A stretch of 64,000 nucleotides of DNA from Variovorax paradoxus (GTDB lineage Bacteria > Pseudomonadota > Gammaproteobacteria > Burkholderiales > Burkholderiaceae_C): NCBI RefSeq assembly GCF_029919115.1, contig NZ_CP123990.1, positions 3,286,001 through 3,350,000 on the forward strand, in the 5' to 3' direction. A model generated the notes under the pieces. That model did no database searches. It was not told the origin of the DNA and saw only the letters and a program-made list of their open reading frames with translations. Of this stretch, positions 1 through 64,000 are shown in pieces. Position 1 is the stretch's first letter. Every line of letters begins with the position of its first letter. Position numbers and translations under genes: made by a program.

Positions 1-1
1 G

Positions 2-349
2 CGGCTGGTGGGCGCCGATGCCTCGCACGCCTGGGTGTCGGTGTACCTGCCCGGCAATGGCGACGGCCCCGAAAGCGCCGGCGGCTGGGCCGAGTTCGAC
101 CCCACCAACGGGCGCCAGCCGGGTGAGGACTATGTGGCGCTCGCTATCGGCCGCGACTATTCCGACGTGTCCCCCATGCGCGGCGTGCTGCACGGCGGCG
201 CGCGCCATACGCTCAAGGTGGGCGTGACGGTGCAACCCATCGAAGAGCTTCGCACGCAGGCTGCGCAAGCGGCGCAGTCACAATCGCAGACGCAATCACA
301 GACACAATCCCAAATTCAATCGCAACCCTCGGACAAGGATCTCCAATGA
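2..349 (+). CDS. transglutaminase-like protein, C-terminal part (5' end outside window)
   Basis: The frame is open from the left edge, so only the last 115 or so residues are present. The visible part has ASHAWVSVYLP followed by AEFDPTNG, the His and Asp blocks of the Cys-His-Asp triad of bacterial transglutaminase-like proteins (YebA/TgpA-type cysteine protease fold); the catalytic Cys would lie upstream. After the domain there is a low-complexity tail rich in Gln, Ser and Thr with an imperfect SQTQ repeat. The TGA overlaps the ATG of the next gene (ATGA at 346-349), which suggests translational coupling. Family members often sit beside alpha-proteobacteria-type A-E/DUF403 genes, which would be outside this window. 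Function beyond the fold is not established. Confidence 0.75.
   Translation, partial: RLVGADASHAWVSVYLPGNGDGPESAGGWAEFDPTNGRQPGEDYVALAIGRDYSDVSPMRGVLHGGARHTLKVGVTVQPIEELRTQAAQAAQSQSQTQSQTQSQIQSQPSDKDLQ
277..324 (+). repeat. imperfect short repeats encoding a SQTQ-type tail
   Basis: Four to five degenerate copies of a 12-base unit (caatcacagaca-like) encode the Gln/Ser/Thr tail of the transglutaminase-like protein. It is AT-richer than the rest of the gene and could vary in copy number by slippage. Confidence 0.5.
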
Positions 350-804
350 GCGTTTACGACAAGCTTTCCAGCCTCGGCATCACCCTGCCCCCCGTCGCCG
401 CCCCTGCCGCGGCCTATGTGCCCTTTGTGCGCACCGGCAACCTGGTTTTTCTCTCCGGCCATATCGCCAAGAAAGACGGCAAGGTCTGGACCGGACAGCT
501 CGGCGCCAACATCAGCACCGAAGAAGGCAAGCAGGCCGCGCGTGCCATTGCCATCGACCTGCTGGGCACGCTGCATGCGGCCGTGGGCGACCTGAACAAG
601 ATCACGCGCATCGTCAAGGTCATGAGCCTGGTCAACTCCGTCGGCACCTTCACCGAGCAGCACCTGGTGACCAATGGCGCCAGCGAGCTGTTTGCCGAAG
701 TGTTCGGCGCCGAAAAGGGGTCGCATGCGCGCAGCGCGTTCGGCGTGGCACAGGTGCCGATGGGTGCCTGCGTCGAGATCGACCTGGTTGCCGAAGTCGG
801 CTGA
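346..804 (+). CDS. RidA family protein (YjgF/YER057c/UK114)
   Basis: A 152-residue protein with the RidA fold pattern: FVRTGNLVFLSGHIAKKDG near residues 26-44 and the C-terminal block HARSAFGVAQVPMGACVEID, which carries the conserved Arg used by RidA enzymes to bind the carboxylate of enamine/imine intermediates. RidA members hydrolyse 2-aminoacrylate-type imines released by PLP enzymes; this longer form (about 150 residues, N-terminal DKLSSLGITLP) is the common proteobacterial paralogue whose substrate is less clear. The start ATG overlaps the preceding stop, so it is probably translated from the upstream mRNA. Cytosolic, no signal peptide. Family call is firm, exact substrate is not. Confidence 0.9.
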   Translation: MSVYDKLSSLGITLPPVAAPAAAYVPFVRTGNLVFLSGHIAKKDGKVWTGQLGANISTEEGKQAARAIAIDLLGTLHAAVGDLNKITRIVKVMSLVNSVGTFTEQHLVTNGASELFAEVFGAEKGSHARSAFGVAQVPMGACVEIDLVAEVG

Positions 805-831
805 CCGGTTTCAGCGCAGGCAGCCACAGCC

Positions 832-1230
832 ATGAGCGTGCAGGCCCTGCGCTCTTCCTTCGGCAACAACTGCCACTGGTGCGGCTTGCCGATGGATTTT
901 GCGGAGCCTCGCAGCACGCCTGACTCGGCCACCATCGAGCACTTGAACGACTCGACGCTGGGCGGCGTTCGCAAGCAGAAGCACCGGCGCCTTGCCCACG
1001 CAATCTGCAACCGCACGCGCAACGAGTTCAAGCTGCAAGCCGAACGGAATTTCCAGCGCTGGCTTGCCCAGCGGGTCGAACTCAGCCGAGTCGTTCGTGT
1101 TGCGGACCTGGCCGCTGCTGAGCCGGCTGCTATGCCGGCTGAGACGAGCCCCGCACCACCAGCTGCCCCGGCAGAAGCAACTGACGTGCTGCTACATCCA
1201 GCCCCTGCAGCCGTTCGATCAGGCACGTAG
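832..1230 (+). CDS. small HNH-like zinc protein, hypothetical
   Basis: A 132-residue protein. Near the N-terminus there is a CHWCG knuckle (residues 14-18), then ATIEHL and KHRRLAHAICNRTRN. The Cys-x2-Cys, Asp/Glu-His and later His/Cys spacing matches the zinc-stabilised HNH nuclease (beta-beta-alpha) fold, although a complete H-N-H triad cannot be assigned with confidence. The last third is Ala/Pro-rich and lies antisense to the 3' end of the lacI-type gene: the genes overlap tail to tail by 101 bp (1130-1230). Start chosen at the first ATG after ridA, 27 bp downstream of its stop. It could be a DNA-binding or nuclease protein; the function is unknown. Confidence 0.6.
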   Translation: MSVQALRSSFGNNCHWCGLPMDFAEPRSTPDSATIEHLNDSTLGGVRKQKHRRLAHAICNRTRNEFKLQAERNFQRWLAQRVELSRVVRVADLAAAEPAAMPAETSPAPPAAPAEATDVLLHPAPAAVRSGT

Positions 1231-2155
1231 CGGCGCAGCGGCCGATGGCGTCGGTGGGCTGCGCCACGGTGCTCAGGCCGGGGCCGATGAGCGAAGCCCA
1301 CTCCGGGTCGTCGAAGCCGACAAAGCCCAGCTCCTGCCCGAACTGCCACCCCAGGCGCGCCATGGCCTGTGCGACACGCAGCGTGACCACCGCATTGCCC
1401 GCGACCACCGCCGCACGGCGCCCGCGCTTTGCGCGCCGATGCAAGGCGCGCAAGGCTTCGTCCAGCGCATCGCTCTCTCCCTCGACGCTTTCGAACACCT
1501 CGCCCGCCACGCGCGGCTCGTGCGCAGCCACGCAGGCGCCGAAGGCCGCAGTGCGTTCGCGCCGCGAGCTCACGCCCTTTTGCGGCTCGGTCACGTAGAG
1601 CAGTTCGCGGTAGCCGCCTTCGACCAGATGGCCGCAGGTGTCGCGCATGGCCGAATGGTTGTCGAGCGAGACGAAATCGGTGTGCATGCCGGCATGCCGC
1701 CGGTCGACCAGCACCGCGGGCTTGCCGTGCAGCGTGACCGCATCGACCACGTTGCTGCCGCGCCCCAGCGTGTTGAGAATGAAGCCGTCGACCTGGTAGC
1801 CCGCAAGCGCATCGATGGCCTCGCGCTCACGTTCGCTCTCGTTGCCCAGGTTGAACAGCATCACCAGGTAGCCCGCGTCCTGGCAGGCCTTCTCGGCGCC
1901 GCGCAGCACCGCGACTGAATACGGGTTGGTGATGTCGGCCACGATCAGTCCGATGAGGCGCGAGCGACCGTGGCTCAGTGCTTGCGCCATGGGGCTGGGG
2001 GTGTAGGCCAGCTTGGCGATGGCTGCTTCGACGCGCGCTGCGATGTCGCGGCTCAAGAGGCGCTCGCGGTGGTTGAGAAAGCGCGAGACGGTGGCTTTGG
2101 AGACGCCTGCGGCTTCGGCGACGTCGGCGATGGTGGCGCGCCCGCTCGGGTTCAT
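1130..2155 (-). CDS. ptxS: LacI-family repressor, PtxS-like regulator of 2-ketogluconate genes
   Basis: A 341-residue LacI/GalR regulator. Residues 7-28 (ATIADVAEAAGVSKATVSRF and after) form the helix-turn-helix, the hinge helix is about 50-62, and the remainder is a periplasmic-binding-protein-like effector domain starting RLIGLIVADITNPYS. It lies downstream of kguD on the same strand, with a 124-bp gap holding a repeat pair. The operon promoter 5.9 kb upstream contains TGAAACCGGTTTCA at 8026-8039, the operator known for Pseudomonas PtxS, whose effector is 2-ketogluconate. No copy of that operator lies directly before this gene, so it may be read from the operon promoter and thereby autoregulated. 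The start has an aaggag Shine-Dalgarno. Identity as PtxS rests on context and operator. Confidence 0.8.
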   Translation of the reverse strand: MNPSGRATIADVAEAAGVSKATVSRFLNHRERLLSRDIAARVEAAIAKLAYTPSPMAQALSHGRSRLIGLIVADITNPYSVAVLRGAEKACQDAGYLVMLFNLGNESEREREAIDALAGYQVDGFILNTLGRGSNVVDAVTLHGKPAVLVDRRHAGMHTDFVSLDNHSAMRDTCGHLVEGGYRELLYVTEPQKGVSSRRERTAAFGACVAAHEPRVAGEVFESVEGESDALDEALRALHRRAKRGRRAAVVAGNAVVTLRVAQAMARLGWQFGQELGFVGFDDPEWASLIGPGLSTVAQPTDAIGRCAATCLIERLQGLDVAARQLLLPGQLVVRGSSQPA

Positions 2156-2162
2156 GGATTTG

Positions 2163-2263
2163 CTCCTTCCCCCTTTGGGGGAAGGTTGGGAAGGGGACAG
2201 GCAGAGCGCGCAATGGGTACGCCGCTTGCCCCCAACCCTGCCCTCCCCCAGCGGGGGAGAGAG
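2163..2263. repeat. inverted pair of REP-like elements
   Basis: Two copies of a G/C-rich element face each other between kguD and ptxS. The left copy runs 2163-2196 and contains the hairpin CCCCC-TTT-GGGGG; the right copy runs 2228-2263 and, read on the minus strand, contains CCCCC-GCT-GGGGG followed by GGGCAGGGTTGGGG. Such intergenic ones are multi-copy in Comamonadaceae. The pair could act as an mRNA-stabilising or terminating structure between the two genes. Confidence 0.65.
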
Positions 2264-2279
2264 AAAATCCTCGGGGGCT

Positions 2280-3263
2280 TCATGCGCCCGCCGTGTCGTA
2301 CGGCGCCGTCGGTTTCTCGCCGGCCAAGACCTGCAGAAGATTGGTCGTCGCCAGCTCAGCCATCGCGTGCCGCGTCTCATGCGTCGCCGACCCGATGTGC
2401 GGCAGCGGCGTGACACGCGGATGCGTGCGCAGCGGCGAATCGGCCGGCAGCGGCTCTTTCGCGAACACGTCCAGGCCCGCGGCGCGCAACGTGCCGTGGT
2501 CGAGCGCATGCAGCAATGCGGTTTCGTTCACCGTCGCGCCACGGCCGCCATTGATGAAAGACGCCCCCGGCTTCATGCGCGCGAAGAAGCCGGCATCGAT
2601 CATGCCGCGCGTCGCGTCGGTGAGCGGCAGCATCGCCAGCACGATGTCCGAGCGCGAGAGCAGTTCGTCAAGCGGTGTATGGGTTGCGCGGCCTCGCAGC
2701 TCTGGCGCCTGTGCGGCCAGGTCGACGGGCCGGCGCGAGTGGTAGAGCACCGGCATGCCAAAGCCGAGCGCCGCGCGCCGGGCCACGGCCTGGCCGATGC
2801 GGCCAAAGCCGAGAATACCCAGCGTCTTGCCGTGCACGTCCGTGCCGAAGAACTCTTCGCCGATGTTCTTGGTCCAGCGCCCTTCGCGCACGAGGTTCGA
2901 GAGCTCGACCACGCGGCGCTGCGTCGCCATCAATATCGCGAACACGGTATCGGCCACCGTCTCGGTCAGCACGTCAGGCGTGTGGCACAGCACGATGCCG
3001 CGCTTGTGCAGTTCCGCCAGCGGATAGTTGTCGACACCGACCGACACGCTCGAAATCACCTTGAGCTGGGGCGCCGCATCGAGCAGCGCGGCATCGATGT
3101 TGTAGCTCGAACCGATCAGCCCGTTCGCGATGCCGAGCGCCGCGGCAAAAGCCTCGGGCTCCTTGCGCGGATCGGCAACGGTCACATGGTGCGCGGCCTG
3201 GAGGCGCGCGAGTTGGTCTTCAGGCAGCGCCCTGAACACAAGCACGTTCTTCTTGTCGGTCAT
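2280..3263 (-). CDS. kguD: 2-hydroxyacid dehydrogenase, probable 2-keto-6-phosphogluconate reductase
   Basis: A 327-residue D-isomer-specific 2-hydroxyacid dehydrogenase. The nucleotide-binding motif GFGRIG is at residues 152-157; the catalytic triad of the family is visible as Arg241 (NGGRGAT), Glu270 (DVFAKEP) and His289 (PLPHIGS). In the kgu pathway KguD reduces 2-keto-6-phosphogluconate to 6-phosphogluconate with NAD(P)H, feeding Entner-Doudoroff. The fold alone would also fit a glyoxylate/hydroxypyruvate or 2-ketogluconate reductase (GhrB type); the neighbouring kinase and kguE argue for KguD. Start ATG lies one base after the kguK stop, so the genes are tightly coupled. An upstream in-frame extension exists but would overlap kguK. 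Confidence 0.82.
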   Translation of the reverse strand: MTDKKNVLVFRALPEDQLARLQAAHHVTVADPRKEPEAFAAALGIANGLIGSSYNIDAALLDAAPQLKVISSVSVGVDNYPLAELHKRGIVLCHTPDVLTETVADTVFAILMATQRRVVELSNLVREGRWTKNIGEEFFGTDVHGKTLGILGFGRIGQAVARRAALGFGMPVLYHSRRPVDLAAQAPELRGRATHTPLDELLSRSDIVLAMLPLTDATRGMIDAGFFARMKPGASFINGGRGATVNETALLHALDHGTLRAAGLDVFAKEPLPADSPLRTHPRVTPLPHIGSATHETRHAMAELATTNLLQVLAGEKPTAPYDTAGA

Positions 3264-3264
3264 T

Positions 3265-4218
3265 TCAGAGTCCTGCTTCTTCGAGCTCGGCGCGCGTCGG
3301 CAAGCCTTCGGTGTCGCCCAACACCTGCACCGCGCGTGCGCCGATCCATGCACCGCGGCGCACGGCGTCGGGCACGCTCTTGCCTTCGAGCAATGCGCTC
3401 ACCACGCCGGCCGCAAAACCGTCGCCGGCGCCCACGGTGTCGATCACTTCCTTCACCGGAAAACCGTCGACGCGTCCGGTGCCCGCCACGTCGCTGTCGT
3501 AGTAAGCGCCTTCGGAACCAAGCTTGACGACCACCAGCTTCGCGCCGCGCTCCCGATAGAAGCGCGCCACGTCTTCGGGCTGGGTATGGCCGGTGAGCAG
3601 CAGGCCCTCTTCGATGCCGGGCAGCACCCAGTCCGCGCGCGAAGCCAACTCGTTGATCCAGTGGCGCATGGTGTCGGTCGACGGCCACAGCGTAGGCCGC
3701 AGGTTGGTGTCGAACGAGATGGTGCGGCCGGCCGCGCGCATCACGTCCATCGTCTTGAGCGCGGCCTGCAGGCTGGTGTCGGAGATGGCCGGGAACACGC
3801 CCGTGGCATGCAGGTGGCGCGCCGAACGCAGCCAGGCTTCGTCGACATCGGCCGGGCCCATGTGGCTCGCGGCCGAGCCCTTGCGGTGGTATTCGACCGG
3901 CGGATCGCTGCCGTCGGTGACGCGTCCCTTGAACTGGAAGCCGGTGCGCTGCGCGGGGTCGCAGATCACGTGCGAGCAGTCGATGCCCTCGCCCTTCATC
4001 GTTGCAATCAGGTAGCGCCCCATCGAGTCCGTGCCCAGCCGGCTGGCCCAGCCCACCTTGAGGCCGAGACGCGAAAGGCCGATGGCAACGTTGGTCTCGG
4101 CACCGGCGGTGCGCTTGTAGAACGCCTCTGCGTTTTCCAGCGGACCGGGCCGGTCGGCCACGAGCAGCAGCATGGCCTCGCCGAACAGGGCAACGTCGAA
4201 AGCGGTCGGTTCTGTCAT
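3265..4218 (-). CDS. kguK: PfkB-family sugar kinase, probable 2-ketogluconate kinase
   Basis: A 317-residue ribokinase/PfkB enzyme. The N-terminal block AGAETNVAIGLSRLG (38-52) is PfkB signature 1 and DTVGAGDGF (260-268) is signature 2, with Asp266 as catalytic base. The stretches HLHATGVFPA and NLRPTLWPS are the pattern of KguK and KdgK kinases, which phosphorylate 2-ketogluconate or 2-keto-3-deoxygluconate. The operator and the kguE and kguD neighbours favour KguK: ATP plus 2-ketogluconate to 2-keto-6-phosphogluconate. Six bases separate it from kguE and one base from kguD. A KDG kinase role is the main alternative and cannot be excluded by sequence reading alone. Confidence 0.82.
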   Translation of the reverse strand: MTEPTAFDVALFGEAMLLLVADRPGPLENAEAFYKRTAGAETNVAIGLSRLGLKVGWASRLGTDSMGRYLIATMKGEGIDCSHVICDPAQRTGFQFKGRVTDGSDPPVEYHRKGSAASHMGPADVDEAWLRSARHLHATGVFPAISDTSLQAALKTMDVMRAAGRTISFDTNLRPTLWPSTDTMRHWINELASRADWVLPGIEEGLLLTGHTQPEDVARFYRERGAKLVVVKLGSEGAYYDSDVAGTGRVDGFPVKEVIDTVGAGDGFAAGVVSALLEGKSVPDAVRRGAWIGARAVQVLGDTEGLPTRAELEEAGL

Positions 4219-4224
4219 GTATTT

Positions 4225-4968
4225 CTAGGCTCGCGCGGAGCGGATGAAATCGATTTGCGTGCGTGCGACGGCCATCAGGTCGTCGCCCACCAGAGGGTAT
4301 TCGATGGCATGCGGCACATCGGCCGGCAACGCGCGCAGCACGGTACGCCACGGCGCGGCCGAGTCGCCCAGCGGCACCGCCACCCACTTGTGCGGCAGGC
4401 GCTGCGCGCCCTTGCAATGCACGTAGCGCACGCGACGGGCCAGCGCCTGGGCCGCCTGCAGCGGGCATTCGCCGAGCCAGTGCCAGTTGCCCATGTCGAA
4501 GGTCATGCCGAGTTCGACGCCGGCCTTGTCGGCCACGTCGAAGAAGGTCTGCAGTGCCGGTAGCGTGCCGGCGCGCACCGTCTGGTCGTTTTCGATCAGC
4601 AGTTCGACGCGCGTTTCCGCGAGCTGCACCTTCAAGCCCCACAGCGACCCGTGAGACGACGCACGAAAGTCGCCGATCGACATCTTGAGCCGCTTGGCGC
4701 CGAGCTTCGTTGCGGCGGCAATGCCGCGTGCCAACGCTGCGCTGTCGAGCCAGCCCCCTTCGGCCCACAGCCCTTCGGGGCTGGAATACACGGAGGCAAG
4801 CCCCGCCAGCGAAGGCAGTTCCGCATCGGGGTTGCGCAGCATTTCGCCGCGCACCTCGACCGAATCGGCGCCTGCCTCCAGCGCCAGTTGCGAGCACCAG
4901 AGCTGGCCATGCCGGCCCACCTCGGCCGCACCGAAGGACGACAGAGAAACGAGTACCTGAAAAGACAT
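4225..4968 (-). CDS. kguE: sugar phosphate isomerase/epimerase family TIM-barrel protein, KguE-like
   Basis: A 247-residue protein of the xylose-isomerase-like TIM-barrel (AP endonuclease family 2) superfamily. Visible blocks are GADSVEVRGEML, VYSSPEGLWAEGG, ELLIENDQ, GMTFDMGNWHW and YVHCKGAQ; their Glu, Asp and His residues are the expected metal ligands. It matches the KguE protein that begins the Pseudomonas kguEKTD operon, annotated there as a putative epimerase without proven reaction. The start MSFQVLVSL is chosen because its ATG shares one base with the stop of the ABC ATPase (TGATG), whereas the longer open frame would run far into that gene. It precedes kguK by 6 bases. Confidence 0.8.
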   Translation of the reverse strand: MSFQVLVSLSSFGAAEVGRHGQLWCSQLALEAGADSVEVRGEMLRNPDAELPSLAGLASVYSSPEGLWAEGGWLDSAALARGIAAATKLGAKRLKMSIGDFRASSHGSLWGLKVQLAETRVELLIENDQTVRAGTLPALQTFFDVADKAGVELGMTFDMGNWHWLGECPLQAAQALARRVRYVHCKGAQRLPHKWVAVPLGDSAAPWRTVLRALPADVPHAIEYPLVGDDLMAVARTQIDFIRSARA

Positions 4969-5723
4969 CAGTGGGCCTGGTGCGAACTCAGGATCTGCCC
5001 GAGGAACTGGCGCGTTTTTTCGTTCTGCGGATTGCTGAAGAATTCCTGCGGCGGCGCCTGCTCGACGATCTTGCCCTCGGCCATGAAGATCACCCGGTCG
5101 GCCACGCTGCGGGCAAAGCCCATTTCGTGCGTGACGCACAGCATGGTCATGCCGTCTTCGGCGAGGCCGATCATGGTGTCGAGCACTTCCTTGACCATTT
5201 CGGGGTCGAGCGCCGAAGTGGGCTCGTCGAACAGCATGATCTTGGGCGTCATGCACAGCGCGCGCGCAATGGCCACGCGCTGCTGCTGCCCGCCCGAGAG
5301 CTGGCTCGGGTACTTGTTGGCCTGCTCCGGAATGCGCACGCGCGTGAGGTACTTCATGGCCACCTCTTCCGCCTGCGCCTTGCTCATGCCGCGCGAGCGC
5401 ATCGGCGCGAGCGTGCAGTTTTCCAGGATGGTGAGATGCGGAAACAGGTTGAACTGCTGAAACACCATGCCCACTTCTGCACGCACCGCGTCCACGTTCT
5501 TGCCGCCGGCCGTCAGGTCGATGCCGTCGACCACGATGCGGCCCTTCTGCACCGTTTCGAGCCGGTTGATGCAGCGGATGAGCGTCGATTTGCCCGAGCC
5601 CGAAGGCCCGCAGATCACGATGCGTTCGCCCTGGCGCACCGACAGGTCGATGCCGGTCAACACCTGGAATTCACCGTACCACTTGTTGACCGCTTCCATG
5701 CGGATGATCGATTCCGTCGTCAT
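4968..5723 (-). CDS. polar-amino-acid-type (PAAT) ABC importer, ATP-binding protein
   Basis: A 251-residue GlnQ/HisP-type ATPase. Walker A GPSGSGKST is at residues 39-47, the signature LSGGQQQR at 142-149, Walker B MLFDEP at 163-168, and the switch His in CVTHEMGFA near 200. It energises import by the two permeases and the binding protein encoded just upstream. The family normally carries polar amino acids and opines; here the gene is fused translationally (TGATG) to kguE, so it is probably part of the 2-ketogluconate-type operon. Cytoplasmic, membrane-associated. The ATPase assignment is firm; the substrate is inferred from context. Confidence 0.93.
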   Translation of the reverse strand: MTTESIIRMEAVNKWYGEFQVLTGIDLSVRQGERIVICGPSGSGKSTLIRCINRLETVQKGRIVVDGIDLTAGGKNVDAVRAEVGMVFQQFNLFPHLTILENCTLAPMRSRGMSKAQAEEVAMKYLTRVRIPEQANKYPSQLSGGQQQRVAIARALCMTPKIMLFDEPTSALDPEMVKEVLDTMIGLAEDGMTMLCVTHEMGFARSVADRVIFMAEGKIVEQAPPQEFFSNPQNEKTRQFLGQILSSHQAH

Positions 5724-5758
5724 GCCAGGATTCCCTTTTCTTCTTCAGCCCTTGCGGT

Positions 5759-6556
5759 TCACTGCATCTTCGGCAGGTCGGCCTGCAGCCACTTCTGGTA
5801 GAGCTTGTTGAGCTCGCCATTGGCGGTGTTCTTGGCAACGAATTCGTTGACCGCCTTGTGCAGCTCTTCCTGGCCCGGACGCATGGCAATGCCCATCGAT
5901 TGCTGCACCAGCGTGAACTTGTTCTCGTAGCTGCCGGCGGGCACGCGCTTGGCAATTTGCGCGGCCACGGTCACCGAGCAGCCGATGGCGTCGACCTGGC
6001 CCGAAATCAGCGCCTGCATGGCCGAGGCGTCGTCGTCGAAGCGGCGGATTTCGGTGCCTTCGGGTGCGGCCTTGGTCACGGCGACGTCTTGCGTCGAAGC
6101 GCGGGCCACGCCCACGCGCAGGCCCTTCAGGTCGGCTGCGCCCTTGATGGGGGTCTTGGTGGCGCCGTACAGCACGATGGTGGCGGCTGCATAGGGCTGC
6201 GAGAACTGCACCTGCTTGGCGCGCTCGGGCGTGATGGCCAGCGAAGCGACCAGCACGTCGACCTTGTTGGTCAGCAGGAAGGGAATGCGGTTGGGGCCGG
6301 TCACCGGCACGATGTTGGCCTTGACGCCCCACTCTTTCGCGAGCAGCTTGGCCACGTCGGCGTCATAGCCGTCGGGCTGGTTCTGCGCATTGGTGGTGCC
6401 GTAGGGCGGAAAGTCGACCAGCATGCCGATGGTGATCTCGCCCTTTTTCTTGATGTCGGCCACGGATTGGGCCGATGCGAAGGGTGCGAACACGGTGAGC
6501 GCGGCGCCAAGGCCAAGGGCTGCCAGGGCAACGCGGCGGGTGGTGGTACGGGTCAT
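5759..6556 (-). CDS. PAAT ABC importer, periplasmic solute-binding protein (SBP family 3)
   Basis: A 265-residue periplasmic binding protein. Residues 1-29 form a signal peptide (MTRTTTRR, hydrophobic core, FASA cleavage site). The mature part starts with DIKKKGEITIGMLVDFPPYG, the standard opening of SBP_bac_3 proteins, and contains DADVAKLLAKEWGV and the two-lobe pattern with VGVARAST. Members usually bind amino acids through an Arg/Asp pair. The operon holds no amino-acid gene but has three kgu-type enzymes, so the ligand may be a sugar acid. It is encoded 58 bp after the second permease, and 35 bp before the ATPase. Confidence 0.92.
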   Translation of the reverse strand: MTRTTTRRVALAALGLGAALTVFAPFASAQSVADIKKKGEITIGMLVDFPPYGTTNAQNQPDGYDADVAKLLAKEWGVKANIVPVTGPNRIPFLLTNKVDVLVASLAITPERAKQVQFSQPYAAATIVLYGATKTPIKGAADLKGLRVGVARASTQDVAVTKAAPEGTEIRRFDDDASAMQALISGQVDAIGCSVTVAAQIAKRVPAGSYENKFTLVQQSMGIAMRPGQEELHKAVNEFVAKNTANGELNKLYQKWLQADLPKMQ

Positions 6557-6614
6557 TGGATGTGTCTCCTGAAATTAAGAAGGAAGCGACGAGAAGAGAG
6601 AAAACGAAAAACGA

Positions 6615-7268
6615 TCAGCGTGCGAGCGCCTGTGCACGCTTGCGCTCCATGCGCCCGGCCAGCAATGAAAGCGGCCAGCAGATCGCAAAGTAGATGGCGG
6701 CCACCACCGAGAACACGATGAGCGGCTGGAAGGTGGCGTTGTTGACGATTTGCCCGGCGCGCGTTACCTCCACGAAGCCGATGATGGCCGCGAGCGAGGT
6801 GCCCTTGATGATCTGCACCAGGTAGCCCACGGTGGGCGCCAGCGCAATCTTGAAAGCCTGCGGCAACACCACGTCGCGCATGCGCGCGCTGTACTTGAGG
6901 CTCAGGGCCTCCGCGGCTTCCCACTGGCCGCGCGGAACCGCCTCGATGCAGCCGCGCCAGATTTCGCCCAGGAAGGCCGCGCTGTTGAGGATGAGCGCCA
7001 CGCCCGCAGCAATCCACGGGTTGATGTCCAGCCCCAGCACCGGCGCGCCGAAGAACACAAGGAACAGCTGCAGCAGCAGCGGCGTTCCCTGGAAGATCTG
7101 GATGAAGGTGGTCGATACGCCGCGTGCCCACGCCGATTCGGACGTGCGCATGAGCGCAATGATCAGCCCCAGGATTGCGCCGCCGACGAAGGCAATGGCC
7201 GAGAGCGCCAGCGTCCATTTGGCCGCTTCGAGAATGAACAGGAATTCGGGAAAACCGAAGGTACGCAT
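6615..7268 (-). CDS. PAAT ABC importer, permease 2 (HisM/GlnP type)
   Basis: A 217-residue inner-membrane permease with about five membrane helices. It starts with a helix AKWTLALSAIAFVGGAILGL and has IFQGTPLLLQLFLVFFG, a hallmark of the His/Glu/Gln/Arg permease family. The EAA loop that docks on the ATPase is EAAEALSLKYSARMRDVVLPQ. It pairs with permease 1, 27 bp upstream, to form the channel. Adjacent permeases of this kind usually make a heterodimer. Confidence 0.92.
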   Translation of the reverse strand: MRTFGFPEFLFILEAAKWTLALSAIAFVGGAILGLIIALMRTSESAWARGVSTTFIQIFQGTPLLLQLFLVFFGAPVLGLDINPWIAAGVALILNSAAFLGEIWRGCIEAVPRGQWEAAEALSLKYSARMRDVVLPQAFKIALAPTVGYLVQIIKGTSLAAIIGFVEVTRAGQIVNNATFQPLIVFSVVAAIYFAICWPLSLLAGRMERKRAQALAR

Positions 7269-7295
7269 GATGGTTCTGGCTCCGTCCGGGGCTTG

Positions 7296-7967
7296 TTACC
7301 GGCGGTCCGGATAGTTGAGCGTGCGCTTGTAGATCAGCTTGAACATGGCCGAGAAGGCCAGTGCCAGCGCGAGGTAGATGGCAGCCACCACGATGTAGAT
7401 CTCGAAGCTGCGGAAGGTCTGCGACTGCAGGTTGGCGGCCACCGAGGTCAGGTCGTCGGCCGAAATGACCGACACCACGGCCGAGCTCAGCATCAGCAGG
7501 ATGAACTGGCTCGTGAGCGCCGGGTAGATGGCCTTGAGCGCAGGCTTGATGATGACGAAGCGGAAGATCTCCCAGGGCTTGAGGTTGAGCGCCCTGCCCG
7601 CCTCGATCTGCCCCTTGGGAATCGACTCGATCCCCGCGCGGATGATTTCGGTCGCATACGCGCCGAGATTCACCACCATGGCCACCAGCGCAGCTGTTTG
7701 CGGCGACCAGCGCAGGCCGATGGCCGGCAGCGCGAAGAAGAAAAAGAACAGCTGCACGAGGAACGGCGTATTGCGGATGACCTCGATGTACGCGTTGATG
7801 ACAAAGCGCAGCCAGCCCGGCCCCGACGTTTTTCCCCAGGCACAGAAGATGGCGACCACCAGGCCGATCAGCGTGGCGGAAAGCGAAAGCTGAATCGTGA
7901 TCCAGGTGCCCTTGAGCAGCAGCGGCCAGGCAGCGAAGACGGCGTCGAATTGAAACTGGTAGTTCAT
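7296..7967 (-). CDS. PAAT ABC importer, permease 1; first gene of the kgu-type operon
   Basis: A 223-residue membrane permease with the same architecture as permease 2: opening helix PLLLKGTWITIQLSLSATL, the family motif EVIRNTPFLVQLFFFFF and EAA loop EAGRALNLKPWEIFRFVII. The ATG at 7967 (MNYQFQFDAVF) is preferred over an in-frame GTG at 7979, because family proteins begin at this point; neither has a strong Shine-Dalgarno. It is the first gene after the promoter with the TGAAACCGGTTTCA operator, leaving a leader of about 45 bases. Confidence 0.92.
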   Translation of the reverse strand: MNYQFQFDAVFAAWPLLLKGTWITIQLSLSATLIGLVVAIFCAWGKTSGPGWLRFVINAYIEVIRNTPFLVQLFFFFFALPAIGLRWSPQTAALVAMVVNLGAYATEIIRAGIESIPKGQIEAGRALNLKPWEIFRFVIIKPALKAIYPALTSQFILLMLSSAVVSVISADDLTSVAANLQSQTFRSFEIYIVVAAIYLALALAFSAMFKLIYKRTLNYPDRR

Positions 7968-8019
7968 GTTTGCGAGCACGGGCGTTGCCGTGCGCGTGCC
8001 CCAAAAGCAATGCTTGCAG

Positions 8020-8048
8020 CTTATATGAAACCGGTTTCAGAACGACCT
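8020..8048 (-). promoter_or_regulatory. kgu-type operon promoter with PtxS operator
   Basis: On the minus strand a -10-like TATAAG (8020-8025) directly follows the perfect palindrome TGAAACCGGTTTCA (8026-8039). This is the sequence published as the binding site of PtxS in Pseudomonas. The operator occupies the spacer between -10 and the position of the -35 (8043-8048, not a good match to consensus), so repressor binding would block RNA polymerase. The position of the transcription start is inferred. Confidence 0.85.
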
Positions 8049-8065
8049 AGGGATTCCCCTAGGTC
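8044..8065. promoter_or_regulatory. second inverted repeat in the kgu/corA divergent region
   Basis: Perfect 8-bp arms GACCTAGG and CCTAGGTC flank the 6-base spacer GATTCC. It starts five bases after the PtxS operator and lies between the promoters of the kgu-type operon and the CorA-like gene. It resembles a dimeric regulator site, but no regulator can be named. Confidence 0.5.
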
Positions 8066-8088
8066 AGCTTTTCCACGCACCTTCTGCC

Positions 8089-8094
8089 TACACT
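8089..8094 (+). promoter_or_regulatory. -10 box of the CorA-like gene, possible leaderless start
   Basis: TACACT lies exactly 6 bases before the ATG at 8101, so a transcript from it would start at or next to the start codon. No Shine-Dalgarno is visible. Confidence 0.45.
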
Positions 8095-8100
8095 GCAGCG

Positions 8101-9774
8101 ATGCTGAATACACCCCCAGCACCTGCCGTGCAGCATTTCAGGCAAGCCCTGCTCTGGCCGTTGCGGCTCATGCCGGCACCTGATGCCACGCCCGCGCACC
8201 ACGGCCCCTGGCACGTGCTGCGGGAGATGGGCGACGCCTCGCCCTGGCGCGAAGAGATCGACGAATACACCGGCGACAGCAGCCGCTTTCACGAGCGCCA
8301 CTACAACGAGTTCGTGAGCTTCCTGCCGTATGTGCAGCGCTTTCTCTACGGCGAAGGCCGCTCCAAGGGCAAGAGCGGCGAAGAAGGCGGCAACGATGGC
8401 GATTCGCCGATGCGCATCTTTCGCCGCCGCGACATTGCAGCCGTGCGGATGGTGCCGCAGGCAGGCGACGCGCCCATCACGCTCGACGTGGTGCATTGCG
8501 ACCTGTATTTCTTCTTCGACATCGACGTGGTGCTGCTCAACCTCGAAGTCGGCGCGGACAACCTGAGCCTTGCGCAGGCGCAAGACCTGCTCTACCGCTT
8601 CGGCCGTGCCTACCCCGCTGGCTGGAACGCCGCTGGCGGCGCACTGCATTGCATGGCCAGCGTCGAGTGGCTGGCCGCCGACGGCAGCGTGCTCGCGCGA
8701 TCGGATGCGCAGCAGCGCGACGCATTTCTTTCGCACGTGGCCGAGCATCGCGCGCCGCGCATCTCGGCCCACTGGGCCTACCTGATGCAGCCGCTGGTGA
8801 GCGACCATTCCGACGACCCCGGCGTGCTGCGCTACCGGCAGATCGAGTACTACCGCATGCCCGTAATGGCATACCTTTCGCTCGACGACCCGAAGCGCCT
8901 CTCGCGCAACGATTTCATACGGCTCGGCCTGGTCACCGGCGCTGCCGAGGCCGATGCAGCGCGGGATGCCCACCTGCCCTATGCGGAGCAGCACCTTGCA
9001 GACTTTGAACACAAGTACTGCTACGACCGCTTCTGGGTCGACGCAGGCGCGGCGCCGAACACGCGCTACCTGTGCAACGGCCATGCGCTGATCGTGGTGG
9101 GCGATGCGCGCTCCGAATTCTTCTGCTGCCGCGACCGCGGCGTGCTCGCGCAGTTCAGGCACCAGCACTTCCTGCTGTTTCTCATCGCGCATTTCCAGAA
9201 GGCATCGCTCCTGATGTTCTCCGACCAGCTGGTGGAGGCGCTCAAGCGGCTCGACATTCGAAGTACGCCCAGCGTGAAGCAGTTCAAGCGCGCCATCCGC
9301 TCGAGCTTCGAGCGTTTTCTGCGCTTTACCCACCGCTACTGGTTCCACGAGATTTCGGAGCAGGCGCAGGTGCGCGCGCTCTCTCACATGTGCACCACGC
9401 ACCTCGGGCTCGATCCGCTCTATGACGAGGTCAAGTCGCGCATCGCCGACATGAACACCTACCTCGATGCGGACAGCCTGCGCCGGCAGGCAAGCACCGT
9501 GGTGCGGCTCACGGTGGTCACGCTGTTCGGCCTGATCGGCACCGTCACCACGGGCTTTCTGGGCATGAACCTGCTGGCTGAGGCCGACGCGCCGCTGTGG
9601 CGCAAGGCGATCTGGTTCGGCGTGGTCTTCGTCTTCACGACCTGGCTCACGATCTACACGATGGTGAAATCGCAGCGCCTGTCTGACTTCATCGATGCGC
9701 TGTCGAATGATCGGCTGGGGTTTCGCGGGAAGCTCAGTGCGCTGGCTCGGGTCTGGCGGTCTGGGGCTGATTGA
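8101..9774 (+). CDS. CorA-like divalent cation transporter family protein
   Basis: A 557-residue protein. The C-terminal part has two predicted membrane helices (about 473-495 and 508-525) with GFLGMNL between them; the GMN motif at residues 488-490 is the selectivity signature of CorA/MIT-type Mg2+ channels. The preceding long charged helical region (FKRAIRSSFERFLRFTHRYWFHEIS) matches the CorA stalk. The large N-terminal cytosolic region (about 450 residues) is longer than the 240 or so of classical CorA, and it is the version seen in several Comamonadaceae. It is divergent from the kgu-type operon and is followed by a long palindromic repeat. Transport of Mg2+, Co2+ or Zn2+ is plausible; the ion is not determined. 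Confidence 0.8.
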   Translation: MLNTPPAPAVQHFRQALLWPLRLMPAPDATPAHHGPWHVLREMGDASPWREEIDEYTGDSSRFHERHYNEFVSFLPYVQRFLYGEGRSKGKSGEEGGNDGDSPMRIFRRRDIAAVRMVPQAGDAPITLDVVHCDLYFFFDIDVVLLNLEVGADNLSLAQAQDLLYRFGRAYPAGWNAAGGALHCMASVEWLAADGSVLARSDAQQRDAFLSHVAEHRAPRISAHWAYLMQPLVSDHSDDPGVLRYRQIEYYRMPVMAYLSLDDPKRLSRNDFIRLGLVTGAAEADAARDAHLPYAEQHLADFEHKYCYDRFWVDAGAAPNTRYLCNGHALIVVGDARSEFFCCRDRGVLAQFRHQHFLLFLIAHFQKASLLMFSDQLVEALKRLDIRSTPSVKQFKRAIRSSFERFLRFTHRYWFHEISEQAQVRALSHMCTTHLGLDPLYDEVKSRIADMNTYLDADSLRRQASTVVRLTVVTLFGLIGTVTTGFLGMNLLAEADAPLWRKAIWFGVVFVFTTWLTIYTMVKSQRLSDFIDALSNDRLGFRGKLSALARVWRSGAD

Positions 9775-9790
9775 TCTTCACGTGTGCGTT

Positions 9791-9934
9791 GTTCAGGGCG
9801 GCGCGCCCGCCGACGGGGTACCTTTCTCCGCGAATGTCCCCCGGCCTGCGGCCTCCAGCGAAATAAAGGAGGAGCCGAAGGCGGGGGACATTCGCGGAGG
9901 GGAGCACCCGGTGGCCTTTGCACCCGCCCTGAAC
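9791..9934. repeat. 144-bp near-palindromic element (REP/MITE-like)
   Basis: Outer arms GTTCAGGGCGG (9791-9801) and CCGCCCTGAAC (9924-9934) pair perfectly. Inner arms at 9826-9856 and 9868-9899 pair over about 30 bases (CTCCGCGAATGTCCCCC against GGGGGACATTCGCGGAG) around an 11-base AT-richer loop, AGCGAAATAAA. It fills almost all of the gap between the CorA-like gene and the phosphoesterase. The structure fits a BIME or small non-autonomous mobile element; it has no coding capacity. Confidence 0.75.
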
Positions 9935-9994
9935 AAAGACCCAAACGCACCTCAGGACTAAGATCGTTCCGCCCCTCAAAAAAAGCCCTGTCAG

Positions 9995-10732
9995 ATGCGC
10001 ATAGCCCTAGTCTCCGACATCCACGGAAACCTCCCCGCACTCGAAGCCGTGGTCGAAGACATTGCCCGCCGCGGCGCAGACATCATCGTCAACCTGGGCG
10101 ACAGCCTCTCCGGCCCGCTGATGCCGCTGGAGACCGCGCAGTTCCTGATGGCGCAAGACTGGGTTCAACTCGCGGGCAACCATGAACGTCAGTTGCTAAC
10201 GATGCCTGCCGAAAAGCGCGGCCCCTCCGATGCGTTCGCGCATGCGCGGCTCGGCGCGAAGGAGTTCGAGTGGATCGCGTCGCTCGGGCACAGCCTGCGC
10301 TTCAGTCCGGAAGTCCTGCTCTGTCATGGCACGCCTTCCAGCGATCTCGAATACTTTCTGGAGACCGTGGAGCCCACGGTGTTCCGCGCTGCGACCCAGG
10401 CGGAAATTGATGCGCGCCTAGGCCAGGTCGATGCACAGCTGATCGCCTGCGGTCATACCCATGTACCGCGCGTGGCGCATGCATCCGGCGGGCAGTTGAT
10501 CGTCAATCCGGGCAGCGTCGGCCTGCCGGCCTACGACGACATTCATCCGTATCCGCACGCCGTGGAAACCGGCTCTCCGAACGCGCGCTATGCCATCGTG
10601 GAACGGCACGAAAGCGGATGGTCGTCCCGGCTGATTGCAGTGCCCTACGACCACACGGCCATGGCGGCACTGGCGCTGAAAAACGGGCGGCCGGACTGGG
10701 CCCATGCGCTCGCAACCGGGCGCATGCCCTAG
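9995..10732 (+). CDS. metallophosphoesterase family protein (YfcE/calcineurin-like)
   Basis: A 245-residue calcineurin-like phosphoesterase. The dimetal-site motifs are all present in order: SDIHGN (residues 7-12), NLGDSLSGP, AGNHERQ, and C-terminal CGHTHVPR with VNPGSVGLP. Enzymes of this group hydrolyse phosphodiesters or phosphomonoesters with Mn2+. No signal peptide, so probably cytosolic. A TAAGAT about 30 bases upstream could be its -10. The substrate is unknown. Confidence 0.88.
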   Translation: MRIALVSDIHGNLPALEAVVEDIARRGADIIVNLGDSLSGPLMPLETAQFLMAQDWVQLAGNHERQLLTMPAEKRGPSDAFAHARLGAKEFEWIASLGHSLRFSPEVLLCHGTPSSDLEYFLETVEPTVFRAATQAEIDARLGQVDAQLIACGHTHVPRVAHASGGQLIVNPGSVGLPAYDDIHPYPHAVETGSPNARYAIVERHESGWSSRLIAVPYDHTAMAALALKNGRPDWAHALATGRMP

Positions 10733-10742
10733 AGCTTCCGGT

Positions 10743-11279
10743 TCAATCGCCGAACGCGATCTGAGCGCTGTCCACGGCGCTGATGCGCACGCCGAAGCTG
10801 GTGATGTCAGCCAGCGTGGCATTGTGGTGCGCGCGAATGAAGGCGCCCGTGGCGTGCGGCTTGTCGTGCGAAGTGTGCGCGTCGGCCGCAAGCGTGACCT
10901 CGTAGCCCAGCGCTGCGGCACGCCGCGCAGTGGTGTCCACGCAAAACTCCGACGAATAGCCGCAAATGACCACGCGCCGTACCGCATGCCCCGTCAGCCA
11001 TGCTTCGAGTGGCGTGCGCAGGAACGAATCGGGCGTGGTCTTGCGGATCTTCGTGTCGCCTGCATCCACGTACAGCGCATCGGCAAGTTGCCAGCGTTCG
11101 GAGTCGAACTCCAGGTCGACGTCATTCTCGTGCTGGATAAAAGCCACCGGTGCGCCGGCCGCGCGTGCGCGCTCGGTCAGCGCATTGATGCGCTGGATCA
11201 CCTGTTCGGCTTCGTAGGGACGCGGTGGGTCGTCGCACAGGCCGCGTTGCATGTCGATGACGAGAACGGCAGTTTTCAT
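10743..11279 (-). CDS. isochorismatase-family cysteine hydrolase
   Basis: A 178-residue protein. The family catalytic residues are visible: Asp in VLIDMQ (VIDMQRG, residue 9), a Lys in the KIRKTTPDSF block, and Cys in GYSSEFCVDTTARRAAALGY. Members include nicotinamidase, isochorismatase and N-carbamoyl amidases; EFCVDTT and the following text are the typical CSHase-type nucleophile loop. It is tail-to-tail with the phosphoesterase with a 10-bp gap. Substrate not assigned. Confidence 0.88.
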   Translation of the reverse strand: MKTAVLVIDMQRGLCDDPPRPYEAEQVIQRINALTERARAAGAPVAFIQHENDVDLEFDSERWQLADALYVDAGDTKIRKTTPDSFLRTPLEAWLTGHAVRRVVICGYSSEFCVDTTARRAAALGYEVTLAADAHTSHDKPHATGAFIRAHHNATLADITSFGVRISAVDSAQIAFGD

Positions 11280-11345
11280 GGGAGTGGAAAGCAGGCAAGG
11301 ACTCGGGGCCGCCCCGAGTATGCCCCTGCTACCCGCCCAGCCGCC

Positions 11346-12938
11346 TCAGTTCCAGGCGCTGACTTCGAGCCGCACCTTGCCGCTGATGCCCGGTGCCGCT
11401 GCTGCCGCGCCCAGGCTCGAAAGCGGCACGATGCACTGCTGCTTGCCGTTGGCCAGTTGCGTCGAGCTCATCGGCAGCGAGGCCTTGCCCGCGGTGTCGG
11501 TCTGCCAACCGTATTTGATGTTCCAGTTCTGCGCGGGGTCGTCCGCCTGGGGCGGGGAAAGCTCGATGACCAGCGTGTCGCGGAACAGCGAACTGCCCTC
11601 GTAGTGCCCGTCGAGCCAGAACTTCTTGTTGACCTGGTAGTCGGGCACGCGCACCCCGAGCGTCATGGCATAGGCCAGCGTCGGCCTGTCCTGCTTCACG
11701 CGGGCCTTGTTGGCCAGGAATACGGTCGACAGATAGATCGAGCGCCGCTCGGGCTTGGCCGGACCGGTGAGCTCCTTGTGCGTGCGGCAGGCGGGCGAAT
11801 CTTCCTCGGCCACGCGCCGGCTCAGGTACCAGCGCTTGCCGCGCGGGGCGGCGAGCAGCTCGACTTGGTAGAGCGCATCGACATCGGCGTCCTTGGGCAG
11901 GTCGGGCGGCAACGTCACGCTGTCGACGTCGAACCAAAGATCGACGCGCACGTCGCCGAACAAGAAACGCACCAGGTTCTGGTACGCCTCCTCGGAATTG
12001 ACGATGCCGAAGTAGCCCGAGTGCGACCGAAAGGCGTAGGCGGTGGCCACGGGCTTGCTGCGCTTTGCCTCGTCGATGGACCAGAGCGAGGCGTTCTCGA
12101 TGCGCACCAGACCATCGCTGCCGTGGCCCGCGAACATGCGCGACAGGCCCTTGGCCGCTTCGTAGTCGCCGCGGTTGGAGCCCACCATGCAGAAGAAGCG
12201 CTCGGCCGGAAAGGCTGCGGCCGGCAGGTAGTCCATGCGGCCATCGACCGGTGCGGTGTCCAAGAACTCCGACATCTTGTCGCGGTTGAAGGTGTTCATC
12301 TCGTTCGCCGTGAGCCAGCCCGGCACGTTGACGCCGCCCAGGTCGATGCCGTTGTGCGGCGTGGCATAGGTGAACACCTTGTCGACACAGGCGCGCGCCG
12401 CCGCGTCGCCGAGCGTGGGGTTCTGCAGAAAGGCCCGCACGACCAGCCCGCCCATCGAATGCGCCACCAGATAGCAGCGAAAGTCCGCGGGCGAAAACGC
12501 GGCACCCTCGCGCAGCGCGACCAGGTCGCGCACGCGCAGGATCAGCTTGCCGAGGCCCTGCGCGTAGATCTTCACGTCGCGCGACTTGCCGTCGCCGAGC
12601 AGCTCCGAGCCGCTGTCGTAGTAGCGGTAGATGACGATGGATGCCGCTGGAATGCCGTCTACGTCCTTCCCGGTTTCGTCGGGCGAGGGCTTCCAGTCGT
12701 TGTCCAAGATGTCCAGGCCGTTCTGGTAGACGCTCTGGTATTGAAAGTCCGCCAGGAGCCGCACCACCGGAGATTCGAAGACGAACTTCTGTGCCGGTGC
12801 TTCCTTCTTGACGGTGGCGCGGTACACGGTGGAGCCCACATTGAAGCCGCAGAACGGGTCGGCCGCCGTGTCGTCGCGTTCGGCCTCGGTCATGGCGTAG
12901 CCGCGCACGTAGATGATGGGATAGCGATTGCTGCTCAT
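11346..12938 (-). CDS. alpha/beta-hydrolase, lipase/acyltransferase-like
   Basis: A 530-residue protein. The N-terminal 350 residues look like an alpha/beta hydrolase: PIIYVRGYAM oxyanion region (6-16), nucleophile elbow LVAHSMGGLVV with Ser161, and TYATPHNGIDLGG after it, as in PGAP1-like or LCAT-like lipases. The His of the triad may be in SHSGYFG. The C-terminal 180 residues form a separate region of unknown fold, ending in SGKVRLEVSAWN. No signal peptide is evident, so it may be cytosolic or exported by a non-Sec route. Lipid or ester substrate unknown. Confidence 0.8.
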   Translation of the reverse strand: MSSNRYPIIYVRGYAMTEAERDDTAADPFCGFNVGSTVYRATVKKEAPAQKFVFESPVVRLLADFQYQSVYQNGLDILDNDWKPSPDETGKDVDGIPAASIVIYRYYDSGSELLGDGKSRDVKIYAQGLGKLILRVRDLVALREGAAFSPADFRCYLVAHSMGGLVVRAFLQNPTLGDAAARACVDKVFTYATPHNGIDLGGVNVPGWLTANEMNTFNRDKMSEFLDTAPVDGRMDYLPAAAFPAERFFCMVGSNRGDYEAAKGLSRMFAGHGSDGLVRIENASLWSIDEAKRSKPVATAYAFRSHSGYFGIVNSEEAYQNLVRFLFGDVRVDLWFDVDSVTLPPDLPKDADVDALYQVELLAAPRGKRWYLSRRVAEEDSPACRTHKELTGPAKPERRSIYLSTVFLANKARVKQDRPTLAYAMTLGVRVPDYQVNKKFWLDGHYEGSSLFRDTLVIELSPPQADDPAQNWNIKYGWQTDTAGKASLPMSSTQLANGKQQCIVPLSSLGAAAAAPGISGKVRLEVSAWN

Positions 12939-13038
12939 GGTGGGTGTTGCCCTTTCAACGGCCGCGAGGTTCGGCGCTTTTCAGTGTGCCGCGCGCCGCC
13001 GCTACCGGCCATAGAACGCACGGCATACGACAACCGGC

Positions 13039-13057
13039 GCGCAAAGCCCCTTTGCGC
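13039..13057. promoter_or_regulatory. inverted repeat in divergent intergenic region
   Basis: Perfect arms GCGCAAAG and CTTTGCGC separated by CCC, in the 199-bp gap between the divergent lipase-like and MBL-fold genes. It could be an operator or a hairpin in the 5' leader of either gene. Confidence 0.35.
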
Positions 13058-13137
13058 CGAATGTTTCTGCCGTTGAAACCATTGGCAACGAAGCCGCGGC
13101 TAAGCTCGCGCCGCAAACACCCCGAACATCCGCATTC

Positions 13138-14268
13138 ATGAATGAAGCTGCCCGCCCCCTGTTCTCTCCGAAGCACCTCTTGAGCCGCTTTCGCAGCTAC
13201 GGCACCTCGCTCTTCGCTGCAAGCTGCGCACTGGCAGCCGGCTGCGTGAGCAGCAGCGGGTGCGAGGCACGCTACGACGCATCGCCGCAGTTCAAGGGCT
13301 GCGGCTTCCAGAACCTGCCGAACCCGGAGGTTCTGCCTTCCGCCAGCGCCTGGCGAATCTGGTCGCGCTTTATCGTCGGCAGCAAGGTCGACACCGTGCC
13401 GGTTGATCCGATTCCCGTGCAGATGCTGAGCACCGCCGACCTGGAGGCGCTCGACCCCAAGGCCAACCACGTGGTGCGGCTCGGGCATTCGTCCCACCTG
13501 CTCAAGCTGCAGGGGAAATATTGGCTGATCGACCCCGTGTTCAGCGAGCGGGCATCGCCGTTCAGCTTCGCCGGGCCCAAGCGCTTCCACAAGCCGCCTC
13601 TCACGCTCGAGCAATTGCCGCCGATAGAAGGCCTGATCCTCTCGCACGACCACTACGACCACCTTGACGTGGCGACCATCGAGTACCTTGCACTGCGCGT
13701 GCAGCGCTACTTCGTACCGCTGGGTGTGCGCGCGCGGCTGCTGGCCATGGGCGTGCCGGCCGACCGCGTGACGGAACTCGACTGGTGGCAGGGCGGCGAA
13801 CACGACGGCGTGAAGCTCACCGCCACACCGGCGCAGCATTTCTCGGGGCGCACGCTGACAGACCGCGACCGCACGCTGTGGGCCTCATGGGTGGTGCAAA
13901 GCGGCGGCCAGCGCATTTTCTACAGCGGCGACTCCGGCTACTTTCCGGGCTTCAAGCAGATCGGCGAACGCTTCGGCGGTTTCGACCTGGCGCTGATGGA
14001 AAACGGCGCCTACGACGCCTACTGGCCCGCCGTGCACATGACGCCGGAGCAAAGCGTGCAGGCTTTCGAAGACCTGCGCGGCAAGGTGCTCTATTCGGTG
14101 CACAACAGCACCTTCGACCTCGCCTTTCACACTTGGCACGATCCGCTGGACCGCATCGCCAACCTTTCGAAGGCAAAGAACATCGAACTGGCAACGCCGA
14201 TCATCGGCGAAGTGCTGACGGTAGGAAAGGCCCGCACCAACGAGCGTTGGTGGGACGGCCTCAAATAG
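13138..14268 (+). CDS. MBL-fold metallohydrolase (NAPE-PLD/UlaG-like)
   Basis: A 376-residue metallo-beta-lactamase-fold protein. The zinc motif HDHYDH spans residues 170-175 (SHDHYDHLD), followed by later metal ligands in AQHFSGR and FYSGDSGYF, and VHMTPEQSV. This pattern is that of N-acyl-phosphatidylethanolamine phospholipase D-like hydrolases, which are often membrane-associated in bacteria. The N-terminal 40 residues contain a weakly hydrophobic stretch SLFAASCALAAGCVSSSGC that may be a lipoprotein signal (LAAGC lipobox) preceded by an unusually long n-region. Substrate unknown; a phosphodiesterase or lactonase activity is possible. Confidence 0.82.
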   Translation: MNEAARPLFSPKHLLSRFRSYGTSLFAASCALAAGCVSSSGCEARYDASPQFKGCGFQNLPNPEVLPSASAWRIWSRFIVGSKVDTVPVDPIPVQMLSTADLEALDPKANHVVRLGHSSHLLKLQGKYWLIDPVFSERASPFSFAGPKRFHKPPLTLEQLPPIEGLILSHDHYDHLDVATIEYLALRVQRYFVPLGVRARLLAMGVPADRVTELDWWQGGEHDGVKLTATPAQHFSGRTLTDRDRTLWASWVVQSGGQRIFYSGDSGYFPGFKQIGERFGGFDLALMENGAYDAYWPAVHMTPEQSVQAFEDLRGKVLYSVHNSTFDLAFHTWHDPLDRIANLSKAKNIELATPIIGEVLTVGKARTNERWWDGLK

Positions 14269-14287
14269 GTGCGCCGCCCGCCGGGGC

Positions 14288-14476
14288 CTAGCCGCGTTCC
14301 TTGCGCTCGCGCGCGCGGCGCTGTTGCCGGGTTTCGTTGGCTTGCGCCGCAATGCGGTCTTTTTCGCGCTGCTTGGCCCCGCGCTTCAGGCGCATCTGGC
14401 GTCCGAACCAGAAGCTGCCGATGCCAGTGACCACCGCAATCACGAGGCCGATGATGCTAAAGTCGATGCCGCCCAT
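14288..14476 (-). CDS. small single-pass membrane protein, hypothetical
   Basis: A 62-residue protein: a hydrophobic helix at residues 8-25 (IIGLVIAVVTGIGSFWFG) then a very basic tail rich in Arg, Lys and Gln ending RRARERKERG. Its ATG shares a base with the parC stop (TGATG), so translation is probably coupled to parC. Nothing identifies a function. Confidence 0.6.
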   Translation of the reverse strand: MGGIDFSIIGLVIAVVTGIGSFWFGRQMRLKRGAKQREKDRIAAQANETRQQRRARERKERG

Positions 14477-16872
14477 CACAAGACCCGAACGATGCTCGTC
14501 GGCTTGAAGCCGAGGTCGGCCGCCTTGCCCTTGCGCGCACGGCTGCCGCGCGCGTTGTTGAGCGTGCGGATCTCCAGGGTTTCGTCGCGCTCCTTGCCGC
14601 CGCGGCCAATGCCTTCGATCTTCACGCTGCGCGTGTAGGCCGCGGCGCCCGCGAGCGTGTCCTTGGCGTCCAGGTCGATGAGCGTCAAGCCGCGGCCGCC
14701 CTTGGGCAGGCTCTTGAGCTCCGAGATATCGAAGGTCAGGATGCGGCCGCCGGTGGAGGCGCAGGCCACATGTGTGGCGGCGGGCATCGGCTCGGCGCCG
14801 CTCGCACCGCCCACCAGCGAGGGGCGGCAGAGTTGCTCGCCCTCGCCCACGTCGATGAAGGCCTTGCCGCCGCGCTGGCGCGACATCATGTTTTCGACCG
14901 TGGCGGTGAAGCCGTAGCCGCCGGTATTGGCCAGCAGCACGCTCGCACCCACCGGGCCTGCAAAGAAGTGCGTGACGTGCGTGCCGGCATCCAGCTCGAT
15001 GAGCGTGGTCACGGGCTGGCCGTCGCCGCGCGCGCCGGGCAGCGAGGCCACGGGCACGGTGTACACGCGCACGGTCTTGTCCTTGGCGCTGCCGAAGACC
15101 AGCAGCGTGTCGACACTGCGGCATTCGAAGGCGCCGTAGAGTGCGTCGCCGGACTTGAAGCTGTATTCGGGTGCGGCCGAACCGTTGCCCGCGGCCTTTT
15201 CGCTGGCCCAGCCCTTCTGCGCGCGCACCCAGCCCTTCTGCGAAACGATGACGGTCACGGGTTCGTCGACCACCTTGACTTCGGCCACGGCGCGCTTCTC
15301 GGCCTGGATCAGCGTGCGGCGCGGGTCTTCGAAGGACTTGGCATCGGCTTCGATTTCCTTCACCAGCAGGCGGCGCAGGGCCGCCGGACTGCCGAGGATG
15401 TCTTCGAGCTTTTTCTGCTCGGTGCGCAGTTCGTCGAGCTGCTGCTGGATCTTGATGGCTTCGAGCCGCGCAAGCTGGCGCAGACGGATTTCGAGGATGT
15501 CCTCCGCCTGCACTTCCGAAAGGTTGAAGCGCGCAATGAGCGCTGCCTTCGGCTCTTCCGCCGCTCGGATGATGGCGATCACCTCGTCGATGTTGAGCAG
15601 CACCAGCTGCCGGCCTTCGAGAATGTGAATGCGCTCCATCACCTTGTTCAGGCGGTAGCGCGATCGCTTTTCAACCGTGATCTCGCGGAACGCGATCCAC
15701 TCGTTGAGCATCTGGCGCAGCGACTTCTGCGTCGGCTTGCCGTCGATGCCCACCATCGTGAGGTTGATCGGCGACGAGGTTTCGAGCGAGGTTTGCGCGA
15801 GCAGCGTGGTGATGAATTCTTCCTGGCTGATGCGTGACGTCTTGGGCTCGAACACCAGGCGCACGGCGGCGTCCTTGCTCGACTCGTCGCGCACCACATC
15901 GAGCACCGACAGCATCGCGGCCTTGAGCTGCGTCTGCTCGGCACTCAAGGCCTTCTTGCCGGCCTTCACCTTCGGGTTGGTGATTTCCTCGATTTCCTCG
16001 AGTACCTTCTGCGTGCTGACGCCTGGCGGCAGCTCATTGACCACCAGCTGCCACTGGCCGCGTGCGAGGTCTTCGATCTTCCAGCGCGCGCGCACCTTGA
16101 GCGAGCCGCGGCCGGTGCGGTAGGCATCGGCAATGTCGGCAGGGCCGCTGATGATCTGTGCGCCGCCCGGGTAGTCGGGGCCGGGCACGATCTGCAGCAG
16201 CTCTTCTTCGCTGAGCTTGCCGTTCGACTTGATCAGCGCCACGCAGGCGTCTGCAATCTCGCGCAGGTTGTGGCTCGGAATTTCGGTGGCCAGGCCCACT
16301 GCGATGCCGCTTGCGCCGTTGAGCAGCGTGAACGGCAGCCGCGCGGGCAAGAGGCGCGGCTCTTCGGTGCTGCCGTCGTAGTTGGGAATGAAGTCGACCG
16401 TGCCCTCGTCGATCTCGTCGAGTAGCAGGCTGGTGATGCGGGCCAGGCGCGCCTCGGTGTAGCGCATGGCCGCGGCGCCGTCGCCGTCGCGGCTGCCGAA
16501 GTTGCCCTGGCCGTCGACCAGCGGATAGCGCTGCGAGAAGTCTTGCGCCATGCGCACCAGCGCGTCGTAGGCGGCCTGGTCGCTGTGCGGGTGGAAGCGG
16601 CCCAGCACGTCGCCGACCACGCGTGCGCTCTTGACGGGCTTGGCACCCACGGTGCCGTTGGCGCCGCCAAAGCCCAGGCCCATGCGCGACATCGAATAGA
16701 GAATGCGCCGTTGCACCGGCTTCTGGCCGTCGGATACGTCGGGCAGCGCGCGGCCCTTGACCACGCTCAGCGCGTATTCGAGATAAGCGGTTTGCGCGTA
16801 ATCGGCAAGGGTGAGGGTGGTGTCGCCGTCGGTGGGACCCTGGAGATCGAGCGGAGGTTGAGAGTCGTCCAT
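14476..16872 (-). CDS. parC: DNA topoisomerase IV subunit A
   Basis: A 798-residue type IIA topoisomerase A subunit. The N-terminal block [16 protein letters not shown] and the active site [11 protein letters not shown] with catalytic Tyr138 are present; the central region has the winged-helix/tower and coiled-coil, and the C-terminal half has the beta-pinwheel repeats (from about 530). With ParE it decatenates and relaxes chromosomes. It is ParC rather than GyrA because parE lies nearby on the same strand and because the C-terminal GyrA box is not evident. The quinolone-determining segment reads [10 protein letters not shown] (94-103). Confidence 0.95.
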
Positions 16873-16918
16873 GGAGAAGAGAGAAAGAGAAACAGTTGCT
16901 GGCCGTGCGCTTGCGCGC

Positions 16919-18167
16919 TCAGCCTAGTGTGAAAGCCTCATGCACAGCGGACTGCACGGAGCCGCCGAGCACCGCGCCGCCGCCGGCCACGTAGATCCAG
17001 TCGCCGATGACCGCGGCGCCGACGGCATGGCGCGGCGTGGTCATCGGTGCATGGCGCTGCCAGGTGTCGCCCACGGGGTCGTAGCTTTCCATCTGGCCGA
17101 AAACCTTGGCCTGGCGCGGCACGCCGCCCACCAGGAACCCACCCTCCCCGCCCATGGCGAAGAGACGGCCCCGGTACACCACCAGGCCATGCCCCGAGCG
17201 TGCGGTGGGCAGCGGCGCGCGCAGCTCCCAGGTGTCGCGTGCGGGCAGGTAGACGTGGTGCAGGTCGGTGGCATGGCCTGGTGGTGTACCGGGGCCGTCT
17301 CTTCGCCATGGGCGGGGAGGGTGGGTTCCTGGTGGGCAGCGGCGCGCGCAGCTCCCAGGTGTCGCGTGCGGGCAGGTAGACGTGGTGCAGGTCGGTGTTG
17401 TATTCGAAGGTGTTGAAGCGCCCGCCGATCACGTGGATCTGGCCGCCGTGCGCCACGCAGCCGACGTGGTCGCGTGCGCCGGGCAGCGGCTTGCGGGTGC
17501 TCCAGCGGTCGGCCTTGGGGTCGTACACCTCGTGCCAGCCGACGCTCGCGCGTTCGGCCGCGGGCTCCGAGGCGCCGCCTATCAGGTGCAGCGAGCCATC
17601 CAGCATCACGGCCGCGGCTGCACCACGCGGGCGCGACAACGGCGCAATGGTGGCCCAGCGGTTGGCCGCAATGTCGTAGACATAGGCGTTGGTGTCGGAG
17701 CGGCGGTTCTGTTCGACGAAGCCGCCAAGCGCGTAGACACGGCCCTCGTCGGCCGCAACCGCCACATGGTTGGCGCCGCGCGGCAGCGGCGCACCGTCGA
17801 GCCAGCGGTCGGCCGCGGGGTCGTAGATGTGATGGTAGTCGCGGTTGACGGCGCCTTCGCCATAGCCGCCGACCACGTGCATGCGCCCTTGCGCGGCGGT
17901 GGCCCAGGCCATCTCGCTGCGCGGAATCGGCAGGGCCGCGCGCTTTACCCAGCGCCCGGCGAGCCCGGCGGGTGCCGGGCTGTCCGTGACGCGCTGGGCC
18001 TCTTGCTCGGGTGTCATGTGATGCGGAACGCCGCCTTGCAGCCGTGCATACGGCTCTTTCGACGACGGCACAGGCGGCAGCGTGTCGTGCGTGGCCGCAT
18101 GCTGCGCGCGCGCAGCGCCGCCCAGCGCGCAAGCGGCAGTCGCAAGAACGAAGCTGCGCCGCTGCAT
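16919..18167 (-). pseudogene. Kelch-repeat protein gene broken by a 127-bp inverted/direct duplication
   Basis: The N-terminal part reads from ATG 18167: signal peptide MQRRSFVLATAACALGGAARAQ (possibly Tat-exported), then repeated Kelch blades with paired Gly (MHVVGGYG, VYALGGF, LHLIGGA, IHVIGGR) and a Trp/Tyr six residues later. The reading frame is lost near 17397. The C-terminal blades continue in another frame to the TGA at 16919 (FAMGGEGGFL, IYVAGGGA). The break is caused by an extra 127 bp (17271-17397). Removing it restores one continuous protein of about 374 residues with six Kelch blades, so the insertion is the only lesion. Kelch propellers bind proteins or carbohydrates; the native role is unknown. 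Whether the lesion is real or an assembly error is open. Confidence 0.85.
17126..17397. repeat. 67-bp inverted repeat plus 67-bp direct repeat inside the Kelch gene
   Basis: Segment A (17126-17192) recurs inverted at 17271-17337, and segment B (17204-17270) recurs directly at 17331-17397; all copies are identical by eye. The two new segments share the 7-mer GGTGGGC, which with GCCCACC at 17126-17132 forms a natural inverted repeat. This is the layout expected from one strand-switch event during replication or library preparation. Confidence 0.9.
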
Positions 18168-18214
18168 GACGGACTCCTTCGTTGGCGATGGCGGCGAAAG
18201 GCGGGTGTACGGCA

Positions 18215-19117
18215 TCAGGACACAGGCGTTTCCATGGCAGCGTCCGGCACCCCCGGCTGTTCGGACATCCCGGGCATTGCCGGCATGCCGGCGGGCGAGT
18301 CGGACGGCATGTTGCCACGCCCCACGGCCCCGCCCTTGGGAACCACCAGTTCCATGCGAATGCGGCCCGGTGCCTTGCCGCCACGCGCATTGCCGGTGCC
18401 GCCGGTGCTGCCGCCGTCCGCCGCCATGCCTGCCGAAGGCTTGAGATAAGCGTAGAGCCGCAGCACCGTCTGCACGTAGTTCTGCGTTTCCTTGTAGTTC
18501 GGAATCTTGTTGCCCGCGCGCTGCACCGCGCCTTCGCCGGCGTTATAGGCGGCAAGCGCCAGTTCGATCTGCCCCGGGAACATCGCGATCAGGTCGCGCA
18601 GGTAGCGCGAACCGGCGGCAATGTTGACGCGCGGATCGAACAGCTTCTTCTCGATGGTGCCGCGCTTGTCCGCGGAGACGCCGTAGCGCTGCGCGGTGGC
18701 CGGCATGAGCTGCATGAGGCCCATTGCGCCCTTGGGCGAGACGGCCTGCGCGTCGAAGCCCGATTCGGTGGCGATGAGCGCCTGCAGCAACTCGTAGTCG
18801 ATCGAATGCTTGTTCGACGCGTCTCGCAGTGCGGCCTTTGCGGTCTTGTAGCTTGGCGAGGCTTCGAAGAGCGCCAGCAATGTCTGCGACGCCGGCGGCA
18901 CCTTGCCGTCGAGCCTGCGCCCGCCGCGGCCGAGCGGCGAAATTCCCTTGGCCGTGTCGAAGCTCTGGCCGCCGCGAAAGAAGATCTGATAGCGCTCATC
19001 GATCTTCTCGGAAGCGAAGTGGGCGATGCCCTTGCTGTCGATGTAGCCGTAGATGTCAGCGGCGTGCGCAAGCCCCTGCTGCGCGCAAAGCAGCAAGGCC
19101 AGGAGCAACGGACGCAT
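18215..19117 (-). CDS. lytic transglycosylase with N-terminal DUF4124 region
   Basis: A 300-residue secreted or periplasmic muramidase. Residues 1-20 are a signal peptide (MRPLLLALLLCAQQGLAHAA), followed by a DUF4124-like segment DIYGYIDSKGIAHFA. The catalytic SLT domain spans about 105-225 with ALIATESGFDAQAVSPKGA (catalytic Glu in TESGF), GLMQLMPATA, and the motif NIAAGSRYLRDL and ALAAYNAGEGAV. It cleaves peptidoglycan to 1,6-anhydro-muropeptides. The C-terminal tail (GMPAMPGMSEQP) is low-complexity. Start chosen at the ATG that gives a signal peptide; a longer open frame upstream lacks one. It lies between parE and the Kelch gene, 26 bp after the parE stop. Confidence 0.9.
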   Translation of the reverse strand: MRPLLLALLLCAQQGLAHAADIYGYIDSKGIAHFASEKIDERYQIFFRGGQSFDTAKGISPLGRGGRRLDGKVPPASQTLLALFEASPSYKTAKAALRDASNKHSIDYELLQALIATESGFDAQAVSPKGAMGLMQLMPATAQRYGVSADKRGTIEKKLFDPRVNIAAGSRYLRDLIAMFPGQIELALAAYNAGEGAVQRAGNKIPNYKETQNYVQTVLRLYAYLKPSAGMAADGGSTGGTGNARGGKAPGRIRMELVVPKGGAVGRGNMPSDSPAGMPAMPGMSEQPGVPDAAMETPVS

Positions 19118-19143
19118 GAAATCTGAAATTTTCACGAGGGTGG

Positions 19144-21141
19144 TCAAACATCGATATCGACATCGTCGGCGCGCAGTTCCATGAGTTCGCGCCGCGCGGC
19201 TGCCTCGCCCTTGCCCATGAGCTTGGTGATCTCTCCCTGGGTGGACGTGAAGTCGAAGCGCCCCAGCTGCACCTTCATGAGGCGCCGGGTATCCGGATTG
19301 AGCGTGGTTTCCCACAATTGTTCCGCGCTCATTTCGCCCAGGCCCTTGAAGCGGCTGATGCTCCAGGCGCCTTCGCGCACACCGTCCTTGCGCAATTTGT
19401 CGAGTGTGGCGGTCAGTTCGCCTTCGTCAAGTGCATAGACCTTGGAAGCCGGCTTCTTGCCGCGCGCCGGCGCATCGACACGGAAAAGTGGCGGCTTTGC
19501 GACATACACATGGCCGGCTTCGATGAGTTTTGGAAAGTGCCGGAAGAACAGCGTGAGCAGCAGCACCTGGATGTGCGAGCCGTCCACGTCGGCATCGGAA
19601 AGGATGCAGATCTTTCCGTAGCGCAGGCCGCTCATGTCGGGCGTGTCGTTGGGGCCGTGCGGGTCGACGCCCACGGCCACCGAGATGTCGTGGATTTCGG
19701 TGTTGGCAAAGAGCCGGTCGCGCTCCACTTCCCAGGTGTTGAGCACCTTGCCGCGCAAGGGCAGGATGGCCTGGCTTTCCTTGTCGCGGCCCATCTTGGC
19801 GCTGCCGCCGGCGGAGTCTCCCTCGACCAGGAAGACTTCGTTGTGGCTCGTGTCCTTGCTTTCGCAATCGGTCAGCTTGCCGGGGAGCACGGCCACGCCG
19901 GAGCCCTTGCGCTTTTCGACCTTCTGGCCGGCACGCTGGCGTGTTTGCGCGGCCTTGATGGCCAGTTCGGCGAGCTTCTTGCCGTAGTCGACGTGCTGGT
20001 TCAGCCACAGTTCGAGCGCCGGGCGCACGAAGCTCGACACCAGCCGCACCGCGTCGCGCGAGTTGAGGCGTTCCTTGATCTGGCCCTGGAACTGCGGATC
20101 GAGCACCTTGGCGCTCAGCACATACGAAGCGCGTGCGAACACATCTTCGGGCAAGAGCTTCACGCCCTTGGGCAGCAGCGAGTGCAGTTCGATAAAGCCC
20201 TTTACGGCCGTGAACAGGCCGTCGCGCAGGCCGCTTTCGTGCGTGCCGCCGGCACTGGTGGGAATGAGATTGACGTAGCTCTCGCGCACCGGCTGGCCGT
20301 CTTCGGTAAAGGCCACGCACCAATCGGCGCCCTCGCCTTCGGCGAAGTTGTCGGCGTTCTTGTCGGCATGGCCGCTGCCTTCGAACAGCGGAATCACCGG
20401 GTCGCCGTTGAGCGTCTGCATCAGGTAGTCGCTCAGGCCGCCCTTGTAGAGCCACTGCTGCGTTTCCTTGGTCTTCTCGATCGTGAGCGTCACGCTCACG
20501 CCGGGCATCAGCACGGCCTTGCTGCGCAGCAGGTGGGTGAGCTCGCCCATGGGCAGGGCCGCGGTTTCGAAGTATTTGGCGTCGGGCCAGGCGCGCACGG
20601 TGGTGCCCTGCTTGCGTTCGCCGGCTTCGAGCTTGCGGATCTCGAGCGCCTCGATCACGTCGCCGGCGCTGAAGGCCAGCCTGGCGGCCGAGCCTTCGCG
20701 GTGCGAAGTGACTTCGAGCCGCTTGGATAGCGCGTTGGTGACCGACACGCCCACGCCGTGCAGGCCGCCCGAGAAGCTGTAGGCGCCGCCGGAGCCCTTG
20801 TCGAACTTGCCGCCCGCATGCAGCCGGGTGTAGACCAGCTCGATCACGGGGGCCTTTTCTTCAGGGTGCATGCCGAAGGGAATGCCGCGGCCGTCGTCCT
20901 CGACGCTGACCGAGTTGTCGGCATGCAGGGTGACCTTGATCTTCTTGCCGTGGCCGGCCAACGCCTCGTCGGCGGCGTTGTCCAGCACTTCCTGAATGAT
21001 GTGCAGCGGGTTGTCGGTCCGGGTGTACATGCCCGGGCGCTGCTTCACGGGCTCGAGGCCCTTGAGCACGCGGATGGAACCTTCCGAGTACCCGGAGGAC
21101 GCGGACGATGAACTGGGGGGAGTCTTGGGGGGAGTCGCCAT
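19144..21141 (-). CDS. parE: DNA topoisomerase IV subunit B
   Basis: A 665-residue GHKL-ATPase topoisomerase subunit. The ATPase motifs EVLDNAADEALAG, EDDGRGIPFGMH and SGGLHGVGVSVTNAL are in the first 150 residues; the TOPRIM metal motifs EGDSAGGSA and DADVDGSHI are in the C-terminal third. It hydrolyses ATP to drive strand passage by ParC. The N-terminus is unusual, with the Pro/Ser linker MATPPKTPPSSSSASS encoded by a short direct repeat (21112-21135). A TACAAT box lies 8 bases before the ATG. Confidence 0.96.
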   Translation of the reverse strand: MATPPKTPPSSSSASSGYSEGSIRVLKGLEPVKQRPGMYTRTDNPLHIIQEVLDNAADEALAGHGKKIKVTLHADNSVSVEDDGRGIPFGMHPEEKAPVIELVYTRLHAGGKFDKGSGGAYSFSGGLHGVGVSVTNALSKRLEVTSHREGSAARLAFSAGDVIEALEIRKLEAGERKQGTTVRAWPDAKYFETAALPMGELTHLLRSKAVLMPGVSVTLTIEKTKETQQWLYKGGLSDYLMQTLNGDPVIPLFEGSGHADKNADNFAEGEGADWCVAFTEDGQPVRESYVNLIPTSAGGTHESGLRDGLFTAVKGFIELHSLLPKGVKLLPEDVFARASYVLSAKVLDPQFQGQIKERLNSRDAVRLVSSFVRPALELWLNQHVDYGKKLAELAIKAAQTRQRAGQKVEKRKGSGVAVLPGKLTDCESKDTSHNEVFLVEGDSAGGSAKMGRDKESQAILPLRGKVLNTWEVERDRLFANTEIHDISVAVGVDPHGPNDTPDMSGLRYGKICILSDADVDGSHIQVLLLTLFFRHFPKLIEAGHVYVAKPPLFRVDAPARGKKPASKVYALDEGELTATLDKLRKDGVREGAWSISRFKGLGEMSAEQLWETTLNPDTRRLMKVQLGRFDFTSTQGEITKLMGKGEAAARRELMELRADDVDIDV

Positions 21142-21149
21142 GGGGGCGG

Positions 21150-21155
21150 ATTGTA
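21150..21155 (-). promoter_or_regulatory. -10 box of parE, short or absent leader
   Basis: TACAAT on the minus strand, 8 bases before the parE ATG at 21141. There is no Shine-Dalgarno in the gap. Confidence 0.4.
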
Positions 21156-21233
21156 GTCAGTCGATGCGAAATGACTGGATACCCATACAGGAGCATCGAT
21201 CCGCCCCCGCCGACGCTCCGCCCGGCGCGCAAC

Positions 21234-21695
21234 CTACTTGTCGCCGATGAACTGGCCCGCGTAGGTGAGCCAGCCCATTTCGGCCCGGGCCTTCTCGGGC
21301 GCCTCGAGATCGAGAACGATGCTTCCGACCGCGAGCCCGAACGAAGGCGACATGCGCACGTATTTCGTCTCTCCGTCTGCCAGCGGCACTTCGAGCGTCT
21401 TGCGCAAGTCGCTGGTCGTGGCGGCCTGGTAGGTGCCGGCCGGACGGTCCACAAAAAAGAAGCTGCCGGGCTTCGACGAGCCGACGCGCAGCTTGTCGAT
21501 GCGCACCCCAGGCTGCAGCGAGGCGCCGAAAGGCCCGGCGGCACGGAAGAAATAGATGCGGCCGTTGCCCGGCTTGAGCTTGGGAATGACGTTGCCCATC
21601 TCCTGGAACTTGGGGCCGGTCGGGTCGCTGGCGCAGCCGGCAACTGCGAGCGCGAGCGTTGCGAGGGCGGCGAACTTCAGGACGGCTCTTCTCAT
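21234..21695 (-). CDS. DUF2846-type lipoprotein
   Basis: A 153-residue lipoprotein. The signal peptide MRRAVLKFAALATLALAVAGC ends in a lipobox (AVAGC, lipidated Cys21). The mature part has GNGRIYFFRAAGPFGASLQPGV and PAGTYQAATTSDL, the pattern of DUF2846 proteins, small outer-membrane-associated lipoproteins of unknown role. Upstream (21739-21752) is the inverted repeat TGTAA-CCAA-TTACA, close to where the promoter should be. Confidence 0.75.
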   Translation of the reverse strand: MRRAVLKFAALATLALAVAGCASDPTGPKFQEMGNVIPKLKPGNGRIYFFRAAGPFGASLQPGVRIDKLRVGSSKPGSFFFVDRPAGTYQAATTSDLRKTLEVPLADGETKYVRMSPSFGLAVGSIVLDLEAPEKARAEMGWLTYAGQFIGDK

Positions 21696-21867
21696 GGGTC
21701 AGGATCCTTGCAGTCAGGTGGCGTTGAGAAAACGCAAATGTAACCAATTACAAACAACCTCGAACTGAGAGGAAACTGCGGCTTTGATGCGCGTGGTGCA
21801 TCGGTGTGGCCGCAACAAATCATCAATGGCTTTACCCGCTGCACCGCCCGCCAAAGTAGCAAATCGG

Positions 21868-21873
21868 TACATT
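21868..21873 (+). promoter_or_regulatory. -10 box of the MFS gene, possible leaderless start
   Basis: TACATT lies 7 bases before the ATG at 21881, with no Shine-Dalgarno in the gap. Confidence 0.45.
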
Positions 21874-21880
21874 CACAGGC

Positions 21881-23104
21881 ATGCAAGCCTCTTCCCCCAC
21901 TCTCTCGATCAAGCAGGTGCTGATCTGCGGCGCCATGATCGTCACGCTCTCAATGGGCATTCGCCACGGCTTCGGCTTGTGGCTGCAGCCGATCACGCAG
22001 GCGCAGGACTGGAGCCGGCAGACCTTCTCGTTCGCGCTGGCCGTGCAAAACCTCTCCTGGGGCATCTTCGGGGTGTTCGCGGGCATGGTGGCCGACCGCT
22101 TCGGGGCGTTCCGGGTCCTTGTGGCGGGCACGGTGTTCTATGCGCTGGGCCTGCTGGGCATGGCGTATTCGCCGACACCGCTGCTGTTCACGCTGAGCGC
22201 GGGCGTGCTGATTGGCGCGGCGCAGGCCGGGACGACCTATGCCGTCGTGTACGGCGTGATCGGGCGGCAGATTCCTGCCGAACGGCGCTCGTGGGCCATG
22301 GGCGTGGCCGCGGCGGCAGGCTCGTTCGGGCAGTTCCTGATGGCGCCGATCGAGGGCCGGTTGATCGGACATCTGGGCTGGCAAACCGCCCTGGCGGTGG
22401 TGGCGGTACTCGTGCTGGTGATCGTGCCGTTGGCCCTGGGGCTGCGCGAACCGCGGCAAGGCGCATTGGCGGGGCACCGCGAACAATCGGTGCTGCAGGC
22501 AGTGGGCGAGGCGTTCCGCTACCCCAGTTTCGGCCTGCTGATGGCAGGCTATTTCGTGTGCGGCTTCCAGCTGGCATTCATCGGCATCCACATGCCGACC
22601 TACCTGCGCGACCAGAAGCTGCCGGTGGAAGTGGCGGGCTATGCGCTGGCACTGATCGGCCTCTTCAATGTATTCGGCACCTATACCGTGGGGCTGCTGG
22701 GCCAGAAGCTGGCCAAGCGCAAGATCCTGGCGGCCATCTACTTTGCGCGGGCTGTTTCCATCGTGCTCTTCTTGCTGGTGCCGATCTCGCCGCTCAGCGT
22801 GTATGTGTTTTCGGCGGCCATGGGCTTTCTTTGGCTTTCGACGGTGCCCGCAACCAACGCGATCATCGCGGGCATCTTCGGCGTGGCGCACCTGTCGATG
22901 CTCAGCGGCTTCGTGTTCCTGAGCCACCAGGTCGGTTCGTTCATCGGCGTGTGGCTTGGCGGCTACCTGTATGACACCACGGGCAGCTACGACATCGTCT
23001 GGTACATCGCAATTGCCCTGGGCGTGTTCGCCGCGCTGATCAACCTGCCGGTGAAGGAAGGCGCGATTGCGCGGGCGGCACGCCCCGCGGTTGTGCCGGG
23101 CTGA
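21881..23104 (+). CDS. MFS transporter (OFA/NarK-like)
   Basis: A 407-residue membrane protein with 12 expected helices. The first helices read ILICGAMIVTLSMGIRHGFGLW; the loop between helices 2 and 3 has GMVADRFGAFRVL, the MFS signature A. The SMGIRHGFGLWLQPI opening is that of the monocarboxylate or oxalate-formate antiporter-like bacterial MFS group. Single gene, divergent from a lipoprotein gene. Substrate unknown; small organic acids are plausible. Confidence 0.9.
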   Translation: MQASSPTLSIKQVLICGAMIVTLSMGIRHGFGLWLQPITQAQDWSRQTFSFALAVQNLSWGIFGVFAGMVADRFGAFRVLVAGTVFYALGLLGMAYSPTPLLFTLSAGVLIGAAQAGTTYAVVYGVIGRQIPAERRSWAMGVAAAAGSFGQFLMAPIEGRLIGHLGWQTALAVVAVLVLVIVPLALGLREPRQGALAGHREQSVLQAVGEAFRYPSFGLLMAGYFVCGFQLAFIGIHMPTYLRDQKLPVEVAGYALALIGLFNVFGTYTVGLLGQKLAKRKILAAIYFARAVSIVLFLLVPISPLSVYVFSAAMGFLWLSTVPATNAIIAGIFGVAHLSMLSGFVFLSHQVGSFIGVWLGGYLYDTTGSYDIVWYIAIALGVFAALINLPVKEGAIARAARPAVVPG

Positions 23105-23127
23105 TCCGGCGGCGGACAATGGCGGCC

Positions 23128-23268
23128 ATGACTCCGCAAACACGCCACCGCCTCGCGCATGCCGGCTGGCTCACCGCCGCGGCGGCGGCGCTGGGCGGCG
23201 TTTTCGTGCTCTACGTTCATCCGGACTTTCTCGTCACGCTGGCCAACCAGGTCTGGTCCTGCTTTTGA
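23128..23268 (+). CDS. small single-pass membrane protein, hypothetical
   Basis: A 46-residue open frame: MTPQTRHRLAHAGWLTAA, then a hydrophobic helix (AAAALGGVFVLYV) and the tail VTLANQVWSCF. It lies between the MFS gene and the methyltransferase, and ends 5 bases before the latter's ATG, consistent with a real transmitted gene. No family is recognised. Another ATG at 23119 is in the same frame. Confidence 0.5.
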   Translation: MTPQTRHRLAHAGWLTAAAAALGGVFVLYVHPDFLVTLANQVWSCF

Positions 23269-23269
23269 C

Positions 23270-23288
23270 TGCTATGAAAGACATAGCA
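23270..23288. repeat. short palindrome TGCTATG-N5-CATAGCA at methyltransferase start
   Basis: Perfect 7-bp arms around AAAGA. The ATG of the methyltransferase lies inside the left arm, so the start codon would be in a hairpin. Similar GCTAT...ATAGC motifs occur at 43804 and 54133. Confidence 0.5.
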
Positions 23289-23843
23289 AAATTGCACAGC
23301 GGATTGAAGCCGTCGGAATGGATCGTGCGGTGGTCGCACCTGCTCGCGCCGGCCACCTCCGTGCTCGACGTGGCCTGTGGCCATGGGCGGCACATGCAGT
23401 GGCTTGCGGGGCGTGGGCATGCGGTGACCGGCGTCGACCGCTCCACCGAAGCAATCGAGGCCGCTCGCGTATTTGGCGGCACGGTAACCGCCGACATCGA
23501 AGCCGGCCCCTGGCCTTTCTCGGGCCAGGTTTTCGGTGCGGTGGTCGTCACCAACTACCTGTGGCGGCCGCGCATGGCCGACATCGTGGCCGCGGTTGCG
23601 CCGGGCGGCGTGCTGCTCTACGAAACCTTTGCCGCCGGAAACGAAACGGTGGGCAAGCCCTCGCGCGCGGACTTTCTGCTGCAGCCGGGCGAATTGTTGG
23701 CCGCATGCCGGGAGCTGCGCGTGGTGGCGTACGAAGACGGCTTTCTGGCCGAGCCGGAACGCTTCGTGCAGCGCATTGCCGCGGTTCGTGCCGGCAACGC
23801 CGCGTCCGGCGAGCCCGAACGCCATCTCCTGCCGGGAAACTGA
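23274..23843 (+). CDS. class I SAM-dependent methyltransferase
   Basis: A 189-residue Rossmann-fold methyltransferase. Motif I is VLDVACGHGRHMQWLA (near residues 29-44), motif II GVDRSTEAIEAAR, motif III-like VTNYLWRPRM and the post-motif LLYETFAAGNETVGKPSR. It transfers a methyl from S-adenosylmethionine; this compact variant with ETFAxGNE is widespread in Burkholderiales, with unknown substrate. The ATG at 23274 is set within a short palindrome. It is followed by dapA after an 80-bp gap. Confidence 0.85.
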   Translation: MKDIAKLHSGLKPSEWIVRWSHLLAPATSVLDVACGHGRHMQWLAGRGHAVTGVDRSTEAIEAARVFGGTVTADIEAGPWPFSGQVFGAVVVTNYLWRPRMADIVAAVAPGGVLLYETFAAGNETVGKPSRADFLLQPGELLAACRELRVVAYEDGFLAEPERFVQRIAAVRAGNAASGEPERHLLPGN

Positions 23844-23882
23844 CCCCACCACCGCGCCGGTTTCCGGGGCCGCCGGAGTAAG

Positions 23883-23888
23883 TAGAAT
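23883..23888 (+). promoter_or_regulatory. -10 box of dapA
   Basis: TAGAAT, 35 bases before the TTG start at 23924, leaving a leader of about 28 bases. Confidence 0.45.
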
Positions 23889-23923
23889 CGGCGCTTTCGT
23901 CCACCCGACAGAGAGATTCCCCC

Positions 23924-24814
23924 TTGGAGCAACTGACAGGCAGCATCGTCGCTCTCGTCACGCCGATGCACGAAGACGGCAGTGTCGACTACCCGGCCCT
24001 GCGCCGACTGATCGACTGGCATATCGACGAAGGCACCGATTGCCTTGGCGTGGTCGGTACCACCGGTGAATCGCCCACGGTCGACGTGGAAGAGCACTGC
24101 GAAATCATCCGCGTGTCGGTCGAGCAGGCCAAGGGCCGCGTGCCCGTAATGGCGGGCTGCGGCGCCAATTCAACCAAGGAAGCCATCGAGCTTGCCAAGT
24201 TCGCCAAGGGCGTGGGCGCCGATTCGCAGCTGCAGGTGGTGCCCTACTACAACAAGCCGACGCAAGAAGGCCAATACCAGCACTTCAAGGCCATTGCAGA
24301 AGCCGTGGGCGACCTGCCTACCGTGCTCTACAACGTGCCCGGCCGCACCGTGGCCGATATGGCGCACGACACCGTGCTGCGCCTCGCGCAGGTGCCGGGC
24401 ATCATCGGCATCAAGGAAGCCACCGGCAACATCGAGCGTGCCCAGTGGCTCATTCGCGACCTGCCCAAGCACTTTGCCGTGTATTCCGGCGACGACCCGA
24501 CAGCGGTGGCTCTCATGCTCTGCGGCGGCCAAGGCAACATCAGCGTGACAGCCAACATTGCCCCGCGCAAGATGCACGAACTGTGCGTTGCGGCCATCGC
24601 GGGCGACGTGCGCAAGGCCATGCAGATCCAGTTCGAGCTGATGCCGCTGCACCGCAACCTGTTCGTCGAACCCAACCCGATTCCTCTCAAGTGGGCCATG
24701 TCCAGGCTCGGTCTTTGCGGCGGCAGCCTGCGGTTGCCGCTCACCGAACTGGCTGAAACCAACCAACCCGTGGTCGAGGCTGCCCTGCGCGCCTGCGGCC
24801 TGCTCAAGGGCTGA
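23924..24814 (+). CDS. dapA: 4-hydroxy-tetrahydrodipicolinate synthase
   Basis: A 296-residue enzyme of the lysine/diaminopimelate pathway. It condenses pyruvate with aspartate semialdehyde. Visible blocks: [10 protein letters not shown] (the Thr-Thr pair), the tyrosine region [16 protein letters not shown], and the Schiff-base lysine in GIKEATGN. The start codon is TTG ([15 protein letters not shown]), chosen since it aligns with the family start. It is followed by bamC, as in many betaproteobacteria. Confidence 0.96.
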
Positions 24815-24956
24815 GCCCGCTTTCTTTCCCCAAACACCCATCTCTTTCTCCCCGCCGCATCGAGGTTACGCAACCTTTTGCCTGAACCGTGCTCAGAGAG
24901 TGCGGGCAATGCGGCCCCATAGATTGATCGAACCCATTCCAACAAGGAAGACGACG

Positions 24957-26048
24957 TTGAAGAACCTTTCGCACATCTCGCGATTCGCACTGCTGGCCCT
25001 TGTTGTCAGCCTCGCCGCCTGCTCCGTTCTAGAGGGCGACAAGATCGACTACAAGAGCGCAGGCAAGGCCCCCACGCTCGAGGTCCCGCCCGACCTGTCG
25101 CAGCTTTCGCGCGAGAACCGCTATGCGGTTCCGGGCGGCGCAGTCACGGCCAACGCCTACCAGGCCGGCGCAACCAACGCGCCTGGCATTCCCACCGCGG
25201 TGGCCAACATCGGCGACGTGCGCATGGAACGCTCGGGCACGCAGCGCTGGATCGTCATCAACCGCTCGCCCGACCAACTGTGGGATCCGGTGAAAGACTT
25301 CTGGCAGGAAAGCGGCTTCCTGCTGACCACCGAGCAGCGCAACCTCGGCATCATGGAAACCGACTGGGCTGAAAACCGCGCCAAGCTGCCGCAGGACATC
25401 ATCCGCGGCACGCTGGGCAAGCTGGTCGATTCGGTCTATTCGACCGGCGAACTCGACCGCTTCCGCACCCGCCTGGAGCGCACGCCCAACGGCACCGAGA
25501 TCTTCGTGAGCCACCGCGGCATGCAAGAGGTCTACAACAACAGCCGCCAGGACCAGACCGTGTGGCAGCCTCGCCCGAGCGACCCTGAACTCGAAACCGA
25601 GTTCCTGCGCCGCCTGATGGTCAAGCTCGGCGTTTCGCAAGAGCAGTCGAAGATCCTGGCCGCCACCACCGCGCCCACCAAGACCGCCACCGTTTCGAAC
25701 GCGGGCGGCCAGCCGGTCGTGCAGATCAACGAAGGCTTCGACCGTGCATGGCGCCGCGTGGGCCTGGCACTCGACCGCACCGGCTTCACCGTGGAAGACC
25801 GCGACCGCAGCGCCGGCATCTACTACGTGCGCTACGTAACCCCCAACGCCGACAAGAAGGAACCCGGCTTCTTCGGCAAGCTGTTCGGCAGCAGCTCCAG
25901 CAAGAACGAAGCACCGATCAAGTTCCGCATCCTCGTGAAGGGCCAGGGCGAATCGACCACGGTCTCGGTGCTGAACGAATCCGGCGCGCCCGAAACCTCG
26001 GCCAATGCGCAACGCATCGTCCAGGTCATTGCAGACGACCTGAAGTAA
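24957..26048 (+). CDS. bamC: outer membrane assembly lipoprotein BamC
   Basis: A 363-residue lipoprotein. The start is TTG at 24957 with an aaggaag Shine-Dalgarno at 24944-24950; the resulting signal peptide ISRFALLALVVSLAAC ends in a lipobox with lipidated Cys. The mature part opens with KIDYKSAGKAPTLEVPPDLSQ, the flexible BamC N-terminus that wraps BamD, and has two helix-grip domains (RWIVINRSPDQLWDPVKDFW and GFDRAWRRVGLALDRTG). It belongs to the BAM complex that folds outer-membrane beta-barrels. Upstream in-frame starts would add residues that break the signal peptide. Confidence 0.92.
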   Translation: MKNLSHISRFALLALVVSLAACSVLEGDKIDYKSAGKAPTLEVPPDLSQLSRENRYAVPGGAVTANAYQAGATNAPGIPTAVANIGDVRMERSGTQRWIVINRSPDQLWDPVKDFWQESGFLLTTEQRNLGIMETDWAENRAKLPQDIIRGTLGKLVDSVYSTGELDRFRTRLERTPNGTEIFVSHRGMQEVYNNSRQDQTVWQPRPSDPELETEFLRRLMVKLGVSQEQSKILAATTAPTKTATVSNAGGQPVVQINEGFDRAWRRVGLALDRTGFTVEDRDRSAGIYYVRYVTPNADKKEPGFFGKLFGSSSSKNEAPIKFRILVKGQGESTTVSVLNESGAPETSANAQRIVQVIADDLK

Positions 26049-26053
26049 CCCGC

Positions 26054-26830
26054 ATGCTCCGCTTCCGAAGCCTCGGCAGCGGCAGCACGGGCAACGCCGC
26101 GCTGGTCGAAGCGACCAGCGGCGGCCGCACCTCAAGGCTCCTGATCGACTGCGGCTTCGGCCTGCGGCAACTCGATCTTCGGCTTGCCAGGGCAGGCCTC
26201 GCAGCCACCGATATCGACGCCATCTTTGTCACGCATGAGCATGGCGACCACATCGGCTGCGCCCATTCGCTGTCGCGGCGCAACCGCATTCCCGTATGGA
26301 TGAGCGAAGGCACCTGGCTTGCCACGGGCGGGCGCGACTTCGAAGGCCGGCTCAACCTGGCACGGGACGACGCAGAGTTTGCGGTCGGCGACATTGCGGT
26401 GCAGCCCTTTACCGTGCCGCACGACGCGCGCGAGCCCCTGCAGCTGCGCTGCTCCGACGGCGCGCGAACGCTGGGCGTGCTCACCGACCTGGGGCACGCC
26501 ACGGCTCACGTGCTCTCCAGGCTGAGCGGCGTTCATGCGCTGCTGCTCGAGTTCAACCACGACAGCGAGCTGCTCGCCAATTCGGGCTACCCAGCCTTCT
26601 TGAAGCTGCGGGTCGGCGGCAAGCATGGCCATTTGTCGAATGAAGCCGCCGCGGACATTGCGCGCGCGGTTCGGCACGAGGGCCTGCGCCACGTGGTCGC
26701 GGCGCACCTGAGCGAGCAGAACAACCGCCCCGACATCGTGCGGCGCCTCATGGCCGAAGCCCTCGGGGGCCACGAGGCCGAGATGCTCACCGCCAGTGCA
26801 TCGGAAGGTTCGCCCTGGCTGGACGTCTGA
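26054..26830 (+). CDS. MBL-fold metallohydrolase (YycJ/WalJ-like)
   Basis: A 258-residue metallo-beta-lactamase-fold hydrolase. The motif FVTHEHGDHIGC is the HxHxDH zinc site, preceded by RFRSLGSGSTGNAALVE and followed by VPHDA, FNHDSELL and KHGHLSN. This is the pattern of YycJ/ExoD-like phosphodiesterases, whose family includes a 5'-3' DNA exonuclease in Firmicutes. It starts 5 bases after bamC, so is probably in the dapA-bamC operon. Confidence 0.85.
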   Translation: MLRFRSLGSGSTGNAALVEATSGGRTSRLLIDCGFGLRQLDLRLARAGLAATDIDAIFVTHEHGDHIGCAHSLSRRNRIPVWMSEGTWLATGGRDFEGRLNLARDDAEFAVGDIAVQPFTVPHDAREPLQLRCSDGARTLGVLTDLGHATAHVLSRLSGVHALLLEFNHDSELLANSGYPAFLKLRVGGKHGHLSNEAAADIARAVRHEGLRHVVAAHLSEQNNRPDIVRRLMAEALGGHEAEMLTASASEGSPWLDV

Positions 26831-26865
26831 TCGTTCGGCGCTTGCCCGCTATGGGGCACCATGCA

Positions 26866-26890
26866 AAAAGCCGCCGTGAGGCGGCTTTTT
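26866..26890. terminator. bidirectional rho-independent terminator
   Basis: The stem AAAAGCCGCC / GGCGGCTTTT with loop GTGA, plus T-runs on both strands. It ends the MBL gene on the plus strand and the small lipoprotein on the minus strand. Confidence 0.9.
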
Positions 26891-26926
26891 TGCTGGTTGA
26901 ATGAAAGCCCGCTGGGGCGTTCGTCG

Positions 26927-27202
26927 TTACTGCTTCGGCGCTTCGTTCTTCTTGGCGGCCTCGGTGGCGGCATTGGCCGCATCGAGGGCCGAAGAAGCAC
27001 CCGGCGAAGGCGTTGTTGCAGCCGACGGATCGGTGGTCGTCGAGGGTGCCGGAGCAGCCGCGGGCGGTGCGGGAGCCGGTTCGGTCACCGGAGCTGGAGG
27101 CGGGGTCACAACCGCCGGCGCGGCGTCTTCTTTCTTTCCGCAAGCCACGAGTGCGGCGGCGGCGATCAGCGAGGCCAGCAGGACGGATGACGGCTTCTTC
27201 AT
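26927..27202 (-). CDS. small lipoprotein with Pro/Ala-rich tail
   Basis: A 91-residue lipoprotein. MKKPSSVLLASLIAAAALVAC is a lipoprotein signal (LVAC lipobox). The rest is low-complexity Pro/Ala/Thr, ending in DAANAATEAAKKNEAPKQ. Likely an extended linker-like envelope protein; no fold predicted. It has a ggag-type Shine-Dalgarno and its own terminator. Confidence 0.7.
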   Translation of the reverse strand: MKKPSSVLLASLIAAAALVACGKKEDAAPAVVTPPPAPVTEPAPAPPAAAPAPSTTTDPSAATTPSPGASSALDAANAATEAAKKNEAPKQ

Positions 27203-27294
27203 GGAAACTCCTTTGCAATGAATGTCTGGACCAAAAAATTCTAGACCCGCATTACTGCCCGTTTGTGTCTCGCGCCCTCATTCGCGGCATTGGC

Positions 27295-27804
27295 TTACAA
27301 GCCCAGTGTCGATGCCGGAAATGCGGGCCTTCCCGCCCGCCACGACTCATCGATGGCTTCGCGCAACTCGCGCCGGGCCCGCGGGTCGAAGCCGCTCACG
27401 CCGCGGCTGCGCTCCGGGTCCGTGCGGTGGGCGCACCACTCGGGCGTCCAGATGGCGCTTGGCACCGCATTGCTGCCTTCTGCGCGCACGACGCGGCATT
27501 CGATGATGTGATCCCACATGCGGCGCCAAGGCACAAAGCGTGCATGGTTACGTTCGACTACATCGAAGCGCTGTGCCAGCAAGACGAAGCGGCGGCCGGA
27601 GGCCGACCAGGCCTGCAGCGCCTCTATGCTCGCGCGTTCGCCCAAGGGCCAGTCGGCAAAGTCAGGGTCGCTCAAGACCAGTTCTCTCCAGCCTTGCCGC
27701 GCGGCCGCCGAGAGCGCGGCCCGCACGATGCCGTCGAAGGCTTCGCGGCCGTCGAACCGGCCTTCCGGCAGGGGCTGCGCCCCTGCCCTACGCTCATCCG
27801 GCAT
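27295..27804 (-). CDS. conserved hypothetical protein
   Basis: A 169-residue protein starting at MPDERRAGAQ. It has DFADWPLGERASIEALQAW and WDHIIECRVVRAE, but no motif I can place. The first 11 bases overlap the end of the roxA-like gene, so it is translated from the same mRNA. The position just after an oxygenase of ribosomal proteins is the only clue to its role. Confidence 0.6.
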   Translation of the reverse strand: MPDERRAGAQPLPEGRFDGREAFDGIVRAALSAAARQGWRELVLSDPDFADWPLGERASIEALQAWSASGRRFVLLAQRFDVVERNHARFVPWRRMWDHIIECRVVRAEGSNAVPSAIWTPEWCAHRTDPERSRGVSGFDPRARRELREAIDESWRAGRPAFPASTLGL

Positions 27805-29003
27805 GGAGCCACCCCGCTTCGCACCACTCGGCCAGCAGCGCGAGTGCACCGTCGCTTGCGCGCGCCAGTTCGCGCGGGCCGAGCGCACGCTGGTCAGCCA
27901 GCCTGCGCATCAGCGTTGCATCGGCCCCGCCGGCGCGAAAGCTTTCGCCGTTGATGTAAAGGTGCCGCGCGTCGTAGAGCATGCGCGTGCGGCGGTCGAG
28001 CGCCACGCTGCGCAGCACGTTCGGCGCTTCAGTGCCTTCATCGAACCAGACATTGGCCTTGGGCTCGGTGAGCGATTCGCCGAGCGCACGGTCGATGGCG
28101 CCGGGGTCGCGCAGCGCGGCATCGACCGCCTTGCGCGCAAAGGCCTGCAGCGCGGCGGGCATGGCGGCCGGCGCAGCGCAGCGCGGCATCGACCGCCTTG
28201 CGCGCAAAGGCCTGCAGCGCGGCGGGCATGGCGGCCGGCGCATCGACCGCGGGCTGCGCCGGATCGCGGTAGCGGGTCAGTTCGGCGGGGCCGGCGTCTT
28301 CCAGGGCTTCCGAATAGGACTGCGCCATGCGGGCCAGCAGGTCGGCACCGAGCTCGCCCGCGGCGGAAGACCGCAGGCCGATGGAGCACGTCATGCAGTC
28401 GTCGCCGACAGCCACGCCGTCGTGCGCGTAACGCGGCGGCAAATAGAGCATGTCGCCCGGCTCGAGCACAAAGCTCTGCTCGGGCTCGAAATGCTCGAGG
28501 ATCTTGAGCGGCACGCCTTGCTGCAGGCGCAGATCGCTCTGCTTGCCGATCGACCAGCGCCGCGTACCCTGGGCCTGCAGCAAAAAGACGTCGTAGCTGT
28601 CGAAATGCGCGCCCACGCCGCCGTTGTCGCTGGCATAGCTGATCATCAAGTCGTCCAGCCGCGCATCGGGCACGAAGCGAAACTGCTGCAGCAGCGCATG
28701 CACGCCGTCGTGATGCAGGTCGACGCCCTGCACCAGCAGCGTCCATTCGGGCTGCTTGAGCGGCGGCAGCGCGCGGCGCGCGAGCGGCCCGTGCTTGAGT
28801 GTCCAGCCGGTCTTGCCGTGTCGGATGAGGCGCGATTCCACGTCCTCGCGCTCGGCCAGGGCAAAGAGCGCGCTGCGCTCGATCGGTGGCACCATGGCAG
28901 GTATGGCCTGGCGCACGAGCAAGGGCTTTTTCTGCCAATACCGCCGCATGAACTGCGCGGCGCTCAGGCCGCCGAGCAACGGCAGCGGTTGTGTAGTCTC
29001 CAT
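27794..29003 (-). pseudogene. roxA: ribosomal-protein 3-hydroxylase (RoxA/YcfD-like cupin), frameshifted by a 67-bp tandem duplication
   Basis: Reading from ATG 29003: METTQPLPLLGGLSAAQ, then the JmjC/cupin core with the Fe(II) motif GAHFDSYDVFLLQ (HxD), YLPPRYAHDGVAV (second His), and MTCSIGLRS. This is the pattern of YcfD/RoxA, the 2-oxoglutarate oxygenase that hydroxylates Arg of ribosomal protein L16. The frame shifts at 28109-28242, where a 67-bp unit is repeated in tandem. Deleting one copy restores a continuous protein of about 380 residues down to the TGA at 27794, with ANVWFDEGTEAPN and LYINGESF. As given, the C-terminal winged-helix-like part is lost. Real mutation or assembly artefact is undecided. 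Confidence 0.85.
28109..28242. repeat. 67-bp perfect tandem duplication in roxA
   Basis: Copy 1 is 28109-28175, copy 2 is 28176-28242; the two are identical base for base, with a shift of exactly 67. 67 is not a multiple of 3, hence the frameshift. Confidence 0.95.
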
Positions 29004-29005
29004 GG

Positions 29006-29015
29006 GAGAATTCTG
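29006..29015. promoter_or_regulatory. divergent overlapping -10 boxes of roxA and the FKBP gene
   Basis: The 14 bases between the two start codons include GAGAAT (29006-29011, plus strand, 6 bases before the ATG at 29018) and CAGAAT (29010-29015, minus strand, 6 bases before the ATG at 29003), which share the bases of AGAATTCT. Each could give a leaderless transcript. A GGAG at 29005-29008 might instead be a Shine-Dalgarno for the FKBP gene. Confidence 0.4.
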
Positions 29016-29017
29016 CA

Positions 29018-29542
29018 ATGGAAATCTCTGAACAATGCGTGGTCGGCCTGACCTGGACGATGAAAGACACTTTGGGCGAAGTGCTCGACGTGCTCGATGA
29101 GCCCGTGGAATTCATGGTGGGAGGCGACGACCTCTTCGACGTGATCGAAGCCGCCCTGCAGGGCCATGAGCCCGGCGCCCGGGTGCAACTGCAGCTGGAG
29201 CCCGAGCAGGGCTTCGGCGACTTCAACGACCAGCTGCTCTTTCTCGAGCCCCGCTCGCTGTTCCCTGAAGGCACGGAAGAAGGCATGACCTTCGACGGCG
29301 CCGCTCTGCCCAAGGGCGTGAGCGAAGACATGCCCAAGGACGTGATCTACACCGTGGCCGAAATCTACCCGGACCACCTGGTGCTCGACGGCAACCATCC
29401 GCTGGCAGGTATTGCGATCCGGCTCGACATCACGGTGCGTTCGGTGCGCGAAGCAACCGAAGAAGAAGTCGGCCGCGGAACGGCCGGCACGGCCTTTTTC
29501 AAGGTGCCGCCGACCGCCCCCGGCAACGATCTGCTGCACTGA
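29018..29542 (+). CDS. FKBP-type peptidyl-prolyl cis-trans isomerase, SlyD-like
   Basis: A 174-residue protein with the SlyD/FKBP architecture: FKBP halves flank an insert-in-flap (IF) domain. The N-terminal EISEQCVVGLTWTMKDTLGE and EFMVGGDDLFDVIEAALQGHEPG, then LEPEQGFGDFNDQ, and PLAGIAIRLDITVRSVREAT at the C-terminal part of FKBP. Catalyses proline isomerisation and has chaperone activity; SlyD also binds Ni when a His-rich tail is present, but here the tail lacks the His/Cys cluster. Head-to-head with the roxA-like gene, start codons 14 bp apart. Confidence 0.88.
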   Translation: MEISEQCVVGLTWTMKDTLGEVLDVLDEPVEFMVGGDDLFDVIEAALQGHEPGARVQLQLEPEQGFGDFNDQLLFLEPRSLFPEGTEEGMTFDGAALPKGVSEDMPKDVIYTVAEIYPDHLVLDGNHPLAGIAIRLDITVRSVREATEEEVGRGTAGTAFFKVPPTAPGNDLLH

Positions 29543-29570
29543 TCAGCGAGCGGGAAAACCGCAGTAGTCA

Positions 29571-29601
29571 GCAAAAAGCCGGGCACTGCCCGGCTTTTTG
29601 C
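29571..29601. terminator. bidirectional rho-independent terminator
   Basis: A 14-bp stem (GCAAAAAGCCGGGC and its complement) with loop ACT; T-rich on both strands. It lies between the FKBP gene and the converging glycine-zipper gene. Confidence 0.92.
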
Positions 29602-29630
29602 TGCTCGTGGAAAGTCCCTCGAAAAACGGC

Positions 29631-30131
29631 CTACATGCGCGAGAGCTGGCCGTTGTCGATGCGCACGCGGTCGCCGATGCGCAGGTCGCCCGGATGCTGC
29701 ACATCGAACGCACGATAACCGCCGCGGTCGGTTTGCACCGAGATGCGATAGCTCTCGTAGGCACGCGGGCCGTTGTTCTGGGCCTCGATGGTGTTGCCCA
29801 GGAGGGCGCCGCCCACAATGCCCAAGGCGGTTGCCGCCGCGCGGCCGCTGCCGTGGCCGAACTGGTTGCCCACCACACCGCCCACGACACCGCCCGCCAC
29901 GGCGCCACCGCCGGTGGTGCCGGTGCCCCTGGTTTCGCTGCGCAGCACTTCGATGTTGGCCACATGGCCGTATTCGACGTACGCCGCTTCCTGGTACGGA
30001 ACGGCCTGCGGCGGTGCCTGGTAGGGATAGCGCGTGGTGTGATAGACCGGCGCAGGAGCGACGCAGGCCGTCAGCGTGGCAAGTGCCAGCACGGAAGCGC
30101 CAATGGAAATGAAGCGCGTTGAGATTTTCAT
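29631..30131 (-). CDS. glycine-zipper 2TM-domain lipoprotein (SlyB-like)
   Basis: A 166-residue lipoprotein. The signal peptide MKISTRFISIGASVLALATLTAC has a LTAC lipobox. Residues near 70-110 form the glycine zipper with GGGAVAGGVVGGVVGNQFG and GIVGGALLGNTIE, two Gly-spaced helices as in SlyB/OsmB and Rickettsia 17-kDa antigen. The C-terminal SH3-like strand VRIDNGQLSRM is typical. Probably outer-membrane stabilising. A gaggag-type Shine-Dalgarno precedes it. The 176-bp upstream gap shows nothing else. Confidence 0.85.
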   Translation of the reverse strand: MKISTRFISIGASVLALATLTACVAPAPVYHTTRYPYQAPPQAVPYQEAAYVEYGHVANIEVLRSETRGTGTTGGGAVAGGVVGGVVGNQFGHGSGRAAATALGIVGGALLGNTIEAQNNGPRAYESYRISVQTDRGGYRAFDVQHPGDLRIGDRVRIDNGQLSRM

Positions 30132-30307
30132 GTTGATGGCTCCTCGGAAATAGTCAGTGCATCCGGAGCATCCGGAAGCACCAAGCCTGGGCCTGTGTTT
30201 AACGCCATTCCCGCACGGGGGATGACGCCCGACACACACCGGCATGTAGGAGCAAGCCGCAAGCTGATCGGTTCCGGATCTTTACTGGCCCGATACGAAC
30301 TCGGGCG

Positions 30308-30750
30308 TCAGTGCTTGCCGGTGGAGCCGTAGCCGCCCTCACCGCGTTGCGTGGCTGCAAATTCTGTGACCACCCGAAACTGAGCCTGCACGACCGGGAC
30401 GATCACGAGTTGGGCAAGCCGCTCCATCGGCTGGAGCACGAAAGGCGTGTCGCTGCGGTTCCAGGCACTGATCTTCAGTTCGCCCTGATAGTCGCTGTCG
30501 ATCAGGCCGACGAGGTTGCCCAGCACGATGCCGTGCTTGTGGCCTAGGCCCGAGCGCGGAAGAATCAGCGCCGCGTAGGCCGGATCGGCCAGGTGGATTG
30601 CGATCCCCGTGCCCACGAGCTGCCAGGCATTGGGCTCCAGCGTGATCGGCGCGTCGAGGCAGGCCCGCAGGTCTAGCCCCGCGCTGCCGGGCGTGGCATA
30701 GGCTGGCAATTGATCCACCATGCGTGGATCGAGGATACGAACGTCTACTT

Positions 30751-30754
<4 letters not shown>
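30308..30754 (-). CDS. dut: deoxyuridine 5'-triphosphate nucleotidohydrolase (dUTPase)
   Basis: A 148-residue trimeric dUTPase. The five family motifs are visible: [50 protein letters not shown] and the C-terminal [12 protein letters not shown] loop. It converts dUTP to dUMP and pyrophosphate, keeping uracil out of DNA. The start codon is GTG at 30754 and overlaps the TGA of the upstream gene (GTGA). Gene order coaBC-orf-dut is conserved in the order. Confidence 0.95.
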
Positions 30755-35083
<4,329 letters not shown>

Positions 35084-35109
35084 GCCCCAACAACAAGACT
35101 GGAGAACAC

Positions 35110-35415
35110 ATGGCGTCCGCCTACATCATCGTCGACATGAAGGTCACCGACCCCGAGCAGTACAAGCAGTACATGGCTATTGCGCCCGACGCGGTAAAGG
35201 CGGCGGGCGGCGAGTACCTTGTGCGCGGCGGCCAGTTCGAAACCCTGGAAGGCAACTGGCAGCCCGCGCGCATCGCCATGCTGCGCTTTCCCAGCTACGA
35301 GAAGGCCAAGGCTTTCTACGACGACGAGTTGTACCGTGCCGCGCGCGCCAAACGCGCCGGAACGACCGAATTCTTCAATATGGTTCTGGTCGAGGGCGTT
35401 TCCGCCCCGGTCTGA
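35110..35415 (+). CDS. DUF1330 protein
   Basis: A 101-residue single-domain ferredoxin-like fold protein (dimeric alpha-beta barrel superfamily). It has AYIIVDMKVTDPEQYKQY and the conserved GGEYLVRGG and RFPSYEKAKAFYDDELYR. Unknown function; it is fixed between kdsA and eno in this order. A ctggag Shine-Dalgarno precedes the ATG. Confidence 0.9.
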   Translation: MASAYIIVDMKVTDPEQYKQYMAIAPDAVKAAGGEYLVRGGQFETLEGNWQPARIAMLRFPSYEKAKAFYDDELYRAARAKRAGTTEFFNMVLVEGVSAPV

Positions 35416-35442
35416 GATTCAGTTCAAAACGAAAGGCAATAA

Positions 35443-36726
<1,284 letters not shown>

Positions 36727-36742
36727 CGCCCGGCTCCGCGGC

Positions 36743-37021
36743 ATGCGCTCGCGCCTCGTTCCACCCATCGTGCTGTTGCTGCTGCTGGTCGTCCTGCAGT
36801 GGCAGCTGTGGAACGGGCGCGGCAGCGTGCGCGATGTGTCGCAGCTGCAGACCAAGCTGGCTGCGCAGAAAGAGGCCAATGCCAAGGCCGCCGTCACCAA
36901 CGAGCGGCTGGCCTCCGAGGTCAACGACCTCAAGGTCGGGCTCGAAATGGTCGAAGAGCGTGCCCGACAAGAATTGGGCATGGTCAAGCCCAACGAAGTG
37001 TTCGTTCAAGTGACCCACTGA
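36743..37021 (+). CDS. ftsB: cell division protein FtsB
   Basis: A 92-residue bitopic protein: helix PPIVLLLLLVVLQWQLW (residues 7-23), then a coiled coil DVSQLQTKLAAQKEANAKAAV to about 75. With FtsL and FtsQ it forms the divisome subcomplex. Length and eno neighbour match the family. Confidence 0.93.
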   Translation: MRSRLVPPIVLLLLLVVLQWQLWNGRGSVRDVSQLQTKLAAQKEANAKAAVTNERLASEVNDLKVGLEMVEERARQELGMVKPNEVFVQVTH

Positions 37022-37022
37022 A

Positions 37023-37112
37023 TATGGCCCCCACGCTCGGCACTGCGTGTCCTCGCTGCCCCCCGAGGGGGCCGCTCGCGCCTTGGGGCGGCCCGGCGGC
37101 GCTCGACGCCTG
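37023..37112. repeat. REP-like intergenic element with GCCCCCCGAGGGGGC hairpin
   Basis: The gap between ftsB and pnuC is taken up by a GC-rich element. It contains a 15-bp hairpin (37058-37072) and the GGCCCCCACGCTCGGCACTGC-type lead-in that recurs in Comamonadaceae intergenic DNA. Origin or function unknown. Confidence 0.55.
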
Positions 37113-37121
37113 ACTCCGCTG

Positions 37122-37745
37122 ATGCCCGAGTTCTTCTCGGCCCCCGCCTTTGCGCTCTGGGGCTCTCCGGTCAGCTGGCTCGAACTCGTGGCTGCCGTGC
37201 TGGCGCTGGCCATGGTCGGCTGCAACATGCGCGAAATCCATTGGGGCTGGCCGCTCGCGATCGTCAGCTCGCTGCTCTACGTGGCCGTGTTTGCAGAGGC
37301 GCGAATCTACGGTGACGCCTCGCTCCAGGTGTTCTTCGCTATCGTCGCGCTCTGGGGCTGGGCACAGTGGCTGCGAGGCCATCGGGCTGACGGCAGCGCA
37401 CTGCGGGTCAGCCGGCTTTCGCCGCGCGGCATTGCGTTTGCGCTAGTGGCCTGCGCGGTGGCATGGCCAGCGGTCGCCCTCTTCCTGCACCGCTTCACCG
37501 ACAGCGACGTGCCCTGGTGGGACGGCTTTTCCACCGGGCTCAGCCTGGTCGGGCAGTTCCTGCTGGGGCGCAAGTTCATCGAGAACTGGCTGGTGTGGCT
37601 GGCGGTGAATATCGTGAGCGTGGGCCTTTTCATCCATAAGGGCCTGTGGCTCACCGTCGGGCTCTACGCTGTGTTCGCGGCGCTCAGCGTGGCGGGTTTT
37701 GTTGCATGGCGCTCGCGCATGCAGAGCGAGGCTGCGCGCGCATGA
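37122..37745 (+). CDS. pnuC: nicotinamide riboside transporter PnuC
   Basis: A 207-residue membrane protein with about seven helices. It has VAAVLALAMVGCNMREIHWGWPLAIVSSLLY and WGWAQWLRGH, typical of PnuC. Facilitates entry of nicotinamide riboside for NAD salvage. It overlaps the next gene (ATGA at 37742-37745), a kinase that fits the trapping step. Confidence 0.9.
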   Translation: MPEFFSAPAFALWGSPVSWLELVAAVLALAMVGCNMREIHWGWPLAIVSSLLYVAVFAEARIYGDASLQVFFAIVALWGWAQWLRGHRADGSALRVSRLSPRGIAFALVACAVAWPAVALFLHRFTDSDVPWWDGFSTGLSLVGQFLLGRKFIENWLVWLAVNIVSVGLFIHKGLWLTVGLYAVFAALSVAGFVAWRSRMQSEAARA

Positions 37746-38443
37746 CACCCACGCTGCCCACCGGCTGCGTCATTGCGCTGCTCGGCGCCGAGAGCACGGG
37801 CAAGACTGAACTCGCGCGCGCGCTCACGCAGCGCCTGCAGGAGCGCGGCATTGCGGCCACGCTGGTGGCCGAGTACCTGCGCGAGTGGTGCGAGCGCGAA
37901 GGCCGCACGCCTCGCCCCGACGAGCAGCGCGCCATCGCCGACGAACAGACGCGCCGCATCGACGCCGCGGCGGCCTCGGGCGTGGTGGTGGCCGACACCA
38001 CGGCGCTCATGACTGCCGTGTACAGCGAGCAGCTGTTCGGCGACACCTCCCTTTACGCCGATGCGCTCGCCGCACAGCGGCGCTACGCCATCACGCTGCT
38101 GACTGCGCTCGACATCCCCTGGGTTGCCGACGCATTGCGCGACGGCGACCACGCGCGCGAGCCGACGGACACGCTGGTGCGCGCGGCGCTTTCGGGCGCC
38201 GGACTCTCATTCGCCGTGGTGCATGGCACCGGCGGCGAAAGGCTTTCCAATGCATGGAACGCCATCAACTCCATCGCCGGCAACGAGGGCCAGGCCCGGG
38301 CACGGGGAAGCCGCGGCGACGCGAAACCCACCTCCTGGTCATGGCCTTGCGAGAAATGCTCCGACCCGGAATGCGAACATCGTCTGTTCAGCGACCTGCT
38401 CGGCCGCCGCGACAACCCGCCAAACCCCCGTTCGGAGATCTGA
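37742..38443 (+). CDS. NadR-type ATPase/kinase (probable ribosylnicotinamide kinase)
   Basis: A 233-residue P-loop protein: GAESTGKT at residues 15-22, ADTTALMTAVYSEQLFGD, and YAITLLTALDIPWVADALRDGD. This matches the C-terminal kinase domain of NadR, without the nucleotidyltransferase and HTH parts. The tail carries CEKC (203-206) and PECEHRLF with Cys211 and His213, a possible small zinc knuckle not seen in NadR. Coupled to pnuC; likely phosphorylates the nicotinamide riboside it imports. Its TGA overlaps the ATG of the following gene. Confidence 0.8.
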   Translation: MTPTLPTGCVIALLGAESTGKTELARALTQRLQERGIAATLVAEYLREWCEREGRTPRPDEQRAIADEQTRRIDAAAASGVVVADTTALMTAVYSEQLFGDTSLYADALAAQRRYAITLLTALDIPWVADALRDGDHAREPTDTLVRAALSGAGLSFAVVHGTGGERLSNAWNAINSIAGNEGQARARGSRGDAKPTSWSWPCEKCSDPECEHRLFSDLLGRRDNPPNPRSEI

Positions 38444-39420
38444 TGTTCCCGCTTGGTTTCTCTCGTCTCGCCTGTCTTCTTTGTCTCGTCGGCCCGGCCC
38501 TGCTGGCAGCCGGCACCGCTGCGGCGGCACCGGTTGCCGCCACCGTGGAAAACGCCACCACGACGACCGCCTGCGCCGAGGAAGACAACGTCTCGCTGGT
38601 GCTGCGCGGCGAAGGCATCCGGCGCATGCGCATCGAGGCGCTGCAGCCGGCGTATCTGGGCAGCATCGGCAACGACGTCACCGCGCCCGACTTTTCGGGC
38701 TGCAACTTCGACGGCGGTGCGCACCCTACCGATCCCGCGCACAAGTTCAAGCCGCGCCGCGTGGTGCTGCTCGACGACGCGCAGTGGCGCATCGTCGGCA
38801 TGACGCTGCCCAGCTTCTGGCGCCCGCAACAGGTGCCGGTGCGCGTGGGTGCGCGCACCGACCGCGGCTTTCACCTGCTGCAGATCTTCCGCAAGGAAGA
38901 AGGCAAGGTGCTCGAGGCGCTGGTGCTCTACCCCGCAGACGGCTACTGGCGCATCAAGCCGCTGCCGGAAGAACGCTTCGGCGACGGCGTGTATGGCTCG
39001 TCGTTCCTGCTCGGCCCGGTCGAGCAAGGCAGCCGGCCGGTGGTCGACATCGCATCGATCCGCATCGTGCCCAAGCCGCTGGCCATTCACCTGCGCTTTG
39101 CCAGGGGCGGCAGCGCCGTCGCCAAGGTGTCCGAAATCAGCCGCGCGCGCACCGCGCTCGATGTCAGGCTCTCGACTCCGACCGCCGATGCACGGCCCTT
39201 TGCGGTGCTGCGCTCGATGTACGTTGCGGCGGACAACGCCGACGTGAGCGAAGTGCGGTGGCGGGAATCTCCCGATGCGGCGGAGCAGGTGCTGCCTTTG
39301 CCTGAAGTGAAGACGCTGAGCGGCACGCAAATGCGCTTTGGGCGCAGCCTGCCTTCGCGCCACAACACGAGCGCACCCGATATCTCGTTCAGCGATTTCG
39401 ACGACGCGGTTCCGCGCTGA
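38443..39420 (+). CDS. secreted hypothetical protein
   Basis: A 325-residue protein with signal peptide LACLLCLVGPALLAAGTAAAA (residues 9-30). The mature region is mostly beta-like, with GCNFDGGAHPTDP and RRVVLLDDAQWRIVGMTLPSFW. No family is recognised. Its ATG overlaps the kinase stop (TGATG), hence probably co-translated, but no link to NAD metabolism is visible. Confidence 0.65.
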   Translation: MFPLGFSRLACLLCLVGPALLAAGTAAAAPVAATVENATTTTACAEEDNVSLVLRGEGIRRMRIEALQPAYLGSIGNDVTAPDFSGCNFDGGAHPTDPAHKFKPRRVVLLDDAQWRIVGMTLPSFWRPQQVPVRVGARTDRGFHLLQIFRKEEGKVLEALVLYPADGYWRIKPLPEERFGDGVYGSSFLLGPVEQGSRPVVDIASIRIVPKPLAIHLRFARGGSAVAKVSEISRARTALDVRLSTPTADARPFAVLRSMYVAADNADVSEVRWRESPDAAEQVLPLPEVKTLSGTQMRFGRSLPSRHNTSAPDISFSDFDDAVPR

Positions 39421-39459
39421 TCGACGCGCCCGCTGGGCGCCTATGACTGGCAGCGCGGC

Positions 39460-40260
39460 CTAGCCGGCGCGCCGAACCTCGCTGGGCGTGGCGCCGAGCA
39501 CACGGCGCATGCATCGTGCCATGTGGCTCTGGTGCGCAAAGCCGCTTTCCAGCGCCACCTGGCTCGCGGCCATGCCGCTGCGCACCAGCAGGCCGCGCGC
39601 ACGGTCGACACGCCGGTGAACCACGTACTCGTGCACCGGCAGGCCCGTGGAGCGCTTGAATTGCGTCTTCAGGTGCGACGCGCTCAGGCCCGCCACCTCG
39701 GCCAGCCTGGCCAGCGAGAGATCGCCCTCCAGGTGGGTTTCGATGTAGTCGGTCACGCGGCGCAACTGCGGCCGTGTGAGCCCCTGCACCGGCGCCGTTT
39801 CATGGAGCCGGTGCCCGCCGAGCAGGTGCGCCGCCAGCGCGGTGCCCAGGCTGTCGGCGTAGAGAGTGCCGTTGGGAAAGCCGGCGCGCCGTTCGGCGTC
39901 GAGTGCCCAAGCAATATGTTCGATATGCGCATCGCGCAGCTGATGGCGCTCTGCCAGGCTCGCACGGTCGGCCGGCAGGCCCATTTCGTCGGCGGTGCGC
40001 CGCAGCAGCGAAGGCGGCATGTGCACCACCAGCGACGTGCTGGCCGCGTCCTCGTGCCAGACGTCGGAGCTGCCGGCGGGCAGGATGTCGATGTCACCGC
40101 GCGTGTAGCGGAACTTGTGCAGCTTGCAGGCGCCGTTGACGGGCGCACCCGCATGCACCTTGATGCGGTGGTCGGGCACGGCCTCGAAGCCGACCACGCC
40201 GCCGGGCGTGTGGCGCACGTGCACGTTCAGATGGGTGTCGGAGGGGGCGTGATCGCTCAT
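39460..40260 (-). CDS. AraC-family transcriptional regulator
   Basis: A 266-residue regulator. The N-terminal half is a cupin-like sensing domain ([20 protein letters not shown]). The C-terminal half from about 165 has two helix-turn-helix motifs: [22 protein letters not shown] and [21 protein letters not shown]. Divergent from the SDR and imine-reductase-like genes, which it probably controls. A GATAAT box is 6 bases before its ATG. Confidence 0.9.
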
Positions 40261-40266
40261 CGGGCA

Positions 40267-40272
40267 ATTATC
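40267..40272 (-). promoter_or_regulatory. -10 box of the araC-type gene, possible leaderless start
   Basis: GATAAT on the minus strand, exactly 6 bases before the ATG at 40260. Confidence 0.45.
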
Positions 40273-40374
40273 CGGCGCGCCGGCAAAGCATGCTCGCGCG
40301 CCTGCGTCCGTTCGTGCTGCACCGCGGCCGAATGTGCGCGACCGGGTCGGCCGCTTTCCGGATCATCCGCTGCC

Positions 40375-41184
40375 ATGAACACAACCACTCAAGACCCCCG
40401 ATCCATGCACATCCCTGCGAACAACAAATACGCTGGCAAGAAGGCCGTCATTACCGGCGGCACCATCGGCATGGGCCTGGCCACCGCCCAGGCGCTGCTC
40501 GAAGGCGGTGCCGAAGTGCTCGTGACAGGCCTGAACCCGAAGAACCTCGAAGCCGCGCGCCGCGCCTTGGGGCCTCGTGCCCATGTCGTAGCCTCGGACA
40601 CGGGCTCGCTGGCCGACATCGACGCACTCGCGGCGCTCGCCCGCGAAAAGCTCGGCCACATCGACCTGCTGCACATCAACGCGGGCATCTCGACGCTGGA
40701 GCCCTTCGAGCAGGTGACCGAAGCCGGCTACGACCGCGCTTTCGCGATCAACACCAAGGGCCCGTTCTTCACCGTGCAGCGCCTCGTGCCGCTGATGCGC
40801 GCCGGCGGCGCAATCGTCGTCACCTCGTCCATCGCGGACAAGGGCGGCATGCACGGCCTGAGCGTCTACAGCGCGACCAAGGCCGCATTGCGTTCCTTCG
40901 CCTCGGGCTTTGCGGCAGAGCTCGTGGGACGCGGCATCCGGGTCAACGTGGTGAGCCCCGGCTTCATCGACACGCCCACGCTCGGCATCGCCGATGCGAC
41001 GGCAGAGGAGCGCGCCGAGTTCATCCGCCTGGGCGACCAGATCACGCCGATGCGGCGCCACGGCACGGCCGAAGAGGTGGCCCGCGCGGTGCTCTTCTTC
41101 GCCTTCGAGGCGACCTTCACGACCGGTGCGCGGCTCACGGTCGATGGCGGGCTGGGCCAGAACCTCACGCCGGCCGCGGCCTGA
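40375..41184 (+). CDS. short-chain dehydrogenase/reductase
   Basis: A 269-residue SDR. The cofactor motif [13 protein letters not shown] (INAGIST) and the catalytic Ser-Tyr-Lys (TSSIAD, YSATK) are visible, and the C-terminal [11 protein letters not shown] is typical. NAD(P)-dependent alcohol/ketone oxidoreductase of unknown substrate. The ATG at 40375 is the first; one at 40405 is possible. It is followed 34 bp later by an imine-reductase-like gene. Confidence 0.88.
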
Positions 41185-41218
41185 ACTTGAATTGCAATCA
41201 AAAAGAAAGAACGAACAC

Positions 41219-42082
41219 ATGACCGACGTGTCCCTCATCGGCCTCGGCCCCATGGGCATTGCGCTCGCGCGAGCGCTTCAACCCGGGCACACGCTCACGG
41301 TGTGGAACCGCACCGCCGAGCGCGCCAAGCCCATCCTCAACCAAGGCACCGTGCTCGCGCCCAGCGCCCTCGCCGCTGTTCAGGCCAGCCCCGTGGTGCT
41401 GATCTGCGTGGCCGACTATGCGGCCTCCCGGTCGATCCTGGCCTCGCCCGGCGTGGCCGATGCGCTGCGCGGCAAGGTGCTGGTGCAGTTGAGCACCGGC
41501 ACGCCGCAGGATGCACGCGACGACTGGGCCGCCCTGAGCGGCGTGGCCTACCTCGACGGCGCGCTGCTCGCCACGCCCGGCCAGATCGGCCGGCCCGATA
41601 CGCCGCTTTTCATTTCCGGCGAAGAGCGCGCGCTGGCCAGTTGCCGGCCGGTGCTCGAAGCCATTGCAGGAAACATCCTGTACATGGGCGAGCCCATCGG
41701 CAACTCGGCGGCCTGGGATCTCGCCACGCTCTCGTGCATGTTCGGCGCCATGAGCGGGTTCTTCCACGGCGCGCGCATCTGTGAATCCGAAGGGCTGAAG
41801 GTGAACGAGTTCTCGCAGATGATCGGTGCGATCTCGCCGGTGCTCGGCGAAATGATCAGCGCCGAGGGCGAGGCCATTCACACCGGCCGCTACGGCGAAC
41901 CCGAAAGCTCGATGGCCACCTGCGCGGGCTCGGGCCGGCTGTTCGTGAAGCAGGCGCGCGAAGCAAAGCTCGATGCGAGCTTTCCGGATTTCCTGATGGG
42001 CCTGTTCGACCGTGCGCTGGGCGCAGGCTTTGCGAACGAGCGCCTGGCCGCAATGATCAAGGTGCTGCGGCAGCCCGCCTGA
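41219..42082 (+). CDS. NAD(P)-dependent oxidoreductase, imine-reductase/6PGDH-like
   Basis: A 287-residue protein of the beta-hydroxyacid dehydrogenase/imine reductase group. The Rossmann motif is LIGLGPMGIALARAL with VWNRTAERA following it. The second domain has the long helix GNSAAWDLATLSCMFGAMSGF, where hydroxyacid dehydrogenases have a catalytic Lys but this protein does not. That points to imine reductase-type rather than 6PGDH chemistry. Paired with the SDR under the AraC regulator. Confidence 0.82.
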   Translation: MTDVSLIGLGPMGIALARALQPGHTLTVWNRTAERAKPILNQGTVLAPSALAAVQASPVVLICVADYAASRSILASPGVADALRGKVLVQLSTGTPQDARDDWAALSGVAYLDGALLATPGQIGRPDTPLFISGEERALASCRPVLEAIAGNILYMGEPIGNSAAWDLATLSCMFGAMSGFFHGARICESEGLKVNEFSQMIGAISPVLGEMISAEGEAIHTGRYGEPESSMATCAGSGRLFVKQAREAKLDASFPDFLMGLFDRALGAGFANERLAAMIKVLRQPA

Positions 42083-42108
42083 GCGGGAGCGAGGAAAGGC
42101 CCCGCGAC

Positions 42109-43119
42109 CTATTGCACCACGGGGCTCGCGGGCACCTGGTCGCCAGGCGGCGTGAATATCTGCGCCGTGTCGACCGCATCGAAGCGGTACTGCTTGCCGC
42201 AGAAGTCGCAGCCCACTTCGATGTCGCCGCGCTCGGCCAGGATTTCCTCGGCCTCCTGCACGCCGAGCCCGCGGATCATCTGCGCCACGCGCTCGCGCCC
42301 GCAGGTGCAGGCAAAGTGCGGGCCGAGCAAGCCCATCTGCGGTTCGAAGCGCAGCAGCTTTTCTTCCCAGAACAGGCGGCGAAGAACGGTCTCGACGTCG
42401 AGCGTCAGCAACTCGTCGCGCGTCAGGGTCGACGCAAGAATCGAGATGCGGTTGTAGTCCTCGTTGCGGCCGATCTCGTCTTCATTCGCCTGGTCGTGGT
42501 CCTTGTCGGAAGTACCGCCCGACGAACCTTCGAGGTTGCCCTCGCCCTTGACCGGCAGTCGCTGGATCAAGAGGCCCGCCGCCACTTTGTCGTCGGCTGC
42601 CAGCACCAGCGTGGTGTCGAGCTGTTCGCTCTGCAGCATGTAGTGCTGCAGCACGTCGCTCAGCTTGCCGAGCTTCTCGCCATCGTCGTCGAAGAGCGGA
42701 ACCACGCCTTGGTACGGCGTGGTGCCCGGCAGCTTGTCCTTCGGGTCGAGCGTGATGGCGCAGCGGCCCTTGTTGTTCTCGTTGACCATGTCGGGCAGGC
42801 GCGCATCGGCCGGCAGCTCGCCGATGACCTTGGCGGTGGCACGCAGGCTCAGGTCGGGCTTGGCCTCGGCCACGGCCACCTTGACCGGACCGTCGCCGAA
42901 GATCTGCAGGATCAACGAGCCGTTGAACTTGATGTTGGCCTGCATCAGCGTGGCCGCGGCGGTCATTTCGCCGAGCAGTTCGGCCACCGGCGGCGGATAG
43001 GCGCCGGTGGTGGTGTTGGAGGCACGCCGCGCCAGGATTTCCTGCCACGCATCTGTCAGGCGCACGATCACGCCGCGCACCGGCAGGCCATCGAACAGGA
43101 ATTTGTGCAGCTCGCTCAA
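42109..43119 (-). CDS. hslO: 33 kDa redox-regulated chaperone Hsp33
   Basis: A 336-residue redox chaperone. The zinc-centre cysteines are Cys271 and Cys273 (CTCGRER) and Cys304, Cys307 (CDFCGKQ). Reduced, it binds zinc and is inactive; oxidation releases zinc and activates holding of unfolded proteins. The start codon is TTG at 43119 (SELHKFLFDGLPVRG). The central charged insert EGSSGGTSDKDHDQANEDE is longer than usual. Confidence 0.93.
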   Translation of the reverse strand: MSELHKFLFDGLPVRGVIVRLTDAWQEILARRASNTTTGAYPPPVAELLGEMTAAATLMQANIKFNGSLILQIFGDGPVKVAVAEAKPDLSLRATAKVIGELPADARLPDMVNENNKGRCAITLDPKDKLPGTTPYQGVVPLFDDDGEKLGKLSDVLQHYMLQSEQLDTTLVLAADDKVAAGLLIQRLPVKGEGNLEGSSGGTSDKDHDQANEDEIGRNEDYNRISILASTLTRDELLTLDVETVLRRLFWEEKLLRFEPQMGLLGPHFACTCGRERVAQMIRGLGVQEAEEILAERGDIEVGCDFCGKQYRFDAVDTAQIFTPPGDQVPASPVVQ

Positions 43120-43151
43120 AACGGATTTCTTTCGGTTGTGCCTGAATGGAA

Positions 43152-43676
43152 TCAGGCGATTTTCTTGAGGCCCTTCGCATAGCGAACGGCGTTCTGTACG
43201 TAATGGTCGGAGCCGTGGCGCAAGCGGGCGGCGTCTTCGTCGCTGATCGTGCGCATGACCTTGGCGGGCGAACCGAAGATCAGCGAGTTGTCTGGAAACT
43301 CCTTGCCCTCGGTCACGACGCTGCCGGCGCCGACAATCGAGTTGCGGCCGATCTTGGCGTTATTCAAGACCACGGCCTGGATGCCGATCAGCGAGTTGTC
43401 GCCGATGGTGCAGCCGTGCAACATGACCTGGTGGCCGATGGTGACGTTCTCGCCGATGGTCAGCGGGCTGCCCGGGTCGGAATGCAGCATCGACATGTCC
43501 TGCACATTGCTGTTTCGGCCGATGGTCATCGTCTCGTTGTCCCCGCGCAGCACCGCGCCAAACCAGATGCTCGCGTTTTCACCCAACTTCACGTTGCCGA
43601 TCACTTCCGCGCTGTCGGCCACCCATGCGCCGGTGCCGAGTTGCGGCGCAACGCCGTCGAGTTCATAAAGGGCCAT
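43152..43676 (-). CDS. gamma-class carbonic anhydrase family protein
   Basis: A 174-residue left-handed beta-helix (hexapeptide repeat) protein. The three metal His are visible at 65, 82 and 87 (MLHSDPG, IGHQVMLHG). Related to YrdA/CaiE, which are zinc proteins with weak or no carbonic anhydrase activity. A short leader with ggag precedes the ATG; it lies 32 bp before hslO on the same strand. Confidence 0.92.
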   Translation of the reverse strand: MALYELDGVAPQLGTGAWVADSAEVIGNVKLGENASIWFGAVLRGDNETMTIGRNSNVQDMSMLHSDPGSPLTIGENVTIGHQVMLHGCTIGDNSLIGIQAVVLNNAKIGRNSIVGAGSVVTEGKEFPDNSLIFGSPAKVMRTISDEDAARLRHGSDHYVQNAVRYAKGLKKIA

Positions 43677-43700
43677 CGTGGAGTCTCCGGGGGCAAAAAC

Positions 43701-43706
43701 TAGAAT
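43701..43706 (+). promoter_or_regulatory. -10 box of the DUF455 gene, possible leaderless start
   Basis: TAGAAT, 7 bases before the ATG at 43714. Confidence 0.45.
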
Positions 43707-43713
43707 TGTAGGG

Positions 43714-44529
43714 ATGCACCCCCGATTGAGCGCGCTGGCCGCGCTGCGACTGACCGACCCTCAAGCCAAGGTTGCCGCGACACGCGCCACAGCTGCACAT
43801 GCAGCTACCGATTCCATAGCACTTGAACCCCTGCGCACCGAAGGGGACGATCTCGGCGTGCCGGGCCGCCCCGAAAAGCCGGTGCGCGTGGCTGCCACGG
43901 CCGTGCAAAAGCGCTCGCCCTTCACGCCCGAGGGCCGCGCCGCGCTGATCCATTCGATCTGCCACATCGAGTTCAACGCCATCAACCTTGCGCTCGATGC
44001 GGTGTGGCGTTACGACGGCATGCCCGAGGCCTACTACCGCGACTGGCTGCGCGTGGCCGACGAGGAGGCCCAGCACTTCACGCTGCTGCATGCGCACCTG
44101 CAGGGCATGGGCTACCGCTACGGCGACTTTCCGGGCCACGACGGGCTCTGGAGCATGTGCGAGAAGACCAAGGACGACGTGCTCGCGCGCATGGCGCTGG
44201 TGCCACGCACGCTCGAGGCGCGCGGACTCGACGCCACTCCGCTCATCCAGGCCAAGCTCAAGCGCGTCAACACCCCCGATGCGCTGCGCGCGGTCGAGAT
44301 TCTCGACATCATCCTGCGCGACGAGGTGGGCCATGTGGCCATCGGCAACCGCTGGTATCGCTGGCTTTGCGAGCGCGCCGGCCGCGACCCCGAACTGACC
44401 TATCCGGAGCTGGTCGCGCACTACGAAGCGCCGCGCCTGAAGCCGCCTTTCAACTTCGAGGCACGCGAACGCGCCGGCTTCAGCGCCGAAGAAATGCGCG
44501 CGCTTTCGGCCGGCGCCAAGACTGAGTAG
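43714..44529 (+). CDS. ferritin-like DUF455 protein
   Basis: A 271-residue diiron-type helical protein. It has the Glu/His motifs HIEFNAINLALDA, ADEEAQHFTLL and EILDIILRDEVGHVAIG, which are the ExxH-type ligands of the ferritin-like superfamily. Members are called putative tRNA-modifying (MiaE-like) or rhodanese-associated; no activity is established. A GCTA...TAGC insert lies in the N-terminal linker (43804-43820). Confidence 0.85.
   Translation: MHPRLSALAALRLTDPQAKVAATRATAAHAATDSIALEPLRTEGDDLGVPGRPEKPVRVAATAVQKRSPFTPEGRAALIHSICHIEFNAINLALDAVWRYDGMPEAYYRDWLRVADEEAQHFTLLHAHLQGMGYRYGDFPGHDGLWSMCEKTKDDVLARMALVPRTLEARGLDATPLIQAKLKRVNTPDALRAVEILDIILRDEVGHVAIGNRWYRWLCERAGRDPELTYPELVAHYEAPRLKPPFNFEARERAGFSAEEMRALSAGAKTE
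43804..43820. repeat. short GCTA...TAGC motif inside DUF455 gene
   Basis: GCTACCGATTCCATAGC encodes a linker segment (around ATDSIA) just before the folded part. It belongs to the GCTAT...ATAGC-type short palindromes noted elsewhere in the window. Confidence 0.4.
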
Positions 44530-44546
44530 AAGACGAACAGCGAGGC

Positions 44547-45023
44547 CTACGCAGGCCTGGCGTGCACCACCAGCTTGGGCGTGAAGTACTGGAGCACTTC
44601 GCCGCGCTGGTTGAGCGTGCGGCAGCGCATCGTCACCATCGCCCGGCCGGGCTTGGAGCGCGAAGGCGTGATGTCCAGCACCTCGCTCACCACATGCAGC
44701 ACATCGCCAGGCCGAGTGGGCTTGGGCCACTGAAGCTCACCGCCCGATCCGATGATGCCTTCGGCCAGCGGAATGCCGCTCTCCACCAGCAGCTTCATGG
44801 TGAGCGCCGCCGTGTGCCAACCGCTTGCTGCGAGCCCGCCGAAGAAGGTGTTCTTCGCAGCCTCTTCGTCGGTGTGGAAAGGCTGCGGGTCGAACTGAAG
44901 CGCAAACGCCTTGATCTGCGCTTCGTCCAGCGTGTGCTCACCGCTCTGGAAACGGTCGCCGACCGACAGGTCTTCGAGGTACAGCGCGCGTTCGGCGCCG
45001 GTGTGGTCAGGGAGTGCCGCCAT
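44547..45023 (-). CDS. MaoC-family dehydratase
   Basis: A 158-residue hot-dog-fold hydratase. The catalytic Asp45 and His50 lie in FDPQPFHTDEEAA, followed by FGGLAASGWHT. Adds water to enoyl-CoA thioesters, (R)-specific in this family. It lies 38 bp downstream of the thiolase, so a shared fatty-acid-type role is likely. Start at MAALPDHTGAERA. Confidence 0.9.
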   Translation of the reverse strand: MAALPDHTGAERALYLEDLSVGDRFQSGEHTLDEAQIKAFALQFDPQPFHTDEEAAKNTFFGGLAASGWHTAALTMKLLVESGIPLAEGIIGSGGELQWPKPTRPGDVLHVVSEVLDITPSRSKPGRAMVTMRCRTLNQRGEVLQYFTPKLVVHARPA

Positions 45024-45061
45024 GAGGGTTCCTTGTAGTGCCTGCGCGCATTCTCCAACCT

Positions 45062-46195
45062 TCAGACGCGTTCGAGGATGGTGGCAATACCCTGCCCGCC
45101 GCCGATGCATTGCGTGGCCAGCGCGTAGCGGCCCTTCTCGCGCGCCAGCAGGGCAGCGGCCTTGCCGGTGATACGCGCGCCAGTCGCGCCAAGCGGATGG
45201 CCAATGGCCAGGCCGCCGCCGTCGAGATTGACCTTGGCCGGATCGAGCCCCAGGTCTCGAATGCAGGCCAGCGCCTGCGACGAGAAGGCTTCGTTGAGTT
45301 CGATCACGTCGAGCTCGGCGGCCGAGAGGCCCGCGCGGGCCAGTGCCTTGCGCGTTGCGGGGATCGGGCCGATGCCCATGATCGCCGGATCCACGCCCAC
45401 GGTCGCAAAAGACTTGATGCGGGCAAGCGGCTGCAGGTTGTGCCTGGAGGCAAAGGCATCGCTGGTCACGAGAACGACCGCGGCCCCGTCGGTAAGCGGC
45501 GACGAGGTGCCGGCGGTTACCACGCCATCGGGGCGGAACGCCGGCTTCAGGCCTGCCAGCGCCTCGGCGGAGGTGCTCGGCCGAATGCAGCCGTCCGCAT
45601 CGATCACGTCGCCGGATGCCAGCCGCACCGGCACGATCTCTCCTGCCAGGCGGCCCTCAGCGCGCGCGGCCGCGGCCTTGCGGTGCGACTCGACCGCAAA
45701 GGCTTCCTGGTCGGCACGGCTCACGTTCCAGCGCTGCGCAACGTTCTCGGCCGTCTCACCCATCGAGATATAGGCGTCGGTGCTTTCCTTCAGTTCCGGA
45801 TTGGGCGAAAAGTTGAAGCCGCCCTGCGGCACCATCGTCATCGACTCCACGCCAACGCACAGAAAGGCTTCGCCCATGCCCGCTTCGATCTGCGCCGCGG
45901 CAATGTGCACCGCCTGCATCGACGAGCCGCAGAAGCGGTTCACCGTCATGCCGCCCACCTCGTGCGGCAGCCCCGCGAGGAGCCCGACGACGCGCGCCAG
46001 GTTGTTGCCCTGCGAGGCCTCCGGGTAGGCGCAGCCGAGCACGATGTCTTCGAGCAGCGCCGGGTCGAGGTCGGTGCGCTGCAGCAGGCCGCGCACCACG
46101 CCGGCGGCCAGCGAGTCGGGACGAACCTCTGCAAGCGCGCCCTTCTTCGCAAAGTGGAACGGCGAGCGGGCGTAGGCGGAAATGACTGCTTTCAT
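45062..46195 (-). CDS. thiolase family acetyl-CoA acyltransferase
   Basis: A 377-residue thiolase. Catalytic Cys89 is in NRFCGSSMQAVH; the C-terminal GHPLGATGARI carries the catalytic His and ATQCIGGGQG the second Cys. It cleaves 3-ketoacyl-CoA to acetyl-CoA and a shorter acyl-CoA. Start at 46195 has an AAGGAG Shine-Dalgarno. The upstream gap holds a copy of the CTACC-N8-GGTAG site also found before the tetR gene, which predicts repression by that regulator. Confidence 0.94.
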   Translation of the reverse strand: MKAVISAYARSPFHFAKKGALAEVRPDSLAAGVVRGLLQRTDLDPALLEDIVLGCAYPEASQGNNLARVVGLLAGLPHEVGGMTVNRFCGSSMQAVHIAAAQIEAGMGEAFLCVGVESMTMVPQGGFNFSPNPELKESTDAYISMGETAENVAQRWNVSRADQEAFAVESHRKAAAARAEGRLAGEIVPVRLASGDVIDADGCIRPSTSAEALAGLKPAFRPDGVVTAGTSSPLTDGAAVVLVTSDAFASRHNLQPLARIKSFATVGVDPAIMGIGPIPATRKALARAGLSAAELDVIELNEAFSSQALACIRDLGLDPAKVNLDGGGLAIGHPLGATGARITGKAAALLAREKGRYALATQCIGGGQGIATILERV

Positions 46196-46215
46196 GAAGG
46201 TGCTCCTTATGGCAT

Positions 46216-46237
46216 GCCTACCATCCAATCGGTAGGC
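46216..46237. promoter_or_regulatory. TetR operator upstream of thiolase gene
   Basis: GCCTACC-N8-GGTAGGC, perfect 7-bp arms. The core CTACC-N8-GGTAG recurs at 46868-46885 before the tetR gene. Confidence 0.7.
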
Positions 46238-46288
46238 AACAGGTTCAAAAAATAAGCACGTCGATGCGTGCCTGCGATCCGCCCGGCG

Positions 46289-46867
46289 TCAACCGGGCAA
46301 TGAACTCCTGAGCTGCGCGATGGCTTCGTCGAAGTCTTCGACGCGGCCCGTCATGCGCGACGCGAGCAGCGCGCCCTGGCACACCGAGAACACATAAGAC
46401 GCCAGCGAGGCCGCCGATGCGCCCTTCTTGTGCCCGGCCGGCGCCAGCGCGCCGAGCACGCCGGTGAGCCACAGCACCTGCGTGTTGCGCAACTCCTGCA
46501 CGGCCTGGCGCAGCTCCTCATTGATGCAGTCCCAGCCGGGCGTCAGCGCTCCTGCGGGACACATGCCCGAACCCGCCTTGAGCGTGTTGCGGTACATGCG
46601 GAAATACGATTCGAGTGCGTCTTTCGGCGCCCGCACCCTTGCGGCTTCCCAATTCTTGAAGAGCTGGGTGGCTTCGCGGATCACCGCAATGCCCAGCGCT
46701 TCCTTGGTGGGAAAGTGGTGGTAGAGGCTCGCCTTGCGAATGCCGATTGCATCGGCCACGTCCTGGAAGCTGAATCCCAGGTAGGAGCGCGTTTCGATCA
46801 GCGAGCGCGCCACCGCGAGGATCTGCTCGCGGGTGCTGCCGGTGGCAAGGGCTGTGGCGCTGGACAT
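46289..46867 (-). CDS. TetR/AcrR-family transcriptional regulator
   Basis: A 192-residue regulator. The DNA-binding domain is at residues 13-60 with the helix-turn-helix FSFQDVADAIGIRKASLYHHF; the remainder is the ligand-binding dimer domain. TetR regulators beside thiolase/MaoC genes usually sense acyl-CoA. The operator CTACC-N8-GGTAG at 46868-46885 abuts its own start codon and includes the -10 TATAGT, so autorepression is likely. Confidence 0.88.
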   Translation of the reverse strand: MSSATALATGSTREQILAVARSLIETRSYLGFSFQDVADAIGIRKASLYHHFPTKEALGIAVIREATQLFKNWEAARVRAPKDALESYFRMYRNTLKAGSGMCPAGALTPGWDCINEELRQAVQELRNTQVLWLTGVLGALAPAGHKKGASAASLASYVFSVCQGALLASRMTGRVEDFDEAIAQLRSSLPG

Positions 46868-46885
46868 CTACCTACTATAAGGTAG
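46868..46885. promoter_or_regulatory. TetR operator over its own -10 and start
   Basis: CTACC-N8-GGTAG directly before the tetR ATG at 46867. On the minus strand the N8 and arms include TATAGT (46874-46879), 6 bases before the ATG. Confidence 0.7.
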
Positions 46886-46912
46886 GGAACAACGGGCCTG
46901 CAAGCGTCGGGG

Positions 46913-47884
46913 TCAATCGGCCTTGATGTTCGCCGCCTTGATGATCCGGCCGTTGCTCTCGAACTCCGAGGCAATTTCCTTTGCAAAGGCGGCAGGGGTG
47001 CCGCCGGTGGGCACGTTGTCGGTGGCGGTGAGCTTGGCGCGCAGCTCGGGGCTGGCCAGCGCCTTGTTGATCTCGGCGTTGTATTTCGCGATCAGCGCGG
47101 GCGGCGTTGCGGCGGGCGCGAACACGCCGAACAGCGAGTTGATGTTTGCGGCGTTGTAGCCCAGTTCGCCCAGCGTAGGCACCTGCGGCAAGCTCTCGAG
47201 CCGCGCGGGTGCGCCCACCGCCAGCGGCCGCAGCTTGCCCGACTGGATGTGCGAGGAGAGCGTGGGGCTCGCGTTGGTCGACAGAATCTCGAACTGCCCG
47301 CCCAGCGCATCGTTGAGCTGCTGGCCGCCGCCCTTGTAGGGCACGTGCGTGATGTCCACGCCCGCGCTGGCCCTCACCTGCTCCAGCACGATGTGGCCGA
47401 GCGATGCCGGCCCCGAGGTAGCCCAGCGCACCGCGCCCGGCTGCGCCTTGGCATCGGCAATGAGCGCACGGAAATCCTTCGACTTGCTGGCCGGCGTGGC
47501 GATGAGCAGCACCGGCGAATACATCACGCTCGAAACCGGCGCGATGTCCTTCAGCGGATCGAAGGGCAGCTTGCCCAGGTGCGGGCTCAGCACCAGCGGG
47601 CTGATCGCCGAGAAGCCCAGCGTTGCGCCGTCGGGCGCGGACTTGGCTACCGCATCCATGCCAATGGCGCCGCTCGCGCCGGCGCGGTTGTCAACGACCA
47701 CGGTGGTGCCCAATTGCGCGGCGAGCCTGTCGCCGAGCGCGCGCGCAACCACGTCGCTCACTCCGCCGGCGGGGTACGACACGATGAGGCGAATGGTCTT
47801 GGGAACGGTTTGTGCCTGCGCGGCGGCTGAAGCGCAGAGAGCGGCGGCGAGCAGCCACGAAGGCTTGAGTGACGAGAAATGCAT
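46913..47884 (-). CDS. Bug-family (TctC) periplasmic solute-binding protein
   Basis: A 323-residue extracytoplasmic binding protein. The signal peptide WLLAAALCASAAAQAQ is followed by the Bug opening IRLIVSYPAGGVSDVVARALGD. Bug proteins bind carboxylates, usually through water contacts, and in Betaproteobacteria many are encoded away from tripartite transporter genes. A TACCCT box lies 7 bases upstream of the ATG at 47884. Followed by tetR after 45 bp on the same strand; a second copy lies immediately upstream. Confidence 0.93.
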   Translation of the reverse strand: MHFSSLKPSWLLAAALCASAAAQAQTVPKTIRLIVSYPAGGVSDVVARALGDRLAAQLGTTVVVDNRAGASGAIGMDAVAKSAPDGATLGFSAISPLVLSPHLGKLPFDPLKDIAPVSSVMYSPVLLIATPASKSKDFRALIADAKAQPGAVRWATSGPASLGHIVLEQVRASAGVDITHVPYKGGGQQLNDALGGQFEILSTNASPTLSSHIQSGKLRPLAVGAPARLESLPQVPTLGELGYNAANINSLFGVFAPAATPPALIAKYNAEINKALASPELRAKLTATDNVPTGGTPAAFAKEIASEFESNGRIIKAANIKAD

Positions 47885-47891
47885 GTCGGTC

Positions 47892-47897
47892 AGGGTA
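47892..47897 (-). promoter_or_regulatory. -10-like box of the first Bug gene
   Basis: TACCCT on the minus strand, 7 bases before the ATG at 47884. The match to consensus is weak. Confidence 0.3.
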
Positions 47898-47921
47898 ACG
47901 GTCAGGTCGCGGGAAAGAAAT

Positions 47922-48893
47922 TCAGTCGAGTTGCAGCTTGCGCTCACGGATGAGCTTGGACCACTTCTCATTGTCGGCCTTGACGAAAGCCGCGAACTCG
48001 GCGGGCCCGAGCGGATGCACCTCGGCGCCCGCGGTCGCGAACTTGGCCTTGACCTCGGGCTGAGCCAGCACGCGGGCCAGTTCACTCGAAAGCCGCTCGA
48101 CCACGTCCTTGGGCATGTTGGCCGGCCCTACCAGGCCCTGGAAGCCGACGGACTCCATGCCTGCAAGACCCAGTTCCTTCACCGTCGGCACGTCGGGCAA
48201 TTGCGGATCGCGCACCGGCCCGGTCACCGCCAATGCCTTGAGCTTGCCGCCCTTTACCTGCGGCAGCAGCACGCTGCCCGCGTCGATGAGGATCTGCGTC
48301 TGCCCGCCGAGCAGGTCTTGCACCGCGGGTGCGCTGCCTTTGTAGGGCACATGGGTCATGTCCAGGCCGGTTACCTGGTTCATGAGCTCGCCGTTCAGGT
48401 GCGTCGAGGTGCCATTGCCGCCCGAGGCAAAGTTGACCTTGCCCGGCTGCCCCTTGGCCCAGGCGACAAAGTCCTTGAGGTTCTTTGCCGGATGGTCCGG
48501 CCGCGTCACCGCGATGTAGCTGCCTTGGCTGATCTGGCCGATATAGGTGAACTGCTTGATCGGGTCGTACGGCGGCTTGCTCTGCAGGTACGGCGCAATG
48601 GCGAAGGGGCCGGTGTTGGCCAGCAGCAGCGTGTAGCCGTCGGCCGGCTGGCGCGTGAGCTCGGTGGCTGCGATCATGCCGCTCGCGCCGGGCTTGTAGT
48701 CGACCACCAATTGCTGCTTGAGGGCCTCTAGCAGCGGCACCTGCACCGTGCGCGCCGCAAAGTCGATGCCGCCGCCGGGCGGATAGCCCACGATCAGCCG
48801 GATGGGCTTGGCGGTCGGAAAGGCTTGCGCAGCGGCAAGGCCGGCCGCTGCGGCCAGCGCCAGCCCGGCGCAGAGTTTGTTCTTGAAGTTCAT
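47922..48893 (-). CDS. Bug-family (TctC) periplasmic solute-binding protein
   Basis: A 323-residue paralogue with signal peptide LCAGLALAAAAGLAAAQA and the Bug N-terminal motif IRLIVGYPPGGGIDFAARTVQ. It has GKVNFASGGNGTSTHLNGELM and HVPYKGSAPAVQDLLGGQ, typical of the fold. It differs clearly from the other two Bug proteins in the window, so it is not a recent duplicate. No TctA/TctB membrane genes are present. Confidence 0.93.
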   Translation of the reverse strand: MNFKNKLCAGLALAAAAGLAAAQAFPTAKPIRLIVGYPPGGGIDFAARTVQVPLLEALKQQLVVDYKPGASGMIAATELTRQPADGYTLLLANTGPFAIAPYLQSKPPYDPIKQFTYIGQISQGSYIAVTRPDHPAKNLKDFVAWAKGQPGKVNFASGGNGTSTHLNGELMNQVTGLDMTHVPYKGSAPAVQDLLGGQTQILIDAGSVLLPQVKGGKLKALAVTGPVRDPQLPDVPTVKELGLAGMESVGFQGLVGPANMPKDVVERLSSELARVLAQPEVKAKFATAGAEVHPLGPAEFAAFVKADNEKWSKLIRERKLQLD

Positions 48894-48914
48894 GGTTCTG
48901 TCTCCTCGGATGAA

Positions 48915-49664
48915 TCAGCAATTCTGAAGCAGCCGCGCCAACGTCGTCGCGTTGCCAACGGCCTCGCCGCCCGCCGTGTTGTCGAAGATGCACCAGCACT
49001 CCGCACCCTCGCCCTGCGCCAGCCGGAGCCGCGACGCAAGCCGCTCGAGCAGCGCGTCGTCGTAGGCAGACCAGTAGCGCCGCGGCGATCCATGCAGCCG
49101 CAGGTAGACGAGCCCGGGCCATCCGCCCGGCGCGGCCGCCTCGTCGAACAGCACCGGGTCGGCCAGCACGCGTGCGACGTGCAGGCGCGACAGCAGCGAC
49201 TCGGCCTCGGGGGCGAACCAGCTGCGATGCCGAGGCTCGAGCGCAACCGGTCCCCCGTGGCGGCGCCGCAGCGCCGAGAGAAAGCGCTTCACCGTACCGG
49301 CATCGAATGCCAGGCTGGGCGGAAGCTGCACGACGAGGCAGCCCAGCTTGGCGCGGAGGCCGTCGACCTGCGCAATGAACGCCTCGAATTCGGGCATCGC
49401 ATCGAGCAGCCGCTTTTCGTGCGTAATGGATTGCGGCAACTTGACCGCGAAGCGAAACCCGTCGGGCGTGCTCGCAGCCCATCGCTCGTAGGTTTCGCGC
49501 CGGTGCGGCCGATAGAACGATGTGTCGATTTCCGCCGCGTCGAAGCGCTGTGCATAGCGCTCCAGGTGCGAGCCCTCGGACGGAAAATTCGGCCACAGGC
49601 CGCGCGGAAGGCTCCAGCCCGCGCAACCTATGCGCAGCGACGGCAGTGGCATCGTGCGGTTCAT
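48915..49664 (-). CDS. DUF72 protein (YecE-like)
   Basis: A 249-residue TIM-barrel-like protein. It has RIGCAGWSLPRGLWPNFPSEG, then ERYAQRFDAAEIDTSFYRPHR and FAVKLPQSITHEKRLL, the family hallmarks. Function unknown. It lies between the second Bug gene and xerD, 21 bp upstream of the Bug start on the same strand. Confidence 0.92.
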   Translation of the reverse strand: MNRTMPLPSLRIGCAGWSLPRGLWPNFPSEGSHLERYAQRFDAAEIDTSFYRPHRRETYERWAASTPDGFRFAVKLPQSITHEKRLLDAMPEFEAFIAQVDGLRAKLGCLVVQLPPSLAFDAGTVKRFLSALRRRHGGPVALEPRHRSWFAPEAESLLSRLHVARVLADPVLFDEAAAPGGWPGLVYLRLHGSPRRYWSAYDDALLERLASRLRLAQGEGAECWCIFDNTAGGEAVGNATTLARLLQNC

Positions 49665-49676
49665 TCGGCCCGCCCC

Positions 49677-50588
49677 TCAGCCCCGTGGATGATGCTGGGA
49701 ATGCAACTGCTTGAGCCGCTCGCGCGCCACATGCGTGTAGATGGTGGTCGTCGAAATATCGGCATGGCCCAGCAACAGCTGCACCGCGCGCAAGTCGGCG
49801 CCATGGTTCAGCAGGTGGGTGGCAAACGCGTGGCGCAAGGTATGCGGGGACAGCGGTACGTGGATGCCCGCGGCCGCCGCCTGCTTCTTCACGATCACCC
49901 AGAACATCACGCGCGTCATGCCCGCGCCGCGCGATGTCACGAACAGGTCGGGCGTCTGCTGACCATCGAGGATGACGGGCCGCGACTCCTCCAGGTAGCG
50001 CTCTATCCAGCGCCGCGCCTCGCCGCCGAACGGCACCAGGCGCTCCTTGTTGCCCTTGCCCAGCACACGCAGCACGCCGTCGTTCAGGCTCATGTCGATG
50101 GCCTTGAGCGCGACGAGCTCGCTCACGCGCAGCCCGCTCGCATACATCAGCTCGAGCATGGCGCGGTCGCGCAGCCCGAGCGGCGATTCCACGTCGGGCG
50201 CGGCCAGCAGGTCGTCCACCTGCTTTTCCGACAAGGTCTTGATGGCGCGTGGCATTTGCCGTGCGGGGGCGAGGCGCAAGCTGGGGTCGGCCGAGATGCG
50301 GCGCTCGCGCAGCGCCCAGCGGTAATAGCGCTTGAACACGGTGAGCCGCCGGTTGGCCGAGGTGGCCTTGCCCTTGGTGGAAAGCCGCACGCCCATGTAG
50401 GCCTGCAGATCGTTTTCCTTCGCGGCGTCGAGCACCGCGCCGCTGCGCTCCTTGCGAAGCCATTGCGCGAACAGCGCCAGGTCGCGCCGGTAGGCAGCCA
50501 GCGTGTTCTTCGACAGCCCGTCCTCGAGCCACAGGGCATCGATGAAATCGTCGATCTCGGGAGTTTGTGCGGCAGCGGCCTCGGTCAT
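49677..50588 (-). CDS. xerD: tyrosine recombinase XerD
   Basis: A 303-residue tyrosine recombinase. The N-terminal SAM-like core-binding domain has DGLSKNTLAAYRRDLALFAQWL. Catalytic Arg in ASGLRVSELV, Lys in GKGNKERLV, His and Arg in SPHTLRHAFATHLL, His in LLGHADIST, and nucleophile Tyr in IYTHV. Works at dif with XerC to resolve chromosome dimers. The ATG at 50588 is preferred over a TTG 9 bases upstream; TATCTT lies 7 bases before it. Its neighbour is DUF72. Confidence 0.93.
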   Translation of the reverse strand: MTEAAAAQTPEIDDFIDALWLEDGLSKNTLAAYRRDLALFAQWLRKERSGAVLDAAKENDLQAYMGVRLSTKGKATSANRRLTVFKRYYRWALRERRISADPSLRLAPARQMPRAIKTLSEKQVDDLLAAPDVESPLGLRDRAMLELMYASGLRVSELVALKAIDMSLNDGVLRVLGKGNKERLVPFGGEARRWIERYLEESRPVILDGQQTPDLFVTSRGAGMTRVMFWVIVKKQAAAAGIHVPLSPHTLRHAFATHLLNHGADLRAVQLLLGHADISTTTIYTHVARERLKQLHSQHHPRG

Positions 50589-50595
50589 GCGGTGC

Positions 50596-50601
50596 AAGAT
50601 A
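50596..50601 (-). promoter_or_regulatory. -10-like box of xerD, possible leaderless start
   Basis: TATCTT on the minus strand, 7 bases before the ATG at 50588. Confidence 0.35.
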
Positions 50602-50611
50602 ACAAAAAGAA

Positions 50612-50638
50612 AAAGCCGCCCCGGTTGCGGGCGGCTTT
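50612..50638 (-). terminator. rho-independent terminator after the third Bug gene
   Basis: Stem AAAGCCGCCC / GGGCGGCTTT with loop CGGTTGC, and a T-rich run on the minus strand (50601-50611). It ends the Bug transcript before xerD. Confidence 0.85.
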
Positions 50639-50655
50639 GCTTGGGCGAAGGCGGA

Positions 50656-51630
50656 TCAGTCGAGCTTCAGCTTCTGCTTGGCGACCACCTGCTTGTAGAC
50701 GTCGTATTCGGCCTTGATCTGCGCGGCGAACTGCTCGGGCGTGTTGGCCACGATGAGCGAACCCGTGTCTTCGATGCGCTTCTTCACGGCCGGATCTTCC
50801 ACCGCCTTCTTCACGCCGGCGCTGATCTTGTCGACCACTTCCTTCGGCAGGCCCTTGGGGCCGAGGATGCCGTAGTACGCCATGCGGTTGACGGGCTCGA
50901 GCCCCACTTCCTTGAAGGTAGGCACGTTGGGCAGCGCGGCAAGGCGCTGGGGCGCCGACACCACGATGGGAATCAGGCGGCCGCTCTGGATGAAAGGCAT
51001 GGCCGACGGAATGTTGTCGAACATGATCGGCACCTGCCCGGCCACCACGTCATTCAGCGCGGGGCCTGCGCCGCGGTAGGGAATGTGCGTGACGAAGGTA
51101 TTGGTGAGGCTCTTGTAGAGTTCCATCAACAGGTGGCCGATGCCGCCCGTGCCCGACGAGGCGTACGAATACTTGCCGGGGTTCTTCTTGATTTCGGCCA
51201 CGAACTCGGCGTAGTTCTTGGCCGGGAAGCTCGGGTTCACCGCAATGATGTTCGGGGTGGCCGCAATGTTGATGATGGGCGTGAAATCGTTCACCGGGTC
51301 ATACGGCACCTTGGGGTTGATGGCCGGGTTGGCCGCCGTGCTCGATACGGTGGCAACGCCGAGCTTGTAGCCATCGGGCGTGGCGCGTGCCGTTTCTGCC
51401 GCACCCACAATGCCGCCGCCGCCGGCGCGGTTGATCACCACCACCGGCTGGCCGAGCACCTTGCCCAGCGGATCGGAAATGACGCGCGCCACGATGTCGG
51501 TGGTGCCGCCCGGTGCAAAGGGCACGCTCAGTTCGACCGGCTTGTTGGGATAGCCCTGCGCGAAGCTCTGGCCCGCGGCCACGACCAGCGCGGCGGCACC
51601 CACCATGGCGCCCCATTGACGACGTTGCAT
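50656..51630 (-). CDS. Bug-family (TctC) periplasmic solute-binding protein
   Basis: A 324-residue binding protein. Signal peptide [19 protein letters not shown], then [21 protein letters not shown]. The typical [18 protein letters not shown] follows. It has an AAGGAG-type Shine-Dalgarno at its start and a terminator after it, so is probably a single-gene unit. Substrate unknown. Confidence 0.93.
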
Positions 51631-51731
51631 CTATAACTCCTTGATTGACTGATGTCGAAAAAGCAAAGCCCCGGATGCTAGCCGCTTCGCTGGCCGCCGG
51701 TGCTGTGGATTACCCATGGCCCCCGACGGTT

Positions 51732-51737
51732 TATGCT
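51732..51737 (+). promoter_or_regulatory. -10-like box of the AEC transporter gene
   Basis: TATGCT, 7 bases before the GTG at 51745. The hexamer also contains an in-frame ATG (51733), so one of the two starts must be non-functional. Confidence 0.4.
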
Positions 51738-51744
51738 CGAAGCG

Positions 51745-52650
51745 GTGAACTTTGCCCAGCTGCTCTTCCCGGACTTTTCGCTCATTGCCATCGGTTGGCT
51801 GCTTTGCCGCTACACCGCGCTCGACCGCCGCGTGTGGGACCAGGTCGAAAGCCTGGTGTACTACTTTCTTTTTCCGGTGCTGCTGTTCCATTCGATCGTG
51901 CGCAGCCCGCTCGATTTTGGCGCCACCTCGAGCCTGCTCACGGCGGGTGTCGGCGTGGGGCTCAGCGGCATTGCGCTGGCCTACGCCCTGCCCTACGTGC
52001 CTGGCCTGCGCTCGCACATAGACCGCCGCGACCACGCAGCCAGCGCGCAGATCGGGTTTCGCTTCAACTCCTTCATCTGCCTTGCGCTTGCCGAGCGGCT
52101 GGCCGGCCCAGAGGGCCTGTTGCTGATTGCGGTGCTGATCGGCGTGTGCGTGCCGATGTTCAACATTGCCGCCGTGTGGCCGATGGCGCGGCATGCGCAG
52201 TCGGGCTTTGCGCGGCAGCTGGTGCGCAATCCGCTGATCGTTGCCACGGTGGCGGGGCTGCTGGCAAACCTGCTGGGCTTCACGGTGCCGAGCTGGGCCA
52301 CGCCGACGCTCACGCGCATCGGCGCCGCATCGCTTGCGCTCGGCCTCCTGGCGGCGGGCGCGGGCATGCAGTTCGCTACCCTGGGGCGCGGCAAGGTGCT
52401 GGCCGTTTCGGTGTTGTCGATTCGGCACTTGCTGCTGCCGCTGGTCGCATGGGGCCTGTCTCGTGCGCTGCGGCTCGATCCCACGCATGCTTCCGTGCTG
52501 ATGGCGTTTTCTGCCGTACCCACGGCGTCGAGCGCCTATGTGCTCGCGGCGCGCATGGGCTACAACGGGCCCTATGTGGCCGGGTTGGTGACCCTGTCCA
52601 CGCTGCTGGGCGTGGCCAGCCTGCCGTTTGCGCTGGCGCTGCCGCGCTAG
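51745..52650 (+). CDS. AEC-family transporter
   Basis: A 301-residue membrane protein with about ten helices. NFAQLLFPDFSLIAIGWLLCRY is the family start, hence the choice of GTG at 51745; an ATG at 51733 would add MLEA and would sit inside the likely -10 box. The family includes auxin efflux carriers and bacterial malonate (MdcF-like) and malate transporters. Helix LVYYFLFPVLLFHSIVRSPL is typical. Substrate unknown. Confidence 0.88.
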   Translation: MNFAQLLFPDFSLIAIGWLLCRYTALDRRVWDQVESLVYYFLFPVLLFHSIVRSPLDFGATSSLLTAGVGVGLSGIALAYALPYVPGLRSHIDRRDHAASAQIGFRFNSFICLALAERLAGPEGLLLIAVLIGVCVPMFNIAAVWPMARHAQSGFARQLVRNPLIVATVAGLLANLLGFTVPSWATPTLTRIGAASLALGLLAAGAGMQFATLGRGKVLAVSVLSIRHLLLPLVAWGLSRALRLDPTHASVLMAFSAVPTASSAYVLAARMGYNGPYVAGLVTLSTLLGVASLPFALALPR

Positions 52651-53735
52651 GGGGTTTTTGCTGCCTCGGGGCGCTGCGCCAGCGCCCAGGCCACGTGCTC
52701 CCGCACCAGCTCGCTCGCATCCGCTGCCCGCGTGGCAAGCGCCTCCGCGGCGCCGCTCTCGCCGGCGCGCAGTGCATTGCCCAGAGCCACGGCAATGTTG
52801 CGCAACCATCGCTCATGGCCAATGCGGCGGATCGGGCTGCCTTCGGTGTAGCGCAGAAACTCCTCCTCGGTCCACGCGAAGAGCGAGGCCAGCGCCTGCC
52901 CTGTGAGTCCTTCGCGCGCGTCGAAGTCAGGCAGCGCGCTTTTCTTTGCAAACTTGTTCCAGGGGCAGATCAGCTGGCAGTCGTCGCAGCCATAGATGCG
53001 GTTGGCCATCAACGGCCGAAGCTCCAGCGGAATCGGCCCGCCGTGCTCGATGGTGAGGTACGAAATACAGCGCCGTGCATCGAGCCGGTGCGGCGCGATG
53101 ATCGCCTTCGTCGGGCACACGTCGATGCAGGCACTGCAGCTGCCGCAATGCGCGGTGACCGGCTCGCTCTGGGGCAGCGCCATGTCGACGTAGATCTCGC
53201 CAAGAAAAAACATCGAGCCCGCGCTGCGGTCCAGCACCAGCGTGTGCTTGCCGCGCCAGCCCTGGCCGCTGCGCGATGCGAGCTCTGCTTCGAGCACGGG
53301 CGCCGAATCGGTGAAGGCACGATGCCCGAAAGGGCCCACCTCTTCGGCAATGCGCTCGGCCAGCCTGGCGAGCCGCGCGCGAAGCACCTTGTGATAGTCG
53401 CGGCCACGCGCATAGACGGAGACGATGGCTTCGCCGGGCCGCGCGAGCCGATCGAACTCGACAGCCTGCCAGTCGTCCAGCTGTGTGCCCCGCGGCAGGT
53501 AGTCCATGCGTGCGGTAATCACGCTCACCGTACCCGGCACCAGTTCGGCCGGCCGCGCGCGGCGCGTGCCGTGCGTTGCCATGTATTTCATCTCGCCATG
53601 GAACCCATGGGCCAGCCATTGCATCAGACCTTCCTCGGCGCTCGATAAATCGACGCCCGCGATTCCGATTTGGGAGAATCCGAGTTCCCGGGCCAATGCC
53701 TGAATACGAGCAACGAGTGGATGGCTGACGATCAC
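52647..53735 (-). CDS. queG: epoxyqueuosine reductase
   Basis: A 362-residue cobalamin- and iron-sulfur-dependent enzyme that makes queuosine in tRNA from epoxyqueuosine. N-terminal B12 domain IQALARELGFSQIGIAGVDLS; two 4Fe-4S motifs, CGSCSACIDVCPTKAI and CDDCQLICPWNKF. Last region has HEAT-like helices. Start is GTG at 53735; it overlaps the divergent tsaE start by 15 bp. TACAAT 6 bases upstream suggests a leaderless start. It converges with the AEC gene, overlapping by 4 bp. Confidence 0.94.
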   Translation of the reverse strand: MIVSHPLVARIQALARELGFSQIGIAGVDLSSAEEGLMQWLAHGFHGEMKYMATHGTRRARPAELVPGTVSVITARMDYLPRGTQLDDWQAVEFDRLARPGEAIVSVYARGRDYHKVLRARLARLAERIAEEVGPFGHRAFTDSAPVLEAELASRSGQGWRGKHTLVLDRSAGSMFFLGEIYVDMALPQSEPVTAHCGSCSACIDVCPTKAIIAPHRLDARRCISYLTIEHGGPIPLELRPLMANRIYGCDDCQLICPWNKFAKKSALPDFDAREGLTGQALASLFAWTEEEFLRYTEGSPIRRIGHERWLRNIAVALGNALRAGESGAAEALATRAADASELVREHVAWALAQRPEAAKTP

Positions 53736-54230
53736 TTGCCGATTGTAGAAACGCCGAAGAACGCCGGCCGCACACTGCGCTGGCGCAGCGAGGAGGACAC
53801 CGACGCCTTCGCACGCGCACTCGCGGCTGCGCCCGCATTGCGCGATGCCTTCATTGCGCTGCATGGCGACCTTGGCGCCGGCAAGACCACCTTCGTGCGG
53901 CACCTGCTGCGCGCGCTCGGCATCCAGGGCCGCATCAAGAGCCCGACCTACGCGGTGGTCGAGCCGCATGAGGCGCCGGACGGCCTGGCCATCTTCCACT
54001 TCGATTTCTATCGTTTCAACGATCCACGCGAGTGGGACGACGCCGGTTTCCGTGACATTTTCGCGGGACCGGGGCTCAAGCTCGCCGAATGGCCCGAAAA
54101 CGCTGCGGGCCGCACTCCAATTGCGGACCTCGCTATTAAAATAGAAGCAATGACAGACGACACACGCAGCGTGACCCTTCTTGCAAACACCCCCCGCGGC
54201 AGCGACCTGCTGACGCACGCCGGCGCATGA
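53721..54230 (+). CDS. tsaE: tRNA threonylcarbamoyladenosine biosynthesis ATPase TsaE
   Basis: A 169-residue P-loop ATPase: GDLGAGKT at residues 49-56, then IKSPTYAVVEPHE and HFDFYRFNDPREWDDAGF. It drives the TsaB-TsaD complex that forms t6A on ANN-decoding tRNAs. The C-terminal AIKIEAMTDDT follows an AT-rich GCTATT insert. Overlaps amiC by 4 (ATGA). Confidence 0.94.
   Translation: MADDHLPIVETPKNAGRTLRWRSEEDTDAFARALAAAPALRDAFIALHGDLGAGKTTFVRHLLRALGIQGRIKSPTYAVVEPHEAPDGLAIFHFDFYRFNDPREWDDAGFRDIFAGPGLKLAEWPENAAGRTPIADLAIKIEAMTDDTRSVTLLANTPRGSDLLTHAGA
53742..53747 (-). promoter_or_regulatory. -10 box of queG, possible leaderless start
   Basis: TACAAT on the minus strand, exactly 6 bases before the GTG at 53735. 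It lies inside the tsaE coding region. Confidence 0.5.
54133..54144. repeat. short CTATT...AATAG palindrome in tsaE
   Basis: CTATT-AA-AATAG within GCTATTAAAATAGAAGC, in the AT-poor tsaE. Encodes AIKIEA, just before the TsaE tail. Confidence 0.4.
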
Positions 54231-55840
54231 AGGCGGGCGGCCTCAAAAGGCGCGTGCTGCTCCAGGGCGGCAGCATTGCGCTGATGCTCGGCGTGCACCA
54301 GATTGCGCGCGGCGCCACCATCCTCGCGGTGCGCGTGTGGCCCGCGGCGGATTACACGCGTGTCACCATCGAGTCCGATGCGCGGCTCCATTCGCAGCAG
54401 CTGGTGGTGGGCAGCCCGCCGCGGCTGGCGGTCGACATCGAGGGCATCGACCTCAACCCCGAGCTGCGCGAGCTGGTCGGCAAGATCAAGCCCGGCGACC
54501 CCTACATCAACGGCCTGCGCGTCGGCCAGAATGCGCCGAAGGTCGTGCGCATCGTGTTCGACCTGAAGCAGGCCGTGGTGCCGCAGGTCTTTTCGCTTGC
54601 GCCGATTGCCGCGTACAAGCACCGGCTGGTGCTCGATCTCTACCCCGAAAAAGCCATCGACCCGATGGAAGCGCTGATCACCGAGCGCCTGCGCGAGGCA
54701 CCGCGCGGCAGCAATGGCGGCAACAACGACACCACAGTGGCCAGCGCACCGTCCGTGCCGCCGCCTGCCGCGCCCACTTCGCGGCTTGCACCCGATGGAG
54801 GCCCGCCGATTCTCGTTCGGCCCTCGCCCAACGTGCCCGCGCCTCGCCCTGCGCCTGGCGCCATTGCCATGCCTGCTGCACCGGCTGCACCTGCTGCACC
54901 TGCCGCACCTGCTGCGCGGCCACCAATCTCGGTGGCCATGCCTCCGTCCGCCACCGCGCCCGATCCGCTCGGTGAACTGATGGCGCAACAAGCCACGCGG
55001 CCCGGTGCCACCGCGCCGCCACCGCCGCCCGTGGCACCTCCGCCTCCGGTCGCAGTGGCGCCTTCTCCCGCGCCCGTCACAGCCTCGCGCGGCGGCGCCA
55101 CCTCAAGCCGCACCGACCGCATCATCATCGTGGCGCTCGATCCCGGCCATGGTGGCGAAGACCCGGGCGCCATCGGCCCGAACGGCACGCGCGAGAAAGA
55201 CATCGTGCTGCAAATCGCGCATCGCCTGCGCGATCGCATCAACGCAAGCAGCGTCGGCGGCAACCCGATGCGCGCGTTTCTCACGCGAGATGCCGACTTC
55301 TTCGTGCCGCTTGGCGTGCGCGTGCAAAAAGCGCGGCGCGTGCAGGCCGATCTCTTCGTGAGCATCCACGCCGATGCATTCACCACGCCCGCCGCGCGCG
55401 GCGCCAGCGTTTTTGCGTTGAGCCAGAGCGGTGCCTCGAGCAGCGCGGCACGCTGGCTCGCCAACAAAGAGAACGATGCCGACAAGGTGGGCGGCGTGAA
55501 CGTCGGCAACCACGAAGTGCAGGTACAGCGCGCGTTGCTCGACATGAGCACCACCGCGCAGATCAACGACAGCCTCAAGCTCGGCGGCGCCATGCTCGGC
55601 GAGATACGCGGCATTGGCGCCCGGCTGCACAAACCGCAGGTTGAGCAGGCGGGCTTTGCCGTGCTCAAGGCGCCAGATATTCCAAGCGTGCTGGTCGAAA
55701 CTGCGTTCATCAGCAACCCTGAAGAAGAAGCGAACCTGCGCAGCGTCAGCTACCAGGAAAGCCTCTCCGATGCGCTCATGCGCGGCATCCAGCGCTACTT
55801 TGCGCAGAACCCGCCGCTGGCGCGCAGCCGTCAGCTTTAA
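54227..55840 (+). CDS. amiC: N-acetylmuramoyl-L-alanine amidase AmiC-like
   Basis: A 537-residue peptidoglycan amidase. It has a Tat-like signal KRRVLLQGGSIALMLGVHQIARGA, an AMIN domain (about 30-145), a long Pro/Ala linker (165-300) and the Amidase_3 catalytic domain with LDPGHGGEDPGAIG (zinc His308), EKDIVLQIA, and the Glu in SVLVETAFISNP. It cleaves the stem peptide from MurNAc at the septum, activated by EnvC/NlpD. The linker is coded by tandem CTGCACC-type repeats (54867-54915). A strong hairpin follows (55851-55878). Confidence 0.94.
   Translation: MKAGGLKRRVLLQGGSIALMLGVHQIARGATILAVRVWPAADYTRVTIESDARLHSQQLVVGSPPRLAVDIEGIDLNPELRELVGKIKPGDPYINGLRVGQNAPKVVRIVFDLKQAVVPQVFSLAPIAAYKHRLVLDLYPEKAIDPMEALITERLREAPRGSNGGNNDTTVASAPSVPPPAAPTSRLAPDGGPPILVRPSPNVPAPRPAPGAIAMPAAPAAPAAPAAPAARPPISVAMPPSATAPDPLGELMAQQATRPGATAPPPPPVAPPPPVAVAPSPAPVTASRGGATSSRTDRIIIVALDPGHGGEDPGAIGPNGTREKDIVLQIAHRLRDRINASSVGGNPMRAFLTRDADFFVPLGVRVQKARRVQADLFVSIHADAFTTPAARGASVFALSQSGASSSAARWLANKENDADKVGGVNVGNHEVQVQRALLDMSTTAQINDSLKLGGAMLGEIRGIGARLHKPQVEQAGFAVLKAPDIPSVLVETAFISNPEEEANLRSVSYQESLSDALMRGIQRYFAQNPPLARSRQL
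54867..54915 (+). repeat. tandem repeats encoding AmiC Pro/Ala linker
   Basis: Four to five near-identical CTGCACCGG-like 9-12 base units give PAAPAAPAAPAA. Length variation by slippage is plausible. Confidence 0.5.
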
Positions 55841-55850
55841 ACCCTTGCGC

Positions 55851-55878
55851 GCCGCCCTGCTGTCCCACGCAGGGCGGC
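55851..55878 (+). terminator. strong hairpin after amiC, no U-tract
   Basis: GCCGCCCTGC / GCAGGGCGGC, perfect 10-bp stem with 8-base loop. No T-run follows, so it may be a stability element or a rho-assisted terminator. Confidence 0.5.
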
Positions 55879-55972
55879 CCGTGGCACCGCACAGTCAGGC
55901 GCGGCAGGCTCCTACACTGGGGCCGGACCGCTTTTGCCCATCATGAGCCATCACTTTAGAAAGGTGGACATC

Positions 55973-56269
55973 ATGAAAGCACGCATCTGGATTACCGCTG
56001 CGGCGGCAACTTCGGTCATGGCATTGGCAGGCTGCGCATCGGGTCCCAACCAGAACCTGGGCACCGGCGTGGGCGCACTCGGCGGCGCGGCAGTGGGCCA
56101 TGCCATTGGCGGCAACACGGCCAGTACGCTGGGCGGTGCAGCCGTCGGCGGTGTAATCGGCAATCAAGTGGGCCGCAGCGTCGACGAACGCAACCAGCGC
56201 AACTACTACGAGAGCCAGCGTGCCTATCCGCCGGGTACCTACTACCCGCGCAATGGCCCGACCTACTGA
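55973..56269 (+). CDS. small glycine-zipper lipoprotein
   Basis: A 98-residue lipoprotein. Signal peptide WITAAAATSVMALAGC, then GLY-rich GTGVGALGGAAVGHAIGG and GGAAVGGVIGNQVGRSVDE, the glycine zipper. Ends in a Tyr/Pro tail (YYPRNGPTY). Start at 55973 with an AGGTGG Shine-Dalgarno; an ATG at 55943 is not chosen. Envelope-stress type; related to the larger glycine-zipper protein at 29631. Confidence 0.8.
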   Translation: MKARIWITAAAATSVMALAGCASGPNQNLGTGVGALGGAAVGHAIGGNTASTLGGAAVGGVIGNQVGRSVDERNQRNYYESQRAYPPGTYYPRNGPTY

Positions 56270-56290
56270 CCTTCTACCAACCCGTTCTTG

Positions 56291-56318
56291 AAGCGCGCCA
56301 TCACCGGCGCGCTTTTTT
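56291..56318. terminator. bidirectional rho-independent terminator
   Basis: AAGCGCGCC / GGCGCGCTT with 6-base loop, then TTTT. Lies between the converging glycine-zipper gene and dedA. Confidence 0.85.
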
Positions 56319-56332
56319 CATGGGCGCGGAAA

Positions 56333-57001
56333 TCAAGCTTTCGAAGGCACCTGCGCGCGCGCCTTTTCTGCGCGCGAGGCTCGCCAGGCGCCGAAGATCG
56401 CCAGCAGCCCAGGCACGAAGATCAGCGCCCAGATGATCTTGTCGAGATGCTCGCGAACGAACGGCAGGTTGCCAAAGAAGTAACCCGCCGTTGCAATGCC
56501 CAGCACCCAGAGCAGCGCGCCGCCCACATTGAACATGGTGAACTTGGCCCGGTTCATTTCAGCCACGCCGGCCACGAAAGGCGCAAAGGTGCGAATGAAC
56601 GGCATGAAGCGCGCAAGCACGATCGTGATGCCGCCATAGCGCTCGTAGAACGCATGCGCCTGATCGAAGGCCTTGCGGTTGAAGAAGCGAGAGTTCTCCC
56701 ATTGGAACACCTTGGGCCCGAAGTAGCGGCCGATGCTGTAGTTGCACTGGTCGCCCAGAATGGCCGCAACGATGAGCACCGTGCACGCGATCGGAAAGCT
56801 CATGAGTCCCAAGCCGCAGAGCGCGCCCACAATGAAGAGCAGCGAGTCGCCGGGCAGGAACGGCATCACCACCGCGCCGGTCTCCACGAACACGATCAGG
56901 AAGAGCAGCGCGTAGACCCAGGGGCCGTAGGCGACAACGAAGGCCTCGAGGTGTTTGTCGACGTGCAGGATGAAGTCGACGAGAAAGCTGATGATTTCCA
57001 T
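56333..57001 (-). CDS. DedA-family membrane protein
   Basis: A 222-residue membrane protein: FLPGDSLLFIVGALCGLG and GDQCNYSIGRYFG, with FYERYGGITIVLARFMPFIRTFAPFVAG. The family handles lipid scrambling (undecaprenyl phosphate or phospholipid flipping). Last residues are basic. GATAAT lies 8 bases before the ATG. It faces the mutL promoter. Confidence 0.92.
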   Translation of the reverse strand: MEIISFLVDFILHVDKHLEAFVVAYGPWVYALLFLIVFVETGAVVMPFLPGDSLLFIVGALCGLGLMSFPIACTVLIVAAILGDQCNYSIGRYFGPKVFQWENSRFFNRKAFDQAHAFYERYGGITIVLARFMPFIRTFAPFVAGVAEMNRAKFTMFNVGGALLWVLGIATAGYFFGNLPFVREHLDKIIWALIFVPGLLAIFGAWRASRAEKARAQVPSKA

Positions 57002-57009
57002 GGTGGCGG

Positions 57010-57015
57010 ATTATC
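57010..57015 (-). promoter_or_regulatory. -10 box of dedA
   Basis: GATAAT on the minus strand, 8 bases before the ATG at 57001. Confidence 0.4.
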
Positions 57016-57092
57016 CTTGCTGCATGCCTGCAGGCCTTCCGTGATGGATTCAGAGACCCCTGATGACAGCTCGATACATCCCGCCGGGCTTC

Positions 57093-57098
57093 TAGAAT
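57093..57098 (+). promoter_or_regulatory. -10 box of mutL, possible leaderless start
   Basis: TAGAAT, exactly 6 bases before the GTG at 57105; transcription would begin at the start codon. Confidence 0.5.
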
Positions 57099-57104
57099 GC
57101 TCGC

Positions 57105-58997
57105 GTGAGCGCCCTTCCCTCCTCCATTCCCTCCCTCGAACGCCGGCCGATCCGCGAGCTCCCCGACGAGCTGATCAGCCAGATTGCCGCCGGCGAAGTG
57201 GTCGAGCGGCCGGCCTCGGTGGTGCGCGAGCTGCTCGACAACGCACTCGACGCGGGCGCAAGCCAGGTCACGGTGCGGCTGGCCTCGGGCGGGGTCCGGC
57301 TGATCTCTGTCGAAGACGACGGCCTGGGCATTCCGCGCGAAGAACTCACCGTTGCCTTGCGCCGCCATGCAACCAGCAAGATCGCCAGCCTCAACGATCT
57401 TGAAACGGTCGGCACCATGGGCTTTCGCGGCGAGGCGCTCGCGGCAATCAATGCGATTGCCGAACTCAGCATTCTTTCGCGCTTTACCGGCGCCGACAGC
57501 GCCTTTGCGCTCGACGGACGCACCGGCGAACTGCGCCCGGTGGCCCGCACGATCGGCACCACCGTCGAGGTGCGCGAACTGTTCTTTGCAACGCCCGCAC
57601 GCCGCAAGTTCCTGAAGACCGACGCCACCGAACTGGCCCACTGCATCGAGGCCGTGCGCCGGCATGCACTGGCGCGGCCCGAGGTCGGCTTTTCGGTGTG
57701 GCACGACGGCAAGCTGATGGAGCAGTGGCGCGCCGCAGACAAGCGCGAACAGCGGCTGGCCGACGCACTCAGCGACGATTTCGTGGCACAGAGCGTGGCC
57801 GTCGATCACATCGGCGGCGCAGTGCGCGTGGTAGGCCGCGCAGGCATCCCCGACGCGGCCCGGTCGCGCGGCGACCAGCAGTTCTTCTACGTCAACGGCC
57901 GCTTCGTGCGCGACAAGGTGCTCTCGCATGCGGTGCGCAGCGCCTACGAAGACGTGCTGCACGGCCAGCGCCAGCCTGTGTACGCGCTGTACCTCGAAAT
58001 CGATCCGTCGCGGGTCGATGTGAACGTGCACCCGACCAAGATCGAGGTGCGTTTTCGCGACGGGCGCGAGGTGCACCAGGCGGTGCGCCACGCCATCGAA
58101 AACGCACTCGCAGCGCCGCGTGCGGGCGATGCAGTCGTGCCGGTTGCGGCGCAGCAACCCTTCTTCAAGCCGAATGTGCCGGCCTCGGGTGCCACCTGGG
58201 CACAGCCGGCCATCAATTTCACGGCAGCAGAACGCGGCGTGGGCGACTTCGACGCCATGTGGCCGCGACGGGCCGACGAATCGGCGCTGGAGCATTCCGG
58301 GGCAGAAACCTCGCACTGGCCCGTGATCGGCACGCCGCCCATGTCGTTCCGGGCGCCTGTCGGGCTGCCTGCGGCCCCTGCGGCCGCCGAATCCCTGGCC
58401 ACCAACGAAGAGGCATGGCCGCTCGGCCGCGCAGTAGCCCAGTTGCATGGCATCTACATCCTGGCCGAGAACAGCCAGGGGCTGATCGTGGTCGACATGC
58501 ATGCGGCGCACGAGCGCATCGTGTACGAGCGGCTCAAGACGCAACTGGACGGCGCCGCCATCACCAGCCAGCCGCTGCTGATTCCGGCCACTTTTGCGGC
58601 CACGCCGCAAGAAGTGGCCACCGCCGAGGCCTGCGCCGCGGTGCTGCCCACGCTGGGCCTTGAAATCACGCCGTTTTCGCCTCGCACCCTTGCGGTGCGT
58701 GCAGTGCCGGGCACCCTGGCCGACGGCGATCCGGTGGAGCTGGCGCGCAGCGTTTTGGCCGAACTGGCCCAGCACGACGCCAGCACGGTGGTGCAGCGCG
58801 CACAAAACGAACTGCTCTCGACCATGGCCTGCCACGGCGCAGTGCGGGCCAACCGCAAGCTCACCATCGACGAGATGAACGCTTTATTACGACAAATGGA
58901 AGCAACCGAGCGTTCGGACCAGTGCAACCATGGCCGACCCACCTGGCGGCAGCTGTCGATCCGCGAGCTGGACGCGCTTTTTATGCGCGGCAGGTAA
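57105..58997 (+). CDS. mutL: DNA mismatch repair protein MutL
   Basis: A 630-residue MutL. Start GTG. N-terminal GHKL ATPase: IAAGEVVERPASVVRELLDN, DDGLGI and TMGFRGEAL. The C-terminal domain has QPLLIP, a beta-clamp-binding-like motif, VVDMHAAHERIVYE (endonuclease-type motif DxHA-x2-E-x4-E, with Met for the usual Gln), MACHGAVRANRKL and CNHGRPTW. These suggest a MutL with latent endonuclease, as in bacteria without MutH. Works with MutS. Followed by a 186-bp gap without recognisable features. Confidence 0.95.
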   Translation: MSALPSSIPSLERRPIRELPDELISQIAAGEVVERPASVVRELLDNALDAGASQVTVRLASGGVRLISVEDDGLGIPREELTVALRRHATSKIASLNDLETVGTMGFRGEALAAINAIAELSILSRFTGADSAFALDGRTGELRPVARTIGTTVEVRELFFATPARRKFLKTDATELAHCIEAVRRHALARPEVGFSVWHDGKLMEQWRAADKREQRLADALSDDFVAQSVAVDHIGGAVRVVGRAGIPDAARSRGDQQFFYVNGRFVRDKVLSHAVRSAYEDVLHGQRQPVYALYLEIDPSRVDVNVHPTKIEVRFRDGREVHQAVRHAIENALAAPRAGDAVVPVAAQQPFFKPNVPASGATWAQPAINFTAAERGVGDFDAMWPRRADESALEHSGAETSHWPVIGTPPMSFRAPVGLPAAPAAAESLATNEEAWPLGRAVAQLHGIYILAENSQGLIVVDMHAAHERIVYERLKTQLDGAAITSQPLLIPATFAATPQEVATAEACAAVLPTLGLEITPFSPRTLAVRAVPGTLADGDPVELARSVLAELAQHDASTVVQRAQNELLSTMACHGAVRANRKLTIDEMNALLRQMEATERSDQCNHGRPTWRQLSIRELDALFMRGR

Positions 58998-59183
58998 CAA
59001 AACGGGGCATTTTGAGGGTTTTTACGGAGTTTTTTGCAGTCATCCGTGAAGCGGGCACGGGCGTTGCATGTGTAGAACAAAGTGCCACCTGAGGCACCCA
59101 AGGGGAGGTCCTGAAGCGCAGTGTCGGCGCGTTTCAGTCGAAAGCGTATGAACTTTCTGCCGGCTTCGCTGTCCCTCTAGCCC

Positions 59184-60182
59184 ATGAAACGCTGGTCTCT
59201 GCTTGCCTCCGTTATTTCGCTGTGCGCCCTTCTGGCCGCCGGCTGCTCCACATTCGACGAACAGCAGCGCGAATGGATTTTTCAGCCCAGCGACCGCAGT
59301 TGGGGCAATACCGCCAGCATGACCGAAGGCATGCAGGACGTCTGGATCGACTTCCAGTCGTCCATTACAGGTGAACCGGCGCGCCTGCACGGCCTTTGGC
59401 TCGGCGGTGAACCCGAAACCACCGACCGGCCGGTGATGCTGTACCTGCACGGCGCCCGCTACAACGTGGCCGGTTCGGCCCCGCGCATCCAGCGCATGCA
59501 CGAACTGGGCTTTTCGGTGCTGGCCATCGACTACCGCGGTTTCGGCAAAAGTTCCAAGGGCCTGCCCTCCGAAGAATCGGCGCGTGAAGACGCCCGCGCC
59601 GCCTGGATGTGGCTCGCTGCCCGCCACCCGCGCCAGCACCGCTACATCTTCGGCCACTCGCTCGGCGGCGCCATCGGCATCGACCTGGCGGCCAACGTCA
59701 AGGACGAGAGCGGCACCATCGTCGAAAGCACCTTCACCTCCATTGCCGACGTGGTGAGCGGCTTCAAGTGGGGCTGGCTGCCGTTCGGTCCGCTCATCAC
59801 GCAGCGCTTCGAAGCGATCAACCGGGTCAAGGACATCGGGGCGCCGCTCCTGGTGGTGCACGGCACGGCCGACAGCCTGATCAACCCCACGCTGGGCCGC
59901 AAGCTCTACAACGCGGCCACGGTGCCCAAGCTCTTCGTTCTGGTGGAGGGCGGGTCGCACCACAACACCAATTCGGTCGGCGAAGCGCAGTACCGCTCGG
60001 CCCTTTCGCAGCTGTTCCGCATGAAGCCCGAGGCCACCCTGGCCTCCAGGCAAACGGAAGGTGCGCCAATCGTGCGCGGCGCCCAGCCGGTGCCGGTGCT
60101 GCCGGCGGCGCCTCGTGCGGATTCGCCCGCCCTGCCGCAAGAAGCACGCGCCAAGGCGGCGGCAAGCGCACAAGCAATCTGA
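59184..60182 (+). CDS. alpha/beta-hydrolase lipoprotein
   Basis: A 332-residue lipoprotein. Signal MKRWSLLASVISLCALLAAGC with lipidated Cys21. The hydrolase core has YLHGARYNVAGSAPRIQR, nucleophile elbow FGHSLGGAIGID (Ser159), Asp in HGTADSLINP and His in EGGSHHNTN. It resembles BEM46-type serine hydrolases. C-terminal tail is Pro/Ala-rich. Substrate unknown. Confidence 0.85.
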   Translation: MKRWSLLASVISLCALLAAGCSTFDEQQREWIFQPSDRSWGNTASMTEGMQDVWIDFQSSITGEPARLHGLWLGGEPETTDRPVMLYLHGARYNVAGSAPRIQRMHELGFSVLAIDYRGFGKSSKGLPSEESAREDARAAWMWLAARHPRQHRYIFGHSLGGAIGIDLAANVKDESGTIVESTFTSIADVVSGFKWGWLPFGPLITQRFEAINRVKDIGAPLLVVHGTADSLINPTLGRKLYNAATVPKLFVLVEGGSHHNTNSVGEAQYRSALSQLFRMKPEATLASRQTEGAPIVRGAQPVPVLPAAPRADSPALPQEARAKAAASAQAI

Positions 60183-60224
60183 GCCGGAGTCCCGGCTTCA
60201 TTTTGTTGTTACCCTCGGGCGCTT

Positions 60225-61204
60225 ATGCCGCCCTCCGTTGCCGCTTCCGGCCCTCCTGAAAACCTGAAATACATAGCGCTCGCGGGGCCGACTGCCTCCG
60301 GCAAGACCGCGGTGGCGCTCGCGGTGGCGCAATTGCGGCCCGTAGAAATCGTCAGCGTCGATTCCGCATTGATCTACCGCGGCATGGACATTGGCACCGC
60401 CAAGCCGAGCAAGGCCGAACTGGCGAGCGTGCCGCACCACCTCATCGATATTCGCGACCCCGCCGAGAGCTACAGCGCAGCGGCTTTCGTGGCCGACGCG
60501 ACGCGTCTCGTCGGAGAGATTCGCGGGCGCGGCGCGCTGCCGCTCCTGGTGGGCGGCACCATGCTGTACTTCAAGGCCTTGTTCGACGGCATCGACGCCA
60601 TGCCCGCTGCCGATGCAGCGGTGCGCGCACGCATCGACGCCGAAGCCGCCGCGCTCGGCTGGCCCGCCCTGCATGCGCGGCTCGCGCAGGTCGATCCCGT
60701 CACGGCCGCGCGCCTTGCGCCGCAAGACAGCCAGCGCATCCAGCGCGCGCTCGAAGTGTGGGAAAGCAGCGGGCAACCGTTGTCCAGCTTTCACGCGGGT
60801 GAAAACAAGGCCGCAAAAGGGCTGGCCGGCGGCGCACTCTTCTCGCTCGAACCCGCCGACCGCGCCTGGCTGCATGCGCGCATCGCCGATCGCTTCGACG
60901 CCATGCTCGCCGCCGGTTTTCTCGACGAGGTCAAGGCCCTGCGCGCGCGCGGCGACTTGTCGACGGAGCTTCCTTCGATGCGCTGCGTGGGCTACCGGCA
61001 AGCGTGGGAAATGCTCGATGCCTGCGGCAACGAGAGGCCCGACACCAAGGCCATGGCCGAGCTGCGCGAACGCGGCATCGCCGCCACCCGCCAGCTGGCC
61101 AAGCGGCAGATCACCTGGCTGCGCAGCATGCCTGAGCGCACCGTCATCGCCTGCGACGCGGCCGATGCGGTGCGCACCGCCGTTCAACGCATTGCAACCG
61201 CCGC

Positions 61205-61208
<4 letters not shown>
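60225..61208 (+). CDS. miaA: tRNA dimethylallyltransferase
   Basis: A 327-residue enzyme that attaches dimethylallyl to A37 of tRNAs reading U-starting codons. P-loop GPTASGKT at 21-28, [17 protein letters not shown], and [12 protein letters not shown]; the C-terminal block is [19 protein letters not shown] lies 9 bases upstream of the ATG. Its stop overlaps the next gene (ATGA at 61205). Confidence 0.96.
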
Positions 61209-61855
<647 letters not shown>

Positions 61856-61856
61856 G

Positions 61857-62813
61857 CTAGGCTAGCAAGGCTGCGTAGCGCGACAGGTCGACGTTGCCGC
61901 CGCTGATCACGATGCCGACACGCTGCCCCTCGATGAGCTTGCCCGCGGCAATGGCACCCGCAAAGGCGAGGCAACCCGTCGGCTCCACCACGATCTTCAT
62001 GCGCTCGGCAAAGAAGCGCATTGCTTCGACGAGCTGATCGTCCGTCACGGTAAAGATGTCGTTCACGTCGCGCTTGATGATGCCGAAGGTGTATTCGCCC
62101 AGATGCTGCGTCTGCGCGCCGTCGGCGATGGTCTTGGGCGTTTCGATGTGCACGATCTTTCCCGCGCGAAACGACTGCTGGCCGTCATTGCCCGCCTCGG
62201 GCTCCACACCGTAGACCTTGCAATCGGGTGACAGCGCGCGCGCCGACAACGCCGAGCCAGAGAGCAGCCCGCCGCCGCCCAGGCACACGAACAAGTGGTC
62301 GAGCGGACCGGCTTCTTCGATCAGCTCCTTCACCGCCGTGCCCTGGCCCGTGAGCACGTCGGGATGGTCGTAGGGCGGAATCATCGTCATGCCGCGGTCC
62401 TGCGCGAGCTGCCTGGTCAGCGCCTCGCGGTCTTCGGTGAAACGGTCGTACATCACCACCTCGGCGCCGTAGCCCTTCGTGGCCGCCACCTTGGCGGCGG
62501 GCGCGTCCTTGGGCATGACGATCACCGCGGGCATCGACAGCAGCCGCGCCGACAGCGCAATCGCCTGCGCATGGTTGCCTGAAGAAAACGCGATGACGCC
62601 GCCCTTGCGCTGCGCAGCGTCGAACTTGGAGAGCGCATTGAAGGCGCCGCGAAACTTGAACGCGCCCATGCGCTGGAAGTTCTCGCACTTGAAGAAGAAC
62701 CGCGCGCCCCAGCGCTCGTCGGCGGTGGTCGAGCGCAGCACAGGCGTGCGGTGGGCATGGCCTTCGAGCCGCGCGGCCGCGGCAATGACGTCGTCGTAGG
62801 TGGGTAGTTGCAT
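61857..62813 (-). CDS. PLP-dependent threonine/serine dehydratase-like (threo-3-hydroxyaspartate dehydratase type)
   Basis: A 318-residue fold-type II PLP enzyme. The Schiff-base Lys53 is in MGAFKFRGAFNA; the phosphate-binding loop is GGGGLLSGSA, with SSGNHAQAIA before it. Length matches serine racemase or threo-3-hydroxyaspartate ammonia-lyase rather than biosynthetic threonine deaminase, which has extra ACT domains. TAAGCT is 6 bases before the ATG. Divergent from a GntR gene and a dioxygenase. Confidence 0.9.
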   Translation of the reverse strand: MQLPTYDDVIAAAARLEGHAHRTPVLRSTTADERWGARFFFKCENFQRMGAFKFRGAFNALSKFDAAQRKGGVIAFSSGNHAQAIALSARLLSMPAVIVMPKDAPAAKVAATKGYGAEVVMYDRFTEDREALTRQLAQDRGMTMIPPYDHPDVLTGQGTAVKELIEEAGPLDHLFVCLGGGGLLSGSALSARALSPDCKVYGVEPEAGNDGQQSFRAGKIVHIETPKTIADGAQTQHLGEYTFGIIKRDVNDIFTVTDDQLVEAMRFFAERMKIVVEPTGCLAFAGAIAAGKLIEGQRVGIVISGGNVDLSRYAALLA

Positions 62814-62819
62814 GCGCAG

Positions 62820-62825
62820 AGCTTA
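62820..62825 (-). promoter_or_regulatory. -10-like box of dehydratase gene
   Basis: TAAGCT on the minus strand, 6 bases before the ATG at 62813. Confidence 0.4.
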
Positions 62826-62894
62826 GCGGCGGCTTACGTTTTTTTGCAGGGCCCATGGGTAAAAACCCGGGATACGCCGAGTCCGCATCTTTGT

Positions 62895-62910
62895 ACTCTG
62901 TATACAGAGT
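62895..62910. promoter_or_regulatory. palindromic operator upstream of GntR gene
   Basis: ACTCTGTATACAGAGT, perfect 16-bp palindrome centred on GTATAC, 16 bases before the ATG. GntR/FadR-type regulators often use TGTATACA-like cores. It lies between the divergent dehydratase and gntR genes and could regulate both. Confidence 0.7.
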
Positions 62911-62926
62911 TCAGAGAAAGCCAGTC

Positions 62927-63640
62927 ATGCCAGCCCACCTCGTCAGCATCGAAGCCTCGCCCGACCTCGTCGACCAGGTCTACCGCGCCCTGCTCGGCGC
63001 CATCAGCAGCGGCTCGCTCGCGCCCGGCGAGCGCATCACGCAGGAAGACATCGCGCAGCGCCTCTCGGTGTCGCGCCAGCCGGTGCTGCAGGCGCTGCGC
63101 CTGCTCAAGAAAGACGGCTTCGTGCTCGATGCGCCCGGCCGCGGGGTGCTGGTGGCGCCGCTCGATGCCGAGTGGATGCGCAAGGTCTACCAGGTGCGCG
63201 GCGCGCTCGACGTGCTGGCCGCCCGGCTTGCCGCGGCACAGCGCTTTCGCATCGACCCCAAGCTGATGGAGCGTGGCCGCCGCGCGGCGCGCGGGCGCAA
63301 TGTCGAAGCCATGATCGACGCCGACATGGCTTTTCATGAGGCCATCTACGAGGCGTCCGGCAATCCGCTCATCGGCCAGAGCGCCGGCCAGCATTGGCGC
63401 CACCTGCGCCGCGCCATGGGCGCCGTGCTGCAGGCCGAGCCTCAGCGCGAGTCGCTGTGGGACGAGCACCAGGCCATTGCCGACGCCATTGCCGCAGGCA
63501 ACGCACAACGTGCCGCGCAGCTGAGCGAAGAACACGTTGCGCAGGCGAGCGAAGCATTGAGCCGGCGGCTCGCGCAGCAGCTGGCGCGCACCGCATCGGC
63601 CACCCATCACACCACCCACCGCAAAGGAGACAAGGCATGA
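62927..63640 (+). CDS. GntR-family (FadR subfamily) regulator
   Basis: A 237-residue regulator. The winged helix at about 15-75 has LVDQVYRALLGAISSGSLAPG and ITQEDIAQRLSVSRQPVLQAL; the C-terminal FCD domain has DADMAFHEAIYEASGNPLI and EHQAIADAIAAGN with the Asp and His metal ligands. Start at MPAHLVSIEASP; in-frame ATG upstream at 62855 would run through the operator. It is coupled to the dioxygenase (ATGA). Confidence 0.9.
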   Translation: MPAHLVSIEASPDLVDQVYRALLGAISSGSLAPGERITQEDIAQRLSVSRQPVLQALRLLKKDGFVLDAPGRGVLVAPLDAEWMRKVYQVRGALDVLAARLAAAQRFRIDPKLMERGRRAARGRNVEAMIDADMAFHEAIYEASGNPLIGQSAGQHWRHLRRAMGAVLQAEPQRESLWDEHQAIADAIAAGNAQRAAQLSEEHVAQASEALSRRLAQQLARTASATHHTTHRKGDKA

Positions 63641-64000
63641 AGTTGAGCCCCGACCAACGCGCGCAGTTCGAGCGCGACGGCTACCTGTTCTTTCCCGGCC
63701 ACTTTTCACCCGAAGAGACGAAGATGCTGACCGATGCGGTGCCCGAGCTCTACAGCCGGCGAGAGGCCTTCAACGTGCGCGAGAAGGGCTCGGACGCCGT
63801 GCGCACGAACTTTGCCGCGCACCTGATCAGCGAACCCTTCGCGCGGCTGGCACGCCACCCGCGCATGGTGGAGCCGGTGATGGACCTGTTCGACGAGCAG
63901 GTCTACATGCACCAGTTCAAGATCAACGGCAAGATGGCCTTCGAGGGCGATGTGTGGCAGTGGCACCAGGACTACGGCACCTGGCTCAACGACGACCTGA
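63637..64000 (+). CDS. phytanoyl-CoA dioxygenase family protein (3' end outside window)
   Basis: First 121 residues of a non-haem Fe(II)/2-oxoglutarate oxygenase. FERDGYLFFPGHFSPEE is the PhyH/ectoine-hydroxylase-like opening; the iron motif HQD with His110 and Asp112 lies in WQWHQDYGTW. Overlaps gntR by 4 bases. Likely hydroxylates a small molecule such as an amino acid or ectoine; identity unknown. The gene runs off the window. Confidence 0.85.
   Translation, partial: MKLSPDQRAQFERDGYLFFPGHFSPEETKMLTDAVPELYSRREAFNVREKGSDAVRTNFAAHLISEPFARLARHPRMVEPVMDLFDEQVYMHQFKINGKMAFEGDVWQWHQDYGTWLNDDL

Follow-up and report, generated by a model that had tools for sequence, protein, structure and literature searches.

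A putative PAAT-type ABC importer in the place of KguT in a predicted 2-ketogluconate operon of Variovorax paradoxus

The kgu operon of Pseudomonas (ptxS, kguE-kguK-kguT-kguD) and a locus of Variovorax paradoxus have in common kguE, kguK, kguD, a gene for a LacI-family regulator and an identical 14-bp operator, but the latter locus, found in the stretch of 64,000 nt analyzed here (the window), lacks the MFS transporter gene kguT, starts with four ABC transporter genes and ends with lacI. This raises the question of what the ABC importer carries. The most probable answer (about 0.8) is that the operon combines a PAAT-type importer with a pathway for 2-ketogluconate, the importer replacing KguT. 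The features of the locus are as follows.

8026..8039, no strand assigned: PtxS operator TGAAACCGGTTTCA, exact match, 58 bp upstream of the first permease start
7296..7967, minus strand: ABC permease 1, PAAT type (PF00528, 84.7 bits; TIGR01726 HEQRo_perm_3TM, 100.4 bits, cut-off 42.2)
6615..7268, minus strand: ABC permease 2, PAAT type (PF00528, 68.4 bits; TIGR01726, 101.6 bits, cut-off 42.2)
5759..6556, minus strand: periplasmic binding protein, SBP_bac_3 (PF00497, 128.7 bits, cut-off 26.4)
4968..5723, minus strand: ABC ATPase (PF00005, 135.9 bits; nearest model GlnQ NF007027, 327.1 bits)
4225..4968, minus strand: kguE, TIM-barrel protein (PDB 1yx1, E 6e-40)
3265..4218, minus strand: kguK, PfkB family (PF00294, 192.5 bits; top PDB match 4du5 "PfkB", 552 bits)
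2280..3263, minus strand: kguD (PF02826, 191.9 bits; top PDB match 9m0t "Probable 2-ketogluconate reductase", 233 bits)
2156..2279, minus strand: kguD-lacI gap of 124 bp with an inverted-repeat element inside (near-palindrome 2165-2185)
1130..2155, minus strand: lacI-family regulator (PF00356 and PF13377)

The eight genes are co-directional, in the order permease-permease-binding protein (SBP)-ATPase-kguE-kguK-kguD-lacI, with intergenic gaps of 27, 58, 35, –1, 6, 1, and 124 bp, the negative one being a 1-nt overlap of the ATPase stop and the kguE start in TGATG. This order and spacing, the TGATG junction and all eight family assignments had been proposed in a sequence-only reading of the same DNA, and are borne out by the coordinates, the sequence and the profile searches. 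The interval given there ends at 8039, exactly where the operator ends, with the operator itself not named.

Judged by homology, the importer has all components of a PAAT system, that is, an SBP_bac_3 protein, two permeases of the His/Glu/Gln/Arg/opine type and a GlnQ/HisP-type ATPase, the score of the latter being below the GlnQ equivalog cut-off of 379 bits (NF007027). The genes kguE, kguK, and kguD are found together, and edd is present in the genome (902.7 bits, cut-off 708.25). KguE scores 27.8 bits against PF01261, below the cut-off of 31.1, and its sole PDB match at E ≤ 0.01, 1yx1, is described as "hypothetical protein PA2260", which we take to be KguE. Passages of PMC6237876 give PA2262 as kguT, consistent with this assignment. 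The predicted product of kguK is 2-ketogluconate kinase.

KguT is absent from the window locus, and no close KguT was observed at E ≤ 1e-100 in any of 299 genomes of the same family, with the best five candidates scored per genome. When all candidates were scored, four KguT genomes used as positive controls yielded E ≤ 2e-197, and the best MFS protein in the window's own genome was 32% identical to KguT. Elsewhere, 19 loci contain kguE, kguT, and kguD (18 of them also have a kguK match), and by comparison with this arrangement the importer occupies the place of KguT. According to passages of PMC6237876, a kguT deletion in P. aeruginosa does not grow on 2-ketogluconate, and hence an organism lacking KguT requires another carrier.

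The importer and the kgu genes stay together across genomes. The binding protein is present in 41 of the 299 same-family genomes, KguE in 34, and both in 30 (the best eight candidates were scored per genome for the binding protein, nine for KguE, and six in two further searches). In 37 of the 41 genomes, picked by the binding protein alone, its gene lies beside kguK on one contig, and in three more the locus is broken by contig ends. Overall, the importer is linked to kguK in 103 out of 108 distinct loci, in many genera, a recurrence that leads us to reject mere chance co-location. These counts omit two weak KguE matches (E ~9e-4) and, as do the pocket counts below, a binding-protein fragment (L252) that fell below the score limits.

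At least a part of the importer is also present in 74 of 80 named loci, the best 80 of 557 relatives, a share biased towards the window type, as these loci were picked via KguE and likeness to the window. Among the other six, two contigs start at or next to kguE (L222 and L259), and L197 and three Azohydromonas loci are without the importer. The three Azohydromonas genomes retain lacI-kguE-kguK-kguD with no adjacent ABC genes or kguT; neither the binding protein at E ≤ 1e-60 nor a KguT orthologue was found in them, which counts against the importer as the general carrier of this pathway. In trees of KguK and KguD (39 rows each, with window-type rows thinned to one in three, rows below 250 bits omitted, and the KguK tree built without KDG kinases), window-type and KguT-type rows are largely separate, with modest support of deep forks. 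Two contig-split loci (L077 and L080) were labeled "none", adding false changes.

The operator TGAAACCGGTTTCA has the same sequence as the PtxS palindrome established by experiment, as given in passages of PMC3402500, PMC11678583, and PMC5902321, and no second PtxS site occurs in the 5.81-Mb genome, even with one mismatch permitted; about 0.005 exact copies would be expected from the base composition of the window. An exact operator precedes the first permease gene in 84 of the 103 loci with readable upstream regions, and in 16 of the 103, as a counterpoint, no PtxS box was found within 200 bp of the permease. The LacI-family protein is probably a PtxS-like regulator, as suggested by its family, its context and the operator in the same locus, to which it is predicted to bind. 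Pseudomonad PtxS responds to 2-ketogluconate, according to cited passages including PMC5902321. A consensus scan yielded no sigma-70-like promoter, and a helix-turn-helix comparison of regulators matched 43 places, missing gammaproteobacterial regulators due to a too strict pattern, and was set aside for this reason.

The binding pocket differs from that of amino-acid importers of the same family. GlnHPQ and HisJQMP have in common with the window importer the fold and the families of binding protein, permeases and ATPase, but the window pocket lacks the alpha-amino contacts, and the partner genes encode sugar-acid enzymes. We take Thr70 and Asp157 of GlnH to be the alpha-amino contacts, and Arg75, the carboxylate contact. 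In all 114 aligned binding proteins the Thr70 and Asp157 positions are occupied by Ala and Ser, respectively, while the carboxylate-binding Arg is kept in 114 of 114. The same two positions hold Thr/Ser and Asp in GlnH, HisJ, and ArgT of E. coli, and Asp157 is present in 11 of 15 paralogues from the window's own genome. The GPNR motif sets these binding proteins apart only in part, as own-genome paralogues carry NR at that place. The AlphaFold model of the binding protein (pLDDT 85.4) matches the general fold of amino-acid-binding proteins and is uninformative about the ligand.

Two more importers resemble that of the window. A second PAAT type, Herbaspirillum-like (L101 and L106), also precedes kguE-kguK-kguD with a LacI-family gene, and likewise retains Arg75 and has lost Asp157, but has the order SBP-permease-permease-ATPase, a binding protein 44% identical to that of the window and Pro at position 157; no pair of PtxS half-sites was found in its stretch, and it falls in two places in the KguK and KguD trees. 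A sister importer (L119) has the gene order, pocket and GPNR motif of the window and a binding protein 54% identical, but no kgu genes; its neighbors encode an FAH-family hydrolase, an SDR, an aldehyde dehydrogenase and a DctP-type TRAP binding protein, the best model for the hydrolase being NF053535, 2,4-didehydro-3-deoxy-L-rhamnonate hydrolase (431.4 bits, cut-off 500).

Taken with the linkage to kguK, the PtxS operator and the lack of a close KguT, the lost alpha-amino contacts support the substrate suggested in the sequence-only reading: the importer likely takes up 2-ketogluconate or a closely related 2-keto sugar acid. The binding protein would capture periplasmic 2-ketogluconate, with the conserved Arg holding the carboxylate and Ala and Ser replacing the residues that accommodate an alpha-amino group, and the two permeases and the ATPase would import it. 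KguK would then convert 2-ketogluconate to 2-keto-6-phosphogluconate, KguD would reduce this to 6-phosphogluconate, and Edd would channel the latter to the Entner–Doudoroff pathway. The PtxS-like protein would repress the operon at TGAAACCGGTTTCA until 2-ketogluconate is present.

Could the importer instead carry 2-keto-3-deoxygluconate (KDG), or various 2-keto sugar acids, with KguK acting partly as a KDG kinase? The top NCBIfam match of KguK is indeed a KDG kinase, at 190.3 bits far under the cut-off of 400, and five loci link the ABC genes to kguK in the absence of kguD (L112, L115, L121, L225, and L230), so that KDG stays a candidate ligand; in L225 a KDPG aldolase gene adjoins kguK (TIGR01182, 245.4 bits, cut-off 156.05), and the sister importer L119 lies among genes of another putative sugar-acid pathway. 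However, KDG would not require kguD, which is present in the window and most relatives, KguK is 52–59% identical to the kinases of KguT-type operons, and the response of pseudomonad PtxS, as described in the passages cited above, is to 2-ketogluconate; we therefore regard KDG as an unlikely ligand.

An amino sugar acid, such as glucosaminate (2-amino-2-deoxygluconate), is a very improbable one: the alpha-amino contacts are gone in all 114 binding proteins, none of the eight genes matches an ammonia-lyase family, and the operator is of the PtxS type. What speaks for it is that in published mutant-fitness data PAAT importers reportedly serve the use of D-glucosamine and glucosaminate, with no paper on a PAAT importer for glucosaminate use among the matches listed in open-licence PubMed Central. 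An ordinary amino-acid importer, standing upstream of the kgu genes by happenstance, would fit the fold and the family, as well as the names of many close relatives in public records ("polar amino acid transport system"). Yet this explanation is hardly tenable given the conserved linkage with a common operator, the 1-nt overlap of the ATPase gene and kguE in the window, the lack of a close KguT in the family and the lost pocket contacts.

Growth data, as reported in passages of PMC12396923, were considered as a strong argument for 2-ketogluconate and rejected as such. Use of 2-ketogluconate is reported for three operon-carrying Variovorax strains (L192, L194, and L196), and also for Variovorax J22R193, whose locus (L197) comprises kguE-kguK only and whose draft genome yielded neither the binding protein at E ≤ 1e-60 nor a KguT orthologue (best identity 31%); hence, either another route exists or the growth test is loose. 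Moreover, all eight Variovorax type strains, the importer-less one included, are positive there, and thus the trait has no discriminating power.

No ABC or PAAT importer of 2-ketogluconate was found among the matches listed in open-licence PubMed Central, and the phrases "ketogluconate ABC" and "ketogluconate-binding" are absent from the matching open-licence full texts; subscription papers, RegPrecise and Fitness Browser may hold such a prediction. The main texts of PMC4052901 and PMC5343134 mention neither PtxS nor ketogluconate.

The 2-ketogluconate reading bears on the PAAT family as a whole. The claim of the sequence-only reading, that its known substrates would be extended, is justified where the ligand lacks an amino group; for sugar derivatives that bear one, the importers of glucosaminate and opines are precedents. 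As the window, Herbaspirillum and L119 types have all lost the alpha-amino Asp and kept the carboxylate Arg, they may, at somewhat less than even odds, form a putative PAAT branch that has moved from amino acids to keto and aldonic sugar acids. Annotations usually describe PAAT importers as carriers of amino acids, and a branch with two diagnostic pocket residues would correct the label of numerous genes. The well-known pump family may thus carry more than amino acids. If the reading is true, the missing 2-ketogluconate transporter would be named for many Comamonadaceae and some Alcaligenaceae, providing a clean example of unrelated transporters that feed the same pathway.

The ABC types might also serve scavengers of 2-ketogluconate made by neighbors, with makers keeping KguT, a speculation to which the distribution of PF13618 (gluconate 2-dehydrogenase subunit) lends a hint. 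Among 67 genomes examined, matches above the cut-off are present in 10 of 41 window-type genomes vs. 13 of 19 KguT genomes (Fisher p 0.0017), a contrast that is not independent evidence, since window-type and KguT genomes belong to different lineages and PF13618 may also include other enzymes. No PF13618 match was found in the genome of the window. If users of the ABC type are indeed scavengers, and users of KguT, makers, this would be relevant to cross-feeding, e.g., at roots.

The importer genes and the kgu genes form one array on the minus strand, with intergenic gaps of 27, 58, 35, –1, 6, 1 and 124 bp from 5' to 3', and gene coordinates and family matches confirm the eight co-directional genes and the identities assigned to them in the sequence-only reading. 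A PtxS operator, absent from that description, was found upstream of the array.

7967–1130, minus strand: operon of eight genes: two PAAT-type permeases, an SBP_bac_3 binding protein, an ATPase, kguE, kguK, kguD and a LacI-family gene
8026–8039: PtxS operator TGAAACCGGTTTCA, 58 bp upstream of the first permease, assigned by sequence identity with the known palindrome

Among the matches listed for the binding protein, the closest relatives bearing an organism name are from Variovorax, and a close named locus is that of Variovorax sp. DXTD-1 (L182). The kguD–lacI gap (2156–2279) contains a G+C-rich inverted repeat with the near-palindrome CCTTCCCCCAAAGGGGGAAGG at 2165–2185, which has no further copy within the window with up to three mismatches allowed. 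An ORF of 132 aa (832–1230, plus strand) overlaps the 3' end of the oppositely directed lacI by 101 bases and has no match in a Pfam search.

Of 299 genomes of the same family, 41 have the binding protein (E ≤ 1e-70) and 34 have KguE (E ≤ 1e-15): both in 30, the binding protein without KguE in 11, and KguE without the binding protein in four. Fifty-two stretches were read around these matches and around six further KguE genes from the same order. In 37 of the 41 genomes, picked by the binding protein alone, it is encoded on one contig and in one direction with kguK. Contig ends interrupt the locus in three more (G457, G464, G483), with kgu genes at the edge of another contig in G457 and G464; the real exception is G577 (locus L119), with a sister importer without kgu genes. 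We pooled these stretches with the window, 18 stretches from the class outside this order, and 80 named loci from GTDB genomes, the latter picked via KguE as the best 80 of 557 and hence biased towards the window type. Window-type binding proteins (at least 230 bits) are encoded in 115 loci, 108 of them distinct, and lie on the same strand as kguK and less than 6 kb from it in 103 of the 108, the exceptions being four contig-edge loci (L076, L079, L113, L248) and L119. Named carriers include Variovorax, Acidovorax, Simplicispira, Pseudacidovorax, Xenophilus, Polaromonas, Ramlibacter, Rhodoferax, Curvibacter, Comamonas, Aquincola and Roseateles, as well as Candidimonas, Paralcaligenes, Pollutimonas, Pusillimonas, Parapusillimonas and a Castellaniella MAG, the last six genera belonging to the Alcaligenaceae.

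As for the MFS partner in this comparison of kgu neighbourhoods, KguT at E ≤ 1e-100 is found in none of the 299 family genomes when five candidates are scored for each. When every candidate is scored, four control genomes with true KguT yield E ≤ 2e-197, and the best match in the 5.81-Mb, single-contig host genome is an MFS protein only 32% identical. Deletion of kguT in P. aeruginosa is reported to abolish growth on 2-ketogluconate (PMC6237876). Among 398 genomes of the phylum, KguE (E ≤ 1e-12) occurs in 24, three of them window-type. Three genomes from a different family in the order have kguE, kguT and kguD together, as do 16 of the 18 that belong to the class's other orders; 18 of these 19 also have a kguK match. 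The other two of the 18 have kguE and kguD only.

Two loci differ from the window in having a second importer type, with another gene order and a binding protein 44% identical to the window's.

L101:4114–9694 and L106:5114–10822: second PAAT importer (binding protein, permease, permease, ATPase) before kguE–kguK–kguD; Pro at the Asp157 position (GlnH numbering)

Named relatives of the L106 binding protein are from Herbaspirillum, Cupriavidus and others. As L101 falls within the window's group in the enzyme trees and L106 near the KguT group, with modest deep support, the phylogeny suggests more than one exchange of transporter while the enzymes stayed the same. Loci L102–L104, from three genomes of a single genus in the family, have lacI–kguE–kguK–kguD with no importer adjoining. 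The same order, with no ABC importer or KguT next to it, is seen in Azohydromonas (L236, L244, L261), whose genomes lack both a close binding protein and a KguT orthologue; L102 and L103 resemble the genomes of L244 and L236.

The palindrome TGAAACCGGTTTCA is reported to be bound by PtxS in Pseudomonas, with 2-ketogluconate as the effector (PMC3402500, PMC11678583, PMC5902321). It occurs once in the whole genome, also with one mismatch permitted, the chance expectation at the window's base composition being approximately 0.005 exact copies and 0.27 with at most one mismatch. Of the 103 distinct loci (out of 108) with readable sequence upstream of the first permease, 84 have the exact site within 200 bp of it, three have only the half-site form TGAAA–N4–TTTCA, and 16, L119 included, have none. 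In ten of these 16 either form is found elsewhere in the locus, before lacI in nine (L075, L085, L087, L099, L115, L116, L223, L224, L235) and about 0.8 kb upstream of the permease in L241; six have neither anywhere in the locus.

A rival ligand is 2-keto-3-deoxygluconate (KDG), which would fit loci such as L225: kguD is missing from several ABC–kguK loci (L112, L115, L121, L225, L230), and in L225 a convergent KDPG aldolase gene adjoins kguK. Candidimonas and Paralcaligenes (L225:8759–10530, L230) have importer–kguE–kguK without kguD. In the window, however, kguD is present alongside the PtxS operator and the full enzyme set, and therefore 2-ketogluconate is the most likely predicted ligand there. 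The proposal that a PAAT importer serves 2-ketogluconate or a similar sugar acid gains support from comparative genomics; among the matches listed in the open-licence literature, no paper on an ABC importer of 2-ketogluconate was found. As the importer and kguK remain linked in loci lacking kguE (L111, L112, L114–L118, L120, L121), kguE seems dispensable there; in P. plecoglossicida, 2-ketogluconate use is said to be delayed or blocked when kgu genes, kguE included, are deleted (PMC11678583).

The Entner–Doudoroff dehydratase is the expected sink for 6-phosphogluconate, and its gene edd is present in the host genome (902.7 bits, cut-off 708.25). The gluconate 2-dehydrogenase subunit PF13618 has no match in this genome, and so the organism may import 2-ketogluconate produced by other organisms. 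Scores above the PF13618 cut-off are found for 10 of 41 window-type genomes versus 13 of 19 KguT genomes, a difference confounded by lineage; this lends weak support to producers using KguT and scavengers, the ABC importer. Use of 2-ketogluconate is reported for eight Variovorax type strains (PMC12396923), four of which (L192, L194, L196, L197) were compared here. The operon is present in three (L192, L194, L196). The fourth, J22R193 (L197), scored positive in the same report despite the missing importer: it has just kguE–kguK at the locus, and its draft genome lacks a binding protein at E ≤ 1e-60 as well as a KguT orthologue (best match 31%), which counts against the importer as the sole route.

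The sister importer of L119 has as neighbours the genes of a different putative sugar-acid pathway.

L119:2579–14505: sister PAAT importer sharing the pocket of the window's importer; in its vicinity, genes for a DctP-type TRAP binding protein, FAH-family hydrolase, SDR and aldehyde dehydrogenase

Its hydrolase scores 431.4 bits against the 2,4-didehydro-3-deoxy-L-rhamnonate hydrolase model, under the cut-off of 500. Another SBP_bac_3 protein of the window's own genome (L125, G000:C1:4834684-4835340) has Ser at the Asp157 and Gly at the Thr70 position, with Arg75 kept. L119 probably represents a further sugar-acid pathway that has a pump of amino-acid type; together with the kguD-less loci whose context would fit KDG, it points to a sugar-acid branch within the PAAT family, with the ligand possibly differing between members.
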